Assembly: GCA_943736015.1 (NCBI GenBank)
Contig: OX031059.1
Location: 50,231,159 to 50,295,158, forward strand
From: Tridacna crocea
Lineage: Eukaryota; Mollusca; Bivalvia; Cardiida; Cardiidae
Length of the DNA stretch: 64,000 nucleotides
Direction: 5' to 3'
Positions 1 through 64,000 of this stretch are shown here, piece after piece. Within the stretch, counting starts at the first letter, position 1. Every line of letters begins with the position of its first letter. The notes under the pieces are model-generated. The model saw only the letters and a program-made list of their open reading frames with translations, was not told where the DNA came from and ran no database searches. The position numbers were made by a program, and so were the translations under genes.

Positions 1-118
1 CATTTTCTCCTTATCCCACAATGTTTTCTACCCATCATAAAACAAATTTAAAATTTTCAGTCACTTTTATTTTGTCACCTGCAAATGCTTTCTATTTGGA
101 CAAGCCTTAAAAATTTTG
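1..118 (+). mobile_element. TTAA-palindrome MITE, right half (window edge)
   Basis: It begins inside the palindrome (CATTTTCTCCTTATCCCAC) and runs through TGCAAATGCTTTCTATTTGG. The left half is outside the window. Confidence 0.75.
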
Positions 119-145
119 CATTCATTATGGCAGTACTTCAATCTG

Positions 146-371
146 TCATAAGATGACAAAAAAAATTCGCCTTGTCCAAATTGGAAGCATTAATTTTGCA
201 GATGACAAATTTAACTACTCAAAGCATAAAATCTGTCTTTCATAGTGTAGAAAATAGTTGGTAGGAAAAGGAGAAAATGCTGGTTATCAGCATTTTCTCA
301 TTGTCCCATACTGTTTTTAAAAGCCGTCTCTCAGGATGATTAAAAGTCACCATTGAGTGGTAAAGGGTTAA
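146..371 (-). mobile_element. TTAA-palindrome MITE
   Basis: Palindrome near 270-310 with a G-TTATC-A centre. The right end GTGGTAAAGGGTTAA is intact; the left end is eroded. A short further fragment of the family follows at 372-430. Confidence 0.75.
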
Positions 372-573
372 GTTAACTCTTTACCAGGCAAGAATATTTT
401 AGATGCAACCAAATTGAAAGCGTTTGAACCAGGCTCTGGCAATAGGAGGCTAAATGCATCTCTATGATCCAATATAACAAGGAAATCATCAAAATTGATA
501 ATTAAGGATCCATAAAATCCACTTAGTCTAATGAATAACTGAGTCTGGAGGAATATTGTCCTTGGACATATAA

Positions 574-1365
574 ACAAGAGGGCCATGATGGCCCTGTATC
601 CCTCCACTGGCTAATAAGTAATAACACTACAAGCCAAACATATGCAATACTTGGCCAATTTGTCTCAAACTTGAAGACATATTAAATTTTTTCTAATATA
701 TATTTTTCTATAAAATCCAAGAAAGTTATGACCCTCAGGCAAAGCCATTTTTCTCCACAATGCTACAATAACTTGAATCCTGGAGGAGGTCCACACGATT
801 AAGTGCTATACCAAATAATACAGGTCTAGAATGTGTGGTTATAAACAAGATGATTATCAAAGCTTCCTAAATAAAAGACCCTGTAAAACATCAGAATCAT
901 GAGGCAGAGCTGCATTTTGCAGCCCTAGGTCTTATTATGGTTACTAGGCCTTATGGCTAGGTACAAGTAGATTCTTTAAGTTTTCCAAACATTAGCACAG
1001 GTAAAACTTGTGACCCAATGGAAAAGGGCCAAATTTGACCCCAGGGCTGCAATTTGGGCACCCTTTGTAGAAACCCTTTAGATAAAGCTACATACCAAAT
1101 TTGGTAGCTCGGCCTTATCGTTAGGTCAAAGAAATTTTTCAAAATTTTCCCTATATAAGCCCATATAACACTTGGTAGAGGTCCCCTAGATACAGATATA
1201 TGCAAAATTTGGTAGCCCTAGGCCTTATCATTTCAGAGAAGATTCTTTAAGATTTTCAATATTTTTCAGTTTTGTTGCCATGGCAACCACAGTTTTTGAA
1301 GGAATCAAATTCTTTCAAGGAATTCTAAAGAGGTCCATGGCAGGATGGTTTCTGAAGTTTCGTCT
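574..1365 (+). mobile_element. Pearl/HINE-like element, same family as 31549-37066, truncated
   Basis: The start AACAAGAGGGCC-ATGATGGCCCTG with CTCCACTGGC matches the family. Downstream TTGCCATGGCAACC (about 1274-1288) and AGGTCCATGGCAGGATGGTTTCTG match blocks of the other copies. The 3' end is not seen. Confidence 0.55.
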
Positions 1366-1835
1366 CTTTCTTTCTCAGGATTGTTAAAACCTCAGAATTG
1401 TTTAGCAAGGGGTTAAGGTTTGAAACATGTATTCATTCCCATAAAATTTTACATGGTATAGCAGAAGTAAGCAATTGTAAATCAATTTCTACTTCTTCTA
1501 AAATGTTACAAAGTTGTCTGCTACCAGACAATATAAGTTGTCTGCAGGAAGTATTTAGTTAATTTGCATACAGAAATACTTCATTCTGACAGAAATTGTC
1601 TGATTTTCCATTCAGTCAGTTGAAAGGCCACAGAGAAGGCTTAATAATTAAAGCATTTCCACTGGCATAGCAGCCACTTTAGTTCAAGATCTGACTGCAA
1701 CAATCATTCACTCTGATCTGATTTTCACTGTTCCCTTTGCTAAGTTATTATGGACAAAAGCAACCTCCATATTGCTCTTATTAGACTCCTTTTAGTAGAA
1801 TAGACTTGTCTGATGGCTTTAGTTGATGCTTTAAT

Positions 1836-2049
1836 TCTTTCCCAAACGATACAATTTTAGACTGGTCCAAAATGAAAGCACTTGCAGATGACAAAATAAA
1901 CATAAGTCAAATTTTGAAATTAGCTCCCAGCAGGACAGAAAACATTGTGGGAAAAGGAGAAAATGCTGGTTACCAGCATTTTCTCCTTTTCCAACAATGT
2001 TTTCCAAAGCTTTCTTTCTCAGGGTCGGGATTATGTTGTAAAGAGTTAA
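1836..2049 (-). mobile_element. TTAA-palindrome MITE
   Basis: Left end CTTTCCCAAACGATACAATTTTAG, palindrome at 1938-2003, right end GTAAAGAGTTAA. Confidence 0.8.
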
Positions 2050-2319
2050 GAGTTAACACTTTTGCAAGGAAACAGACTGTTGGCTATATCTACAGCAGAT
2101 TGCTTGGGGACATACAAGCTCTTCTGCAGACATTTCTAGAAGCATCGAATCCAAGGAGGTATACATCATTATAGTCAATTTCTTGTTCGGCTAAACTGTT
2201 ATCTTGTTGGTTCTAGCTATCAAGATTTTATGATGTAATGCCTTCCCTTATGATAATTCTCAGAATTTTAGAAGATAAGTTTTTACAGAAACTCTCACTG
2301 GGTGCATAATGGTCTTATA

Positions 2320-2500
2320 ACCCTGTACCACACAATCTGACCTTTTACTATTAAACAACCTTAAAGAGTAAAGGTTGGAAAAAAAGTATTCTCTCCTTTT
2401 CCCACAATGTTTTCAATCCTACCAGACAGAGAAATCACTATTTTAGCAACATTTCAATTGTTGTCTGCAATTGCTTTGATTTTGTCTTTTGGTACAGAGG
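2320..2500 (+). mobile_element. TTAA-palindrome MITE, degenerate
   Basis: Left end CCCTGTACCACACAATCTGAC; only the right palindrome arm (TCTCCTTTTCCCACAATG) survives. Confidence 0.6.
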
Positions 2501-3021
2501 TAAATACCACAGCAAGGGTTCTGCTGTCCCAAACAATAACCATACCTTGTCCAAAGGAAGACTGCCTTTCAATAAGCTATGATTGTACCTCTGTTCCAAA
2601 ATGATACCAGGAGCAGTCTGTTACTGTATCTCTTTGGCAACACAAGAACAGCCTGTGTATAATGTAGTCCATGTAAAAGGACAACTTGGAGAGAAAGACA
2701 TGATGCTTGGGTACATAACTTAATTCTATTGGACGAGTACACTACAAAACCAGTCTATATTTTGGATGAGGTGACAGTCAAGTCCAAAATAATGACTGGT
2801 TCTGCAATGTACAATCCAAATGAATCTAATATTGTACCCAAGCATGTACAATGACCTCTTTATTTCACATTTTCGTATTGACTTTAAAGTAAACAACAAG
2901 TAAAGGGCCATTTCAATTTGAATAATAAAAGAAAATCAAAAGATAGTTTGACAAAGAAGTTGCTTCTTTTTCAACAGACTTCGGTAGACTACTCTCCAAT
3001 ATCCATATTTTGTTCTCTATC

Positions 3022-3113
3022 CTCGTTCTGAAAAATCCATATATGGCTCTTGCCTCGTTTTGAAAAATCTATTTTGGACTCTTGCCTCATTCTGAAATTC
3101 TGTATTGGACTCC
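3022..3113. repeat. Short tandem repeat, about three ~36-bp units
   Basis: Units share the pattern TTCTGAAAAATC..TATTTTGGACTCTTGCCTCATT with several differences. No function is visible. Confidence 0.5.
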
Positions 3114-3629
3114 AAAGCGTCTAATATGGGCAAAGTTATTTTGTACTCAAGTGGAAGTGTTAAAGTGATTTCATTGGACCATAAACTGTAGATATGAAAT
3201 AAATATTAACAAGAAATATTCTGTCAAAATTCTATTCAATTCCCAAGAAATGTGGAAAGAGTTGCCTTCACAAGAAATGGAATGAAATATAACATGAAAC
3301 CCCCTTTTTGCATGACACCTTATTACAAAAACAAGGGCAAATAACTGTGGTGTTGCACCGTCAATGTAGGTGAAACTTTTTTCCTGCATTTCCTAATGGA
3401 AGTTGACAGATGTGACAAGTTCAATGTTATAAAAACTTTGTATAGTTTTGAAGACAGGACTCCAAACATCAAAAATGTACTTAAGTGTAACTTAAGTGAA
3501 ACTTAAAATCGCTCTCAATTGGCCATTTTGCATTGAATCAAAAAAACAAAAAAAGCGTCTCGGGAGAATGGGTCATTGTACATGTGTATAAAGTTTCACA
3601 AAATTCTGTCCAATGGTATTGGAGATATT

Positions 3630-3667
3630 TGCCGGGACGGACGGACGGAAGGACTGACGGACGGACA
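3630..3667. repeat. GGAC/ACGG microsatellite
   Basis: An interrupted GACG/GACT run. Similar runs end other pearl-like elements here, so this is probably the 3' part of a decayed copy. Confidence 0.6.
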
Positions 3668-4126
3668 ACACTAAAACTATATCCCTCTGCCCACGGCGGA
3701 CGATAATAAAGTGATGCCAAAAAAGTTGAGCCTAATTTCATCTATAGGACCATGAAAAATGCAGCAATTTCTGAATATGACCATAAATTTCTTATATCCA
3801 TACTGTTCTCTTGCTACTTTTTTTTTGTTACAATCTAGTGCAACCATGACATCAGTATTATAGATCTAACACATGTTCTTAGTTTCTCTATAGAACAACT
3901 AGTAAAAGAATCTGCTATGATATGGCTACAATTCTGCAATATGATTCTATTTCTCTCTTTGTACATTATTGGTACTGCAACCTATTATCTTTTTAAAGAG
4001 GTTGTGTTAAGATTTTATAAACTATGTTTTACTATGCACCGGGATTAACTAATTTGTAATCAGACTTTTAAAATACTCTTACAGATTATAATTATATGGA
4101 CAAAATTATTCAAAGGAAAGGAAAAA

Positions 4127-6170
4127 CTAGAAGGCCCTGAAGGGCCTGATATCGCTCTACTGGCAGAGATTTTGCTTTTATTCAAGCATACACTATGAAT
4201 TCATGATTAAAAAAAAATACAATGATTAAAACCAGAAATGCCGACTTCAACAGATCAAATAAGAAATCAAAATTTTCAACTTGAAATGGCTTCTTTTCCC
4301 ATACTGATTTGTCGGATTTTTTTCAAAATCAATAGGCTTGAAGCTATTGATAAGATAAACAAACTCTGCAAGTTTCACAAAAATCTGATAACAAATGCAT
4401 AAACAAGAATTGGTAATTTTTAACTTGAAATGGCTACTTTTCCCATATTATTTGTTGGATTTATTTCAAAATCGATACTGTTGAAGCTTTTGGCGAGATA
4501 ACAAACCATGCAAGTTTCACAAAAATCTAATAACAAATACACATTTTATCCCGTAAAAAAGAATTTGAAATTTTCAACTTGAAATGGCTACTTTTCCCAT
4601 ACTGTTGGTTGGATTTTTCTAAAAATAAATTGGGTTGAAAAGCTAATGATAAAAAAATCAAAGCGTTGAGAATGCTGAAGTGGTATTTGTCAAGGAAAAA
4701 CCCATTGCGTGGAATTAATAGTTTGAAAGAAAGAGAGACATATTGTTCAAATATTGGCTTAAAAGCAAATGAATACCTTTTTGGTTGAAGGGAGAGTACT
4801 CGTGTACCTTAAAACTATAATTTTGAAATATCTTTAGCCTTTTACATTTAATTTCCAACATTACAATCAATTACTTTGATCTATAAATATTCATAAGCAA
4901 TCAAATGGAGTAGCGCGCAATCATAGGACGAACAAGCCATGGAACGAATTGGTTTTGGAACGAAAAAGCCCAGGGTCAGTAGGCAAATTTGTATCATTGC
5001 GCCAATAAAAGTCTATGAGCGAGAGAAGCTATTTTCAATCAAAAATAAGTATCTCAACGATCGATGGCCTCGCCCAATGTATTTTAAAATGCCATTTCAA
5101 ATTACATATCTGTGTGCCACCGAAAAACTCATTTGCCTGAGAAAGAATGAGTGTAACAGGGTTTATTTCCTTCGGTTTTGCACAAAATAAGATACATGGT
5201 TATCAAAATTAAATCTTGAACTCATAGTGGTATTGTCTTCGACAAATACCACAAAAACTGTTTGATTTTCATGAAAATCTGACAAGAAAGACCAACTTTA
5301 TTGTGTAAACATGAATTAGAAATTTTCAACTTGAAAGGGCTACTTTTCCAATACCATTTGTTGGATTTTTTTCAAAATCAATAGGGTTGAAGCTATTGAT
5401 GAGATAAACAAACTGTGCAAGTTTCACAAAAATCAGGCAACAATTGCAGACTTTATCGCGTAAACAAGAATTAGAAATTTTCAACTTGAAATGGCTACTC
5501 TTCCCATACTGTTGGTTGGATTTTTCTCAAAGTCTATAGGGTTGAAGCTATTGATGAGATAAACAAACTGTGCAAGTTTCACAAAAAACTGACCACAAAT
5601 GCTGACTTTATTGCATAAACAATAATTAGAAATTTTCAACTTGAAATGGCTACTTTCCCAATACTATTTGTTGGATTTTTCTCAATATCAATAATGTTGA
5701 AGCTATTGATGAGATAAACAAACTGTGCAAGTTTCACAAAAATCTGACCACAACTGCAGACTTTATCGCATAAACAATAATTAGAAATTTTCAACTTGAA
5801 ATGGCTACTTTTCCCATACTATTTGTTGGATTTTTCTCAAAATCAATAGGGTTGAAGCTATTGATGAGATAAAGAAACAGTGCAAGTTTCACTAAAATCT
5901 GACCACAAAGGCAGACTTTATCGCGTAAACAAGAATTTGAAATTTTCAACTTGAAATGGCTACTTTTCCCATACTGTTTGTTAGATTTTTCTCAAAATCA
6001 ATAGGGTTGAAGCTATTGATGAGGTAAACAAACTGCAAGTTTCATGAAAATCGGGCTACAGATACAGACTTTATCGCGTAAACAAGAAAAAGACTAACAG
6101 ACAGACGGACGGACGACGGAAACCACGCCATGACATAAGCTCTGCTGGCTGAAAGCTAGTAGAGCTAAAA
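4127..6170 (+). mobile_element. Pearl/HINE-like element with ~155-bp tandem core
   Basis: The 5' end has the AAGGCCCTGAAGGGCC hairpin and GCTCTACTGGC. The core is at least eight monomers marked by AACTTGAAATGGCTACTTTTCC (near 4273, 4419, 4572, 5318, 5477, 5635, 5790, 5946), with spacings of 146-159 bp. An ACGG-type microsatellite lies at 6100-6118. The 3' end AGTAGAGCTAAAA inversely echoes the start. The array is interrupted by the insertion at 4680-5252. This architecture matches the bivalve 'pearl' elements as I recall them. Confidence 0.7.
4680..5252. mobile_element. 573-bp insertion with GTGGTATTTGTC inverted ends
   Basis: GTGGTATTTGTC at 4680-4691 is inverted at 5241-5252 (GACAAATACCAC). 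The right end is itself a hairpin (GTGGTATTGTC-TTC-GACAAATACCAC). It separates monomers of the ~155-bp array. An 83-codon ATG frame inside (4939-5190) has no recognisable domain. No clear target duplication was seen; the superfamily is unknown. Confidence 0.5.
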
Positions 6171-6305
6171 ATTAAAATTGTTCTCAGATCTTTGAGAAAA
6201 TACTGACAGAAAAGATGAAATAATTGCTTTTTTCCCCCCATATACCTTCCAAAGCCTCAAACTCTGTGGGCAATAATAAATTTGTATAGAATTTTAAAAC
6301 AGGCT

Positions 6306-6533
6306 TTAACCCATTACCACACAATCCCTACTTTTGACGCCCCTGAGAAAGAAGCCTTTTGAAAACACTGTGGGAAATGGAGAAAATGCTGGTGACCAGC
6401 ATTTTCTCCTTTTACCACAGTGTTTTCTACCCTTCCCAGAACAAATTTCAATTTTTCAGTCACCTTTATTTGGTCGTCAGCAATGGTTTCAATTTGGACC
6501 AGTCTAAAATTTTCTTGTGTGGTAAAGAGTTAA
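6306..6533 (+). mobile_element. TTAA-palindrome MITE
   Basis: Full copy with TTAA at both ends. Its right TTAA (6530-6533) is also the left TTAA of the next copy. Confidence 0.85.
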
Positions 6534-6746
6534 CCCCTTTACAAAACAACAAACTTGTAGACAAGTCAATATTGAAAGCTTTTGCAGACCACAAATTCAG
6601 TGAGAATCAAATGCTTGTACTTCTTTCTGAGAAGTAAGAAAAAACTGTCAGAAAAGAGAAAATGTTAATGTTTACCAGTATTTTCTCCTTTCCCCCTAAT
6701 GTTTTCAAACACGGTCTTCTCTGGAATTTGATGAAAAATCGGGTTA
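6530..6746 (-). mobile_element. TTAA-palindrome MITE, abutting the previous copy
   Basis: Opposite orientation to 6306-6533 with a shared TTAA; diverged palindrome (AAAATGTTAATGTTTACCAG). Confidence 0.75.
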
Positions 6747-7365
6747 AAGCAAGCATAAGTTTGGTTACCTCAGACCTCATTGTGTGTGTTCTAATTACAT
6801 TTGTTACACTGGCAACAAAACTGTAATTTTCTCTCATGGAATATCTCAATAATTCATGATTGACTTGAAAGCTATCCATTTTCTCCCAACCCTTTGTCAA
6901 TAAATGAAACCTCTGAGCATGCATTTGGGGATTTCAAGATTTTTTGTGGACAATACAGGCCAAGGTCAGGCTGCATAGAATATGCTGCCATTAGTCTCAA
7001 GATTTTTATGAAGCTTCTGTTTATATTTCGACATTTACTGTACACAGTAATGTCTGGAGTCCATCTTGAATTTTCAAAGAGATAAGCTACAGAGCTGTGC
7101 AGACTCTCTTTCGTGGGTTTAACCTGCATCACAACAAAATTTGATAAAAATTTTTACATGGCCATAGATAAATTAATGAACTTTTAATTAACAAAATGCC
7201 CTTTTTGAGCATATTCACAAACTTGGTTTCTATTTTAGAAACATAAACATCTCAAGGAAATGATTTATTTAAGATTAATTGAACAAAAAGTTTTGTTATG
7301 TTTAGAGTTTAAATTGAAAATGTGTGTACCACACGTCCCTTTTTTAAGCTTCGAAGACTTTCATT

Positions 7366-7565
7366 TACCTTACTCTTTACCACACAAGCAAATAATAGAC
7401 TGGTCCAAATTGAAAGCATTTGCAGATGAGGTGGAGCCATGGTCTTGTAACTAAAGTTTAATACCCAGGAGAGGGTGACCAGTATTTTCTCCTTTCTGCT
7501 CTATCATTTCAAAGTATTTCTTCCAAAGGGCTATTAAATCTTTGGATTGTGTGGTAAAGGGTGAA
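7366..7565 (-). mobile_element. TTAA-palindrome MITE, left palindrome arm replaced
   Basis: Ends are recognisable (CTCTTTACCACACAAGC; GTGTGGTAAAGGGT). The left palindrome arm is lost or unrecognisable. Confidence 0.65.
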
Positions 7566-7985
7566 AAATGAGGAGGGAACAAAATTAATGTAAGACAAAA
7601 ATATCCGTCCTTCAATGGTGTTTCCTAAATATGATTTTAGCCTCTTAATGTATTTCTAGATTAAGTCCAAGAATTCCACCAAAGGTATAAGTAGGATGTC
7701 GTATCATAAATATCACATTTTGATTATATGAGGTCATCTTCAATTAAGGAGGATGGTATCATACTCTATCTCATAAAATAGATGGAATTTCCAACATTAC
7801 TGCAAAGTGACAATCCATCATATGACTGTTAAATTTGGACCTCATATGGAATGTAACCATTTAGTTTCTTTGCATTTTGTTATATTTGTCAGTGTCTAAC
7901 AAAAAAAAAATTAATTTGCATAAAAAAAAATCTAAGAGGCCCCTTAAGCACATTACCTTACGACAGAAATTTGTTGCCGTGAATT

Positions 7986-8190
7986 TTAACTCTTTACCAC
8001 ATGACAAAATTTGTCCAAATGGAAAGCACTTGTAGACAAACAAATTAAATATGGCTGAAATGATGAAATTTGTCATTGGTACATTAGAAATGATTGTGGG
8101 AAAAGGAGAAAATACAGGTAACCAGCATCTTCTCCTTTTCCCACAACTATGCTTTCAATAGTCTGCCTCTTAAGGGTTGTTAAACATATC
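7986..8190 (-). mobile_element. TTAA-palindrome MITE
   Basis: TTAACTCTTTACCACATGAC at the left; palindrome around 8120; right terminus missing after AAGGGTTGTTAAAC. Confidence 0.75.
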
Positions 8191-8417
8191 CTTGCAAAAT
8201 ATGAATAATTGACGGAAATTAAGGCTCAATTCATGTATGCATGTAATAGCATTGTGGCACAAGGAAATATAATGTTTTGCATGTTGTGGGTAGTTTTCTA
8301 CATTGACCACAAGGTTTTGTTTTCAAAAGTCACAATCTGCTGGGTTATAAAGAATAGGAGATACTGATTTAGTCTCATGCTTTTACTCCTAAATAGCTGT
8401 AATAAACGATAACCCTT

Positions 8418-8646
8418 TTAACTCATTACCACACAATCCCTACTTTTGACGCCCCTGAGAAAGAAGCCTATAGAAAATATTGTGGGAAAAGGAGAAAATG
8501 CTGGTAACCAGCATTTTCTCCTTTTCCCACAGTGTTTTCTACCCTTCACAAAACAAATTTCAAATTTTCGGTCACTTTAATTTTGTCCTCTGCAAATGCT
8601 TTCAATTTGAACCAATCTAAAATATTGTGGTTTGGTAATGAGTTAA
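8418..8646 (+). mobile_element. TTAA-palindrome MITE, reference copy
   Basis: A complete 229-bp copy flanked by TTAA at both ends (8418-8421, 8643-8646). Terminal repeats are CTCATTACCACACAATCC on the left and the inverse of CTCATTACCAAACCAC on the right. The asymmetric left arm contains CTACTTTTGACGCCCCTGAG and AGAAGCC; the right arm contains TGCAAATGCTTTCAATTTG. The centre is a palindrome with arms 8473-8505 and 8507-8539 (core arm GGAGAAAATGCTGGT). TTAA targets with termini beginning CCC/CTC are the signature of piggyBac-type elements. There is no ORF, so transposase must have come in trans. 'Plus' means the GACGCCCCTGAG arm is on the left. Confidence 0.85.
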
Positions 8647-9201
8647 GTTACGAATGGGCCCTACAATGGACATTTTTACACTAGAAGTTGGACCCTGATA
8701 ATTGCAGTTAAAAGGTTCTTTTGGGTAGAATTTCTCAGACAAGCATGCATTGTATATCAAGGATCAAACTGCATGTATTGTGGAGTCTGATGTGCTTCCT
8801 CTAGGGTTGTGACAACACTGGATCATTTTGTAAATGGATAAGGATACATTATTCCAGTGCATTAGGTATTCAGAAAGCAGATGATTTACTTGTAAAATCA
8901 GTGTACTCTTTTCATGTATCTCCTGCAGACAAAATTTCTTTCTTGCAGCAGACGACTTGAAAGCATTGTAGCCAAAGGCCTTTGGCCTGTACACTTAACA
9001 TGCATTCATGCAGCAAATATTAATCCATACTGATTCAACACATTGTGACAATATTTTCCGTAGTCTTCGGCTGAAAATTCATTTTTAACTGTAAAGAAAC
9101 GTCCATTAATACCTTTCGAGATTCATTGAATCAAAGGAAACATTTCCAATTGCTTATTCAATATATTCCTCAATGGATAACCCTTTTAAGATCATTTTGC
9201 A

Positions 9202-9432
9202 TTAACCCTTTACCACAGAACTCAAACTTTTAATGACTCTGACAAAATAAGAGTTGTTGAAAACATGGTGGGAAAAGGAGAAAATGCTGGTAACCAGCAT
9301 TTACTCCTTTTCCCACTAAGTTTTCCATCTTTCCCAATGCAAATTTCAATTATTGAGTCACTTGAATTTTGTTGTCTGCTAATGTTTTCAATTTGGACAT
9401 GTCAAAACTTATGTTCTTTGGTAAAGAGTTAA
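9202..9432 (+). mobile_element. TTAA-palindrome MITE
   Basis: Full copy, TTAA at 9202-9205 and 9429-9432, palindrome centred ~9292. Confidence 0.85.
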
Positions 9433-9597
9433 GTGGTAGAGAAATGAAACTTTCCAGTCTTCATGTAGAGAAATTTCACTTCTTTAGGCAGTTTTGTCAT
9501 GAATACTAGAGCTTGACATGCAACTATATTCTCTGAACATTAATTCTGCACATGAACAATTGAAGTTTAATAGAAATAAGTTCAAGTGCTTATCTGT

Positions 9598-9817
9598 TTA
9601 TCACCTGATCCCAAATTTAACATCCTCGCAAAAGTAGCCATTGAAAAACATTGTGGGCAAAGGAAAAAAAGCTGGTAAACAGCTTTTTCTCCTTTTTCCA
9701 CAATGTTTCTATGCTTACACTGACAGAAATCATCTTTTGAGATACATTTAATTTGTTGTCTGCAAATGCTTTTAATTTGGATGAGTCTAAAATTCTGTTA
9801 TTTTGTATTGAGTTTAA
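9598..9817 (+). mobile_element. TTAA-palindrome MITE
   Basis: Left terminus degraded (ACCTGATCCCAAATTT). The core changed to AAAAGCTGG..CAGCTTTTTC, symmetric on both arms. The right TTAA is shared with the next copy. Confidence 0.75.
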
Positions 9818-10042
9818 CCCTTTACAACACAATTCAAACTTTTACTGACCCTATAAAAAAAAGCGTTTGAGAACATTGTTGGAAAAGGAGAAAAAGCTGT
9901 TAACCAAAATTTTCTCCTTTTCCCTTAATGTTTTATTCCCTATCCAAAACAAAATTCATTATTTCAATTACATTTAAATTGGCGTCTGCAAATGCTTATA
10001 ATTTGGACGAGTCAAAAATTCTGTCATTATGCAAAATGTTTA
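9814..10042 (+). mobile_element. TTAA-palindrome MITE, tandem with previous
   Basis: Same orientation as 9598-9817, starting from the shared TTAA 9814-9817. The palindrome is diverged (AAAAGCTGTTAACCAAAATTTT). Confidence 0.75.
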
Positions 10043-10177
10043 ACTGACGTTCGGGGGAAAATAATAACAGACATAGTCAGACAGGCCACAACACCAGTAA
10101 CCTGATCTTTGTCCAGTGAAGATGGTTACTTGATTTCACTCATATATGAACTGGATTGTATAGAACATGGTCTATAT

Positions 10178-10355
10178 TCACCAAACATTCTTAAGAACAT
10201 TCTTTGTCTTATTCTTCAAGATTTCGTGACTGTGAAAATAACGAAACTTCTGATTGGCTAGACCATTTGGTTTAGCCAATCAGAAGTTTTGTTACTTTCA
10301 CACTGACCAAATTCTGAAGAATAAAGCTAAGAATATTCTTGAGAATGGTTTGTAC
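10178..10355. mobile_element. Foldback hairpin element, ~85-bp arms
   Basis: Near-perfect inverted repeat centred at ~10264: ACTTCTGATTGGCTAGACC against GGTTTAGCCAATCAGAAGT, extending outward to CCAAACATTCTTAAGAA and ATTCTTGAGAATGGTTTG. A palindromic MITE without ORF. Its edge lies ~25 bp from the donor of ferlin exon 10675-10380. A related half (CCATTTGGTTTAGCTAATTAG) is at 43322-43342. Confidence 0.75.
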
Positions 10356-10379
10356 ATGCGGGCCCAGGACAATAATTAC

Positions 10380-10675
10380 CTTTTTGGAGATTTTCCACCT
10401 GAGGTTTTGGAGCTAATACTGAGACGAGAGCCAAGAAGCCCAACAGACTTGTTTGGACTTGAGTGTATGGACGATGCATCGTCATCAGCCTCGATGGTCT
10501 CGCTTGTTCTTCGACTGCTTGCATTACTTTTCCTCTCTATATTCAGCTGATTCTTTTCCTCCTCTGAAAGTACACCCCTCAGGTCCTCATGTTTGATGGG
10601 CTCAAACCCACCTCGTTGCCACATCCCAACAGACCCATCTGGGGCATTGTAGGTCAACTCAAATGTCAAGGTTGT
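10380..10675 (-). CDS. OTOF: Otoferlin-like exon: C2A-C2B linker (third of three)
   Basis: This 296-bp exon is read from 10675 to 10380, with acceptor TTTCAG and donor GTAATT. It starts in phase 0 directly after ...NNIVMK of the previous exon and continues TTLTFELTYNAPDGSVGMW, matching the otoferlin V-x-Y-x-x-x-DGTVG-W motif that closes the C2A region. The rest (about residues 30-98) is polar and Ser/Glu-rich (SEEEKNQ, SNASSRRTSETIEADDD, SSIHSS), as expected for the disordered linker before C2B. It ends two bases into a codon, so the next exon lies left of the window. A MITE begins about 100 bp upstream of the acceptor and a hairpin element ends about 25 bp beyond the donor. Confidence 0.87.
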
Positions 10676-10773
10676 CTGAAACGATAACGCATTTCAATAT
10701 TATATAGGTAAATGTATGGGGGGGGGGTTATGTTCTGTTACATTTATTGTCCATTTAATCTTTATATATTTTC

Positions 10774-11006
10774 AATAATCCTTTACCACAATGCAAAATT
10801 TTAAAATTTTAGAACTATCCAAATTAAAAGCATTTGCAGATGAAAATTTCATAATGTCTCAAATGAAGCAATTTTCATTGATAAAGTAGAAAACTTTGTG
10901 GGAAAATGAGAAAATGCTTGTTAAAAGTATTTTTTCCTTTTCCCACATGTTTTTAAACAGCTTTCCAAGTGTCATTTAAAGTCTTCACTGTGTGGTAAAG
11001 GGTTAA
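10774..11006 (-). mobile_element. TTAA-palindrome MITE
   Basis: Diverged copy ending GTGTGGTAAAGGGTTAA; the core arms have lost symmetry (CTTGTTAAAAGTA). Confidence 0.75.
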
Positions 11007-11079
11007 TATTCACATTTACATAGATTCTATCAGAGATCCTCAAGAATGGGCCAAGGCCATCTAGCTCTATCATTAGAAC

Positions 11080-11309
11080 TTAACCCATTACCAAACGACA
11101 ATATTTTAGACTAGTCCAAACTGAAAGCATTTGCAGATGACAAAATAAAAGTGACTGAAAATTTGAAATTTGTTTTGCGAAGGGTAGTAAACATTGTGGG
11201 AAAAGGAGAAAATGCTGGTTACCAGCATTTTCTCCTTTTCCCACAATGTTTTCTAAAGGCTTCTTTCTCAGGGGCATCAAAAGTAGGGATTGTGTTGTAA
11301 TGGATTAAA
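11080..11309 (-). mobile_element. TTAA-palindrome MITE
   Basis: Well preserved with TTAACCCATTACCAAACGAC at the left and TTAA at 11306-11309. Palindrome centred ~11222. Confidence 0.85.
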
Positions 11310-11402
11310 TGATGTAATGAAATCAGGAAGCATTCTATGGTAGCATGCATACTCATACAATAATGTCAGTAGAGGATATTTGTCTTTTACAATGAAAAAC
11401 CA

Positions 11403-11510
11403 AAATTTAATTCATCATCAGAACATCATCCATAATATTTTCAAGAGTGGCACAGCCACGAGTTAAAATATTACTGATGATGTTCAAGAGATGAAATTAA
11501 TTTTGATACT
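11403..11510. repeat. Imperfect palindrome, ~40-bp arms
   Basis: AATTCATC..CATCATC..AATATTTT pairs with AAAATATTACTGATGATG..GATGAAATTAATTTT around a GTGGCACAGCCAC loop hairpin. Probably a small foldback element. Confidence 0.6.
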
Positions 11511-12093
11511 GCACCAAAAAGAACAGATATTCTCTTCATTTTGTGGGTTTCAACTGAGGACTTAATCAAAATCCAGTACAGTTCTTTTAGATTATTCCCA
11601 GTGACATAACCCTTCCACTTAGCCACGCATTACAATATTATGTCAAGTGCGAGAAATATAAGGTAAATAAAGTAATATTTCCACTATTTCCATCTGGTTG
11701 TGAGGCATGCACATTTTACCTGGGTAACTAATGCGCTAGAACAATTGTTTTTCACCTTGACGAGTTAGAATATAAAAATCGGTATTTTCACAATTGTGAC
11801 CATGAAGTACTGAAAAATATTTCACCAATATTTCTCAATAACCTAACTGAAAGCCTGAAAGAAAAGGTAATACTTGAAATTTCCTTAAAAAATAATGCCA
11901 GACAAAATTACAAACTATAACTTTGTTACGTCTACATTGTGTTCCAGTCTGGAAATATATTTGGATAGTGCTAATAATGATAATGAATAAAAAAGTGGCG
12001 AGTTCTGAACTTTTTTGGCGCGATTAAAAGTTTAAAGCCTATTATATAAACTTACATGTTGCTATTTTCAATCATACTTTTTGAGAAAAATAG

Positions 12094-12168
12094 ATCCCGA
12101 TTGGACAATGTAGATCAAAGATCAGACTGCATGTTCTGTGCAGTCTGATCTTGATCTACACTGTCCAA
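12094..12168. repeat. Hairpin of TGATCAGACTGCA type
   Basis: GGACAATGTAGATCAAAGATCAGACTGCA pairs with TGCAGTCTGATCTTGATCTACACTGTCC. Related strings occur at 14735-14800, 42080-42130 and 61555-61590, so this is a dispersed family. Confidence 0.6.
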
Positions 12169-12203
12169 AAAAGATCAGTGAGTTGCACATAGCAGCCAAA
12201 AGG

Positions 12204-12433
12204 TTAACTCTTTACCACACAATCCGAACTTTTAACGACCCTGAGACAAAAACATTTTGAAGATATCGTAGGAAAGGGAGAAAATGCTGGTAACCAGCAT
12301 TTTCTCCTTTTCCAACAATGTTTTCAACCCTGCAGGGAACAAATTTCAATTTTTGAGCTAAGTTCAATTTGTTGTCTGCAAGTGCTTTCAATCTGAACTA
12401 GTCCAAAATTTTGTCATATGGCAAAGAAGTAAG
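12204..12433 (+). mobile_element. TTAA-palindrome MITE
   Basis: Left TTAA intact, palindrome centred ~12295; right end altered to AAAGAAGTAAG. Confidence 0.8.
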
Positions 12434-12700
12434 AGGATTGCATTTCCAAGTACGGAGCACTAATTTGACTAGCTCATATGGAAACAAGTTGTAGGGTCAG
12501 ACAATTTAGTGTTCTGCAGTATATATCCGGAAGACTTTCTGACAAATTTGACAGGCTGTCTATATCGTATTGAGAGCACTTTCAGACGAATCATCACCGT
12601 GTTTATCACCAAGCTTTCTGTGATGTATATGTCTCAATTTGAGATCTCTTACCAATTCTTAAGCCACCTTCATGAGTCTTCCTGACCAATTAAAGATTGA

Positions 12701-12932
12701 CTAACTCTTTACCACATGACAAAATTCCAGGCTAATTGAAACTGTTAGCAAATTTTGCAGATGAGAAATCAAATGCAACTCAAATGGTGAACCCTGTCTC
12801 TGAAAGGTAAGAACACATTGTGAGTAGGAAGAAAGTGCTGGTTATCAGCATTTGTCTTTGTTTCTTACACTGTTTTCAAAACCCCTCTTCTCCATGGTCT
12901 TTGAAATTTGAGGTTATTCGGCAAACATTTAA
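12701..12932 (-). mobile_element. TTAA-palindrome MITE, followed by a fragment
   Basis: Left CTAACTCTTTACCACATGAC; right TTAA 12929-12932. A further left-end fragment (CTCTGTATCAAACAACAAAAC) continues from that TTAA to ~13000. Confidence 0.7.
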
Positions 12933-13598
12933 CTCTGTATCAAACAACAAAACATAATGTGGGAAAAGTAGAAAATGTGGGAACAGGAAAAAAATGCTGG
13001 AAACAGCTTAAATATGATAGTTTCCTGCTTTGGCATGAAATGATATCTTGACCTTATTTGTAGTTTTGTCATTTTCCCCCTCAATCCTGGACAAGTTTCT
13101 ACTACACCAAATAGGAAACAAGTCAAACTTGATAGTTTAAGCCTAAAGCTGAATCCTGAAATGTTTTCCCATAATTACATTTCGCAGAGAAATGACTAGC
13201 AAGGAAATTATCACCAATATAACAGTTTCATGCTAGGAGCTATCAAAATGCCTGGAACAATTTCATTTGTTCTCTATAGCATGATCTCCTTTCATTTTTT
13301 TAGCCGTTTACCAAACAACCCCTAGCAATAACTGCTATGAAGAGTTTTCCATGACGCACAAATGCTGTGTCAATGACACAATTTTAACTCAAATTCAAAA
13401 TGTAAATCATCACAAATGGACTATCATTAATCATAGTTTTTATCTTATTTCGATATCAAGCAAACACTGATTGTTGTTAAAACTACAAGGTTTATTGAGC
13501 CGCCTGGTTACAGAGCAACCAGACTCTCATTGTTATCTTGTTGATCTATGGGGTGACGTCAGCCTACTTCTGGTCTTGTACTGCCATGGACGGATCCG

Positions 13599-13611
13599 GG
13601 GGGGGGGGGGA
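13599..13611 (+). repeat. Poly-G tract
   Basis: A run of 13 G in a GC-richer patch (GGATCC-G13-AGAGAGACCTGGGG). Similar G or C runs occur at 10719-10728, 42693-42713 and 52660-52690. Confidence 0.7.
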
Positions 13612-13799
13612 GAGAGACCTGGGGTCCGGACTCTCCCTGGAATTTTGGCAAAAATGTGGTTATGGGATTCATGAAATGGTACTGGTTTGCTATTGCACAG
13701 CATTTATGTAAAATACAGTCATAAATTTAAACAAAAAGGTGATCTAAATGTGGAGACCTCCTCATGGCTAGAACTGGAAATGTTGACTATTCTTTTAAA

Positions 13800-13974
13800 C
13801 GGTTTACAATTCAACTCTTGCTGAAAAGATGATTTCTGTCTATGATAGGGTATAAAACATTGTGGGAAAAGGAGAAAATGCTGGTTACCAGCATTTTCTC
13901 CTTTTCCTACAATGTTTTCAAAAGGCTACTATTCCAGACCCGTAAAAACCAGGGATTCTTTGGGAAAGGGTTAA
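13800..13974 (-). mobile_element. TTAA-palindrome MITE, left end lost
   Basis: Perfect palindrome 13856-13921 and right end TTTGGGAAAGGGTTAA (subfamily B-like terminus). Confidence 0.75.
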
Positions 13975-14619
13975 ATATACTAGGACGAAAAAGAAATGCA
14001 GGGTACCTAAACTAAGCAAATAAAATACTATTGCTTGACCTGCATGGATGAAATTCAGTCAGGTGAAAATATAGTTAGACCACGCTTGTAGGGACTTGAC
14101 CAATCAGCGTTCAGTATTTCCATTGTATATATCGAAGATACAACTCCCGCAGTTGTATATCTGGATATACTGTGCTAGCATATCCTGCACGTGAATTCCG
14201 ACAATTTTTGTTTGCGATGTCGAGTCGGGGCAAAATGTACCCTTCGCAGTAAAAAAAAATTGAAGTATGATTTGAACTGGGTATAACATTTTCATGTGTG
14301 AGTGTAATACTATTCAAAGTCTATACAAATAGTATTGCCCTCAACTAGGCATTAACTACAGCAATCTCTTGAATGGAATGTGCTTTAGGCGGTAGAAAAA
14401 TAAGGCTTCAGTCTGGTTAAAAGTGCAATGTTCACATTTTGGCTTTAAAACATGCCATTGCCTATACAACCATTTTTCTACAACTTCAATCTGAGAAGGA
14501 TTAAACACTTGTTTTCGCTAAGAAATTACAACACATTCGACAGCGAAAGCTTTAGTTTGCATTGGCGTAAAACGTGTCAGTGCACCTACACATGAATAGG
14601 TTGGTTTAGTAATGTTTAA

Positions 14620-14830
14620 CCCTTAACCTGCTTAATAAGTGAAAAGAAACCTTCAAACCAATGATAAAAGCCCAAATTTGGCTATTTCAAAGATATTTTA
14701 TGGAAAAATATCGCTTTAATACCGCAGTGTACATCCAAGGTCAGATTATACACGTTCTGTTCTTTCTGATCTGTATCTAAATTGTCCCCTAAAAATCCTT
14801 GAGTCGCGTTTAGCAGCCTACAGGTTAAGC
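14620..14830. repeat. Dispersed repeat piece
   Basis: TTAACCTGCTTAATAAGTG to GTTTAGCAGCCTACAGGTTA with CAGATTATACACGTTCTGTTCTTTCTGATCTG inside; relates to the hairpin at 12094-12168 and its TGCACATAGCAGCC neighbour. Confidence 0.45.
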
Positions 14831-15110
14831 CCAATGGCTCTACAAAGTTTACAAGGTTTTCATGTTGACATTGCTTACAAAAATTGCTTGAAATTTACGT
14901 ATTAAACATAATTGCAACAACAACAACAAAAACCTGAACAATATTTCTCAGCAACATTCCATGTGTTTCGTAATAAAATAGACTAGTACTGTCTAATTAC
15001 AAGAGACACATAGTAAGTTCTAACCGATGAAGGCCCCTACTGTCTTTGACAATCTACATCAATCGAAACATGTTTTCAAAATTTTGCCGACAAATACAAG
15101 TTCGATCTTA

Positions 15111-15915
15111 CACCCCGGTTACACAGAGCTATCGCTGATAAATCGGTGGTCTTTTTAACCGAAGTAGGGTGGGAACCGACGAAAACCGACTTGCCTCCGA
15201 TGTCACATATTGGTCACCTATTCCCAACCTATCAAAAGCTACCGGGAAAAGATTAATTTCGTCGATGAAAAGTTACCGATTTAGATTTTTAAACATGCTT
15301 AAAATTCTCGATCGGTGAAAATATTACAAAATAACCGATTGACAACTTATCTACCACTGATATCACCTATAGGCCATCGACAAGCCACCGAAGAGCCACA
15401 GAAAAGCCACCGATGAACTGATACTAATCACCGGTGAAAAAAGCTAAGAATCAAAATATGGAATCCATGAGACACATTGTTACATGCGCGACAGGCATTT
15501 TAATTCAGTTTCCACAAAAATTCACCAGCACAATATCTGATTGATTCCGTAACAATTCTGTAACAAGTTTCGATTTGACTTAGTATGTCGGTCAAAGGGA
15601 ACTCCCTGAAATCCGTCGACCAAGGCAAAACTGTTATGTTTGTCTCTAACGAAGTCTTGAAAGTCCAAGAAGACTCCATTGTGAAGGAAAGATGTTGTGG
15701 CCGTATATATCTTTAATCACCGGTCAGATCCCGATTGGGCCTCTACCAGCGCAAGACGGAATATTTTTAAGACCGATTGAACCCCTGTTTATCGCCGTTT
15801 ACACAAACAGCTTGAAATAAGGTCGCCTATGACAACCGATAAAAAAGGAAAAAAATTGAAATAATGACACCGATTTGAAATGGATGTAAGCCCGACAGTC
15901 TGTGTAACCGGGGTG
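15111..15915. mobile_element. PIF/Harbinger-like non-autonomous element, 805 bp
   Basis: Perfect 17-bp terminal inverted repeats: CACCCCGGTTACACAGA at the left and its inverse at 15899-15915. Flanked by TTA on both sides (15108-15110 and 15916-15918), the 3-bp target duplication of PIF/Harbinger. The interior is rich in ACCGAT/ATCGGT motifs in both orientations and has no transposase ORF. Exact TIRs suggest a fairly young insertion. Confidence 0.8.
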
Positions 15916-16132
15916 TTAACAATCCACAAATAGGTTAACTTTCATTAAAATCATAATGAATAATTTAACATTTTGATATAAATTAGTACCTTACTTATGC
16001 CTCTTTTGAACCAGGTGCAAAACTTCCATTTTAACAATTACAACGACTCAATTTTGTAACAGGCTTTTTATCTTCTATAAATATGAGCATATGACGTAAA
16101 AAGCATGAATAAATAGTCACGTGGTCTAAGTA

Positions 16133-16226
16133 AGATAGAAAATCTCGTGCCGTGATATATGGGAAATATACACTCGCTAACGCTCGTTGTATATTTCCCA
16201 TATACCACGGCACTCGTTTTCTATCC
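16133..16226. repeat. Strong hairpin, ~37-bp arms
   Basis: GATAGAAAATCTCGTGCCGTG-ATATATGGGAAATATACA pairs with its inverse ending GGCACTCGTTTTCTATC, loop CTCGCTAACGCTCG. Probably a foldback MITE end or relic. Confidence 0.7.
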
Positions 16227-16439
16227 CTTACGTAAATGCCTGCAATATCAGATGGCTAAAATTACTCAACTTTGTAAAAATAACGTAAGCGGGGTAATTG
16301 TAGAAAAGCAAAATACCTGTGCACAATTTTGAGGACAAGATATTCATTTGTCAAATTTAGTCAATGAGATGCATTTGAAGTTGTCACATTGATTTTCTGA
16401 AGTTTGAACTGCTTTCAACATCTGCAAAGTATGGTACAC

Positions 16440-17420
16440 TTAACAGTAGTTCAGATGGGGCAAGCTATTGCACTACTGGTTGAGGGTCAATGTGTTTAAT
16501 GTGCATATCTCTACAATAGAACAACTTGTCAGACCCAAGCCAGAGATGGAAAGGCTCAAAGACCAACCGCGAACAGGACATCCGCGCATCACGACTGCAA
16601 GTCAGGACAGGGCTATCCTCCTAGCCCACTTGCACAATCGCCACTGTACAGCCAGTGAAACCCCTAATAATACACTAGGCAATCATGGTCACCATATTCA
16701 TGCTGACACTGTACAGAACCAGCTAGGAGTCTACAGTCTGCAAGCCCAACGTCCTTACATTAATTTGCCACTTACTGGTCCACACATCATAGGACATGGT
16801 TAGCAGCACATTCGCCACAAAATTTCTCAATGAGGCAATGGAGACAGGTTCTCCTTACTGATGAGTCCCGGTTCACTCTGTATCGTTCTAAAGGTCGACA
16901 TCGAGAATACTGACTTCATGGGGAACGCCATACTGACATATGCATTCTTGAGATCGATATGTTTTGCCGAGGATCGGACATGGTATGGGGAGGGATTTCT
17001 CATGGGTTGAAGTCTTGATTAATTGTGATTGACAGTAACTTAACCACCATGCGGTACAGAGATGAAATACTCTTCCCTGTTGCAGTGCCAATGTTATAGA
17101 GGCATAACCTCACATTCCAACATGATAACGCTAGGCCGCATGTTGCCCGCATTTGCCAAAATTTTCTCACAAACCAGAATATCCAGCCCCTTGATTAGCC
17201 AGCCTACAGCCCTGATTTATTCCCTATTGAGCACCTCTGGGACGAACTGGACAGAAGAGTCAAGAGACACCAGAATCCCCCAACAAATCTGGCCTAGCTG
17301 GTCCATGCTCTGTTAGAAGAGTGGGGAAACCATCCCCATGGCAACCGGCTGATAAACTCTATGCATAGGAGAGTCATAGCTGCAACGAATGCTCGAGGAG
17401 GCCATAGGAGATATTGAACA
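16440..17420 (+). pseudogene. Tc1/mariner transposase remnant
   Basis: Blocks in order, in shifting frames with several stops: helix-turn-helix linker QPRTGHPRITTASQDRAI (~16565), LLTDESRFTLYR with the first catalytic Asp (~16851-16886), HDNARPHVARIC with the second (~17121), SPDLFPIEHLWDELDRRVK with the third acidic residue (~17205-17262) and NARGGH near 17390. These are the landmarks of the Tc1-like DDE transposase family. At least three frame changes and stops make it dead. Terminal repeats were not identified with confidence. Confidence 0.8.
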
Positions 17421-17516
17421 AGCTTTGTGTCTCCATATGAAGTCAGTCACTACTTTTTTTCACTCAAGAGGGGGTACTGTCAATAAGAAGCCATTTTCTC
17501 ATTTCCTTTTGGCCAC

Positions 17517-17712
17517 ACTGAAAGGAAATTTTGTCAAAATATTCAAACTAACTAACAAAGTATCTACAAATATTTTCAAGATAAGCATATAGAAATTTCT
17601 GATCGGTTAAAAATGTGCAAAAGTGTTATACCGCTATAAATCTGTATTTATGAACTATCAAGAAAACTTCATGCAATGCAGCACTAGCAGTATTAGGGGT
17701 CTAATACCTTAA
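17517..17712 (+). repeat. Dispersed repeat ending AGGGGTCTAATACCTT
   Basis: About 195 bp closely matching the reverse complement of 46639-46830 (shared CAAAAGTGTTATACC, AAATCTGTATTTAT, CTATCAAGAAAAC, TGCAATGCAGCACTAG). Probably one end of a DNA transposon. Confidence 0.65.
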
Positions 17713-18523
17713 TTTTAGAAGTGTAGGTCAGAAATGCTATAGAAATGAGGCATATGATGTCAGAACTTTGACCAAAAACTGAAATTGGCTTATTTCAGAT
17801 GTGCATTGATAGGAAAATTTGTAACTTTACTGAAAATAAGGGTACATAATTATGTGATAATTCAAATTAATATTTCAATCCATGTTGATAAAAATGAACT
17901 GTTGTAAAGTACTGCTATTGTTACATTTATACTGTAGTCGCCAATAGAAAGAATTCATATCAACATATGAGCCAAATTCCTGCTTTATGCCACGTTCCAC
18001 TAGGCAGAGAATCCACTGCCCTCATGGGGTTCATGGCACTTCTCCAAAATCCTGTGAACCATGCAGAAGTACCACCGTGTGCAACATTTTTGAACTAATG
18101 CATTTCCAGAACAGTGTTTATAGTAAGCTGCAATCATTACCTTGTTGCACTAATCACCATCCTGTCATACAGCTGTTGTGCTTTGACGGTGCTTGTGGTC
18201 TCTACAAGACGCTTTTACTACCCTTCCACTGGGGCACAGGATTTCCGGCTCACTTTGTTGCTGCTGCGACTTTGATATGAATTATGCGCACAAGCTGCAG
18301 TTTTGGAATTATTCTTTGAGGAACTGCTGCTTTTGCAATCGTGCTTTGAGGAAAATGGATCAAAATACTGCAGTAGCTATGGTCCAGCTTGCAGTTATGA
18401 ACAACAGACTGATAAGGTTGGGTCTTGTTTTTGTTACATTGCTTTGCACTTGCAAGACATTACTTGCACTGCTGCTACAATACTACTGTGTTCAGGAATT
18501 TCTTGATATGCTTTCACTTCACT

Positions 18524-18751
18524 TTAAGTCTTTACCACACAATCCCGAATCTTAACGACCCAAGAAAAAAGGCCTTTGAAAACGTTGTAGAAAAAGGTGA
18601 AAATGCTGGTAACCAGCATTTTCTCCTTTTCCAACAATGTTTTCTACCCTTCCAAAATCAAATTTCATTTTTTTAGGCACATCAATTTTTTCTTCTGCAA
18701 ATGCTTTCGATTTGAACCAGTCTATAAATTTGTTGTTTGGTAAAGAGTTAA
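18524..18751 (+). mobile_element. TTAA-palindrome MITE
   Basis: Complete, TTAA at both ends, palindrome centred ~18615. Confidence 0.85.
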
Positions 18752-19163
18752 ATGGTAAATAACCAGCAAAGTCAAAACAATCACTCTGAAATGGCAACTG
18801 TGAAGCTTTTGATACATTACTACAATGATCAAGGCGTTACCACTGCAGTTACCATTCCTGCTTTGATTTGCAGCGTTTATACTGAAATTTTGATGTGTAG
18901 TGGAATGACCGCTCAGAGAAATGGAAGGTGGCAGTGGGGATTGTGAAGCTTCTGTTATGCTTCTAGTAAAATCAAAGTATTTCTAATGCACCGTTGCCAT
19001 TTCTCCTGTAATTCATGGCATTTTAGACCAAAATTGCAAAGCATAGCAGAATGGCCACTAAGTGAAATGTGCGTGAATTCTGTTTGATCTCATTTTTTAC
19101 AGAGATTTATGAAACAAAGCAATGAAACAATTATTATTGCAACTAGTAAAACTCCACTCTGCA

Positions 19164-19596
19164 TTTACCGTTTTCCAAACAAGCCCTTGTTTTTACATGT
19201 CTTCAGTACAAGCCTGTAGAAAACACTGTGGGAAAAGGAGAAATTGCTCTTAACGAGCAATTTCTGCTTTTCCCACAGTGTTTTCTAACCTGCTGGAAAC
19301 AAATTTAACCCTTTCCCAAACAAGCCCTGGTTTTTACGTGTCTGCAGTAAAACTCTTTTGAAAACACTGTGGGAAAAGGAGAAACTGCTTTTCCCACAGT
19401 GTTTTCTACCCATTCAGAGAACTTTCTGCCATTTATATCAAATTTGAAATTGTCATCTGCAAACTCTTTGAATTTGGAAGAATCCAAAATTTGTCGTTTG
19501 GGAAAGGGTTAAATGTTTGTGTTATGTTTATTTCCTGTTCTACAAGTGCTTTCGAATTGGACCAGTCTAAATATTTGTGGTTTGGTCAAGAGTTAA
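19164..19596 (+). mobile_element. TTAA-palindrome MITE subfamily B, split by a nested copy
   Basis: Left end TTTACCGTTTTCCAAACAAGCC, core arm GGAGAAATTGCTC..GAGCAATTTCTGC, right arm interrupted at AAATTTAA (19305) and resumed at 19509 with ATGTTTGTGTTATGTTTATTT, ending CAAGAGTTAA at 19593-19596. Confidence 0.82.
19305..19512 (+). mobile_element. TTAA-palindrome MITE subfamily B, nested inside another copy
   Basis: Flanked by TTAA at 19305-19308 and 19509-19512. It lacks the very centre of the palindrome (GGAGAAACTGC-TTTTCCC), leaving a shortened hairpin. Confidence 0.85.
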
Positions 19597-19784
19597 AGAG
19601 TTCTATCAACTTTCTTTGTGGAGAGTGGAGATCCAGATATGACTGTACATAATGAAAAATTTTAAATCTACCCTGATTGATGTATTGAAAGTTGTTCTGG
19701 TGAAAAAAATTGGGAATTCAGAAAGTCTGGGGCTTACACATTGACTAGAAATATAACCACTTCGTTCATTCAAAGGAAAACGGG

Positions 19785-20013
19785 TTAACCCTTTACTCCA
19801 TAGATACTCATTTCAACACATTGCTTGTAGGAGCCTTTGGAAAACATTGTGACAAAAGGTAAAATTGCTCGTGACGAGCAATTTTACCTTTTGTCACAAT
19901 GTTTTCTATACTATCAAAAGGTGCCATTTGCAAATAAGAAACAACTTCAACTTTGCTGTTATTTAGGATCAGTTAGAGATGCCATAGAAATGCCTTATGG
20001 GGTAAAAGGTTAA
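19785..20013. mobile_element. TTAA-palindrome MITE subfamily C
   Basis: TTAACCCTTTACTCCATAGA left, GGGGTAAAAGGTTAA right. The core arm GTGACAAAAGGTAAAATTG with centre CTCGTGACGAG is perfectly mirrored. Sequence between termini and palindrome differs from subfamily A. A second copy is at 61830-62056. Confidence 0.82.
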
Positions 20014-20214
20014 CTCAAGATTTTCACAAGAAAAAAAGACAGACACTTTAAGACTTAATGGACCTTAAAGCAATTCAAAGGATGAAGAAACTCTGTAAAT
20101 GATGCAATTAATGTCAAACTGATCAACTATTTATCATTGAAATGTGACAGCTTCAAATGTCAGATCCTCTCCAATATCTGATGTCTGTGAGACTAATCCA
20201 TGTGAAAAATATAC

Positions 20215-20231
20215 ATCCATCCATCCATCCC
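20215..20231 (+). repeat. ATCC microsatellite
   Basis: Four ATCC units just upstream of a MITE. Confidence 0.7.
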
Positions 20232-20243
20232 AGCATCAATCCT

Positions 20244-20472
20244 TTAACACATTACCACACAATCCCTACTTTTGACGCCCCTGAGAAAGAAGCCTTTTAA
20301 AAAAATTGTGGGAAAAGGAGAAAATGCTGGTTACCAGCATTTTCTCCTTTTTCCACAATCTTTTCTACCCTTCACAAAACAAATTTCAAATTTTCAGTCA
20401 CTTTTATTTTGTCGTCTGCAAATGCTTTCAATTTGGGCAAGCCTAAAACATTGTCGTTTGGTAATGGGTTAA
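20244..20472 (+). mobile_element. TTAA-palindrome MITE, first of a three-copy chain
   Basis: Complete; right TTAA 20469-20472 is shared with the next copy. Confidence 0.85.
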
Positions 20473-20697
20473 CTTTTTACCGAACGACCAAATTTTAGAT
20501 TGGTCCAACTTGAAAGTACTTGCAGAAGACAACGTATACGAAACTCAAAAATTAAAAATTGTTTCCACCAGGGTAGAAAACATTGTGGGAAATGGAGAAA
20601 ATGCTGGTTACCAGCTTTTTATGCTTTTCCCACTACGTCTTCAAAAGGCTTTTATCTCAGTGTCGTAAAAACCTGGGACTGTTTGGTAAAAGGTTAA
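20469..20697 (-). mobile_element. TTAA-palindrome MITE, second of the chain
   Basis: Opposite orientation; TTAA 20694-20697 shared with the third copy. Confidence 0.82.
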
Positions 20698-20893
20698 CTG
20701 TTTACCAAAGGCTAAAATATCAGAATAATCCAAATTGAATGCAGTAGTAGATGACAACTTTGATGTGGCTCAAATGTAGAAAATTGTGTCAGAAAGGGTA
20801 GAAAAGGTTGTGGGAAAAGCAGAAAATGCTGGTTTTAAAAGGCTTCCTTTTTGCAGGGTCGAAAAAATTCTGGATATGTTGTAAAGAGTCAAT
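20694..20893 (-). mobile_element. TTAA-palindrome MITE, third of the chain
   Basis: Right palindrome arm deleted: AAAATGCTGGTTTTAAAAGGC. Two more short fragments of the family follow at ~20895-20970 and ~21000-21075. Confidence 0.72.
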
Positions 20894-21073
20894 CAAGTGA
20901 TCCCCTGCTTATATGACCCTGATGATGAAAACTTTTTAAAAGATCATGGGAAAAGGAGAAAATGTGAGCGTTTTTTGAAACCGACATCCATTCTTGCATT
21001 AACCCCTGTACAAAATGATCAAATGCTTTTATGACCCTGATGATTAAAATTTTAATTCTTTGTTGAAAAAGGA

Positions 21074-21300
21074 GAAACAAGAGGACCAAGATGGTCCTGT
21101 ATCGCTTACCCGAGTACCACGCAGCGAAGGTCTAAAATAAAGATAACTACCAAATATCAACGTTCAAGGCCAAATGAATGGCCAGAGCTGGGCTATCAAA
21201 CCAGCAACCTCCTGGTCTCATGTCCTGCCCACTGGCTACTAAGCACAGCCAAGAATAGTGACGCACAAGAAAGCCTCTTTGGACATACAAATTATCTTGT
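21074..21300 (+). mobile_element. Pearl/HINE-like 5' fragment
   Basis: The start AACAAGAGGACCAAGATGG followed by TCGCTTACCCGAGTACCACG parallels 27122 onward (CGCTCACCTGAGTACCAAG). The rest of the element is missing. Confidence 0.5.
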
Positions 21301-21495
21301 TGTGTAGGTATAGAATAAAATCATCCACAGCTGGGACCCAATTTTTTGCCACAAGATTGTAGAAATGCAAAACTGCTCCCAAAATACATTAGACAAGTTG
21401 GCTTCTTTAGAAAAGAAGCCAGAAGAGGTCAGCATCAATGTTTTCAATTTTATTGGCTTTCAATTTCAATATCTTTTGGTACATGTAAACAAATG

Positions 21496-22900
21496 AGTAA
21501 CCAAGAGGGCCAAGATGGCCCTGGGTCGCTCACGTGAATTTTTGAAAGGATCATAGCCAATTTTTTATTGAGGTATTGAAACAGTGGAAACAAAATCATT
21601 GTTTTGCTAAGCAATTTTCAAACGGTAACCAGTAAAAGTCATTTCAAAAGCTGACTAGCAGTTTCAGAAAGAAGAATTTTTAGGAGTTTCTTAATTTTCG
21701 TACAGTGCAAGTAGCCCCCATTCACCAGAGCCATGTTTCTTGACCTATCAAAATTTCGTGAACAAAGTTTGATAAAGGTCATTCAAGGAATATTTCCGTG
21801 AAATAATTTTCAAATCTGACCAGCCGTTTCAGAGAAGAATTATCAAGAAATTCTTCATTTCCATATAGTGCAAATAGCCCCCATTCACCAGAGCAATGTT
21901 TCTCAATGAATCAAACTTTCATGAACACTTTTTGAGAAGGGTCACCCAAGGAATATCTCTGTGAAAATTTTCCAAAATCTGACAAGCCGTTTCAGAGAAG
22001 AAGAATTTTTAAGAACTTCTTTATTGCCATATAGTGCAAATAGCCCCCATTCACCAGAGCCATGTTTCTTGATGAATCAAAATTTCACAAAATGTTTTTG
22101 AAAAGGGTCACCCAAGGAACATCTCTGTGAAATTATTTCAAAATCTGACTAGCGGTTTCAGAGAAGAATTTTTAAGAATTTCTTCATTGCCATATAGCGC
22201 AAGTAGCCCCGATTCACCAGAGCCATGTTTCTTGACGGATCAAAATTTCACAAACAATTTCGGAAAAGGGTCATCCAAAGAACATCTCTGTGAAATTATT
22301 TCAAAATCTGACCAGCGGTTTCAGAGAAGAAAAATTTTTAAGAATTTCTTCATTTCTGTATAGTGCTAGTAGCCACCTTTCACCAGAGCCATGTTTCTTG
22401 ATGGATCAGAATTTTGCGAAAAATTTTTGAAAAGGGTCACACAAGGAACATCTCTGTGAAATTATTTTAAAATCTGGCCAGCAGTTTCAGAGAAGAAGAA
22501 TTTTTAAGAATTCCTTTATTTCTGTATACTGCAAGAAGCCCTCATTCACCAGAGCCATGTTTTTTGAAATATCAAAATTTCGCGAACACTTTTGAAAAGG
22601 GTCACCCAAGGAACATCTCTGTGAAATTATTTTAAAATCTGGCCAGCAGTTTCAGAGAAGAAGATTTTTAAAGAATTTCCTAAGAAATCCCAGTTCATTG
22701 CCATAGCAACCACATTTTTTGACAGAACCAAATTCTGTGAACAACCTTTAAAGAGGACCTCCCAAGGAACATTCCAGCCAAGTTTGGTCCAAATTGACCC
22801 AGCGGTTTAGGAGGAGTTGATGTTTAAAGAATTGTTGACGACGGACACCGGGTGATCCTAAAAGCTCCCCTTGAGCATGTTGTGCTCAGGTAAGCTAAAA
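21496..22900 (+). mobile_element. Pearl/HINE-like element with ~165-bp tandem core
   Basis: The 5' end has AAGAGGGCCAAGATGGCCCTG and GTCGCTCACGTGA. Seven core monomers are marked by GTTTCAGAGAAGAA near 21661, 21826, 21989, 22155, 22318, 22483 and 22649, with spacing 163-166 bp. A short GACGACGGACA follows, then a 3' hairpin GAGCATGTTGTGCTC and the terminus AGGTGAGCTAAAA. The very even spacing means unit turnover without indels. Confidence 0.75.
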
Positions 22901-23273
22901 AACTGCCACGTAGAAACTTCATATGCTTTACATGATGGTAATTTAACCTTCTTGTCGCATTTTCAAGTTGCATGTTCTTCTCCAGTGGTCTTCTTTCTCT
23001 TTTTTAACAAATTTCTTCTTATTTTTTCTTCCGCCTTCTGCTTAGAATATTTGCTTAATAAATAAACTACAATTATAAGAGAGGTTATTTTGCAGCTATG
23101 GCAAATTAATAAATTAAATCTTTTCTGAAATTCATCACTTATAAAAATAAACCATGTCTATTTCCTGTTTCGATTTTTTTTATTTCGCTTTATTTACAAA
23201 ACCATGACGAAACAGACTGTGTATCAGAATAATTACGCTAGAAGAAATAGAAAATTCTGTGGCAGTCTGCCTT

Positions 23274-23492
23274 TTAATCCATTACCACACAATCCCTACT
23301 TTTGACACCCCTGAGAAAGAAGCCTTTTGAAAACATTGTGGGAAAAGGAGAAAATGCTGGTAACCAGCATTTTCTCCTTTTCCCACAATGTTTTTTACCT
23401 TTCACAAAACAAATTTCAAATTTTCAGTCACTTTTATTTTGTCGTCTGCAAATGCTTTCAATTTGGACCAGTCTAAATATTGTCGTTTGGTG
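23274..23492 (+). mobile_element. TTAA-palindrome MITE
   Basis: Near-consensus copy (perfect palindrome 23328-23394); right terminus mutated to GTTTGGTGAAAC. Confidence 0.85.
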
Positions 23493-23824
23493 AAACGCAC
23501 CACTGTTTGAGTGAAGACCTCTCCAATAATACAGAAACTATGTAACTATGTCAATAAACCCACCAGACTGTGAAATGTCTACTCACAGACAGACAATATT
23601 GGTCCATAGATGTTTTCTGGATGAAAGCTGTTAGATATGAAATAATTTTAACCCAATTTTATGTAAACTGACATATTTTCATCAAATATAATTGTCTAAT
23701 ATGATTGATTCCCTAGTTAAAGCCTGGGGTAAGGTATTACACATGGAAAATCTACAAAGCCCTGGATGACATCCTATGCAGGCTAATTGTTACTGTTCAC
23801 TGGTTTTGACATAACATTTAAATA

Positions 23825-25066
23825 CAGTCAAACCTGCCTGATCGGCCACCTGTATAAGAGCGCCACCTGCATAATCCGTACATCCCCAATGCAATTTACT
23901 CTAAAATGAACCTTGATAAGAGCACCACCTGCGTGACCCAGCCAACGGCCGTTACTTTTGGGTCCGAAAATCGGCCGAAACCTGCATAAACGCGCCACCA
24001 AAATTTTATGATGACCGGTTTTCAAACTTGTATACTGGGGTAAAAAGATCGAAAACATCGCCGCCATTTTTGTTTACCGATCAGGAAGCCCCACATACAT
24101 ATGATAGTCCTGTGTTAAGGGTTTAATGTCGCTGACTTGGCTTGATTAGACAATGAAATCAATAATTGATCATTTGTTAATCGTTTTATGACCACCAAAT
24201 ACTATAAAGAAGATGATTAGCTGGAAACAAACACCCTTCAGCCTTAAAATGGGTCGGAGATTGTCACAGTTTGACAGGTGTCATTATTCAATTATAGATC
24301 ATTGTAGAACAACATATGATGAATTTGAAAACCGATATTGACCAGATTTTAACACATTAATGCGTATTTTTGATAATCCATTTCACACTTATCATGGCTG
24401 ACACGTATGAATGATTTTGTAGAGGCAAATTTGAGACAAGAGCTCTTTCAACCTTCGTAAAGCATTTCTACCAGACTGTGACATAAATTGTGGATTATAA
24501 AATAAGGACTGTACCCTGTCTTCCTGAGTAAATTAAATATGTTTTTTAGATTTTTTTTCTTTAACCCATTACCACACAATAGCTACATCTGACGACTCTG
24601 GAGAAGAAACTCTCTATAAACATTGTGGGAAAAGGAGAAAATGCTGGTAACCAGCTTTTTTTCCTTTTCCCACAATGTTTTCTACCCTTCCCAAAACAAA
24701 TTTCAATGTTTGACTCACTCTAAGTTTGTCATTCGCTTATGCTTTGAATTTGGACCAGTCTACAATTTTGTGGTCTGTTAAAGAGTTAATTGGGAAATGT
24801 CCAATAATTTAATAATTTTGGTGGATTCTCAAGTCATTCAGATGGGTTATTAGATCTTGTCCAAAAAATCTCGAAAAAAATGTAAAAGTTACATGATTTT
24901 TGGCCACATCAAATCTATTGCCTGTAGTTTCTTTCAAGTTGGGTCAGTCCAAAATTTTGGACGTAATGAGTCACCTCAGTTATAGAACCTGGATAAGACA
25001 GCCACCTGTATAAGACAGCCACTTTGGGTCAGTCCCAGAGCTGGCTGTCTTATACAGGTTTGATTG
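23825..25066. mobile_element. Mariner-type non-autonomous element, ~1.24 kb
   Basis: Ends CAGTCAAACCTGCCTG and the inverse of CAATCAAACCTGTATAAG lie next to TA on each side (23823-23824; 25067-25068). Subterminal GCCACCTGTATAAGA/GCCACCTGCATAA motifs repeat at both ends. It contains a later MITE (24561-24789). No transposase ORF. TA targets with CAGT-type termini point to Tc1/mariner; the superfamily call is inference. Confidence 0.6.
24561..24789 (+). mobile_element. TTAA-palindrome MITE inside the mariner-type element
   Basis: Complete with TTAA at both ends. A right-half fragment of another copy lies at ~24895-24975. Confidence 0.83.
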
Positions 25067-25742
25067 TACGTCTACATGAAAAAAATTTATATGCAAATGG
25101 AATGTTTCTGACTTTATTTGGAATATAATATACAAATTTGTAAGCTATGCATTTCTTTATCCTTTCGGTATATATCTGGAGTTTGACATAATTAACCATT
25201 TTTTTCTAACCTAAGGTGATTTATTTTTCAGTTAGTCCAAGGTGTTATTAAGAAAACCATTCTAACCAATTTCTTCATGAATTTTGGTGAGAAAAAGCGG
25301 CTTTTAACATCATAGTTACAAGGTTTTTTTTTATAAAATTGACAGAGTGATCTATAATTTTAAGATGACTGTATACAAGTTTGTCTGTGATAATATTGAA
25401 TAAAAATATTCTGACCAAGTTTCATGCAGATAAGGTAAGGAATACTCTTCCCTGAGTGTACAAAATATGGGCAAAAGTTGCAACGGATATCTAGATACAT
25501 GGATACAACAAGAACCTAAGAACTAAGCCCCTATAGCTGCCAAAAGTGAAGAAGTGGGTATTAAAATATATTCGGGTGGTCCAAGTGTTACTGGCATTAA
25601 AATGACTTTTATAGGTATGTCAGATCTGTTTATCTTTTGTTCACATTTTACCTGATTTTAAAATTGTTTCTTTTAGCACGTGACTAACACTAGCCTTGGT
25701 CATAAAATTAATCATTTTTTCTTTATCTAATATTATGCTCTC

Positions 25743-25972
25743 TCAACTCATTACCAAACGACAATATTATAGGCTTGTCCAAATTGAAAGCATTTGCAGA
25801 CGACGTAATAAAAGTGACTGAAAATTTGAAATTTGTTTTGTGAAGGGTAGAAAAATTGTGGGAAAAGGAGAAAATGCTGGTAACCAGCATTTTCTCCTTT
25901 TCCAACAATGTTTTTTCTAAAGGCTTCTTTCTCAGGGGCGTCAAAAGTAGGGATTGTGTTGTAATGGGTTAA
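25743..25972 (-). mobile_element. TTAA-palindrome MITE
   Basis: Left TTAA mutated (TCAA); right TTAA 25969-25972; palindrome nearly perfect. Confidence 0.83.
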
Positions 25973-26298
25973 TCCCTGTCTGCTATAGATCTTTGGCAGC
26001 TGCCTGTTTATTGCTTTCATTATTATTATTGCCTGGGACATTCGAGGGTCACCCCATGATGCTGAATTTAGCAGATAATCTAATCATAGATTTGTTTTTT
26101 AGTGTCACTGGTTGAAAACAACAGATTCACCATTTTTAGACAAATTCAAATACAACACAGTGTTTTCATAGATAACTTACTTTCTCAAACTGATCTGTGT
26201 CATCAAAAATGCATCACCTTCAACAACCCTTGTTGTTCATAAACTACCCTCCAACACCATTGTGAATAAGCTGTTTGAAATCATGTTGTCAGTATTTA

Positions 26299-26476
26299 AT
26301 AAGGTGGCCCACATTTGGAAATTTGATCAAAATGAGATTAGTGGAATTTTGGCATCTATTTTTGTCATTTATGTGCAAAAACCAATTGCAAACATCTACT
26401 TTATCCCACTGAGATATGGAATAAAGTAGATGTCACTGTGATGGGCTTTTTAATGTCCCAAGGCCACCCTTTATGA
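26299..26476. mobile_element. Small TIR element (~178 bp) with central hairpin
   Basis: AAGGTGGCCCA at the left and GGCCACCCTTT at the right are inverted. The centre holds a hairpin CATCTACTTTATCCC..GGAATAAAGTAGATG (26394-26433). Probably a MITE; family unknown. Confidence 0.5.
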
Positions 26477-26739
26477 CAATGTAGTGTCCAAATGACAGAA
26501 CAGGAAAAATTAATGGACTGGACCTCAGGCTAGACTAACACATGCAACCTCCTGTACAATCTTAATACAACGGGCGTGTGGTTTGTGGCATTTTTGAATA
26601 ATAATTCAAAATTCGAAATTTCATAAAATTTTGAGCAGTCATGTATTAAATATTACATAAAACAAGGAAAAAGGAAAAAGGAAGAGAGGTACTTGGGCAA
26701 TGTTCCAACATGTTTTGAAATTTCACAAAGTTTTGGGCA

Positions 26740-29042
26740 CTGATAAAGGAGAACCTAGTGAAAAACAATTTTTTCCATGAAGTCCCCTTTTTCCTTTGAT
26801 GCAGCCTTAATTTGAGAAACCAGGAAAGACTTATTTGCGCATTAATAATTCATAGATTGCAAAAACAAAGGGCACATGTTGAAACTTGTAAAACAAGATA
26901 TAACCATGAAATGTTGACAAAAACTGAACAAGATATTGATAAAAATTGAAATTTTGCATTAGGGCCCCTTTTTCATTTTACAAGAAACCCCCTTTTTCCA
27001 TGACAGAGGGTCAAATTGAAAAACACATAGATAAAGAAACAAGAGCACATGGTGAAACTTTGAAAAAACAATATAACCATGAAGTTTAATGAAATTTTGA
27101 CCAAAACTGAATGAAATTTTAGTAACAAGAGGACCTATATCGCTCACCTGAGTACCAAGCAGTAAAGATTTACAATGAAGATAAATACCAAATATCGAAG
27201 TGCAAGGCCAAAGCTTTAGGTTTTCTTGGTTTAGATAAGAAGATAATCTTTCTTAACCAAACCCGGTTATATAAATATTTAAGAGAAGTTTGAAAGTGCT
27301 CAGGTGAGCTAACTAGAGCCTTAATTTTAAGTATTTTGGTAGAGGGCCACTAGATGATGCTACATGCCAAATATGAAAGCTCTAGCCCTTAAGGTTTGGG
27401 ACAAGAAGATTTTTGAAGATTTCCTTCTTTATCTCTATGTGAAATCCGAGAACCCACAACATAGGACCATTTTCCATACTAGGGCCATTATTTGAAGTAT
27501 TTTAATAGGGGGCCACTAGATGATACTACATGCCATATATGAGAGCTCTAGCCTTTATGGTTTGGGACAAGAAGATTTTTAAAGATTTCCTTCTTTATCT
27601 CTATGTGAAATCCAAGAACCCACAACATAGGGCCATTTTCAACACTAGGGCCATAATTTGAAGTATTTTGGTAGAGGGCCACTAGATGATGCTGCATGCC
27701 AAATATAAAAGCTCTAGCCCTTAAGGTTTGGGACATAAAGTTTTTTACAGATTTCCTTCTTTATCTCTATGTGGAATCAGAGAACCCACAACATAGGGCC
27801 AATTTCCACACTAGGACCATTATTTGAAGTATTTTGGTAGAGGGCCACTAGATGAAACTACATGCAATATATGAGAGCTCTAGCCCTTATGGTTTGGGAC
27901 AAGAAGATTTTTAAAGATTTCCTTCTTTATCTCTATGTGAAATCCGAGAACCCACAACATAGGGCCATTTTCAAACTAGGGCCATTATTTGAAGTATTTT
28001 GGTAGAGGGTCACTAGATGATGCTACATGCCAAATATGAAAGCTCTAGCCCTTACGGTTTGGGACATGAAGATTTTTAAAGATTTCCTTCTTTATCTCTA
28101 TGTGAAATCCGAGAACCCACAACATAGGGCCAATTTCTACACTAGGGCCATTATTTGAAGTATTTTAATAGAGGGCCACTAGATGATACTACATGCCATA
28201 TATGAGAGCTCTAGCCTTTATGGTTTGGGACAAGAAAATTTTTAAAGATTTCCTTCTTTATCTCCATGTGAAATCCAAGAACCCACAACATAGGGCCATT
28301 TTCAACACTAGGGCCATAATTTGAAGTATTTTGGTAGAGGGTCACTAGATGATGCTACATGCAAAATATGAGAGCTCTAGCCCTTACGGTTTGGGACAAG
28401 AAGATTTTTAAAGTTTTTTCTCTCGGTTGCCATGGCAACCAGAGTTCTCCATGGAATTCAAATCTTTGAAGTATTTTGAAAGTGCATCACTTAAGGATCA
28501 TTTCTGTGAAGTTTCACTGAAATCTGTTGGGCGGTTTCAGAGGAGAAGAATTTTTAAGTAATTGTTCACGGACGGACGGACACACGGACGGACACACGGA
28601 CGGACGGACGCCGGACAACGATCGATCACAATAGCTCACCCTGAGCACTATGTGTTCAGGTGAGCTAAAAATTGGAATTTTGCAAGAAGCCCCCGTTTTC
28701 CATGATAGAACGTCAACTTAAAAAACACCCAGATTAAAAATAGCAAGGGCACATGCTAAAACTTTCCATAAACAATATAACCATGAAGTTTCATGATATT
28801 CTGACAAAAACTGAATGAGATATTGGTAAAAATTGCAATTTTGCATTAAGCCCCTTTTTTCCATGACACGGGGTCAAATTGAAAATCCAGGAAAACTATA
28901 TTGGCACCTTACCCTAAGGAGTTTATATATGAAGTTTTATCCAATTTGGTCCAAGGGTTGTGGAGAAATGGCTTCGGACGGACGGACGGACAGACAGACG
29001 GAAGGACGGACGGACGGAAGGACAGACGGACAGACAGACGAA
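26740..29042 (+). repeat. ~160-bp tandem repeat element, split by another pearl-like element
   Basis: Monomers carry CCCCTTTTTCCATGACA, GGGTCAAATTGAAAA and AACAATATAACCATGAAGTTT. They occupy ~26740-27121 and resume at 28673-29042 after the insertion 27122-28672. The right end is a long imperfect GGAC/GACA microsatellite (28975-29040). Confidence 0.6.
27122..28672 (+). mobile_element. Pearl/HINE-like element with 166-bp tandem core and ACGG microsatellite
   Basis: It starts AACAAGAGGACC and CGCTCACCTGAG. A first AGTGCTCAGGTGAGCTAA terminus-like block occurs at 27295-27313. Core monomers start at 27329, 27495, 27661, 27827, 27992, 28158 and 28324 (165-166 bp apart), marked AAGTATTTTGGTAGAGGGCC. 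A TTGCCATGGCAACC block (~28427) and an ACGGACGG/ACAC microsatellite (28568-28610) precede the 3' end GAGCACTATGTGTTC and AGGTGAGCTAAAA. It sits inside another tandem-repeat element. Confidence 0.78.
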
Positions 29043-29045
29043 GCG

Positions 29046-29214
29046 GCATAATAAATGTGACTGAAAAGTTAAAATTTGCCATGGAAAGTGTAGAAAACAT
29101 TGTGGGAAAAGGAGAAAATGTTGGTTACCAGCATTTTCTCCTTTTCCCATGATGTTTTCAAAAGGCTTCTTCCTCAGGGTCGTCAAAAGTGGTCATTATG
29201 TGGTAAAAGGTTAA
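29046..29214 (-). mobile_element. TTAA-palindrome MITE, left end replaced by microsatellite
   Basis: Begins abruptly after the GGAC/GACA run at AATAAATGTGACTGAAAAG; palindrome 29092-29158; right TTAA 29211-29214. Confidence 0.78.
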
Positions 29215-29526
29215 ATGATTATTATTTTAATTCAAAAGCATTTTAACACCTGCTTTGTTAACTCTTGGCAGCTGCTGTGGAGCTTTGAGTTTGCTTTAAC
29301 ACTTATATGTCTGACACCAAGTAAACTCTAGATTTATTTTGCCGTTTCAGAAAATTGAATTGTCGGGAAAGCCTGCCAGAAAATATTGACATTGTTTGAA
29401 AAGTATCTTCTTTCCATGTCTGTTATAGTTTGAAAGATCCATTAAACACGTATGACATTTAAGTCTGCCTGAACTTTCTTACACAGGGATCATTTGAAAT
29501 CTACCCCCACTCCACCATTAATTGAA

Positions 29527-29755
29527 TTAACCCATTACCACTCAATCCCTACTTTTGACGACCCTGAGAAAGAAGCCTTTAGAAAACATTGTAGGTAACG
29601 GAGAAAATGCTGTTAACCAGCATTTTCTCCTTTCCCCACAGTGTTTTCTACTCTTCAAAAAACAAATTTCAAATTTTCAGTCACTTTCATTTTGTCGTCT
29701 GCAAATGCTTTCGATTTGGACAAACCTAAAATATTGTTGTTTGGTAATGGGTTTA
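29527..29755 (+). mobile_element. TTAA-palindrome MITE
   Basis: Left TTAA intact; right end GTAATGGGTTTAG. Confidence 0.82.
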
Positions 29756-29892
29756 GGAAGTTGAATATCTTAAGTAAATATCTTAAATTTAGTACTTTGT
29801 CATGGCTGCAAATCACCTCTCTTATAATTGTGTTTTTTTTATTAAGCAAAGAGAAAGAAGACCGCTGGACAAGAATATCATGATTTCAAGAT

Positions 29893-30122
29893 TTAACCAA
29901 TTACCACACAATCCCTACTTTTGACAACCCTGAGAAAGAAGCCTCTAGAAAACATGGTGGGAACAGGAGAAAATGCTGGTAACCAGCATTTTCTCCTTTT
30001 CCTTCAATGTTTTCTATTCTTCACAAAAACAAATTTCAAATTTTCAGTCACTTGTACTTTGTCGTCTGCAAATGCTTTCAATTTGGACTGGTCTACAATA
30101 TTGTTGTTTGGTAAGGAGTTAA
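29893..30122 (+). mobile_element. TTAA-palindrome MITE
   Basis: Complete with TTAA at both ends; left palindrome arm AACATGGTGGGAACAGG. Confidence 0.83.
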
Positions 30123-30387
30123 GAAACAGGGAAACCCATTGTAACTTTTCACTTTCATCTTCAGCAACAAGTTGAATCTGATGAGTGTGTATGAAAACAT
30201 AATTCTGTCAAAGCTGACATTGAGTAGAAATGATCACTGGTGTCTCACTGGGCTCTTGAGACAAATTAATATTTTCTTTCAATTCTCTGAAATACTTGAA
30301 CACTTTATCAAGTGACACTGTATCATAACAACACTGTGAAAGTGTAACAGAAACAGGCACAAGCTAAGGTATCTTTGTAATCAATGC

Positions 30388-30615
30388 TTAACCCATTTAA
30401 ACACAATCCCTACTTTTGACGCCTGTGGGAAAGACTCCATTAGAAAACATTGTGGGAAAAGGAGAAAATGCTGGTAACCTGCATTTCTCCTTTTCCCACA
30501 ATGTTTTCTACTCTTCACAAATCATATTTCAAATTTTCAGCCTCTTTTATTTTGTGGTCTGCAAATGCTTTTGATTTGGGCAAGCCAAAAATATTGTTGT
30601 TTGGTAATGGGTTAA
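30388..30615 (+). mobile_element. TTAA-palindrome MITE
   Basis: Complete with TTAA at both ends; palindrome slightly asymmetric (GGTAACCTGCATTTCTCC). Confidence 0.83.
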
Positions 30616-30643
30616 AGTATTCATGATTTGATTACAGGGGGCT

Positions 30644-30872
30644 TTAACACTCTAACAAACAATCCCGAATTTTTATGATCCTTGAGAGGCAGGGTTTTGA
30701 AAACATCATGGGAAAAGAAAAAAATGCTAGTAACTACCATTTTCTCCTTTTCCCACACTGTTTTTCTTTCAAACAGAGACAAAGTTTATCATTTGAAACA
30801 TATTTATTCATAGTCTGCCGATCCTTTTAATTTGGATAAATCTAAAATTTTGTTGTTTGGTAAAGAGTTGAA
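30644..30872 (+). mobile_element. TTAA-palindrome MITE
   Basis: Older copy, left TTAA present, right end GTAAAGAGTTGA. Confidence 0.75.
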
Positions 30873-31241
30873 ACAAAATTCATTTTGCAAATATTCTTTA
30901 AAGAATCTTAACAAAGACTGTTAATCTTTCTTTGCATACAATGACAGCTAAAGAGCTAAAGCATAAATAGAAACACATTTTAATGGAATGCGATAACCAT
31001 ATTACATTTTATTCTAATTCCTTTAATTCTTCTTGTTTTAAAGCATACTTCTATATGACTTGACACAACAATAAAATGGTAAGTGCACAACTCTCATCTC
31101 ACCAGAAATTTCTGGCTATAGTCATCTTAGAAGTCTAAAACAATATAAGCTATTTCAGGCATCACTTCCTCTACAAGAAATGTCTTGGTTTGTTTTTCCC
31201 AAATTTCAGGAAGGTGAATGAGCAATCTCATGTGATGTCAA

Positions 31242-31471
31242 TTAACTCATTACCAAACGAAAAAACTTTAGACAGGTCCAAATCTAAAGCCTTTGTAGAG
31301 GATAAAATAAAAGTGACTGAAAATTTGAAAGTTATTTTGTGAAGAGTAGGAAACATTGTGGAAAAAGGAGAAAATGCTGGTTACCAGCATTTTCTCCTTT
31401 TCCCACAATTTTTTCTAAAGGCTTCCTTCCCAGGATCATCAAAAGTAGGGATTGTGTGGTAATGAGATGAA
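31242..31471 (-). mobile_element. TTAA-palindrome MITE
   Basis: Left TTAA present, right end GTAATGAGATGA; perfect core. Confidence 0.82.
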
Positions 31472-31876
31472 TATGAATGAGACTATCAATTACAAGTATA
31501 AATATTCACTATCATATAAAAATACAATGTAACCATTGACTTAGCTTAAACAAGAGGGCAATGATGGCCCTGTATCACTCCACTTCTTTTTTAACCCCTT
31601 ACCAAACAAATTGAAGTGTTCATGACCCTGAAAAAGAGGGCCTTCAAAAACAATGCGCACTGTCAGGCAATACAAGTAGGCTACTTCATTGGCATAACAG
31701 GTAAAGTTCTTGGAAAAAAGACCTAAGTGATAAAAGTCTTACTCTGAATTTATTATTCAACTCATGTGAGGATAACTATTAGCATCAAAATGAATCACTC
31801 TCCCTGAAAACAGAATATTTCTATAAAAAAAACTTAATGTCTAGCACCAATTCTATTACGTCATACTATTTCCGGT

Positions 31877-31917
31877 ATCAAATGAGATGTGCAGTGACCG
31901 TGAAGCATTTCGTCAGT
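31877..31917 (+). repeat. DIRS left inverted repeat
   Basis: These 41 bp are the reverse complement of 36489-36529. Outside them the left end carries 28 further bases (31849-31876) that are matched only in the ICR. Confidence 0.9.
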
Positions 31918-32159
31918 GCGCTGTTGTACCTTGAGGAGTGAAGACTGGTCTCGGCTTCTCTCTATATACAACACTACCGTGACGAATTCTTTTCTATTCG
32001 TCAGTTCATTTTTGGTTGAATATATTCTTTGGAACATATATTCAAACCTTTTTAAGCTATCTTGGTAGCTTATTATTTATTCTGTTCGCAGAATTTTGTT
32101 GTCGTAATTTCACGACTGCCTCTTTGTGACTTCGGCCACTTTTCGGCCACGTGGACAAT

Positions 32160-33278
32160 ATGGCTGACAAGGAAGTACAGCTGTCAAAAGACAGTGCGGT
32201 TTCGGCCGCTTCTGGAGGAAAGAAGTTTACAACAACTTCTTCGAAGGCACCTATAGCAAAACCTGGTCCTTCTAATGCCTCGACAAGTACCACTTCTTCG
32301 ACGGGCACGAAAATGTCGACCAAAGAGGCCCAAAATCCGCCCATGCGGGAGCTCGTGGGTATTTTGCGAGAACTTAATGCCAATTTAAATGCCCAGAGTG
32401 AGCGTATTGACAAACAGAATCAAAGTATTGACTTTTTGATGTCACAATTGAATGACCCTTGTAGCTATGCAGATGATTCTCAAGTTGATGAATCTGAGTA
32501 CAATTATGATGACGAGACCGACTGTTCTTATCCTGAACAGGGCGACCAGGAGTCTCCTATTGAACCATTACAAAATTCCATATTCAAAAAGATGTCATAC
32601 AAATTTCAGCAGACAGAACCTTTGGATGTTGATGTACATCCTGATCTGGCAAGTTTGGTAAATAACTCATTTAGGAATGGACTGTCAGAGGAAAATTAAG
32701 ATGAATTATGTAAACAAATTCATCGTCCTGAGAATTGTGATGCCCTTGTTAAGACCAGGGTTAATCAAGGAATATGGCGTCTTCTGAAAAGCTTTACTCA
32801 AGCTGAGGACACTAGACTTACAGCAATACAGGGTGTTATGTTGAAAGCAGCCACTAATATTGTTAAACTTTTGGAAAAACTTAGTTCATCAGATTCCGAG
32901 CATGTTGAATTAGGGACCACAGCTATAGCTCTACTCGGTCATGCTAATAAGATGATAAATACCAAGAGGAAAGATCTGCATAAGTCCGACCTGGACTCCA
33001 AGTACCATTACTTAGCCTCTGCCTCTTTACCATACACTGATCTACTGTATGGTAATGATACTGATGTTAACAACAATGTGCGTGAAATAAACACTATGAA
33101 TAAGATTGGGAAGTATCCTGGACGAGGTGCTTTTGCCAGAGGCCAGAGTCATGGAAAACGTGGTTTTTCTCCTTACCCTGCACGAGGGCGTGGTTTTCGA
33201 GGCCGTGGTAGAGGTGGCCCTATGAATAGACCAGACAGTTCTGGACCAACAAAAAACCCCAAACCACAGAAAAAGTAG
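32160..33278 (+). pseudogene. DIRS Gag-like ORF1 with one in-frame stop
   Basis: The frame starts at ATG 32160 (an in-frame GTG at 32151 is not a credible eukaryotic start) and would give ~372 residues. It is cut after 179 codons by TAA at 32697-32699, then stays open in the same frame to TAG at 33276-33278. The sequence after the stop (DELCKQIHRPENCDALVKTR) is typical of DIRS ORF1, so this is one protein with a nonsense mutation, not two genes. The N-terminus is Ser/Thr-rich; about residues 60-100 (LRELNANLNAQSERIDKQNQ) look coiled-coil-like; the C-terminus is RG-rich (GRGFRGRGRGG), as in nucleic-acid-binding Gag tails. The likely role is packaging of element RNA. Confidence 0.85.
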
Positions 33279-35318
33279 AGGTCAGTACACCTGTTTTTTA
33301 TGCTGGTAGAATATCTGATTACATTGAAAATTGGAGAAAAATAACTTCAGATGAAAATGTTTTAGACATAGTCCAGCATTGCCACATTGAATTTGAACAA
33401 GGTGAAAACCCTGTTAACTCCCATTGCCCTAAAAATAAATTTACTGTGCATGAAGAAAAAGTCATTGATGATGAAATCCAGAATTTATTAGATATGGCAG
33501 TCATTGAAGAAGTTGATCATCATCCAGAGGAATATATTTCTCCAATTTTTGTAATCCCAAAATGCAATGGCGAATATAGAATGATTTTAAATCTAAGAGA
33601 ATTGAATGAGCATGTACAATACCATCACTTTAAAATGGATACTTTTGAATCGGTCATAAAATTAGTCAAGCCAGATATGTATTTTGCTAGTACTGATATT
33701 AGCCATGGCTATTATAGTGTACCTATTGCAAAAGAAGATAGAAAAAAGCTTAGATTTTCACACAAAAATAAAATCTACCAGTACCGAGCTCTTCCCAATG
33801 GAATTTCTTGTGCACCAAGGCAATTTACAAAATTGATGAAACCTGTATATGCATCTTTGCGCATGCTTGGTCATAAAAATTCTGGATACATTGATGATTC
33901 TCTGTTAATGGCTGATACACAGTCAGACTGTGCAAATAATATTTTTGATACTGTGAGTCTTATGTCAAATCTTGGTTTTTTGATTCATGAAAAGAAATCA
34001 GTTCTTGTACCAACAAAAAAAGATTACCTTCCTCGGTAATGATATTGATTCAGAAAAAATGATTGTCACGTTACCTAACAATAAGATAGAAAAAATAGTT
34101 AAAGCATGTACAGAGCTCTTTATGGCAAAAAGAGCTAGAATACGCCAGGTTGCACATGTATTGGGTCTCATGGTTTCTTCCTTTTCGGCAGTTGAATTTG
34201 GTCCTTTACATTACAGGATCATTGAACATGAAAAAATTCAGGCTGTAAAACAAGTCTGTGGTGATTATGACTCGTATATGGCAATTACACCTGAAATGAG
34301 AGATGATCTTTCCTGGTGGATGCATGATCTCTACACACAAGAACGAAAAATTTGTCATGGAAATCCAGACATCATAATCACTACTGATGCAAGTGCTTTT
34401 GGATGGGGTGCCATTTGCAAAAATATCAAGATAGGTGGCCGTTGGAATGACTTTGAGATCCAGAATCATATCAATTATTTAGAATTGCTGGCTGCATACT
34501 TAGCTGTTAAAGCATTCTGCAAGGAAAAATCTAGTGTACATGTTCAAATTCTGTCTGATAATTCCAGTACAGTTTCATACATTTGTAGTATGGGGGGTAA
34601 GATAAAAAATTTGAATGATCTTGCAAGAGAAATGTGGCTTTGGTGTAAAGACAGAGAAATTTGGCTATCATCCACTCATATACCTGGTGTAGAGAATCAA
34701 GCAGATTTTCTATCAAGAAATTTCAATGAGAATGTTGAGTGGAAACTGAATGAATCTATTTTTAATGAGTTGGTTAGTATTTTTGGTTTGCCGGAGGTAG
34801 ACATGTTTGCCTCTACATCAAATAAACAGTTAGATAGATTTGTTTCATGGAAACCTGATCCAGATGCAGAAGCTATAAATGCTTTTTCAATAAGTTGGGA
34901 AAGAAAATACATATATGCTTTTCCTCCTTTCAGTTTGTTAGGTCGACTTCTTCAGAAGACTCGACAGGATCAGGCAGATGTCTTACTGGTGGCTCCTTTT
35001 TGGGTGACACAGAACTTCTACACAACTATTTTGGAGATGTTAACCCACGATCCTTTTATCATCAAAGTAGGCCAGAACACTCTGAGATTACCTTTAACAG
35101 AGAAAAAACATCCTCTACTGAACAAACTACATCTAATGCTGTGTCGTATATCAGGAAATCCTATGAAAGTAAAAAACTATCAGAAAAATCTATTGACATC
35201 ATCATGGCGTCCTGGAGACAATCCACTAAGAAGCAGTATTCCACATACATTAACCGATGGATTTCATTCTGTGATGAAAGGAAAATTGATACGTTTCAAA
35301 CCCCTATTGAATTTGTAA
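33230..35318 (+). pseudogene. DIRS reverse transcriptase-RNase H, broken by one frameshift
   Basis: The frame opens at 33230, overlaps the end of Gag and lacks an early ATG, which fits expression by -1 frameshift. The N-terminal part (FYAGRISDYIENW) is DIRS-like. The RT domain shows SPIFVIPKCNGEYRM, NLREL, a DISHGYYSVP region and the catalytic YIDD at 33887-33898. In the A-run 34015-34021 (seven A) the frame shifts: the old frame stops at 34037-34039, while the family motif ITFLGNDID continues one frame over from 34023. RNase H follows with TDAS (~34384), ELLAAY (~34480), SDNSS (~34555) and ADFLSR (~34700), its acidic residues present. A DIRS-type C-terminal region (LLVAPFW, HPLLNKLHLM) ends at 35318. 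Only one base separates it from an open frame. Confidence 0.88.
33251..33257 (+). promoter_or_regulatory. Candidate -1 ribosomal frameshift site A AAA AAC
   Basis: The heptamer lies in the correct phase of Gag (ACA AAA AAC). Slipping back one base makes the next codon CCC at 33257, which is the reading frame of the RT ORF. That frame is open from 33230 and has no ATG before the conserved RT N-terminus. This is the canonical X XXY YYZ form. I did not identify a downstream pseudoknot. Confidence 0.6.
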
Positions 35319-36121
35319 TAGAGTTTCTTACTGAGTTGTATGAATCAGGACTTAGTTATGAAAGTTTAAACTCTGCAAGAAGTTCCTTATCTAACCTTTG
35401 TAATAAGCAAGATGGTTATACTGTAGGGAGTCATCCTTTGGTAACTCGTTTTATGACTGGGGTATTTAATTTGCGTCCATCACAGCCAAAATACCTGGAA
35501 ACTTGGGATGTGAATATTGTTCTGCGTTACCTGAAGACGTTGTCACCAGTGGAAGATTTATCATTAAAATTATTGACTTACAAGTTAGTAATGTTGGTTG
35601 CTCTGACTCAGGCAAGTCGTACGCAATCTATTTCATTATTGTCATTACAAGGAATGAAGAAAGATTCCAAAAGTATTGTTATGTTCTATAGTGGGTTATT
35701 GAAACAATGTAGAAAAGGAAAAGTAAATCCTTTTGTACAGTTCCACATGTATACGCAAGACAGCAATATTTGTGTATATAAGACACTTAGTCACTACATT
35801 CATCGCACAAGTTCTTTAAGAGGTTTAGAGAAAAATCTCTTCATCAGTTATGTAAAACCATATAAGCGTGTTGTTTCAACAACAATAAGTAGATGGATAA
35901 AATGTGTTTTAAGGAATTCAGGAATTGACATTGAAAAGTATACATCACACAGTACAAGATCAGCAATATCATCAAAAGTGAAACACTCAGGACTTCCATT
36001 AACAGAAATTATGAAAGTAGCAGGATGGTCGAATGCTACTACTTTTTCAAGATTCTATGATAAGCCAGTAGACACAGGGAACAGTCATACAGAGGCCTTT
36101 CAGACAAGAGCATTGCAGTAA
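35204..36121 (+). CDS. DIRS tyrosine recombinase, intact 305 aa
   Basis: The first in-frame ATG is at 35204; the frame is open back to ~34895 and overlaps the RT-RNase H ORF, so a longer form made another way is possible. The N-terminal ~95 residues look like a core-binding domain (SWRQSTKKQYSTYINRW). The catalytic set is complete: R139 (TQASRTQ), H249-x-x-R252 (HSTRSA), W275 (AGWSN) and nucleophile Y285 (RFYDK). The enzyme would insert a circular DNA copy by strand exchange at a short shared core, which explains the absence of integrase and of long target duplications. It is the only undamaged gene of the element. Confidence 0.92.
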   Translation: MASWRQSTKKQYSTYINRWISFCDERKIDTFQTPIEFVIEFLTELYESGLSYESLNSARSSLSNLCNKQDGYTVGSHPLVTRFMTGVFNLRPSQPKYLETWDVNIVLRYLKTLSPVEDLSLKLLTYKLVMLVALTQASRTQSISLLSLQGMKKDSKSIVMFYSGLLKQCRKGKVNPFVQFHMYTQDSNICVYKTLSHYIHRTSSLRGLEKNLFISYVKPYKRVVSTTISRWIKCVLRNSGIDIEKYTSHSTRSAISSKVKHSGLPLTEIMKVAGWSNATTFSRFYDKPVDTGNSHTEAFQTRALQ

Positions 36122-36258
36122 AAGGTACTCCAAGTAGGCTTTTAAATTGTTTCTAATCTAGTTCATTGGTTTTCTGTTGCCACAAAGAAGTTCTACATAG
36201 TGCTTCTTATGTATACTTATATAGTGCTAGCAAGAGATATTTGTCTTTTGCTTTGAAG

Positions 36259-36379
36259 TCTCATTTGATACCGGAAATAGTATGACGTAATAGAATTCAA
36301 AAAACAAACAAGACTTACCTGTAGGTTGATGTTTGTTTGGAATTCTATGTAGTCATATAACTATTGAAGGGATCAAATG
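36259..36379. repeat. DIRS internal complementary region (ICR)
   Basis: 36259-36297 pairs with the left end 31849-31887 and 36294-36379 pairs with the right end 36522-36607, both without mismatch. Reading its complement gives the joined ends of a circle with a single AATT at the junction. On the minus strand it includes a perfect splice donor CAG|GTAAGT (36313-36321), in the sense direction of the ferlin transcript. Confidence 0.92.
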
Positions 36380-36488
36380 CCCACCCGCCACACCCTTGTT
36401 TATTTTAAAACAAAACATGTTATGGCAAGGATTGAAAGTTGATCCTTCAATACTGATGACAAATAACCCTTGCTAAACAGCGTTGAAT

Positions 36489-36607
36489 ACTGACGAAATG
36501 CTTCACGGTCACTGCACATCTCATTTGATCCCTTCAATAGTTATATGACTACATAGAATTCCAAACAAACATCAACCTACAGGTAAGTCTTGTTTGTTTT
36601 TTGAATT
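36489..36607 (-). repeat. DIRS right inverted repeat and right terminus
   Basis: 36489-36529 is the partner of the left inverted repeat. 36522-36607 is the outer end, matched exactly by the ICR. With the ICR it can form an 86-bp stem with a 142-base loop. Confidence 0.9.
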
Positions 36608-37189
36608 ATGTATCACTGTAGTATGATAATCAAGGGAAGTAAACAGTAACAAACTTTGTCTTTTATAAAAAGTTATTTCCCTTGTAGTGACCATATTTTG
36701 AAGCCCATGTTAAACTTGTGATCCCTGGAATGGAGCCAATTTTAACCCCAGGCCTATAATATGAAGAAACTTGTTAAAGGTCCATTAGAAACTTGCTACA
36801 TGCCAAAATCAGTAGCCCTGGGTCTTGTGGTTTCAGAGAAGAAGATTTATAAAAATTTTAATTCTTTTAAGTTTTGTTGCCATGGCAACCAGAGTTATTG
36901 AGGGAATAGAAATTCTGAGGAGGATCATGGCAGGATAATTTCTGTGAAGTTTCATCAAATTTGGATGGGTAGTTTCAGAGAAGAAGATGCTTGAAATAAA
37001 AGTTAACGCACACATGGACAGACAGGCACCGGGCCATGACATAAGCCTTCGGCCAGTGGAGCATAAAACCACTGATTAAAAAAAATCCTATAATTCGAAC
37101 TCAATCTGCATGGGTGGTAGCAGAGTCACTATGACCACTGAACTACAGCTCTTTTTGTATGTTTGGGTTAAAATTTACCATTAATAGTA

Positions 37190-38310
37190 CGGTCACAAAT
37201 CAGTAAATGCCGCCTGCCGGCGTGGTAACTGCCAGTTTTCACTCAAATTCGGCTGGTGGCAGCTCCGTGGCAGGCACAATCGGTAGGCGGCATTTTAGAC
37301 GCAGCTAGGACGCAGCTGAAGTTTTAAGAAAAAGTTAAAATTCTGACTGCCACCGGCCGATTTTTTCCAATTGTGGATGTCGTCAGGGCACCGGCCGGGC
37401 GCATTTCGTGGTCGCGCGGTGGCAATCAAGCGGCAGACGGGCGGCAGGGTGATTTTTACTCGTTCGTCACGGGGTTCGAGGGCCTTCAATCTTCAGCCGG
37501 TGATTGGTAGGAACTAACTGCCATCTCCAGCATCCGGCCTGCTACCGTTATGCTACCGACTTGCCGCCGTGCGATTTCAAAATATCTGCCGGCGTCAGGG
37601 CAGAGATTGAAAAGCAGATGGAAGGCGGCTGTCGGTGTTGGTAGGTGGCAGGATAGCGATCGGCCGAGTGCAGACTCCCGTGCCCCTGAATATAAATCCG
37701 AGGCTATTCACAATAAGAAATTGTCGTCATGGCAATTCTAACAGCACCAGGGCGACTCGGAGACTTGCATATTGCTGGGTTGGGCTCTGGTCTCTTGCAC
37801 TTTGGTGCTGGCGCTTTGTCTTGCCCCTTGCCTTTAGGGGGCAACTTGGAAGGAAAATTTCTTAAAAAATTGGATCTATTTATCTTGTGGTTGATAATAT
37901 TGATGAACACTTTGTAGTGATACGAGATCAATCTAGCTATATATATATAAACCAGCCTGCTGCCATCAGATTATCGGGCGGGCGCCTGTCGGTGGCAGTT
38001 CGAACGCCCGATCGCCGGCCGGTGTCAGTTGTAAATGGTCGGTGTCCTCCAAGTCGCCGGGCGGTGGCAGGTAAAATCTGACGGCTGCCAGACTGTCGCC
38101 TAACTGCCACCGGCCGACAGCCTGATGACACCCCACACCCCTCGAACTTAAGAAACTGCCTGCCGCCGCCCGGAACCCGCCAGGCGGCCTTTTACTGGCA
38201 GTTATTTATGACCACTCTCACCGATTTGTAAAAAATCGGCTGGCGGCATGTAATTTTAAGAATCTACCGATGTCTAAAAATTGGCAGACGGCAGTTTCAC
38301 ATTGTGACCA
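37190..38310. mobile_element. GC-rich TIR element, ~1.12 kb
   Basis: Ends CGGTCACAAA and inverse of TGGTCACAAT, next to TA on both sides (37188-37189, 38311-38312). Inverted similarity continues inward for about 40 bp (TGCCGCCTGCC against TGCCGTCTGCC). The interior is packed with CACCGGCCG, GGCGGCAGG and GCCGGGCGG motifs in both orientations and is far more GC-rich than its surroundings. ATG frames of 60-80 codons inside look like by-products of GC content. Superfamily unknown. Confidence 0.6.
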
Positions 38311-38348
38311 TAGTGTAAGTAACTAACTTTGTCCCTGGTATTCCCTAT

Positions 38349-38576
38349 TTAACTCTTTACCAAACAACGAAATGTTGGACTAGTCCAAATTGAAAGAATT
38401 TGCAGACGACAAAACAACTGTGAATCAAAAATGGAATTTTGATTTTGGAAGGATAGAAAACATTGTGGGAAAAGGAGAAAATGCTGGTTACCAGCATTTT
38501 CTCCTTTTCCCTCAATGTTTTCAAAAGGCTTCTTTCTAATGGTCGTCAAAAGTCGAGATTGTGTGGTAATGGGTTA
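38349..38576 (-). mobile_element. TTAA-palindrome MITE
   Basis: Complete with TTAA at both ends; perfect core arms. Confidence 0.85.
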
Positions 38577-38767
38577 AATGTTTTGAACTGATCCAGTGTT
38601 TGTAAACAAAGGCCACAATTGTCATGTTTTGTTTGTACAGAGAACATTTGTAAGAAATTATCTTGTTTTTGTAATTTTACTGAAAAACTTCCTTTTTGAT
38701 TGGCAACAGTACAGCCATTATTGCATAAAAATGTCAGTCAAGTCTTTATAAATTCCAAAAGTTTCAC

Positions 38768-38950
38768 AATCATGATGAAAAAGGCCTTTGAAAACAGTGT
38801 AAGAAAAAGATATTGCTGGCAAACAGCATGTTCTCCTTTTCTCACAATATTCTATACTCTTTCAACAACAAATTCATCATTTAAGCCACATTTGATTTGT
38901 TGGCTGCTAATGCTTTCAGTTAAGTATAAAATTTAGCGGTACGGCAAAGA
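38768..38950 (+). mobile_element. TTAA-palindrome MITE, degenerate, next to a ferlin exon
   Basis: GAAAAAGGCCTTTGAAAACAG to ATTTAGCGGTACGGCAAAG; ends ~30 bp from the exon 39079-38980 donor. Confidence 0.7.
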
Positions 38951-38979
38951 ATGTAAAATTTTGTGGTATTTGTTATTAC

Positions 38980-39079
38980 CTTCATCACAATGTTGTTTGA
39001 GTCAAGAAGTGAGTCTGACACCTTCACATTGCCAACTTCCACCAGTTCTTGTAGAATCATGCGAAACATCCCAATCAGT
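38980..39079 (-). CDS. OTOF: Otoferlin-like exon: end of C2A (second of three)
   Basis: This 100-bp exon is read from 39079 to 38980. The acceptor is TTTGTAG and the donor is GTAATA. Its first base A completes AGA (Arg) left open by exon 59823-59970, then 33 whole codons follow, starting LIGMFRMILQELVEVGNVKV and ending SNNIVMK, so the next intron is phase 0. The string follows the otoferlin pattern LIGTFRM-LQ--VEE--VEV-DTLID-NN closely and has no stop. It is too short and starts in mid-codon, so an ATG-based search would miss it. MITE copies begin about 30 bp on the donor side and about 55 bp on the acceptor side. Confidence 0.9.
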
Positions 39080-39166
39080 CTACAAATAAAAGCAAAGTAT
39101 ATTACCAGTAAGTACGGATTAGCATTTTATTTCAACCCTTCCGCACACAATCTGAAATTTAAACCC

Positions 39167-39395
39167 TTAACCCTTTCCCAAACAAGCACTGGTTTTTACA
39201 TGTCTGCAGTAAAAGTCTTTTGAAAACCCAGTGGAAAAAGGAGAAATTGCTCGTAATGAGCAATTTCTCCTTTTCCCACATGGTTTTCTACCATGCTGGA
39301 AATGAATTTCAATTTTTGGGTTACATTTATTTTGTCTTCTGCAAGTGCCGTCAATTTGGACTGGTCCAAAATTTTGTCATTTGGGAAAGGGTTAA
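39167..39395 (+). mobile_element. TTAA-palindrome MITE subfamily B
   Basis: Complete with TTAA 39167-39170 and 39392-39395; core GGAGAAATTGCTCGTAATGAG. The string GCACACAATCTGAA appears on both sides of it, suggesting insertion in or beside another copy. Confidence 0.83.
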
Positions 39396-39575
39396 GCACA
39401 CAATCTGAACTTTATACTCTGAGGAAGAAGGCTTTTGAAGACATGGCTGGACCAGCATTTTCTCCTTTGCCCACAATGTAATCTACCCTATCAAGAACAA
39501 ATTACGGCAAGCTTTGTTGTCTACAAATGCTTTCTATGTGGACTAATCTAGAATTTTGTCCACTGGTAAACAGTA
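39392..39575 (+). mobile_element. TTAA-palindrome MITE, left palindrome arm lost
   Basis: Starts from the TTAA shared with the subfamily B copy; only ACCAGCATTTTCTCCTTTGCCC of the core remains. Confidence 0.7.
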
Positions 39576-39632
39576 TCTAAAACTTGTAAAAGTTACTCTT
39601 GATGATTGCTTAATTAACAGGTGATTGCTTAA

Positions 39633-39861
39633 TTAACTCTTTACCACATGACAAAATTTTAGACTGGTTCAAATTGAAAGCATTTGCAGACGACAAAATA
39701 AAGGTGACTGAAAAATTGAAATTTGTTCTGGGAAGGGTAGAAAACACTGTTGGAAAAGGAGAAAATGCTGGTTACCAGCATTTTCTCCTTTTCCTACAGT
39801 GTTTTCAAAAGGCTTCTTTCTCAGGGGTGTCAAAAGTAGGGATTGTGTGGTAATGGGTTAA
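39633..39861 (-). mobile_element. TTAA-palindrome MITE
   Basis: Complete with TTAA at both ends, preceded by a short direct repeat GATTGCTTAATTAAC (39604-39618 and 39623-39637). Confidence 0.85.
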
Positions 39862-40112
39862 CAAAGGTTTTACGCGGGCTGTTCGGAAATTACTGCAACA
39901 ATGTGTGTTTTAAGAGCGAAATTTAATGTAATGTACATAAAATTTTTCATAAAGCTGAAGTAACCTTTAATAAGCTGAAAGACCTGAATGAAATCTGTAT
40001 CAGTTACACATTATAATCGTATATCATCTAAAATCAACAAGAGGTGTGAGTAACCTGAGCACGCCATAAAAATTAGTTAAATCAATATTTGAATGAACGC
40101 ATGAAAAATATT

Positions 40113-40320
40113 AAACAAGAGGGCCATTGGCCTTGAAACGCTCACCTTAGATTATAGCTTATGAGTGAAATTCAAGTCTTTGAACAACTTTGGTAGAGCT
40201 TCACCACAAGTACACCCTTGCCAAGTTTCATCAAGATTGGCCCAGATGTTTGAAGAAACTGTTGACGGACGCAGGACGCCAGACGACAAACACAGGGCTT
40301 TGTGCTAAGGTGAGCTAACA
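40113..40320 (+). mobile_element. Minimal pearl/HINE-like element (208 bp, no tandem core)
   Basis: It has the AACAAGAGGGCCATTGGCC start and GCTCACCTTAG, inversely matched by CTAAGGTGAGC at the 3' end (11 bp perfect). The middle holds GACGGACGCAGGACGCCAGACGA in place of a microsatellite. It shows the shared terminal parts of the longer elements without any core monomers. Confidence 0.7.
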
Positions 40321-40959
40321 AATATCAAAGCTCTATGCCTTCAAGTCTCAAAGTAGAATTTTAAATTTTCCTTGTTTTTCCTATGTTCGAACTTGTGATC
40401 CACGGGGCTGAGCTAGTTTTGACCAATGCAGCATCCTTGGAACAAACTTGGTAGAGGTCCACTCAAAGATGCTATATACCAAATATCAAAGCTCAAATAG
40501 ATATGTATTTGTAAAATGCCATCTAGTAGGAGATAATGGTAAAAGAATAGTGGATAATTGTTGTAAATATTGGCCCAGTCAAAGTCTTAGTTGGGTTCTC
40601 AATACTTCTCTGTTAATTTTTCCTGACTTCTAGTTGATAAGAGAACACATTACAAGTCTATTCTGTTTGTGAAAAAAATGACAAGACAATGTTACAAACT
40701 GTAGCATTCTTTGTCAACGTCTCTTTCTTAAAGCTGCTGATCAAGTCTAATCAAGCAGTGATTCAAAAGGAATGTATCGGTTGTCAACAGATGACATTAA
40801 GTTCTCTATCAGAACTTGCTGAAAGACTTTACTGGGAGTTAAAAGGTGAAAATGTATTGTAATCCATGCTTGAGGACGAAAAGAACAACATATTGTGACC
40901 CCAAAAATTAAAATATGACCCTCAACTAGAGAGACAAGGGGTCACAATGACTCCCCCAA

Positions 40960-41100
40960 TTTTAAATGCCGAGGGAAAATCCTGGGAAAAGGGATGAAAC
41001 ATTCATTGCCTTCATATTTTCCTCTTCCCATAGTGTTTTAAATAGCCTTCTTCTTCACCATCATTGAAACTTACCCTTAACTTGTTATAGAGTTAATGGG
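40960..41100 (-). mobile_element. TTAA-palindrome MITE remnant
   Basis: CCTGGGAAAAGGG..CTCTTCCCATAGTGTTTT..AGCCTTCTTCTTC..AGAGTTAA; heavily decayed. Confidence 0.45.
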
Positions 41101-41489
41101 ATATAGAAACTATTGAAAGCAGTGAAAAATAAAGGCATTGGTAATATTTTTGTCCTAAAATGTCGACAAATACATCATGCCTTTACCTTTGTCACCAACA
41201 GAAGTAAAGACTGAAAAAGCCCACAAATATAAATTCACAAGATGCCATAGCTTCTAAATATGGAATAAGTAATTACATCTTGTCAAAGACAGAACCACCT
41301 CCAGTATTCACCTACTTGTTTTTCAGATCTTACTGAGTTCCTAATATGGTCCAAAAACTGGGCACCAAAATTTCATGACCAATCGCTGAATGGTCAAACA
41401 CAACTGTGACTGCCAGTCAAACTGTTCAAGACCTCTTAGAAAGTAAATGTTCATAATAGAACTTTTCAAATGAAGTCTAGAGCCAATTG

Positions 41490-41669
41490 GAACCTTTACC
41501 AAACATCCCATGTTTCAATAGCTGCTAAACAGCATTTTCTTCTTTTCCAGTTTGTTATTATTTTTTTTGAAGATATTTCCCTTCATTTTAAGCCATATCT
41601 AATTTTGTCTTTTTTCAAATGCTTTCACAATGGACTATGAAAAATCTTGTTCTCTGGCTAAGAGTTAAC
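41490..41669 (+). mobile_element. TTAA-palindrome MITE remnant
   Basis: CCTTTACCAAACATCCCATG left end, AACAGCATTTTCTTCTTTTCC core half, AAGAGTTAA right end at 41666. Confidence 0.6.
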
Positions 41670-42159
41670 ATGAACAGTCAGGATTGTCTGGTAAATTAAA
41701 GTACATTTACCAGAGGCATAATTAGATAAAACTTGTTTCAGTTTCAATCAAGTTGTTTTCAGGTACTAATATGGCTGGAAGGGGATCTTCAGGTTTCATC
41801 AGAATAACTTCAGGTTCCGTCACAATGACATGATCTATTTACACAATTGGGTTAGAAAACAATATAACAACCATCTTCTGTCGGAAATGAATCCTAAACC
41901 AATCAATGGTCAGGGGGAATGAGCATAATAATCAGGTCACAAGGGTACCAATGGCTATTTTACCCTTTGTATGCTGAGCAAACAAACTGGATATTCTAAA
42001 TGAGGAAACAAAGACCAAAATATAGCAACTTCAAGATTCCTTTTAGCCATAATAACTTAGCAGAGTGTACATTTTAGATAAGATAAGCCTGTGTATTCTA
42101 TATAGTCTGATCTTCATTTGTGCCGACCAGAAAAACTTGCCAGCTTGCAGCCCAATTCC

Positions 42160-42369
42160 GATTTTAAATGAACTCAAGGAAGTAAACTTATGAAAACCTT
42201 GTGGGAAAAGGTCAAAGTGCTGCTAACCATTAATATCTCCTTTTTCCATAGCTTTTTTTACCATTTCAAGGACAGAATGATGTCATCTATTTCAATAGTT
42301 TGGATCCATTGTCTGCAAACCATTTAAATTTGGACAAGTCTAAAATTGTATTGAGAGGTAAAGAGTTAG
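42160..42369 (+). mobile_element. TTAA-palindrome MITE, decayed
   Basis: ACCTTGTGGGAAAAGG and CTCCTTTTTCCATAG arms, AAATTTGGACAAGTCTAAAATT, GGTAAAGAGTTA. A left-end fragment of another copy lies at 42574-42665. Confidence 0.6.
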
Positions 42370-43334
42370 AGTTGTAACAGTTGCTCTAGAGTTTCTTGAG
42401 TAGCAAACATCTTAATAGCTGCCTTCAAGCTACCTTTTCCTTCTCCTAGAATGATAACTTTTTGCAGTAAGAAAGTTCCATGCAAGTTTGAAATGATTTG
42501 GACAGTTGGAACTTAATTTGTTTAAATATCTAAAAAAAATACTTGATGACTATAAATTTGTATTTTGATGTGTTAACCCTTTACCAAAGAGTACCATGCT
42601 TAACAACCCCAAAGAAAAAGGCTTATCGGCGTTAACAAATTGTCTGGCAAAGGAAAGACCATCCTTGATGACACACTTTCCATTCATTCTCTTAGTGCCC
42701 CCCCCTCCCCCCCCTGAGTTATTTTGCTGGCATTTCCTCATTTTCATGAATTATTCAGCACTTTGATTGATTTCTGTTCATCTTTGAGAAAATTTAAATT
42801 ACTTTTTATCACAAAGACACCCTCATTTCTATTTTTAACATGGCGATATCCAATCATATCATTTGTTGCAAATCAAGCTCAGTGATATCTTGAATATAGC
42901 GGCTCCCATTAACACCACAATCAACAAATCAAGAGACATTTTCCGCGTAATATCCAAAATTGTCACTAAAAATCTTATACAAAAATTGATAGTGTCATCC
43001 CTATATTGCACAATGGCATATCTCACATGAGAAAAAATATGCCGAAGGCTGCCATAAAAGTTATAACCCCAGGGTTTTTTTTTAGGGTTATTTTTACTAA
43101 TGGAAGAAATGAAATTATCCCCTCTAGAAGGGAGTATCATTTTATGTTATCAATCTTTTGATAGACTACTTGGGTACTTTCTAACCATACGAATATTAAC
43201 GACAATTTGCTAGTCACTTTCCCCATGGCTTATGCATGGAGATTAATGTAATCCTTCAAACCTGGGTTCCAAGGATGAGAAGTGACAGGAATGTAAAAGA
43301 TGTATTTGTTCAGTCATGACACCATTTGGTTTAG

Positions 43335-43562
43335 CTAATTAGAAGTAGTTTTTGGAAGGCGAGATTTTCATTCTCGCCTTCATATGTCAACGCTCGGCAG
43401 CTTGCTGAAAATGCCTCTGAACAGCATTATCAAAACGCCTTTCAAATAGTTCGATACTTCTCGAGTACATTAGAACAAAATAATGTCGAGACCATTGTAA
43501 ATTTAATCAGAACAGCAAGAAGAAACTTCAAGTTTCTAGATGGAATGAAACCGAATTCGTAA
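43335..43562 (+). other. Open frame without ATG, 75 codons, unidentified
   Basis: Stop-free from 43335 to TAA 43560-43562, with protein-like composition (NARQLAENASEQHYQNAFQI ... TARRNFKFLDGMKPNS). It begins beside a relic related to the hairpin element at 10178-10355. There are no recognised domain or splice borders; chance is possible. Confidence 0.2.
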
Positions 43563-44205
43563 AAAGCATCGTTTTTGACAAATGCAAAATACTTTGGATC
43601 AGTTCATTGATATAATCACGTTGCTACAGCAACAAATAAACCATAGCTATTATGAGCCAATCGAAAGCTACTAACATGACGTCATTCGAACCTACTTCCA
43701 CTTCACAACGCATAAACAACTAACCAGTGGGATCGTACATGTAAATGTACTATCCCAGAACTAACCAATCGGATAGCTTCTTTGAATGACGTACCGCTGA
43801 TAGACCCCTTTCCTCTGTTGGCAACCTTATTCTGTCTTTGTGAGAAGTAAAATTTCAATGAAATAAATTCCTTTGAATCATCAAGTGTTTTTTCTTTTAT
43901 CAAAGTTGTGCTTGACTTTATGATTAATGACTAGGTTATTGTTACAGATGGGCGTGGCCGAGTTTTGATTCCGGAGCCAAGGGTAAACCAGTGTCATTTC
44001 GAAGTAGTTCTGGTCAGTATGATATACCGATGTATAGCCTGGGTTACAAGCTGATCAACACTTTCCTTATATACGAGTATGATTGGATTTTACTACGTTA
44101 AAAATGACAATAACATGATCTGTATCCGTTTTAACATGCAAAGAATTTTAACTTCTTCTTTTGGTCGTCACGTTGCTTAACGTTCAGCAATTATTCATAA
44201 ATATT

Positions 44206-44436
44206 TAACCCTTTACCGCTCACTTGAAACGACTCTGAAAATCAAGCTTTTAAAAACATCGAGAGGAGAGGGGAAATTACAATAAAAAAACGGCATTTTT
44301 TTTTCATTTTACCACAATGTTTCTACCCTATCAAGAACAAATATCGTCACTAATTTGGGCCACCCTGAATTTGTCATCTGTATGAAGTGCTTTCAATTTC
44401 AACTTAGTCTGAAATTTCTTTGTGAGGTAAAGAATA
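44206..44436 (+). mobile_element. TTAA-palindrome MITE, decayed
   Basis: TTAACCCTTTACCGCTCAC left; core largely replaced by A/T runs; right GTGAGGTAAAGAATAA. Confidence 0.6.
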
Positions 44437-45035
44437 AATGCTTATCGCAATGAATTGTTATCATAATCACTTAAATCCGTCATTATTAGAACTGAAATCT
44501 TTACCTTGTATATTCCCATTTATTTTCCTCGAAAGAATTTCCTTCAACTATACACTTTTTTTTTCCAAAACTAAATAACACAATAAAATTAACTTGACAG
44601 GGAGAATCCCACTGTCCTATAGTGCATCGGACGTGTTCATGATTTTCGAAGAACACGGACCAAGGGCCTGTATCTGTGTAACTGAACACGATACATTTTT
44701 GTCGAACAAAGGAATAGGGTGTATCTCAATATTGACGGGTTGGCAATCATTTTGCTTTCATGTTTGCCGACAAGCTGAACATATACATTCCGATTACGCG
44801 GGATTAATGAAAGACAAGCGTTAATGTCAATGAACCCTTAAATTGTTTTTTATGCCTGTCTCTTTTGAAGACAAGGCAGACGATTCTATAGTCTGCACAG
44901 AATATGCAATCTTATGTCGGATTAGCTATATTGTTATAACCCGACCAAAACAGCCAAGGGTGAGATTGCAATAATTAAGCATTTTTCCCGAGATGTAAAA
45001 TGCCATTTTCACCAATCCAGCACTATAGTATAAGG

Positions 45036-46100
45036 GTTAACAGAGTCATATATTGCAAGAATCGTATAAACGAAGAACACATTCGGACGTTCCTTATAGG
45101 ACCTAAGAAGTCAACCGTCAAATGATGTTGGTTGGTTATCCTTGATAGGATGGTAAACATTGCGCAAAACGGAGAAAATGTTTGTTGCCAGTATTTTCTC
45201 ATGTTCCTGCATGCTTTCAAAATACCTTTCCCTTTCTAAAAAGCCCCATTCTTTAAGGTCATTAGAACCCAGCATATGGATTGTAATCTAAATGGTAAAT
45301 CTCCGTTTTGAACACTGAAAGTCGTTTGTTTTGAAAGTCTTTTTCAGTCTTGATAAAGTATATAATCAAATAAAATGGTAAACAAATAAAAAATAAAGCC
45401 TTTTAACTGAACGACACTGAAATTTTGACAACCTCAAGAGAAAAAAAGTTTCAAAATACTTTTGGAAAAGGAAAAAAACACAAGTCACCACTATTTTCTC
45501 TTTTTACTACTATGTTTTGTACTTTTTCCCAGCCAAACGGCACATTTTCAGCTGCTCTTAACTTATTATCTGCTGATTGCTTTAATGTAGACGGCCCTAA
45601 TTTTTTGTTATTTTCTGAAGGGTTTTGTAAATGGTTACTAAGATGGAAAACATTGTAGGAAAGTCAAACAAAAGGTTGATTATCATTATTTGCTACTTTT
45701 CCTTCAATGCTTTGAAAATCCTCTTCTTCAACATTGTTGAAAGTCAGTATTGTGATCTAAAAGGCTAAATCTCAGTTTCTATACTCTAAAATGTACCTTT
45801 CTAAAAACTCTTTGCTCTCTCAATAAAATTATCCATGGAATAAAATGGTAAAGACTTTCAAGAAATTAATCATCTCATTACAGAGTTACAGTTTTAGATC
45901 TATCAAAATTGATTGCATTTTCAAGCAAAAATTATTCTTTAATCCTTTACCATACCATATCAAGTACAGTTTTAACAACCCTGAGAAAGAGGCCATTTAA
46001 GAACTTAATTTTGAAAAGGAGAAACTTTCTTGACTCTTTACACAAAGAAAAAAAATCAGACTTTCCAAAATTGAATGCATTTTCAGGTAGTAACTTTTTG
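45036..46100. mobile_element. Cluster of old TTAA-palindrome MITE remnants
   Basis: At least four decayed copies: ~45036-45295 (minus), ~45398-45620 (plus), ~45625-45780 (minus) and ~45880-46100. Each keeps a piece of core (AACGGAGAAAATG, TGGAAAAGGAAAAAA, CATTGTAGGAAAG, GAAAAGGAGAAAC) and part of a terminus. More divergent similarity continues to ~46470. Confidence 0.5.
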
Positions 46101-46638
46101 ATCTGGCACCATTGATGGAACCTGTATGAAATAGGATGGAAGACATTTTAGGAAAAGGAAAAAATGTCAATTAGCACCGTATTCTCAATTTCGGACCAAA
46201 AGTTCTCAAGCCTTCTTCCCAGACCTTTTAAACTCATTATTGGGGTAATAGAGGATTACATCTAAGTTTCTATACAACGTAAAAACATATACGGATAACA
46301 GCAAATTAAAACTCTTTGCTATCACTTAAAAATTTTTTCGTCAAATGAAATGGAAAGGAGTTTCAGAAAAGTCCATTCGTTTTGATTTTTTCAACATATT
46401 TTCACAAGCCTTCTTCAAGTTTGTTAAAACTCAGGATGGTAAACTGGTCTTCATTGCACAGGAACATTGCACAACTCTATAGACTTTGCTGTATCAGGAG
46501 AGGCCATTTAAGTACAGGAAAATGTATTTCAATATGTTATGCCTATATTCTAATCTCACCTTCTAACAGTACTTTCAGTACTTTGATTTTTTTTGTTTCA
46601 ATTTAGAAAATCTTGGAGATTAAGTCTAAAAATGGTTT

Positions 46639-46830
46639 TAAGGTAGCAGACCAGTAATACCTCTAGTGCTGCATTGCATACAGTTTTCTTGATAGTTGAT
46701 AAATACAGATTTATACAGGTATAATACTTTTGCACAATTTTAACTGACCAGAAATTTCCTTAAGCCTATCTTGAAATTATTTGTAGATAATTTTGTTAGT
46801 TTCCAGAAAAGGGAAGTAATTACAATCTCT
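46639..46830 (-). repeat. Dispersed repeat, inverted copy of 17517-17712
   Basis: Begins AAGGTAGCAGACCAGTAATACC and matches 17517-17712 in reverse complement. Its other end was not found. Confidence 0.65.
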
Positions 46831-47406
46831 CTTTGTAATGAAAATATAGTGCTTTTAGATTTATAGATGGTAATTCTATGAAGGACAAAAAGGGAAAAGT
46901 GGCTTGGTTAAAGTAGTACTGTACCGCTCTTTTTCAATCATACCAAATTTTGTTGGATAATATTATTTTGGAAATAGCTATTTTCTATTACGGGTCCACT
47001 ATGTTAAGAATAGCCTGTGAGTATGGGCCCAGGTCTTCATAATTTGACAATTTTCTATTCTAAAAGAGCTCATGAATTTGGCTCTACAAACACAGTGCAA
47101 CAAGTATGGTAAAATCTGTCATCCTATATTGTAAGAGTGATGTCTTTTTATATAGAGGGACATCATTCTGGAAATGGGACTGGGAGGGGGTGGAGTTATA
47201 TTTTGGGCATTTTAAGCAATTGTGACTCTAATGCTTGACAATGTGTTCATTTTTGTTTGTGATTTGAAAAAGAAAATAAAATATATAAAAAAACCGCATG
47301 GCATTTTTTGTGGTCTTTTGATGCCTTAGCTTCTAATGAAATTTTGAATCTTTTCATATTTCGTGACTCGGCAGTAGAGTTTTGTTTTGGTATGTAAGTT
47401 GAACAG

Positions 47407-47650
47407 CCATGGTTTATTAATAGGAATATAATCTGACTGCATTTTTAACTAAGTATATACTTGCTTTCCTTTGATTAAGAGCTGATCATGATAGAATCGA
47501 AACAATCAATTTTCATGGTAGTTTAGAGTTAAATAAACCATGTTGTGAGTTATGAGCTGCCATGAGAAAAACACTTGAGCTATCAACCTCATGGATTATT
47601 TATTATGCCTCATAACTCCCAACATAGTTTATAGAAGGATAAACCATGAT
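47407..47650. repeat. Imperfect inverted repeat
   Basis: AAACCATGTTGTGAGTTATGAG (47534-47555) is inverse to CTCATAACTCCCAACATAGTTT (about 47609-47630); AACCATGGTTTATTA-like strings flank it. Probably an old foldback element. Confidence 0.4.
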
Positions 47651-47843
47651 AGAAGGAAAATTATTTTTTGAACATTCCACAATATGTCAGAATACAGATA
47701 ATAACAAATCTAGAGTAGTGACATTATTTCACATATCAACATACTTTCAAGCACTGTTAATGAAGCATACTAAAGATATTCACCCTAAATTTCAGAAACT
47801 CTGTATAGTAGTTTCTGACAAAAAAAATCCTGCTGTCTATTAT

Positions 47844-47915
47844 TAACCCTTTAACAAATGAAAAAGTTCTAGATTAGAAAAATATTAAAGCACTTGCAGA
47901 ATGACAACTGTGTCA
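47844..47915 (-). mobile_element. TTAA-palindrome MITE, left-end fragment
   Basis: TTAACCCTTTAACAAATGAAAAAGT to AAAGCACTTGCAGAATGAC. Confidence 0.5.
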
Positions 47916-47949
47916 AAACTGATGGGATTTTTTTGTATAGGAATAGATG

Positions 47950-48615
47950 GAAACTATGATGGCCTTGTATCACTCAACTAGCTTTTTAACCCTTCATCAC
48001 AAAAATCGAAGTGTTGATGACAGTCAAAGAGTAGGCTTTCAAAAACATTGAACATTGTTAGGCAATACAAGCAAGTTAATTCATTGGCATGAATTTAGAA
48101 AGGTCAAGTTCTTGGGAAAAAAATTCTGAATGACATACATCTTACTGAGAATTTAATATTCTACTCCTGTGAGCGTAACTATTAACATCAAAACAGGACC
48201 CTGAAAACAGAATATTTTCAATCAAATAACTTAAATGTGTAGCAACAAACATTTACCACTGCAGCTTGATAATAAATAGCAACAAACTTTATATTCTATA
48301 ACAGTTATTTACCATGATTAACATTTAAATTGAAGTGACTATACAAGGGAGCCCATGTTAAACTAGTGATCCATGGGATAGAACCAATTTTGACCCCAGG
48401 CCTATAATACATAAAAACTTGATAAAGGTCAATTGGATAAAGCTACATGCCAAATTCATTAGCCCTGGACCTCATGGTTTCAGAGAAGAAGACTTTTAAA
48501 AATGTTAAGTATTTTTCTGTTTTGTTGCCATGGCAACCCGAGTTTTTGAAGGATACAATTTCCTTCAAGAAATTCTTAAGGGGACCATGGTAGGATAATT
48601 TCTGTGAAGTTTTAA
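47950..48615 (+). mobile_element. Sister copy of the DIRS host element (empty site)
   Basis: It aligns in order with both flanks of the DIRS insertion: GATGGCC..TGTATCACTC at the left, GAAAACAGAATATTT before the junction, AGCAACAAAC just past it, then CCCAGGCCTATAATA and TTGCCATGGCAACC. At the junction (~48250-48262) it reads AGCAACAAACATTTACCAC with nothing inserted. The right end is truncated, joining MITE sequence at ~48615. Confidence 0.7.
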
Positions 48616-48617
48616 TG

Positions 48618-48740
48618 ATAACAATATTTTCAACCCTTTCAGAGACCATTTCCATTGTTTGTGCCACCTTTAATGTGTCATCTTCAAAAGTTACATAAAT
48701 TTGGGAAAGTCTAAAATTCTGTCTTCCGTTAAAGAGTTAA
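48618..48740 (+). mobile_element. TTAA-palindrome MITE, right half
   Basis: CAATATTTTCAACCCTTTCAGAG to GTTAAAGAGTTAA; joined to the truncated host element at 48615. Confidence 0.55.
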
Positions 48741-49099
48741 ATTGTAATTACTTCAAATTTTGCCTATCATAAATTTCTTTAATGTTGATTAGCATCTTCT
48801 CTTGCATGCTTCCTTAATCCCATGGGAACCATTCTATGAGAAACTGATCTAATCTCCTGCATTTTGCAGATCCTTCAAATCTTGTTCAAAATTAATCTTT
48901 AAAATAAGAATGGCAAAGAAAACAACCAAAAACATAAAGATCTACAGTAGAATATAAAAGTATATCCTACCTAAATGTGCAAGTATAGAACATGCTCATT
49001 CAGATCACAGTTTTTAAGAGACATTAACAAATTCTAACATCATACCAACACAAGCTGTTTTTAAAATGTCTACCATAAATTTCCTTGTTTTTACTATGC

Positions 49100-49248
49100 T
49101 AGGGAAGCAGCTGGTGGCTGAACCACTTTCTATGTAGAATGCACTGTTGAAAAGGAGAAAATGCCGATCACTTGCTATTCCTATCACGTTTACTAAAATC
49201 TTCTCTTTCAGGATCATTAAAACTCGGGATTGGTTGTTAAAGAGTTAA
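49100..49248 (-). mobile_element. TTAA-palindrome MITE, partial
   Basis: AAAAGGAGAAAATGCCGATCA core, ATCTTCTCTTTCAGGATCATT, GTTAAAGAGTTAA. Confidence 0.55.
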
Positions 49249-49439
49249 AGATACTAGTCTACAGCCGGTGAGCAAAAATGCTGTTAAATTTCAAACAATT
49301 TATAATGGTACAGAAATCAGTCCATTATATAAACATGGATAAATTACTGACATATATGGTGTAATTGAAAAAAAAAACATGAGCATTTGTATTAAAAACC
49401 TAACATTAGTTAGAAGAAAACAGCTTCTAACAAATGTTC

Positions 49440-51479
49440 GGTTTTTTGATACAAATCAAAATTTGAAATTTGTAAGGGGAGAGAAAATGTGGGAAAAGGA
49501 TAAACAAGAGGGCCATGATGGCCCTGAAATCGCTCACCTGAGTTTATTGACCAAACATGCACTATCTAGTTTCCCAGTGACCTAGTTTTTTATCAGACAT
49601 TACCCATCATCAAACACTTTTGAGATATCAGTAAGACAAACATTCTGGCCAAGTTTCATGAGTATTGGACTGAAAATGTGGCCTCTACAGTGTACAAAAG
49701 GTTTTTCTAAGATTTCATCAAGTGACCTAGTTTTGGACCCGACAAATACCCATTATCAAACTCTTTTGAGACATCACCAAAACAAACATTCTGACCAAGT
49801 CTGAAGAGTATCAGGCAGAAAATGTAGCCTCTGGAGTGTACACAAGGTTTTTCTAATATTTGACCCATTGACCTAGTTTTTGTCTCCACATGACCCATTT
49901 TCAAACTCATTCAAGGTATCACCAGGACAAATATTATGAAGAAGTTTTAGGAGTATCAGACTGAAAATGTGTCCTCCAGAGCATACAAAAGGTGTTTATA
50001 ACATTTGACCTATTGACCCAGTTTTTGACCCAACATGACCCATTTTCAAACTCATCCAAGATATTATAAAGGCAAACATTCTGACTAATTTTCAAGAGTG
50101 TTGGACTGAAAATGTGGCATCCAGAGCATATACAAGGTTTTTCTAAGATTTGACCTGGTGACCTAGTTTTTAACCCCCAATGACCCATTTTCAAACCTGT
50201 CTGAGATATTATCAAGACAAACAGTCTGACCAACTTACAAGAGTTTCGGACAGAAAATGTGGCCTCTAGAGCCTACAAAAGGTTTTGTTAACATTTGACC
50301 TAGTGACCTAGTTTTTGACCCCACATGACCCATTTTCGTTCTTGTCAGAGATATCATCCAGGCAAACATCCTGACCAACTTTCATGAGTATCCAACTGAA
50401 AATGTGGCCTCTAGAGCGTACAAAAGGTTTTTCTAAGATTTGACCTAGTGACCTAGTTTTTGACCCCACGTGACCCATTTTCAAACTCATCCGAGATATC
50501 ATCCAGATCCTGACCAACTTTCATGAGTATCCGACTGAAAATTTGGCCTCTAGAGCGTACAAAAGGTTTTTCTAAGATTTGACCTAGTGACCTAGTTTTT
50601 GACCCCACGTGACCCATTTTCGAAATCGTCCAAGATATCATCCAGACTAACATTCTGACCATTTTTCATGAGTATCCGACTGAAAATGTGGCCTCTAGAG
50701 CGTACAAAAGGTTTTTCTAAGATTTGACCTGGTGACCTAGTTTTTGACCCCACGTGACCCACTTTCAAACTCGTCCGAGATAACATCCAGACAAACATCC
50801 TGACCAACTTTCATGAGTATCCGACTGAAAATGTTGCCTCTAGAGCGTACACAAGGTTTTTCTAAGATTTGACCTGGTGACCTAGTTTTTGACCCCACGT
50901 GACCCATTTTTCGAAATCGTCCGAGATATCATCCAGACAAACATCCTGACCAACTTTCATGAGTATCGGACTCAAAATGCGGCCTCTAGAGCGTACACAA
51001 GGTTTTTCTAAGATTTGACCTAGTGACCTAGTTTTTGACCCCACATGACTCATTTTCGAACTCGTTTGAGATATCATCGAGACAAACATCCTGACCAACT
51101 TTCATGAGTATCGGACTCAAAATGTGGCCTCTAGAGTGTACACAAAGTTTTTCTAAGATTTGACCTAGTGACCTAGTTTTTGACCCCACATGACCCATTT
51201 TCAAACTCGTCCGAGATTTCATCGAGACAAACATCCTGACCAACTTTCATGAGTATCCGACCAAAACTGGCCTGTACAGCGTACACAAGGTAAAAAGTTG
51301 ACGGACGACGCACGACGGACGACGGACACAGCACGATCACAATAGCTCACCATGAGCACTTCGTGCTCAGGTGAGCTAAAAACTGGTGGTTACCAGCATT
51401 TTCTCCTTTTCCCACAGTGTTTTCAAACGGCCTTTTTCTGAGGATCGTCAAAAGTTGGTATTGTGTGGTCTAGGGTTAA
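49440..51479 (-). mobile_element. TTAA-palindrome MITE split by a pearl-like element
   Basis: Left part ~49440-49502 ends GTGGGAAAAGGAT inside the palindrome; right part 51381-51479 resumes CTGGTGGTTACCAGCATTTTC and ends at TTAA 51476-51479. The palindrome itself was the target. Confidence 0.7.
49503..51380 (+). mobile_element. Pearl/HINE-like element with ~145-bp tandem core
   Basis: The 5' end is AACAAGAGGGCC-ATGATGGCCC and CGCTCACCTGAG. Eleven to twelve monomers are marked by GACCTAGTGACCTAGTTTTT (for example 50297, 50442, 50581, 50725, 50870, 51017, 51162; 139-147 bp apart). GACGGACGACG follows, then a 3' hairpin GAGCACTTCGTGCTC, CTCAGGTGAGC (inverse of the 5' block) and terminal CTAAAA. 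It is inserted in the palindrome of a MITE whose halves remain at ~49440-49502 and 51381-51479. The hairpin a few bases before a CTAA end, plus the offset inverted ends, suggest a Helitron2/HINE origin. Confidence 0.78.
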
Positions 51480-51493
51480 TTTGTTGTCTTTAA

Positions 51494-51690
51494 TACTTTA
51501 CCAAACAATCACTGGATTTAACTGCCCTGAGATAGGAGCTTTTTTAATGCAATGTGGAAAAGGAAACAATTCTGGTAACCAGCATATTTCCTTTTTCCCA
51601 CAATGTTTTCTACCCTGCTGGAAACAAACTTTAATTTCTGAGTTATGTTTATTTTGTTGTCTGCAAGTGCTTTCAATTTGTTTTGAAAGA
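51494..51690 (+). mobile_element. TTAA-palindrome MITE subfamily B-like, right end lost
   Basis: TACTTTACCAAACAATCACTGG left, GGAAACAATTCTGG core, right arm CTGGAAACAAACTTTAATTTC as in subfamily B; stops at CTTTCAATTTG. Confidence 0.7.
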
Positions 51691-51943
51691 AGAGATGTCA
51701 ATTTCATATATCGCTTCACACAATTCTTGACGCCTAACACAGGTGTATCGTAGGGCAGTGAAATGTTTCATCAGCAGCTGCTTGATGTCTAATAAAGGTG
51801 TTTACAAAGAGCAGTGAAATTTTACAGCAGCTGTTATGTGATGCCTAACACAGTTCTATCATAGGGCAGTGAAAGTTTCATCAGCAGCTGCTTGATGTCT
51901 AACACAGATGTATCAAAGACAAGTGAAATTTTACAGCAGCAGC

Positions 51944-53023
51944 TTGTGGTGGGCCGATGATTGACTATAGTCGAAAGTCAGTTGGTTTTGGCTTCCGATT
52001 CCGATAATCGATTGAGAAATCCTGCAATCGATTGTAGTCGGTTGCTATGCTGGCTTGGTGCCAAAACTTGAATTCTGGTTTTTAGCGCTTGGTTTTTTGA
52101 GATTAATCACAATTTTGGCTTAGACATAGTGGATAACAAACATGAAAATATGTTGAAAAATGAGAAACAAATCTTTGTCCATGAATGTCTTGACAAAAAT
52201 TGACAACTCGGCAAGTTTCCCTGAGCCCCGGTTTTGACATTTGGAAATTTGAAATTACCTGTCTTTGGCAATGAAAGATATCTGCCTAAATGTCAGTCTG
52301 AGGCATGAAATTATCGTCTAGAACTTCATATAACCAAGGTGTTATTCCTCTTATCTAGTGTAAAGTGACAGCTTTTTAAGTTACTTGCTATTTAAACTGA
52401 CTAAATAATGTCAAATCACGTAGTAATACTTCTCCAGAAACTAATTGTCAAGAAAATATAGATCGCCAAAAAAGCGCGAAAACCCATGACACTACAATGA
52501 GCAGCATGGCATCATCCGATCAGAGGGACTTCAAACTATCTTCTTATCTTTAATAATGAATTTTAACAGTGATTTTACACAAATTTCTGAATAAAGCAGT
52601 AAGTGGAAGCTAAAATTATGCTCATGGGTGGAAAAAATGTTGATTTAGTAAATGAAAAAAAAGGGGTGGGGGGGTGGGGGGGGAAAGAGGGGTCGTCTGC
52701 AAATGTTTGAACTATTAGGTATATCTCGGATTCTTTTTTAACTCATTTGGAAATTATAAGGAACAAAATGAATGATATTGATTGAAGCAGAAAACTTAAT
52801 TGTAATGTATTATTTCAATTGATAAAAGTGCAGAATACAACATATTTATAAACTTAATACATGAAGACAATCATGTTTACAATATTGTCACAGTATTTTA
52901 AGCAAAAAAACATTCTTATTTAAATGGAATCTAAACCGATTGTACTATCGATAGCTAGTTGGTTTGCTCTTCCGATTACAAACCGATAATCGATTGAGAT
53001 TTTAAACTGATTGCCCAACACTA
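51944..53023. mobile_element. hAT-like non-autonomous element, ~1.08 kb
   Basis: Ends TTGTGGTGGGC and inverse of TAGTGTTGGGC (9 of 11 match), flanked on both sides by GCAGCAGC. The target is CAG-rich minisatellite, so the exact 8-bp duplication cannot be fixed. Subterminal CCGATAATCGATTGAGA occurs near both ends. A G-run region (52660-52692) with several G4-G8 tracts could form a quadruplex. No transposase ORF. Confidence 0.6.
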
Positions 53024-53669
53024 GCAGCAGCTAATTGACACAGTTCTATCATAGGGCAGTGAAAGTTTCATCAGCAGCTGCTTGATGTCAACACAGATGT
53101 ATCAAAGACAAGTGAAATTTTACAGCAGCAGCTAATTGACAGAGTTCTATCATAGGGCAGTGAAAGTTTCATCAGCAGCTGCTTCATGTCTAACACAAGT
53201 GTATCAAAAAAAAGTGAAATTTTACAGCAGCTGTTACTTAATTGATGTCTTACATATGTGTATCATAAGGCAGTGAAATGTTTCATCAACAGTTGCTTGA
53301 TGTCTTACACAGGTGTATCATACAGCACTAATACATTTCATCATCACTTGATTGATGTCTAATACAAGTGTATCATGGGGCAGTGAATTGATCCAGTGGA
53401 GCAGTCAGCAGATGTCAGACATAGGTGTATCATACAGCAGTGAAATATTACAGCAGCAGTAACTTAATGTGTAACATACGTTGATCAAAAGACAGTGACA
53501 TGTTACAGCAGCAGCTGCATGATATCCAACACATATTTTTATAAGGGAAATGAAATGCTACATTGGCAGTTCCTTGATAATGACACAGGTGTATCAATGG
53601 AAGTGATATGTTGCAGTAGCAGAAACTTGATTTCATACACAGGTGTATCAAAGGGTAGTGAAATTTTTA

Positions 53670-53895
53670 AATCTTTACCACACAATCCAGACTTTTAATG
53701 GCCCAGTGCAAGAAGCCATTTGAAAACATTGTGGGAAAAGGAGAAAATGCTGGTTACCAGCATTTTCTCTTTTTCCCACAATGTTTTCCACCCTATCAAA
53801 GGAAAGTCACATAATTTGAGCCACATTGGAATTGTCATCTGCAGATGCTTTCAATTTGGACAAGTCTAAAATTTCGTCATTTGGTAAAGAGTTAA
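53670..53895 (+). mobile_element. TTAA-palindrome MITE in the minisatellite
   Basis: Near-complete: left TTTAAATCTTTACCACACAATCC, perfect core, right TTAA 53892-53895. Confidence 0.85.
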
Positions 53896-54343
53896 GCAAC
53901 AAGAATCCCTTGATGTTATACACAGGTTTAACAAAGGTATGTGCGATATTACTGCAGCAGTACTTTGATGTCAGACACAGGTGTGTCATACGGCAGTGAA
54001 TGGTTACATCAGAAGTTGCATGTCTAATACAGGTATATCATAAAGCAGTGAAATATTACATCAGCAGTTGCTTTTTGTCAGACATAGGTGTATCATAAAG
54101 CAGTGAAATGTTTCAGCGGAGGTAGCTTGATGTCTGACACAGGTATGTCAAAGAGCAGTGAAATATCACTGCTCAGCACATTGATGTTGAACCCATGTGT
54201 ATCATGTAACATTGAAATGTTACAGTGGCCGCTCCTTGTTGTCTTGTACATGCGTATCAAAGGGCAGTGAAATGTTACATCAGCAGTTACTTTATCAAAA
54301 CACCAGCAAAGTATGGGTCCCTATAAAGTAAGAAACGGAACCG

Positions 54344-54508
54344 AAACGAAACGCAACGAAACGGAACGAAACGTTACGAAACGGAACGAAACGGAACGAA
54401 ACGTTACGCAACGAAACGGAACGAAACGCAACGAAACGAAACGAAATAGAACGAAACGGAATATAACGTGAACGAAACGAAACGGAACGAAACGAAATGA
54501 AATGTAGC
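54344..54508 (+). repeat. Left TIR minisatellite of ~10-bp units
   Basis: About 16 units of the form G-N-AACGAAAC with variants CGGAACGAAA and CGTTACGAAA, followed by T23 at 54515-54537. Confidence 0.85.
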
Positions 54509-54835
54509 CGCGTTTTTTTTTTTTTTTTTTTTTAAACTTATCTTTTTGTCTCAATTTATCGTTTTTCTGTTGTACTGTTTCCAATTGTTTTATCCCACAG
54601 TGTATTTAAGGCACAAAAAGAATTATGTCGCTGAATTTTTGCGATTATTTTGCATTGAAAATCTGGTCAAAGTCAAGATTAAGCACTTAAAACGATAATC
54701 CTCTACAAGGGAGTGTAGTTTTAAGGTTGCAAAAAAACATATTAGGTGCAATTTTGAATATTTGACGTGTAGAGAAAATTTAATTTTGTTCTGTCACTAT
54801 GGTATCAGAGTATTATCACAGGGCGCCGGAATATG

Positions 54836-55300
54836 GCGAGCCTGGGTAGCACAGTTGGTAGCGTACAGGACTTGAGAACAAGGGTCGCCAGTTCAAATAT
54901 CCATTCGACAAATTTCTTTCCAAAGATTGATGATAGTCATTACGACAGGATTCATTCCTCTCTCTCCTGTGATCACCGATAGTAAGCGATTAAAAGCAGC
55001 CAGTGGCTTGGGAAGAATATTACTCTCGAAGTACCAAAAGTAAAAATAACAGCAGGAAAACACAGATAGGTGTAATGCAGCGATTTTGTTTGGTTTGTAT
55101 TAGAGTTTAATGCCTTTTTAACAGCGTGGGTCATATCATGGCGGTCAGTGTCGCACTAATGTGTTTCCTGGCTTTTTCACACCAGTACTGACCAAGTCCA
55201 GGTCACGAGTCTGATGCGCTAACCACTGAGCGATCCGCCCGGGCCAAATGTAGTGATGCATGCAACGATACAACAAATGTTGTATAGGGCGTTAAATCTT
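54836..55300 (+). mobile_element. tRNA-derived SINE, split by a second SINE
   Basis: tRNA-like head 54838-54908 (GCACAGTTGGTAGCGTACA, A box; GGTCGCCAGTTCAAATATCC, B box), then GATTGATGATAGTCATTACG, shared with the SINE at 57399. The tail TGTTGTATAGGGCGTTAAATC at ~55274-55295 seems to belong to it, beyond the inserted minus-strand SINE. Confidence 0.65.
55085..55258 (-). mobile_element. tRNA-derived SINE nested in the previous one
   Basis: Head on the minus strand at ~55246-55180 (GATCGCTCAGTGGTTAGCGC, A box; GACCTGGACTTGGTC), tail GGCATTAAACTCTAATAC near 55095. Flanks ATGCAGCGAT and ATGCAACGAT look like its target duplication. Confidence 0.65.
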
Positions 55301-55425
55301 TAGACATTGTAGTAAAGAGAGAAAATGCTGGTAACGAACATTTTATCCTTTTCTTAAAACATTTTCAAAAGTACTAGTATTCTCCTTTAGGGGCGGTGAA
55401 ACTCAGGATTTTGTAACAAGGGGTT
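55300..55425 (-). mobile_element. TTAA-palindrome MITE remnant
   Basis: GAGAAAATGCTGGTAACGAAC core with right arm TTTTATCCTTTTC, then AGTATTCTCCTTTAGGGGC. Confidence 0.55.
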
Positions 55426-55473
55426 TGTTTCTTTCATGTTTAAATCGAAAACTGAGGTCATATCTGTTCTGCA

Positions 55474-55630
55474 ATGAGAGCTGTGATCGTATGGTGGTTA
55501 GTGCTTTGCGAATTAGCCGACATTCCCGGTTTGAATCCTGGTCACGGCAGGTCTGTGACCGTCGCTATCTCGGCACAGCTTAACAATTTTTAGCTGGCCT
55601 TTGGGTTGTAAGGCGTCTTACACCACTTTT
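55474..55630 (+). mobile_element. tRNA-derived SINE
   Basis: Head 55479-55549: ATGGTGGTTAGTGCTTTGCG (A box) and GGTTTGAATCCTGGTCAC (B box). Tail GGTTGTAAGGCGTCTTACACC. Confidence 0.6.
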
Positions 55631-55803
55631 CATACGATTTCAATTCTATGACTGCTTCGTTTGACTCTGCTGACGTTTTTTATTGTTTTTACCACACAAG
55701 CAATTTCATCTCTTTCCTCTTTGTTGTGCATATTGTTGAAAATGTAACACTTCCATTGGATACGAGCCTTGCTTTTGGCAAAAGGGAGTTTAGTGCCTCG
55801 CAG

Positions 55804-56555
55804 TTATACATGATACCAAGTAGGTCATCATATTATTATGGATACATAATTTCCCTCCTTGTTTAAAAGTCGACTGAATCACGAAGTACACTGGTCCTTT
55901 GACAGGTATAATATTGACTAAGTAGAATATTGACTAACTAACAAACATTTTCGATTAAGATCAGCCTGCACAGATTGCGTCATGCAGCGATACAACTGAT
56001 ATAATGTTTAGTTTAAACATATTCATCTTACATCGATTGAAAAACAAGTTCTTACAACTTGTACTTATCTCTCGCTATTCTGCTTCCTCTGAACTAAACC
56101 AGTACTCGCGCCAAATGTGTGGGCTAATGAAAAATCCCAAAGCTGACACCCGTTCCCGTGTATCGAACTCGGGACCTGATGATTATGAGGCCGACGCTCA
56201 ACCCTACGACCACGGACGCCACACAATAATGTTGAAAAGGGTGTTAGACACTATACAGTCAATAAAATCAAGCGTTGGAATATTTCAAGTATGTTTTTTT
56301 TCCCAGGGTTTTAATTCTTAATTTGAACAATATTCTGTAAAAGAGAGCTTAACGAATCCGTAAACCGTAAACCGTATCCACCCAGGTCAGCCTGCACAGT
56401 CCCCGCAGGGTGACGTGAGCGGAAACCTTTCCCTATTGGTCACTTTTCTGCCTGTCAAAGGACCAGAGTACTTCATGTTACAGTGCAAAGTTACACACAA
56501 AAAAAGATTTCATGGATCTAAAATTGTGTGAGGACCTACTTGGTATCATGCATCA
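55804..56555. repeat. Inverted repeat, ~100-bp arms
   Basis: 55806-55905 (TGATACCAAGTAGGTCATCA .. CACTGGTCCTTTGACAGG) is inverse to 56450-56555 (CCTGTCAAAGGACCAGAG .. CCTACTTGGTATCATGC). The SINE 56002-56231 lies between the arms. Confidence 0.6.
56002..56231 (-). mobile_element. tRNA-derived SINE, same family as 62267-62496
   Basis: Head at the right (inverse of GAGGCCGACGCTCAACC and TCGAACTCGGGACC), TTTAG-type tail at the left. ATAATG on both sides suggests a target duplication. It sits in the tail of another SINE-like sequence that resumes TTGAAAAGGGTGTTAGACAC at 56232. Confidence 0.72.
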
Positions 56556-56875
56556 CGGAGATGTAATCACGGAGATATATTAAGCCCCCTTTTGCATCAT
56601 TGTATATTTCGTTAACTGTAAGTTAGTATTAACTTATTTTAAAGTCGTCTTTTGGGGCTACTGTTAGTTAAAATTTCTTTATGTACTTTTTAAGAAACCT
56701 CTATTTCTATTTAAAATGAACTAGGACAGAGCAAACTGGAAGGTTTCAAACAGTGACTGAAAGGGAAAAATAGTGCATAAAACTTTTGATGTATCCAGAA
56801 ACCTTAAAATGAATAGGTACATATGCCGCAGACATAATTTCTCTCAGAAAATTAATTTCAAACCTAACATTTTCT

Positions 56876-57094
56876 AGGGTCCTGAGTGGCTCAGTAGTAA
56901 AGTGTAGGACTTGTGACCTGGAGGCTTTGGGCTCAATCCTCACTGGATCCACTGGCTTTTTTGTGGCAAGATCATTCAGAACCCTAGCCAAGTACTGGTG
57001 GAACTCACAATACATGAATCTGTGAGCTATTGCCGTGATATAACTGAAAAATTGTTGAAAGCGGCGTTCAATCTAGAATCAGTCAATCAATCAA
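56876..57094 (+). mobile_element. tRNA-derived SINE
   Basis: Head 56879-56952 (GAGTGGCTCAGTAGTAAAGTG; GGGCTCAATCCTCACTGG), body GTGAGCTATTGCCGTGATATA, tail TTGTTGAAAGCGGCGTTCAATC then a TCAA-rich end. The tail agrees with that of the SINE at 57399. Confidence 0.72.
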
Positions 57095-57398
57095 AATCGT
57101 CTGTCCCGGTCTCGACGATTTTTTATGTATGTCTGTTTCATGCAAAAAAAAAAAGACATTCAATATAATTAGCCATGTTCAGTGACATAAGGTCTTCGAG
57201 GCTACTATTTTGGGATGGAAATCAAAGTGATTGAAAAACAGACCGTGCATGAAGAAAGGTGATATCTGCACAAATGTACAAAATTTAAATAAAGACTCAA
57301 AACCGGCATTCTAATTCGCCTGATATAAAATGGATTATTTTTCTAAAGCATCTTGTAAGAATCCAAACCGGTTTCATTACCGGCAGTAGGTGTTATCA

Positions 57399-57714
57399 AA
57401 AGGTCTCTGTAGCTCAGTCAGTACTGTACAGGACTTGAGAACAGATAGTCGCTGGTTCGATTCCCTACTCTGCCAATTTCTTTTCGAGGATTGATGATAG
57501 TCATTGCAGCAAGATTTATTCCTCTTTCGTCGAAGGCCGTTGTGTCGGCGAGGGTTATGTAGAAAAGCAGAAAAATGGCATGTAAACAACGTTATGTTGA
57601 AAACTTTTGTAAGAAATTCCAGGAAAGCACCGATAGACCTGCACTGGCAGCTGCTTTGTAATTGAAATTATGTTGAAATCGGCGTTTAACGCCATACAAA
57701 ATCAATCATTCATA
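57399..57714 (+). mobile_element. tRNA-derived SINE, ~315 bp
   Basis: Head 57401-57475 (GTAGCTCAGTCAGTACTGTAC; GCTGGTTCGATTCCCTACTC) folds like a tRNA, but the body continues and ends ATGTTGAAATCGGCGTTTAACG then an A/T-rich tail, so it is a SINE. Confidence 0.75.
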
Positions 57715-57784
57715 ATCGGTTATCAGTGCATTCAACCTTGCTGTATTTGGACATGAATTTTTAATCACAGTATTTATGGAAACA

Positions 57785-58250
57785 ATATACAAAATATCAA
57801 CCAGACTGCGACGTATTTGCAGTACTGATGGCTGCCAAAAACCATCTTTGCCAGCCAAGGCTGACGATTCGCTACGCTACTCTACCCTTGGCGGGATTTT
57901 TACATTTCCCCCAATACGCTTTTTCATTGGATGCAGCCAGTCCTAACTGCAACGGATGAAATCGCTCGTAGCATTTCATCTTTGATAAAAATAGATCAAG
58001 ATCACTACCTTTCGAATAGAAGGCAAACATGGAAACCCACGTGGATGTCTGCTTATCGCTTTCATGTGTATTCGTAAGCGGTTTGTAAACCGATATTTCA
58101 TTGGCTTTTAGAAATATGATGGAAAGGGTGTAATAGAGGGCGCATCGCAGGAATCTCGAAATCGGGCTCAATCAGCCAAGGTAAGATCCAGGTAGTGATC
58201 GTAACCTTGGCTCCCGGAGATGGCCAGAAACATGAAGAACATTTTATTGG
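57785..58250. other. Unidentified GC-richer segment in the Foldback-like element
   Basis: Contains AGCCAAGGCTGACGATTCGCTACGC..CTTGGCGGG and, inverted, CAGCCAAGGTAAGATCCAGG..CCTTGGCTCCC. No coding frame of note. It may be another nested repeat. Confidence 0.35.
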
Positions 58251-58475
58251 AGATGTATGTCATAACAAAGTAAACAATAGTCTAAGTTCACTCAAACCAA
58301 CATTAAAATAAAATGTCTTCATTTAAATTGTCAAAATTCACCAAAGTATCACGATCATAGTGCGCCGTCAAAATTTTAAGTCTTACTTCGTAACAATTTC
58401 GGCAATCAAAAGTAGGCTTATTTACAAAATCAAATTATGTTTTCCTTCTGCTTGATTTTGTACCAAAAATAGCAT

Positions 58476-58598
58476 TCCGTTTCGTTTCGTTCCGTTTCGT
58501 TCTCGTTCCATTCCGTTTCGTTCTATTTCGTTTCGTTCCGTTTCGTTGCGTTTCGTTCCGTTTCGTTCCGTTTCGTTGCGTTTCGTTTCGGTTCCGTT
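58476..58598 (-). repeat. Right TIR minisatellite of ~10-bp units
   Basis: Inverted counterpart (GTTTCGTTCC, GTTTCGTTGC units), shorter than the left array, so the two have changed unit number independently. Confidence 0.85.
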
Positions 58599-59124
58599 TC
58601 TCAGTTTATAGGGACCCGCAAAGTATTACGTCAGTTGTTACTTGATGTGTAACATGTGTATCAAAGAGCAGTAAAATGTTACATCAGCAGTTACTAGTCT
58701 TTATCAAAAGTAGTGAAATATTACATCAGTTGTTCATCTCTTGATGTCTATCGCATGTGTATCAAAGAGCAGTGAAATGTTACACCAGCAGTTACTTTAT
58801 CAAAAGTAGCGAAATATTACATCAGTTATTGCTTGATGTCCAAAAAATGTGTATCAAAGCTCAGTGAAATGTTACATCAGCAGTTACTTTATCAAAAGTA
58901 GCGAAATATTAAATCAGTTATTACTTGATGTCTAACACACGTGTGTCAAAGAGCAGTGAAATATTACATCAGCAGTTACTTGATGCCCATCAAAGGGCAG
59001 TTAAATGTTACAGTTGCAGTCCTACTTTTCAACTAATTAATACAACATATTTTTTTACACTTCAAAAAAAAGTAATTCCTAAAATTTAATCCATTACCCA
59101 CCTAATTTGCTTCTGATAACCATC

Positions 59125-59375
59125 CTTATCAGACAATCAATGGTTTTCACGACTCTCGCAAGGTAGGGTTTTGCACGACTCTCGCAAGGTAGGGATTTGG
59201 AAACATATTGAGGAAATGGAGAAAATGTTGTTGGTGACCAGCATTTTCTCTTATTTCCAAAATTTTTTCTACTCTATCAAAGACGAAAATCATTATTTGA
59301 GCAACATTTAAATTGTTGCTTCAAATGCTTTTAGCCTAGTCTGGTCTAAAATGTTGTCGTATGGAAATGGGTTAA
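59125..59375 (+). mobile_element. TTAA-palindrome MITE with internal duplication
   Basis: CACGACTCTCGCAAGGTAGGG is duplicated in tandem in its left arm (~59148-59193). Core GAGAAAATGTTGTTGGTGACC. Right TTAA 59372-59375 shared with the next copy. Confidence 0.72.
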
Positions 59376-59602
59376 CCCCTATACCAAACAATGGCAAGTT
59401 TTAGGGACCTTGAGAAAGGTTTCTGAAAACATAGTAGGAACTAGAGGAAATGAGAAACCAGTGTTCCATCCTGCATGTTTGATTCCACAGTGTTCTAAAT
59501 TCTAAAAGATGCTTTTACTACTTGAGCAATATTAAATGTGTCATCAGCAAATGCTTTCAATTTGGACAAGTCTATCATTTTGTTATCTGGTGAAGACTCA
59601 AA
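59372..59602 (+). mobile_element. TTAA-palindrome MITE, decayed, abutting
   Basis: TTAACCCCTATACCAAACAATGG left; palindrome degraded; right TTATCTGGTGAAGAC. Confidence 0.65.
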
Positions 59603-59822
59603 GCTTTATAAATGAATATGTTTACAAAAATGTATGTAAAGGATGATGCTTTGATATGAGCACTTTCTCCATAGGCAAAAATATTTCCTAGAATGACAAA
59701 GATATCTTGTCCATGGGAGGCAACAAGCTAAGTAAACTGAAATACTTGAAATATTGACTGAATAATCAGTTTGGGTATTACTGTAATTTAAAATGAAATG
59801 GATGCAACTTTCACTGACTTAC

Positions 59823-59970
59823 CTATTGCTGAGGAACTTATTAAAGTTGTATAGATAGATGTCGATGAATTCCTCCTTTTCGATTGGACGAGCCACTGGC
59901 CACTGGAAGGTCTCATCAAACCAGATGCTGTCATCTGTACTCTCTACGGTCTTACTGTAGTGGGAGACAC
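59823..59970 (-). CDS. OTOF: Otoferlin-like exon: C2A core (first of three)
   Basis: This 148-bp internal exon of a ferlin gene is read from 59970 down to 59823. The acceptor is TTTCAG before 59970 and the donor is a perfect GTAAGT after 59823. It enters with two bases of a split codon and leaves after two bases (AG), which the next exon completes to Arg. It encodes about 49 residues beginning GVSHYSKTVESTDDSIW and running through FDETFQWPVARP to YNFNKFLSNR. This order matches the C2A segment of vertebrate otoferlin (S-Y/F-x-R/K, FDETF-WPVA, FNYSK-SN). Ferlins are tail-anchored multi-C2 proteins of vesicle fusion; otoferlin acts at hair-cell synapses in vertebrates, and the role in this animal is unknown. 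The upstream exon with the start codon lies outside the window. Dysferlin/myoferlin is a poorer match. Confidence 0.88.
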
Positions 59971-60003
59971 CTGAAATCATAACACAGACAGTGTAACATC
60001 TTA

Positions 60004-60110
60004 ACTCTTTACAACACAAGAAAAAATACAGACATATCAAAATTGAAAGCATTTGTAGACAACAAATTATCTGTGACTCAAATGAGGAAATTAGTATTAG
60101 ACTCCAACAT
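60004..60110 (-). mobile_element. TTAA-palindrome MITE, left half, beside a ferlin acceptor
   Basis: TTAACTCTTTACAACACAAG to TGACTCAAATGAGGAAATTAG. It starts ~34 bp upstream (transcript sense) of the exon 59970-59823 acceptor. Confidence 0.65.
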
Positions 60111-60174
60111 AGACTACATGATTTATATTTTTTTCTCCTGAGAGAAAAATATGGCAGCTTTTTTCCAGACTGAA

Positions 60175-61210
60175 CATTCTGGACTAGTCCATATTGAAAG
60201 CATTTACAGACAAGATATATGGCTCTCATGATTGTGTTTCTCTTTGATATGCAAAAACCATTGTGTGAAAAGGAGAACAAGCTGGTAAATAGCATTATTT
60301 TTCTCATTATGTTTTCCAAATCCTCTTCTTCTTCATGGTTGTTAAAACACAGGGTCAGGGTCCGAAATTCCCATATATTTACTCGCAAAATGCAAGCCAG
60401 AATTGGAAAATGCGAGTTGAAATTTCAAGCACTTGCAAAAAAATGCGAGTGCAAATTATTGAAGAACAGTTACCAAATGTACCAAATTTTATATGTGAAT
60501 ACAAAAAAAGGGTAATTCTTTTTTGTTCTGAATAAACATCGGTCATATCACACTGAGAACACCCTTCGACGGATGTCGATAATTTTACATGTCGCCATTG
60601 AAGCCTCCGAGTTGTCGTTCGTTACCCGAGTTTCGTGAGGCAAGTGCGTTCGTCTGCACTCACTGAGGTTTTGCGTTTTTTATGCGGAAAAAACAGTAGG
60701 CGAATTCAATCTCCGATTTGAAACAAAATCATTTGTCTATCTTTCATGAAAAGATAAATTATTACGCACTACTAGCAACGAGAAGCAAGTCGGACGTGGT
60801 GGACTCGCTAAACCAGTTACCGGACACGCAGATATTCGGATGTTTTTCACGTCCTTTTTTCATTTACAAAATCGTCCACCAGTGTAAGTTTTGTAGAAAT
60901 TTAACCTCGCATTAGAACAGAAATTCAACTGAAATTGAATTGATTGTTAAATGAGGGTTTTAATGTCAATTAACGTTCCTTTTGTGTGGTTGTTGTCTCG
61001 GGTTGACAGGTTACGTAATACGTAGAATAGAATTGACCAGTTTATACCGGCCATTCGTTCTTTACAAGTGGTAGGCAAGCTGAGCTTCAAAAACAAAAAT
61101 GCGAGTCCAGTTTTAATTTTGCAAGTGGAAATAAAAGCTACTTGCTAAAATTTGCAAGTTGATAAAAAAATGAAATTTGAACCCTGAGGGTTGTTTGGTA
61201 AAAAGGTAAA
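60175..61210 (-). mobile_element. TTAA-palindrome MITE split by a hAT-like element
   Basis: Left part 60175-60355 (ATTCTGGACTAGTCCATATTG .. GTGAAAAGGAGAAC .. GTTAAAACAC) and right part 61187-61210 (TTGTTTGGTAAAAAGGT) surround the insertion 60356-61186. Confidence 0.7.
60356..61186. mobile_element. hAT-like non-autonomous element, 831 bp
   Basis: Ends CAGGGTCCGAAATT and the inverse of CAGGGTTCAAATTT. AGGGT flanks both sides (60351-60355; 61187-61191), and removing element plus one AGGGT restores the MITE sequence. Many subterminal ACTTGCAAA/ACTCGCA motifs occur within ~100 bp of each end, as in transposase-binding regions. A 65-codon ATG frame (60718-60915) has no known domain. CAGGG termini recall hAT, but a 5-bp duplication is short for that family. 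Confidence 0.68.
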
Positions 61211-61544
61211 TTTTGTGATTTTTCCAGTTATTTTCATAGTGCTAATTGCCTTTAATTATTTCATAGAGAATATATCATCCGAGTTCATAGGTAAAATTAA
61301 AATATCTATGATTAAGCAAATTTTTGACTGTCTGGTCAAAATATAAGAAACTCTGTGAAATAAATAAGTATAAATCATTCTGTGCAATACAAACTTCAAT
61401 GCTGTTGGTCCTTCAGTGACAAGATCTGTAAAACTTTCTAAGCAAGTCTTTATGTAAAACAAAATGACTAGCAGAAAGGAGCCAATATGAGGCCTTTGGG
61501 AGATATATGTTCTTAACACATAGGCTGTTAAGCAAGGTTCACAC

Positions 61545-61600
61545 CACTATTCCGGACAGTGTAGATCAAGATCAGACTGTGCATAACGTCTATCCAAAAA
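61545..61600. repeat. Fragment of the TGATCAGACTG hairpin family
   Basis: GGACAGTGTAGATCAAGATCAGACTGTGCATAACG corresponds to one arm of 12094-12168. Confidence 0.5.
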
Positions 61601-61827
61601 AGACATCCTATCCACCAAAAATACCTTTGAAACAGCAAAATTTGGTGTTTTATGTTTCGCTAAAAAATAAGTAAAATAATTTCTCGTTTTTAACAGGATA
61701 TGGGCTATTAGTTATCCGATGGTTAATAGGGCAACAGTATCAAAGTTCGAGGCTTTGTATCCAAAAAGTATGATATACAAGATTCTGCAAAGTTTTCCAG
61801 CAATTTAGCCACATGAAATAGAGAATT

Positions 61828-62056
61828 AATCAACCCTTGACTCCATAAGGCATTTCTATGGTATCTCTAACTGACCCTAAATTACAAGGATGAAGCCGTT
61901 TCCAATGTGTATATGACACCTTTTGATAGCATAGAAAACATTGTGGCAAAAGGTGAAAATGCTTGTGATGAGCAATTTCACCTTTTGCCACAGTGTTTTC
62001 CAAAGGCTCCTACAAACAATGCGGAGAAATGAGTATCAATGGAGTAAAGGGTTAAA
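61828..62056. mobile_element. TTAA-palindrome MITE subfamily C
   Basis: Inverse orientation to 19785-20013 (CTCCATAAGGCATTTCTATGG; AATGAGTATCAATGGAGTAAAGG). Core arm GTGGCAAAAGGTGAAAATG against CAATTTCACCTTTTGCCAC. Right TTAA 62053-62056. Confidence 0.8.
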
Positions 62057-62129
62057 TTTGCATTTATTCTGATCTTATATTCTCAAAGATTTTCAAAAAT
62101 ATGCCTATTATGATCAGAAACAGAGTTCA

Positions 62130-62527
62130 ACCCTTTGCAAAAACAATTTTTAGTTTTAACCACCCTGAAAAATAAATCTTGTGACAAGAGTCATTATTTA
62201 CCATACTCTTGATATGCCATATGAAAAATTTAATGCTTTCAGTTTGCAGTTTGATAAAGTCAAAATTTTAGTTTAGTTTAGTTTAAACATATTTATTTAA
62301 CATCAACTGAGAAACAAGTTCTTACAACTTATACTAATAATATCTCTCGATTCTGCTTCCTGGGAACTACACCAGTACTTGCGCTGAATGTGTGGGCCAA
62401 TGAAAAATCCCAAAGTTGACACTAGCTTCCGGGAATCAAACTCAGGACCTTTAGGTAATGAGGCCGACGCTCTACCTCATGACAACAGACACCACTAGTC
62501 AAAATGTTGTTGCTTGGTAAAGATTTA
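62130..62527 (+). mobile_element. TTAA-palindrome MITE split by a SINE
   Basis: Left part (CAACCCTTTGCAAAAACAAT .. TAATGCTTTCAGTTTG) to 62266 and right end AATGTTGTTGCTTGGTAAAG 62501-62527; core mostly lost. Confidence 0.65.
62267..62496 (-). mobile_element. tRNA-derived SINE with 9-bp target duplication
   Basis: AGTCAAAAT flanks it at 62258-62266 and 62497-62505. On the minus strand: head GGTAGAGCGTCGGCCTC (A box) and GAGTTTGATTCCCGG (B box), body AACTTGTTTCTCAGTTGATG, tail of CTAAA repeats at the left. Same family as 56002-56231. Confidence 0.82.
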
Positions 62528-62756
62528 AGTCTTTACCACACAATGCCGACTTTTAACGACCCTGCATAAGAAGCCTTTTGAAAACATTGTAGGAAAAGGA
62601 GAAAATGCTTGTAACCAGCATTTTCTCCTTTTCCCACAATTTTTTCTACCGTTCCCAAGACAAATTTCACTTTTTGAGCCATACTTAGGTTGTCGTCTGC
62701 AAATGCTTTCAATTTGGACTTGTCTACAATTTTGTCGGTTGGTAAAGATCTAAATG
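62524..62756 (+). mobile_element. TTAA-palindrome MITE
   Basis: Near-complete; left TTAA shared with the preceding split copy; right end GGTAAAGATCTAAA. Confidence 0.83.
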
Positions 62757-63031
62757 TTTCTCCAGGAAAAGGATTTCAAATCTGATTGTGATTTAATGGT
62801 TTATTTAACAGGCTAAACTTATTCATTCCTCCTGGATGGGTAACAGAATATTTGTTCCGATTCTCCCAGTGTTAAATGAAATTTTACCCATTTTTTAACA
62901 TGTTTCCGAGGCATTTATTTTGTGTGTTTGACATTTATCTGGAAAACTTTGGAGGTTTTTATCTAACCCTTTACCAAACAATCCCAAGTTGAAACAACCC
63001 TAATGTAGAGGCCTTTTGAAAACATTGAGAG

Positions 63032-63121
63032 TTAACCCATTACCACACAATCCCTACTTTTAACACCCCTGAGAAGCCTTTTGTTATTTATTCTATTTAT
63101 ACCAATAATTGCTATAGTTAA
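63032..63121 (+). mobile_element. TTAA-palindrome MITE, left-end piece inside another copy
   Basis: TTAACCCATTACCACACAATCC .. GAGAAGCCTTTTG, then unrelated ATTTATTCTATTTATACC until the next TTAA. Confidence 0.7.
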
Positions 63122-63266
63122 CCCATTACCACACAATCCCTGCTTTTGACCTGAGAAAGAAGCCTTCACAAAACAAATTTCAAATTTTCAGTCACTTTTA
63201 TGTTGTCGTCTGAAAATGCTTTTGATTTGGACAAACCTAAAATTTTGTCATTTGGTAATGAGTTAA
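63118..63266 (+). mobile_element. TTAA-palindrome MITE with the palindrome precisely deleted
   Basis: Both TTAA ends and both side arms present, but AGAAGCCTT joins directly to CACAAAACAAATTT; the ~80-bp central palindrome is gone. CCTT borders the deleted segment on both sides in intact copies. Confidence 0.82.
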
Positions 63267-63378
63267 GGAGAAATTACAACAGTATTTTCTCCTTTTTCAA
63301 AAGTGTTTTTTACCTAATCTTGGACAAATTTTATCATTTGGACCACCTTCAATTTAAGACTTTAAATTTGGGAAAGAG

Positions 63379-63586
63379 TTAACTCTTTATAACTCTGTGA
63401 ACGAAGCACTTTCAAAACGTGGAAAAAGTCGAAAATGCTGAATGCTGGTCAGCATTTTCTCCTTTTCCAAAAATGTTGTCTGCTCTTCCCAAAACAAATT
63501 TCAGTTTTAGAGACACTTAACTTTGTTGTCTGCTAATGCTTTCAATTTGGCCCAGTCTTAAATTTTGTCATTTGGTAAAGGGTTAA
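63379..63586 (+). mobile_element. TTAA-palindrome MITE, chained
   Basis: Shares TTAA 63379-63382 with the previous copy; core GAATGCTGGTCAGCATTTTCTCC; right TTAA 63583-63586. Confidence 0.8.
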
Positions 63587-63697
63587 ACAAGGAATGCCTA
63601 GGACTCTTTTCTATGAAGATAAAGTCAGAATTTATTCTAGATTGGATGCTGTGAAGTTTCTTCATTAAAATTTCAAGTAAGGCTCTTTGGCCAAGAC

Positions 63698-63932
63698 TTA
63701 ATTCATTACCAGACAGCAAATTCCTAGACTTTCCAAGTATTTCAGCTTTAGAATTTAACCCTTTATTGCACAATGCTGGCTTTTGACGACTTTGAAAACT
63801 TTGTGGGAAAAAGGAGAAAATACTGATAACCATCATAAAAATTTTGTTTCCTTTCTCACAATGTTTCAATAAGCTTCTATCTCAGGGTTATAAAAACCAG
63901 GGATTGTTTGGTAAAGAATTACAAATAATTAA
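63698..63932. mobile_element. TTAA-palindrome MITE with two left-type arms
   Basis: After a fragment (63698-63756), a copy from 63757 has ACCCTTTATTGCACAATGC at the left and the inverse of CAATCCCTGGTTTTTATAACC at the right. Both outer arms are of the GACG/CTGAG type, and no TTTGCAGA arm is present. Confidence 0.6.
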
Positions 63933-63951
63933 CAACAAACTTTAAAAATCA

Positions 63952-64000
63952 ACCCTTTCCCAAACAATCTCTGGTTTCCCAAACAATCCCTGGAATAGAA
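63952..64000 (+). mobile_element. TTAA-palindrome MITE subfamily B start (window edge)
   Basis: CAACCCTTTCCCAAACAATCTCTGG with the phrase CCCAAACAATC.CTGG repeated; cut by the window end. Confidence 0.6.

Follow-up and report, generated by a model that had tools for sequence, protein, structure and literature searches.

The window, by which we mean the whole 64,000-nucleotide stretch analyzed from the bivalve Tridacna crocea (assembly GCA_943736015.1, contig OX031059.1; C4:50231159-50295158), contains an element of 4303 bp. Both of its ends carry the 13-base tip GGGTCCCTATAAA in inverted orientation, the tip starting at 54315 and its reverse complement ending at 58617 (Table 1). A preliminary description made from the sequence alone had proposed these boundaries together with a perfect 9-bp target duplication, and both are exact to the base, with GCAAAGTAT directly outside the two ends. 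The surrounding DNA is a minisatellite, with a period of 55 on the left and 92 on the right. When the flanks are joined with one duplication removed, they match two neighboring minisatellite units (85% and 82% over 99 bp), which bears out the proposal that the element inserted within such a repeat.

Table 1. Positions of the element, its parts, and the adjoining host DNA in the window
Feature	Position	Strand	Remarks
Host minisatellite, left part, ~55-bp units	53946..54305	+	
Target-site duplication, left, GCAAAGTAT	54306..54314	+	From sequence; exact 9-bp match to right side
Left terminal inverted repeat	54315..54512	+	Tip GGGTCCCTATAAAGTAAG; pentamer array up to 54442
Left-specific inner module, GAAATAG...GGAATATAACGTG...	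from 54443	+	Within left terminal inverted repeat
Noncoding core, common to other copies	54513..58466	+	Poly-T at start; bits of dispersed repeats
Right terminal inverted repeat	58467..58617	-	Tip (- strand) GGGTCCCTATAAACTGAG; array 58530-58617; right-specific module inward
Target-site duplication, right, GCAAAGTAT	58618..58626	+	From sequence; exact match to left side
Host minisatellite, right part	58627..59015	+	Unit restored by joining flanks

Moving inward, each end consists of the tip, a series of tandem pentamers (GNNAC in most cases), and an inner module. The two longest complementary arm pairs of the window element span 122 and 114 nt, at 86% and 89%, respectively. Counted inward from the outer end as far as the inner GAAATAG module, the arrays of this copy (L009) are 128 bp long on the left and 88 bp on the right. 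The inverted tandem arrays of unequal length that had been described are therefore present, but the 10-bp unit assigned to them has to be replaced by a step of 5 bp.

The longest of the 16 open reading frames (ORFs) listed for the window copy is 105 amino acids, and the five ORFs of its core that were examined gave no Pfam domains. Pieces of the core, for example element positions 990-1057, 1692-1908, and 3528-3733, recur elsewhere in the window or in the flanks of other copies, and the core is in part a mosaic of dispersed repeats that have been carried along. Some core stretches look tRNA-like or SINE-like by eye; a tRNA scan of the window found none, and Rfam at gathering scores gave no match across positions 54000-59000.

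Dispersal and mobility of the family

The preliminary description suggested searching the genome for the tip beside its array, and doing so across 1.05 Gb in 31 contigs revealed a family of dispersed copies. There are 264 tips (135 forward and 129 reverse), a count that includes about 20 matches expected by chance, judged from the 20 (10 + 10) obtained with a reversed control. Among the 233 tips listed there are 85 inverted pairs, 60 of which span 4.0-4.7 kb. The 85 include four that are mispaired at two nested sites on C4, all outside the 4.0-4.7 kb group; correct pairing there yields two inner elements of ~4.3 kb and two outer ones. A DNA search recovered at least 30 loci at 94-100% identity (32 of 19,561 first-look candidates scored), and 29 of these were analyzed as complete copies after the exclusion of L037, in which one tip was not found. 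Core divergence among the 29 averages 1.1% from the majority sequence and 2.0% pairwise, with a maximum of 3.8%; as these are the best-scoring copies, the sample leans young.

Sampling beyond this set mostly returned the same interior. Twenty snippets from 18 odd pairs contained core in 17 of the 18 at 80-98%, in some cases over part of the snippet, and for the pair at C5:17475514 one of its two snippets had no core match. The eighteenth, L044, is 146 bp long and consists of ends only. It folds as a hairpin (-61.9 kcal/mol, compared with a shuffled mean of -20.8; z = -15.75) and has no perfect duplication that we could see by eye. Of two further pairs, L090 is core at 96.5%, and L089, a 10.1-kb pair at C13:27911691-27921798 sampled once, gave no core match.

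Unpaired tips are more varied, and several have non-core DNA inside. When 20 of the 36 then known were sampled ~160-410 bp inward, eight proved to be core at 81-98% (one over 114 bp), three gave a weak or dispersed-repeat match (L071, L081, and L084), and nine gave none. Four of the nine were read at the tip itself, and all four have pentamer arrays. The non-core interior of L082 is another high-copy repeat, and L077 resembles diverged core by eye. Of three further unpaired tips, L003 is core, L007 is an array with other DNA inside, and L004, which has no array, is probably a chance tip.

Perfect duplications flank 26 of the 29 complete copies, 9 bp long in 21 and 10 bp long in 5; two of the other three have one mismatch in 10, and in the third (L033) the duplication is shifted. 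The duplicated sites are somewhat AT-rich (69%, versus 63% in the flanks), most strongly in the middle of the duplication, and show no strict consensus. In two cases, L030 and L038, one element has inserted into another with a 9-bp duplication, and the match to the interrupted element runs unbroken over the junction once the insert and one duplication are taken out. The unit is mobile, as its copies, duplications, and nested insertions attest.

Could the copies instead have spread mainly by segmental duplication, or as passengers of larger units? One clear case exists. L014 and L017, 43 kb apart, have the same duplication, identical 60-bp flanks on each side, and 99.3% identity over 7.3 kb, and they are a single insertion within a duplicated segment. 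However, among 812 comparisons between different copies, duplications matched in two, both of them L014 versus L017, and no other duplication is common to any two of the 29 copies. Segmental spread is thereby refuted as the main route, and its probability as such is very small.

A second explanation is that two unrelated minisatellites happen to face each other, and the preliminary description had itself pointed to independent minisatellites as the finding that would speak against a transposon. The arrays are indeed tandem repeats of variable unit number, but an array 18-mer with 655 matches in the genome (versus 0 for the reversed pattern) places them almost always at element ends: of the 655 matches, the first 100 listed include 96 that fall inside a tip of the same strand, no more than 300 bp from it. 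The remaining four, which do not adjoin an exact tip and so could be counted in favor of chance, comprise two that are 6.1 kb from a facing unpaired tip, with the arrays at C1:27865838 and the tip at C1:27871951, and two with no exact tip within 11 kb. Against them stand the 85 inverted pairs, the nested insertions, and duplications that are perfect or have one mismatch in 28 of 29 copies, and we regard a chance arrangement as refuted, with a probability close to nil.

Five-base-pair units in the terminal arrays

That the terminal inverted repeats vary in unit number between copies was anticipated in the preliminary description, and the variation turns out to be strictly regular. In all 58 arrays (29 copies, both ends) the length is 3 modulo 5, ranging from 63 to 163 bp on the left and from 78 to 153 bp on the right, each length being counted inward from the outer end and stopping at the inner module (the first one at the right end of L018, which has the module twice). 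The two arrays of a copy are of unequal length in 26 of the 29 cases, and the number of units can be odd or even. The module motif ATATAACG is present at 28 of the 29 left ends but at none of the 29 right ends, and GGAATGGAA at 26 of the 29 right ends but at none of the 29 left ends. Each side thus keeps an inner module of its own, so the ends are not homogenized as wholes.

The arrays change, and the pair L014 and L017 illustrates how readily. Their cores differ by 1 substitution in 3922 bp, and their arrays measure 138 and 143 bp on the left, a difference of 1 unit, and 148 and 123 bp on the right, a difference of 5 units, which points to mutation of end length in the absence of transposition. 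Fitting the array lengths to a tree built from the cores takes a minimum of 20 and 21 changes, while shuffled labels need means of 19.8 and 20.7; core substitutions over the same tree number ~785. Lacking signal on the core tree, unit number evidently changes too fast for tracking ancestry. Assembly error could mimic single differences such as those between L014 and L017, but hardly exact 5-bp steps in all arrays. After insertion, arrays gain and lose whole 5-bp units, for which the simplest route may be replication slippage or unequal exchange.

Affiliation and the search for a transposase

Long inverted ends of short tandem repeats, end lengths that vary by repeat units in every array, and duplications of predominantly 9 bp place the family within the Foldback architecture, as had been proposed. 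Our favored reading, to which we assign a probability of about 80%, is that of a nonautonomous cut-and-paste DNA transposon family with this architecture, moved by a transposase made elsewhere that most likely belongs to the Mutator (MULE) superfamily. Such an enzyme would recognize the GGGTCCCTATAAA tip and probably also the pentamer array adjoining it, and would excise the 4.3-kb unit and insert it by a 9-10 bp staggered cut.

Kinship with Mutator is likely, since both the 9-10 bp duplications and the composite ends fit a Mutator-type Foldback that would be moved in trans. The tip begins with GGG, a weak pointer because G or C terminal bases also occur in other superfamilies. Passages of PMC13359780 attribute G or C at the first three terminal bases to most Mutator members. 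MULE target duplications are given as 8-11 bp in passages of PMC6446971, a range that covers those found here. The same passages describe Rehavkus, with a 9-bp duplication, a PHD-finger transposase, and a minisatellite before the 3' end, and the duplication length of the window family fits this group as well.

A Foldback-type transposon might also be driven by a non-MULE enzyme of, for example, the P superfamily (as Galileo is), Merlin, or hAT, which we consider unlikely. Duplications are 7-8 bp in P elements and Galileo and 8 bp in hAT elements, which does not fit the 9 or 10 bp seen in 26 of 29 copies. Passages of PMC3169594 nonetheless speak of multiple origins of Foldback ends and of a P-type enzyme in Galileo, and the genome does contain 19 loci with the P-type RNase H domain (PF21787), although the closest lies 221 kb from a listed tip.

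For the favored Mutator-type reading, a MULE-encoding copy was sought, as the preliminary description had recommended, and no such copy bearing these tips turned up among the interiors read. Apart from L044 and L089, the pairs that were sampled all have the same noncoding core. The PF10551 profile identified 61 MULE loci in the genome (all 101 candidates scored), the closest of them 92.6 kb from any of the 233 tips listed out of 264. Four long pairs, L039-L042, were considered as autonomous copies and rejected, since each of them is this core again, rearranged or carrying inserts. In the inserts of L039, L041, and L042 the longest listed stop-to-stop ORF is 138 amino acids; in L040, where ORFs with a start codon and at least 100 amino acids were listed, the longest is 112. 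The 138-amino-acid ORF of L039, the one ORF of these four pairs that was run against Pfam, had no match.

Array-ended MULEs do exist in this genome, as another family, L063, shows. It has a 502-amino-acid ORF with FLYWCH and MULE domains and is present in 18 full-length copies at 99-100% (internal TGA in 2 of 18 rows and TAA in 1 of 18); because these are near-identical, L063 has probably been active recently. A search with its protein gave at least 75 matches (85 of 108 candidates scored), the closest 93.2 kb from any of the 233 listed tips. L063 shares tandem-repeat ends and a possible 9-bp duplication with the window family but differs in its ORF, in units of 14-15 bp, and in its tips, which disagree with each other at 4 of 14 bases. 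With tips and units so unlike, L063 is unproven as the partner enzyme; it is a candidate for comparison with the window family.

It is also conceivable, if improbable, that the elements belong to a distinct lineage of animal Foldbacks, with a transposase that would read a strict 5-bp register in any number of units, the arrays acting as a fast binding-site counter that tunes the mobility of each copy. Its enzyme may then have diverged beyond the reach of the MULE profile. Because 5 bp corresponds to half a turn of the helix and moved copies have odd as well as even unit numbers, array binding in such a lineage would have no fixed helical phase.

Comparison with other Foldback systems

FB elements of Drosophila melanogaster have inverted ends of short tandem repeats (units of 10, 20, and 31 bp), variable end lengths, and 9-bp duplications. 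The window family is like them in its inverted tandem-repeat ends, its 9-bp duplications, and its variable length, a likeness of structure. Passages of PMC5225508 describe Muta1 of Aedes aegypti as a MULE, called a type 2 Foldback, with array ends. Muta1 and its relatives are presented there as having long ends that combine a short terminal motif with tandem repeats, as in the window family, with 8-9 bp duplications and many enzyme-less derivatives of variable unit number and diverse interiors. In Muta1 itself the units are 12 bp long and have spacers, the ends measure 145 bp, and the transposase is active in yeast, whereas the window family has 5-bp units without spacers and no enzyme was found for it.

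Tm1 of root-knot nematodes, a Mutator/Foldback element, is alike in its composite ends of variable length, its mostly 9-bp duplications, and its mostly enzyme-less copies, according to passages of PMC3169594. It differs in a motif of ~14 bp and a known Phantom-type transposase-coding copy, of which no counterpart was found for the pentamer-ended family. The 5-bp unit is also shorter than the units of 9-15 bp in Aedes (passages of PMC5225508) and of ~14 bp in Tm1 (passages of PMC3169594). Tetris/DAIBAM of the Drosophila virilis group likewise combines a Foldback structure with 8-10 bp duplications and no autonomous copy found, and it was the length of the duplications, rather than an enzyme, that led to the assignment of Tetris to Mutator (passages of PMC4079207). 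Its end repeats are TIR-220, and the assembly holds three copies that are structurally complete (passages of PMC4079207), whereas the window family has pentamers and 29 complete copies that could be read.

A literature search for molluscan Foldback elements showed none among the matches listed, which were a small part of a long result list, and a search for pentamers at Mutator ends returned no paper. Three papers on bivalve satellite DNA (PMC8268682, PMC5139131, and PMC11136912) contain Tetris only in their reference lists.

Foldback is a known general type, and we have described one more nonautonomous family of it, which is well supported. With 29 complete copies read and 85 tip pairs it is also well replicated, and substitutions within the same copy provide a measure against which change in its end repeats can be set. 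The evidence for how these ends change is unusually clean. Because L014 and L017 suggest that end length mutates independently of transposition, whether the number of terminal repeats tunes the mobility of Foldback elements can be tested directly.

Bases following the tips

In three long tip pairs whose cores hold inserts or rearrangements (L039, L041 and L042), GT follows the tip at the left and right ends alike, and the cores are more diverged than those of the young copies, the 29 best-scoring complete copies read. Of the 29 young copies, 28 instead have GT after the left tip and CT after the right, which suggests that the right tip was altered in the young subfamily. Counting against such a change are L029, which unlike the other 28 has GT after both tips, and a few tip pairs with CT after the tip at both ends.

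Duplication and repeats around the element

L014 and L017, two young copies, share a segment of 7.3 kb or more that is 99.3% identical between them and holds a single insertion of the element. The 145-bp tandem array in the window is, judged by sequence (90-94% identity over 1297 bp), the same satellite as the L042 insert, which has the opposite orientation. Copies of a short GAGAAAATGCTGGTTACCAGCATTTTCTC-like palindromic repeat lie at many places across the window and in the DNA flanking other element copies, and one lies within the element core. At L082, an unpaired tip, the element end directly adjoins a dispersed repeat, which gave 41 matches at 88-100% (40 scored of 3663 first-look candidates).

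Locations of the features discussed
Feature	Location	Strand	Remarks
Retroelement	window 32151-36121	+	RVT_1 and Phage_integrase domains in adjacent ORFs
145-bp tandem array	window 50003-51291		
Insert of the same satellite	about 3690-5710 of L042		
Palindromic repeat	window 53726-53788, 55304-55366, 59207-59269		many further places
Segmental duplication	C5:52283041 (L014), C5:52326492 (L017)		43 kb between copies
Dispersed repeat at element end	C6:1360390-1360640 (L082)		
FLYWCH+MULE transposon	L063 1616-4914 (C1:4341000-4346800)		FLYWCH and MULE domains

Other mobile elements

The retroelement in the window is DIRS-like in that it combines a reverse transcriptase (E 4e-18) with a tyrosine recombinase (E 2e-10). 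The separate transposon at L063 ends in tandem units of 14-15 bp; at least 18 full-length genome copies at 99-100% identity, among the candidates scored, make recent activity of its family probable.
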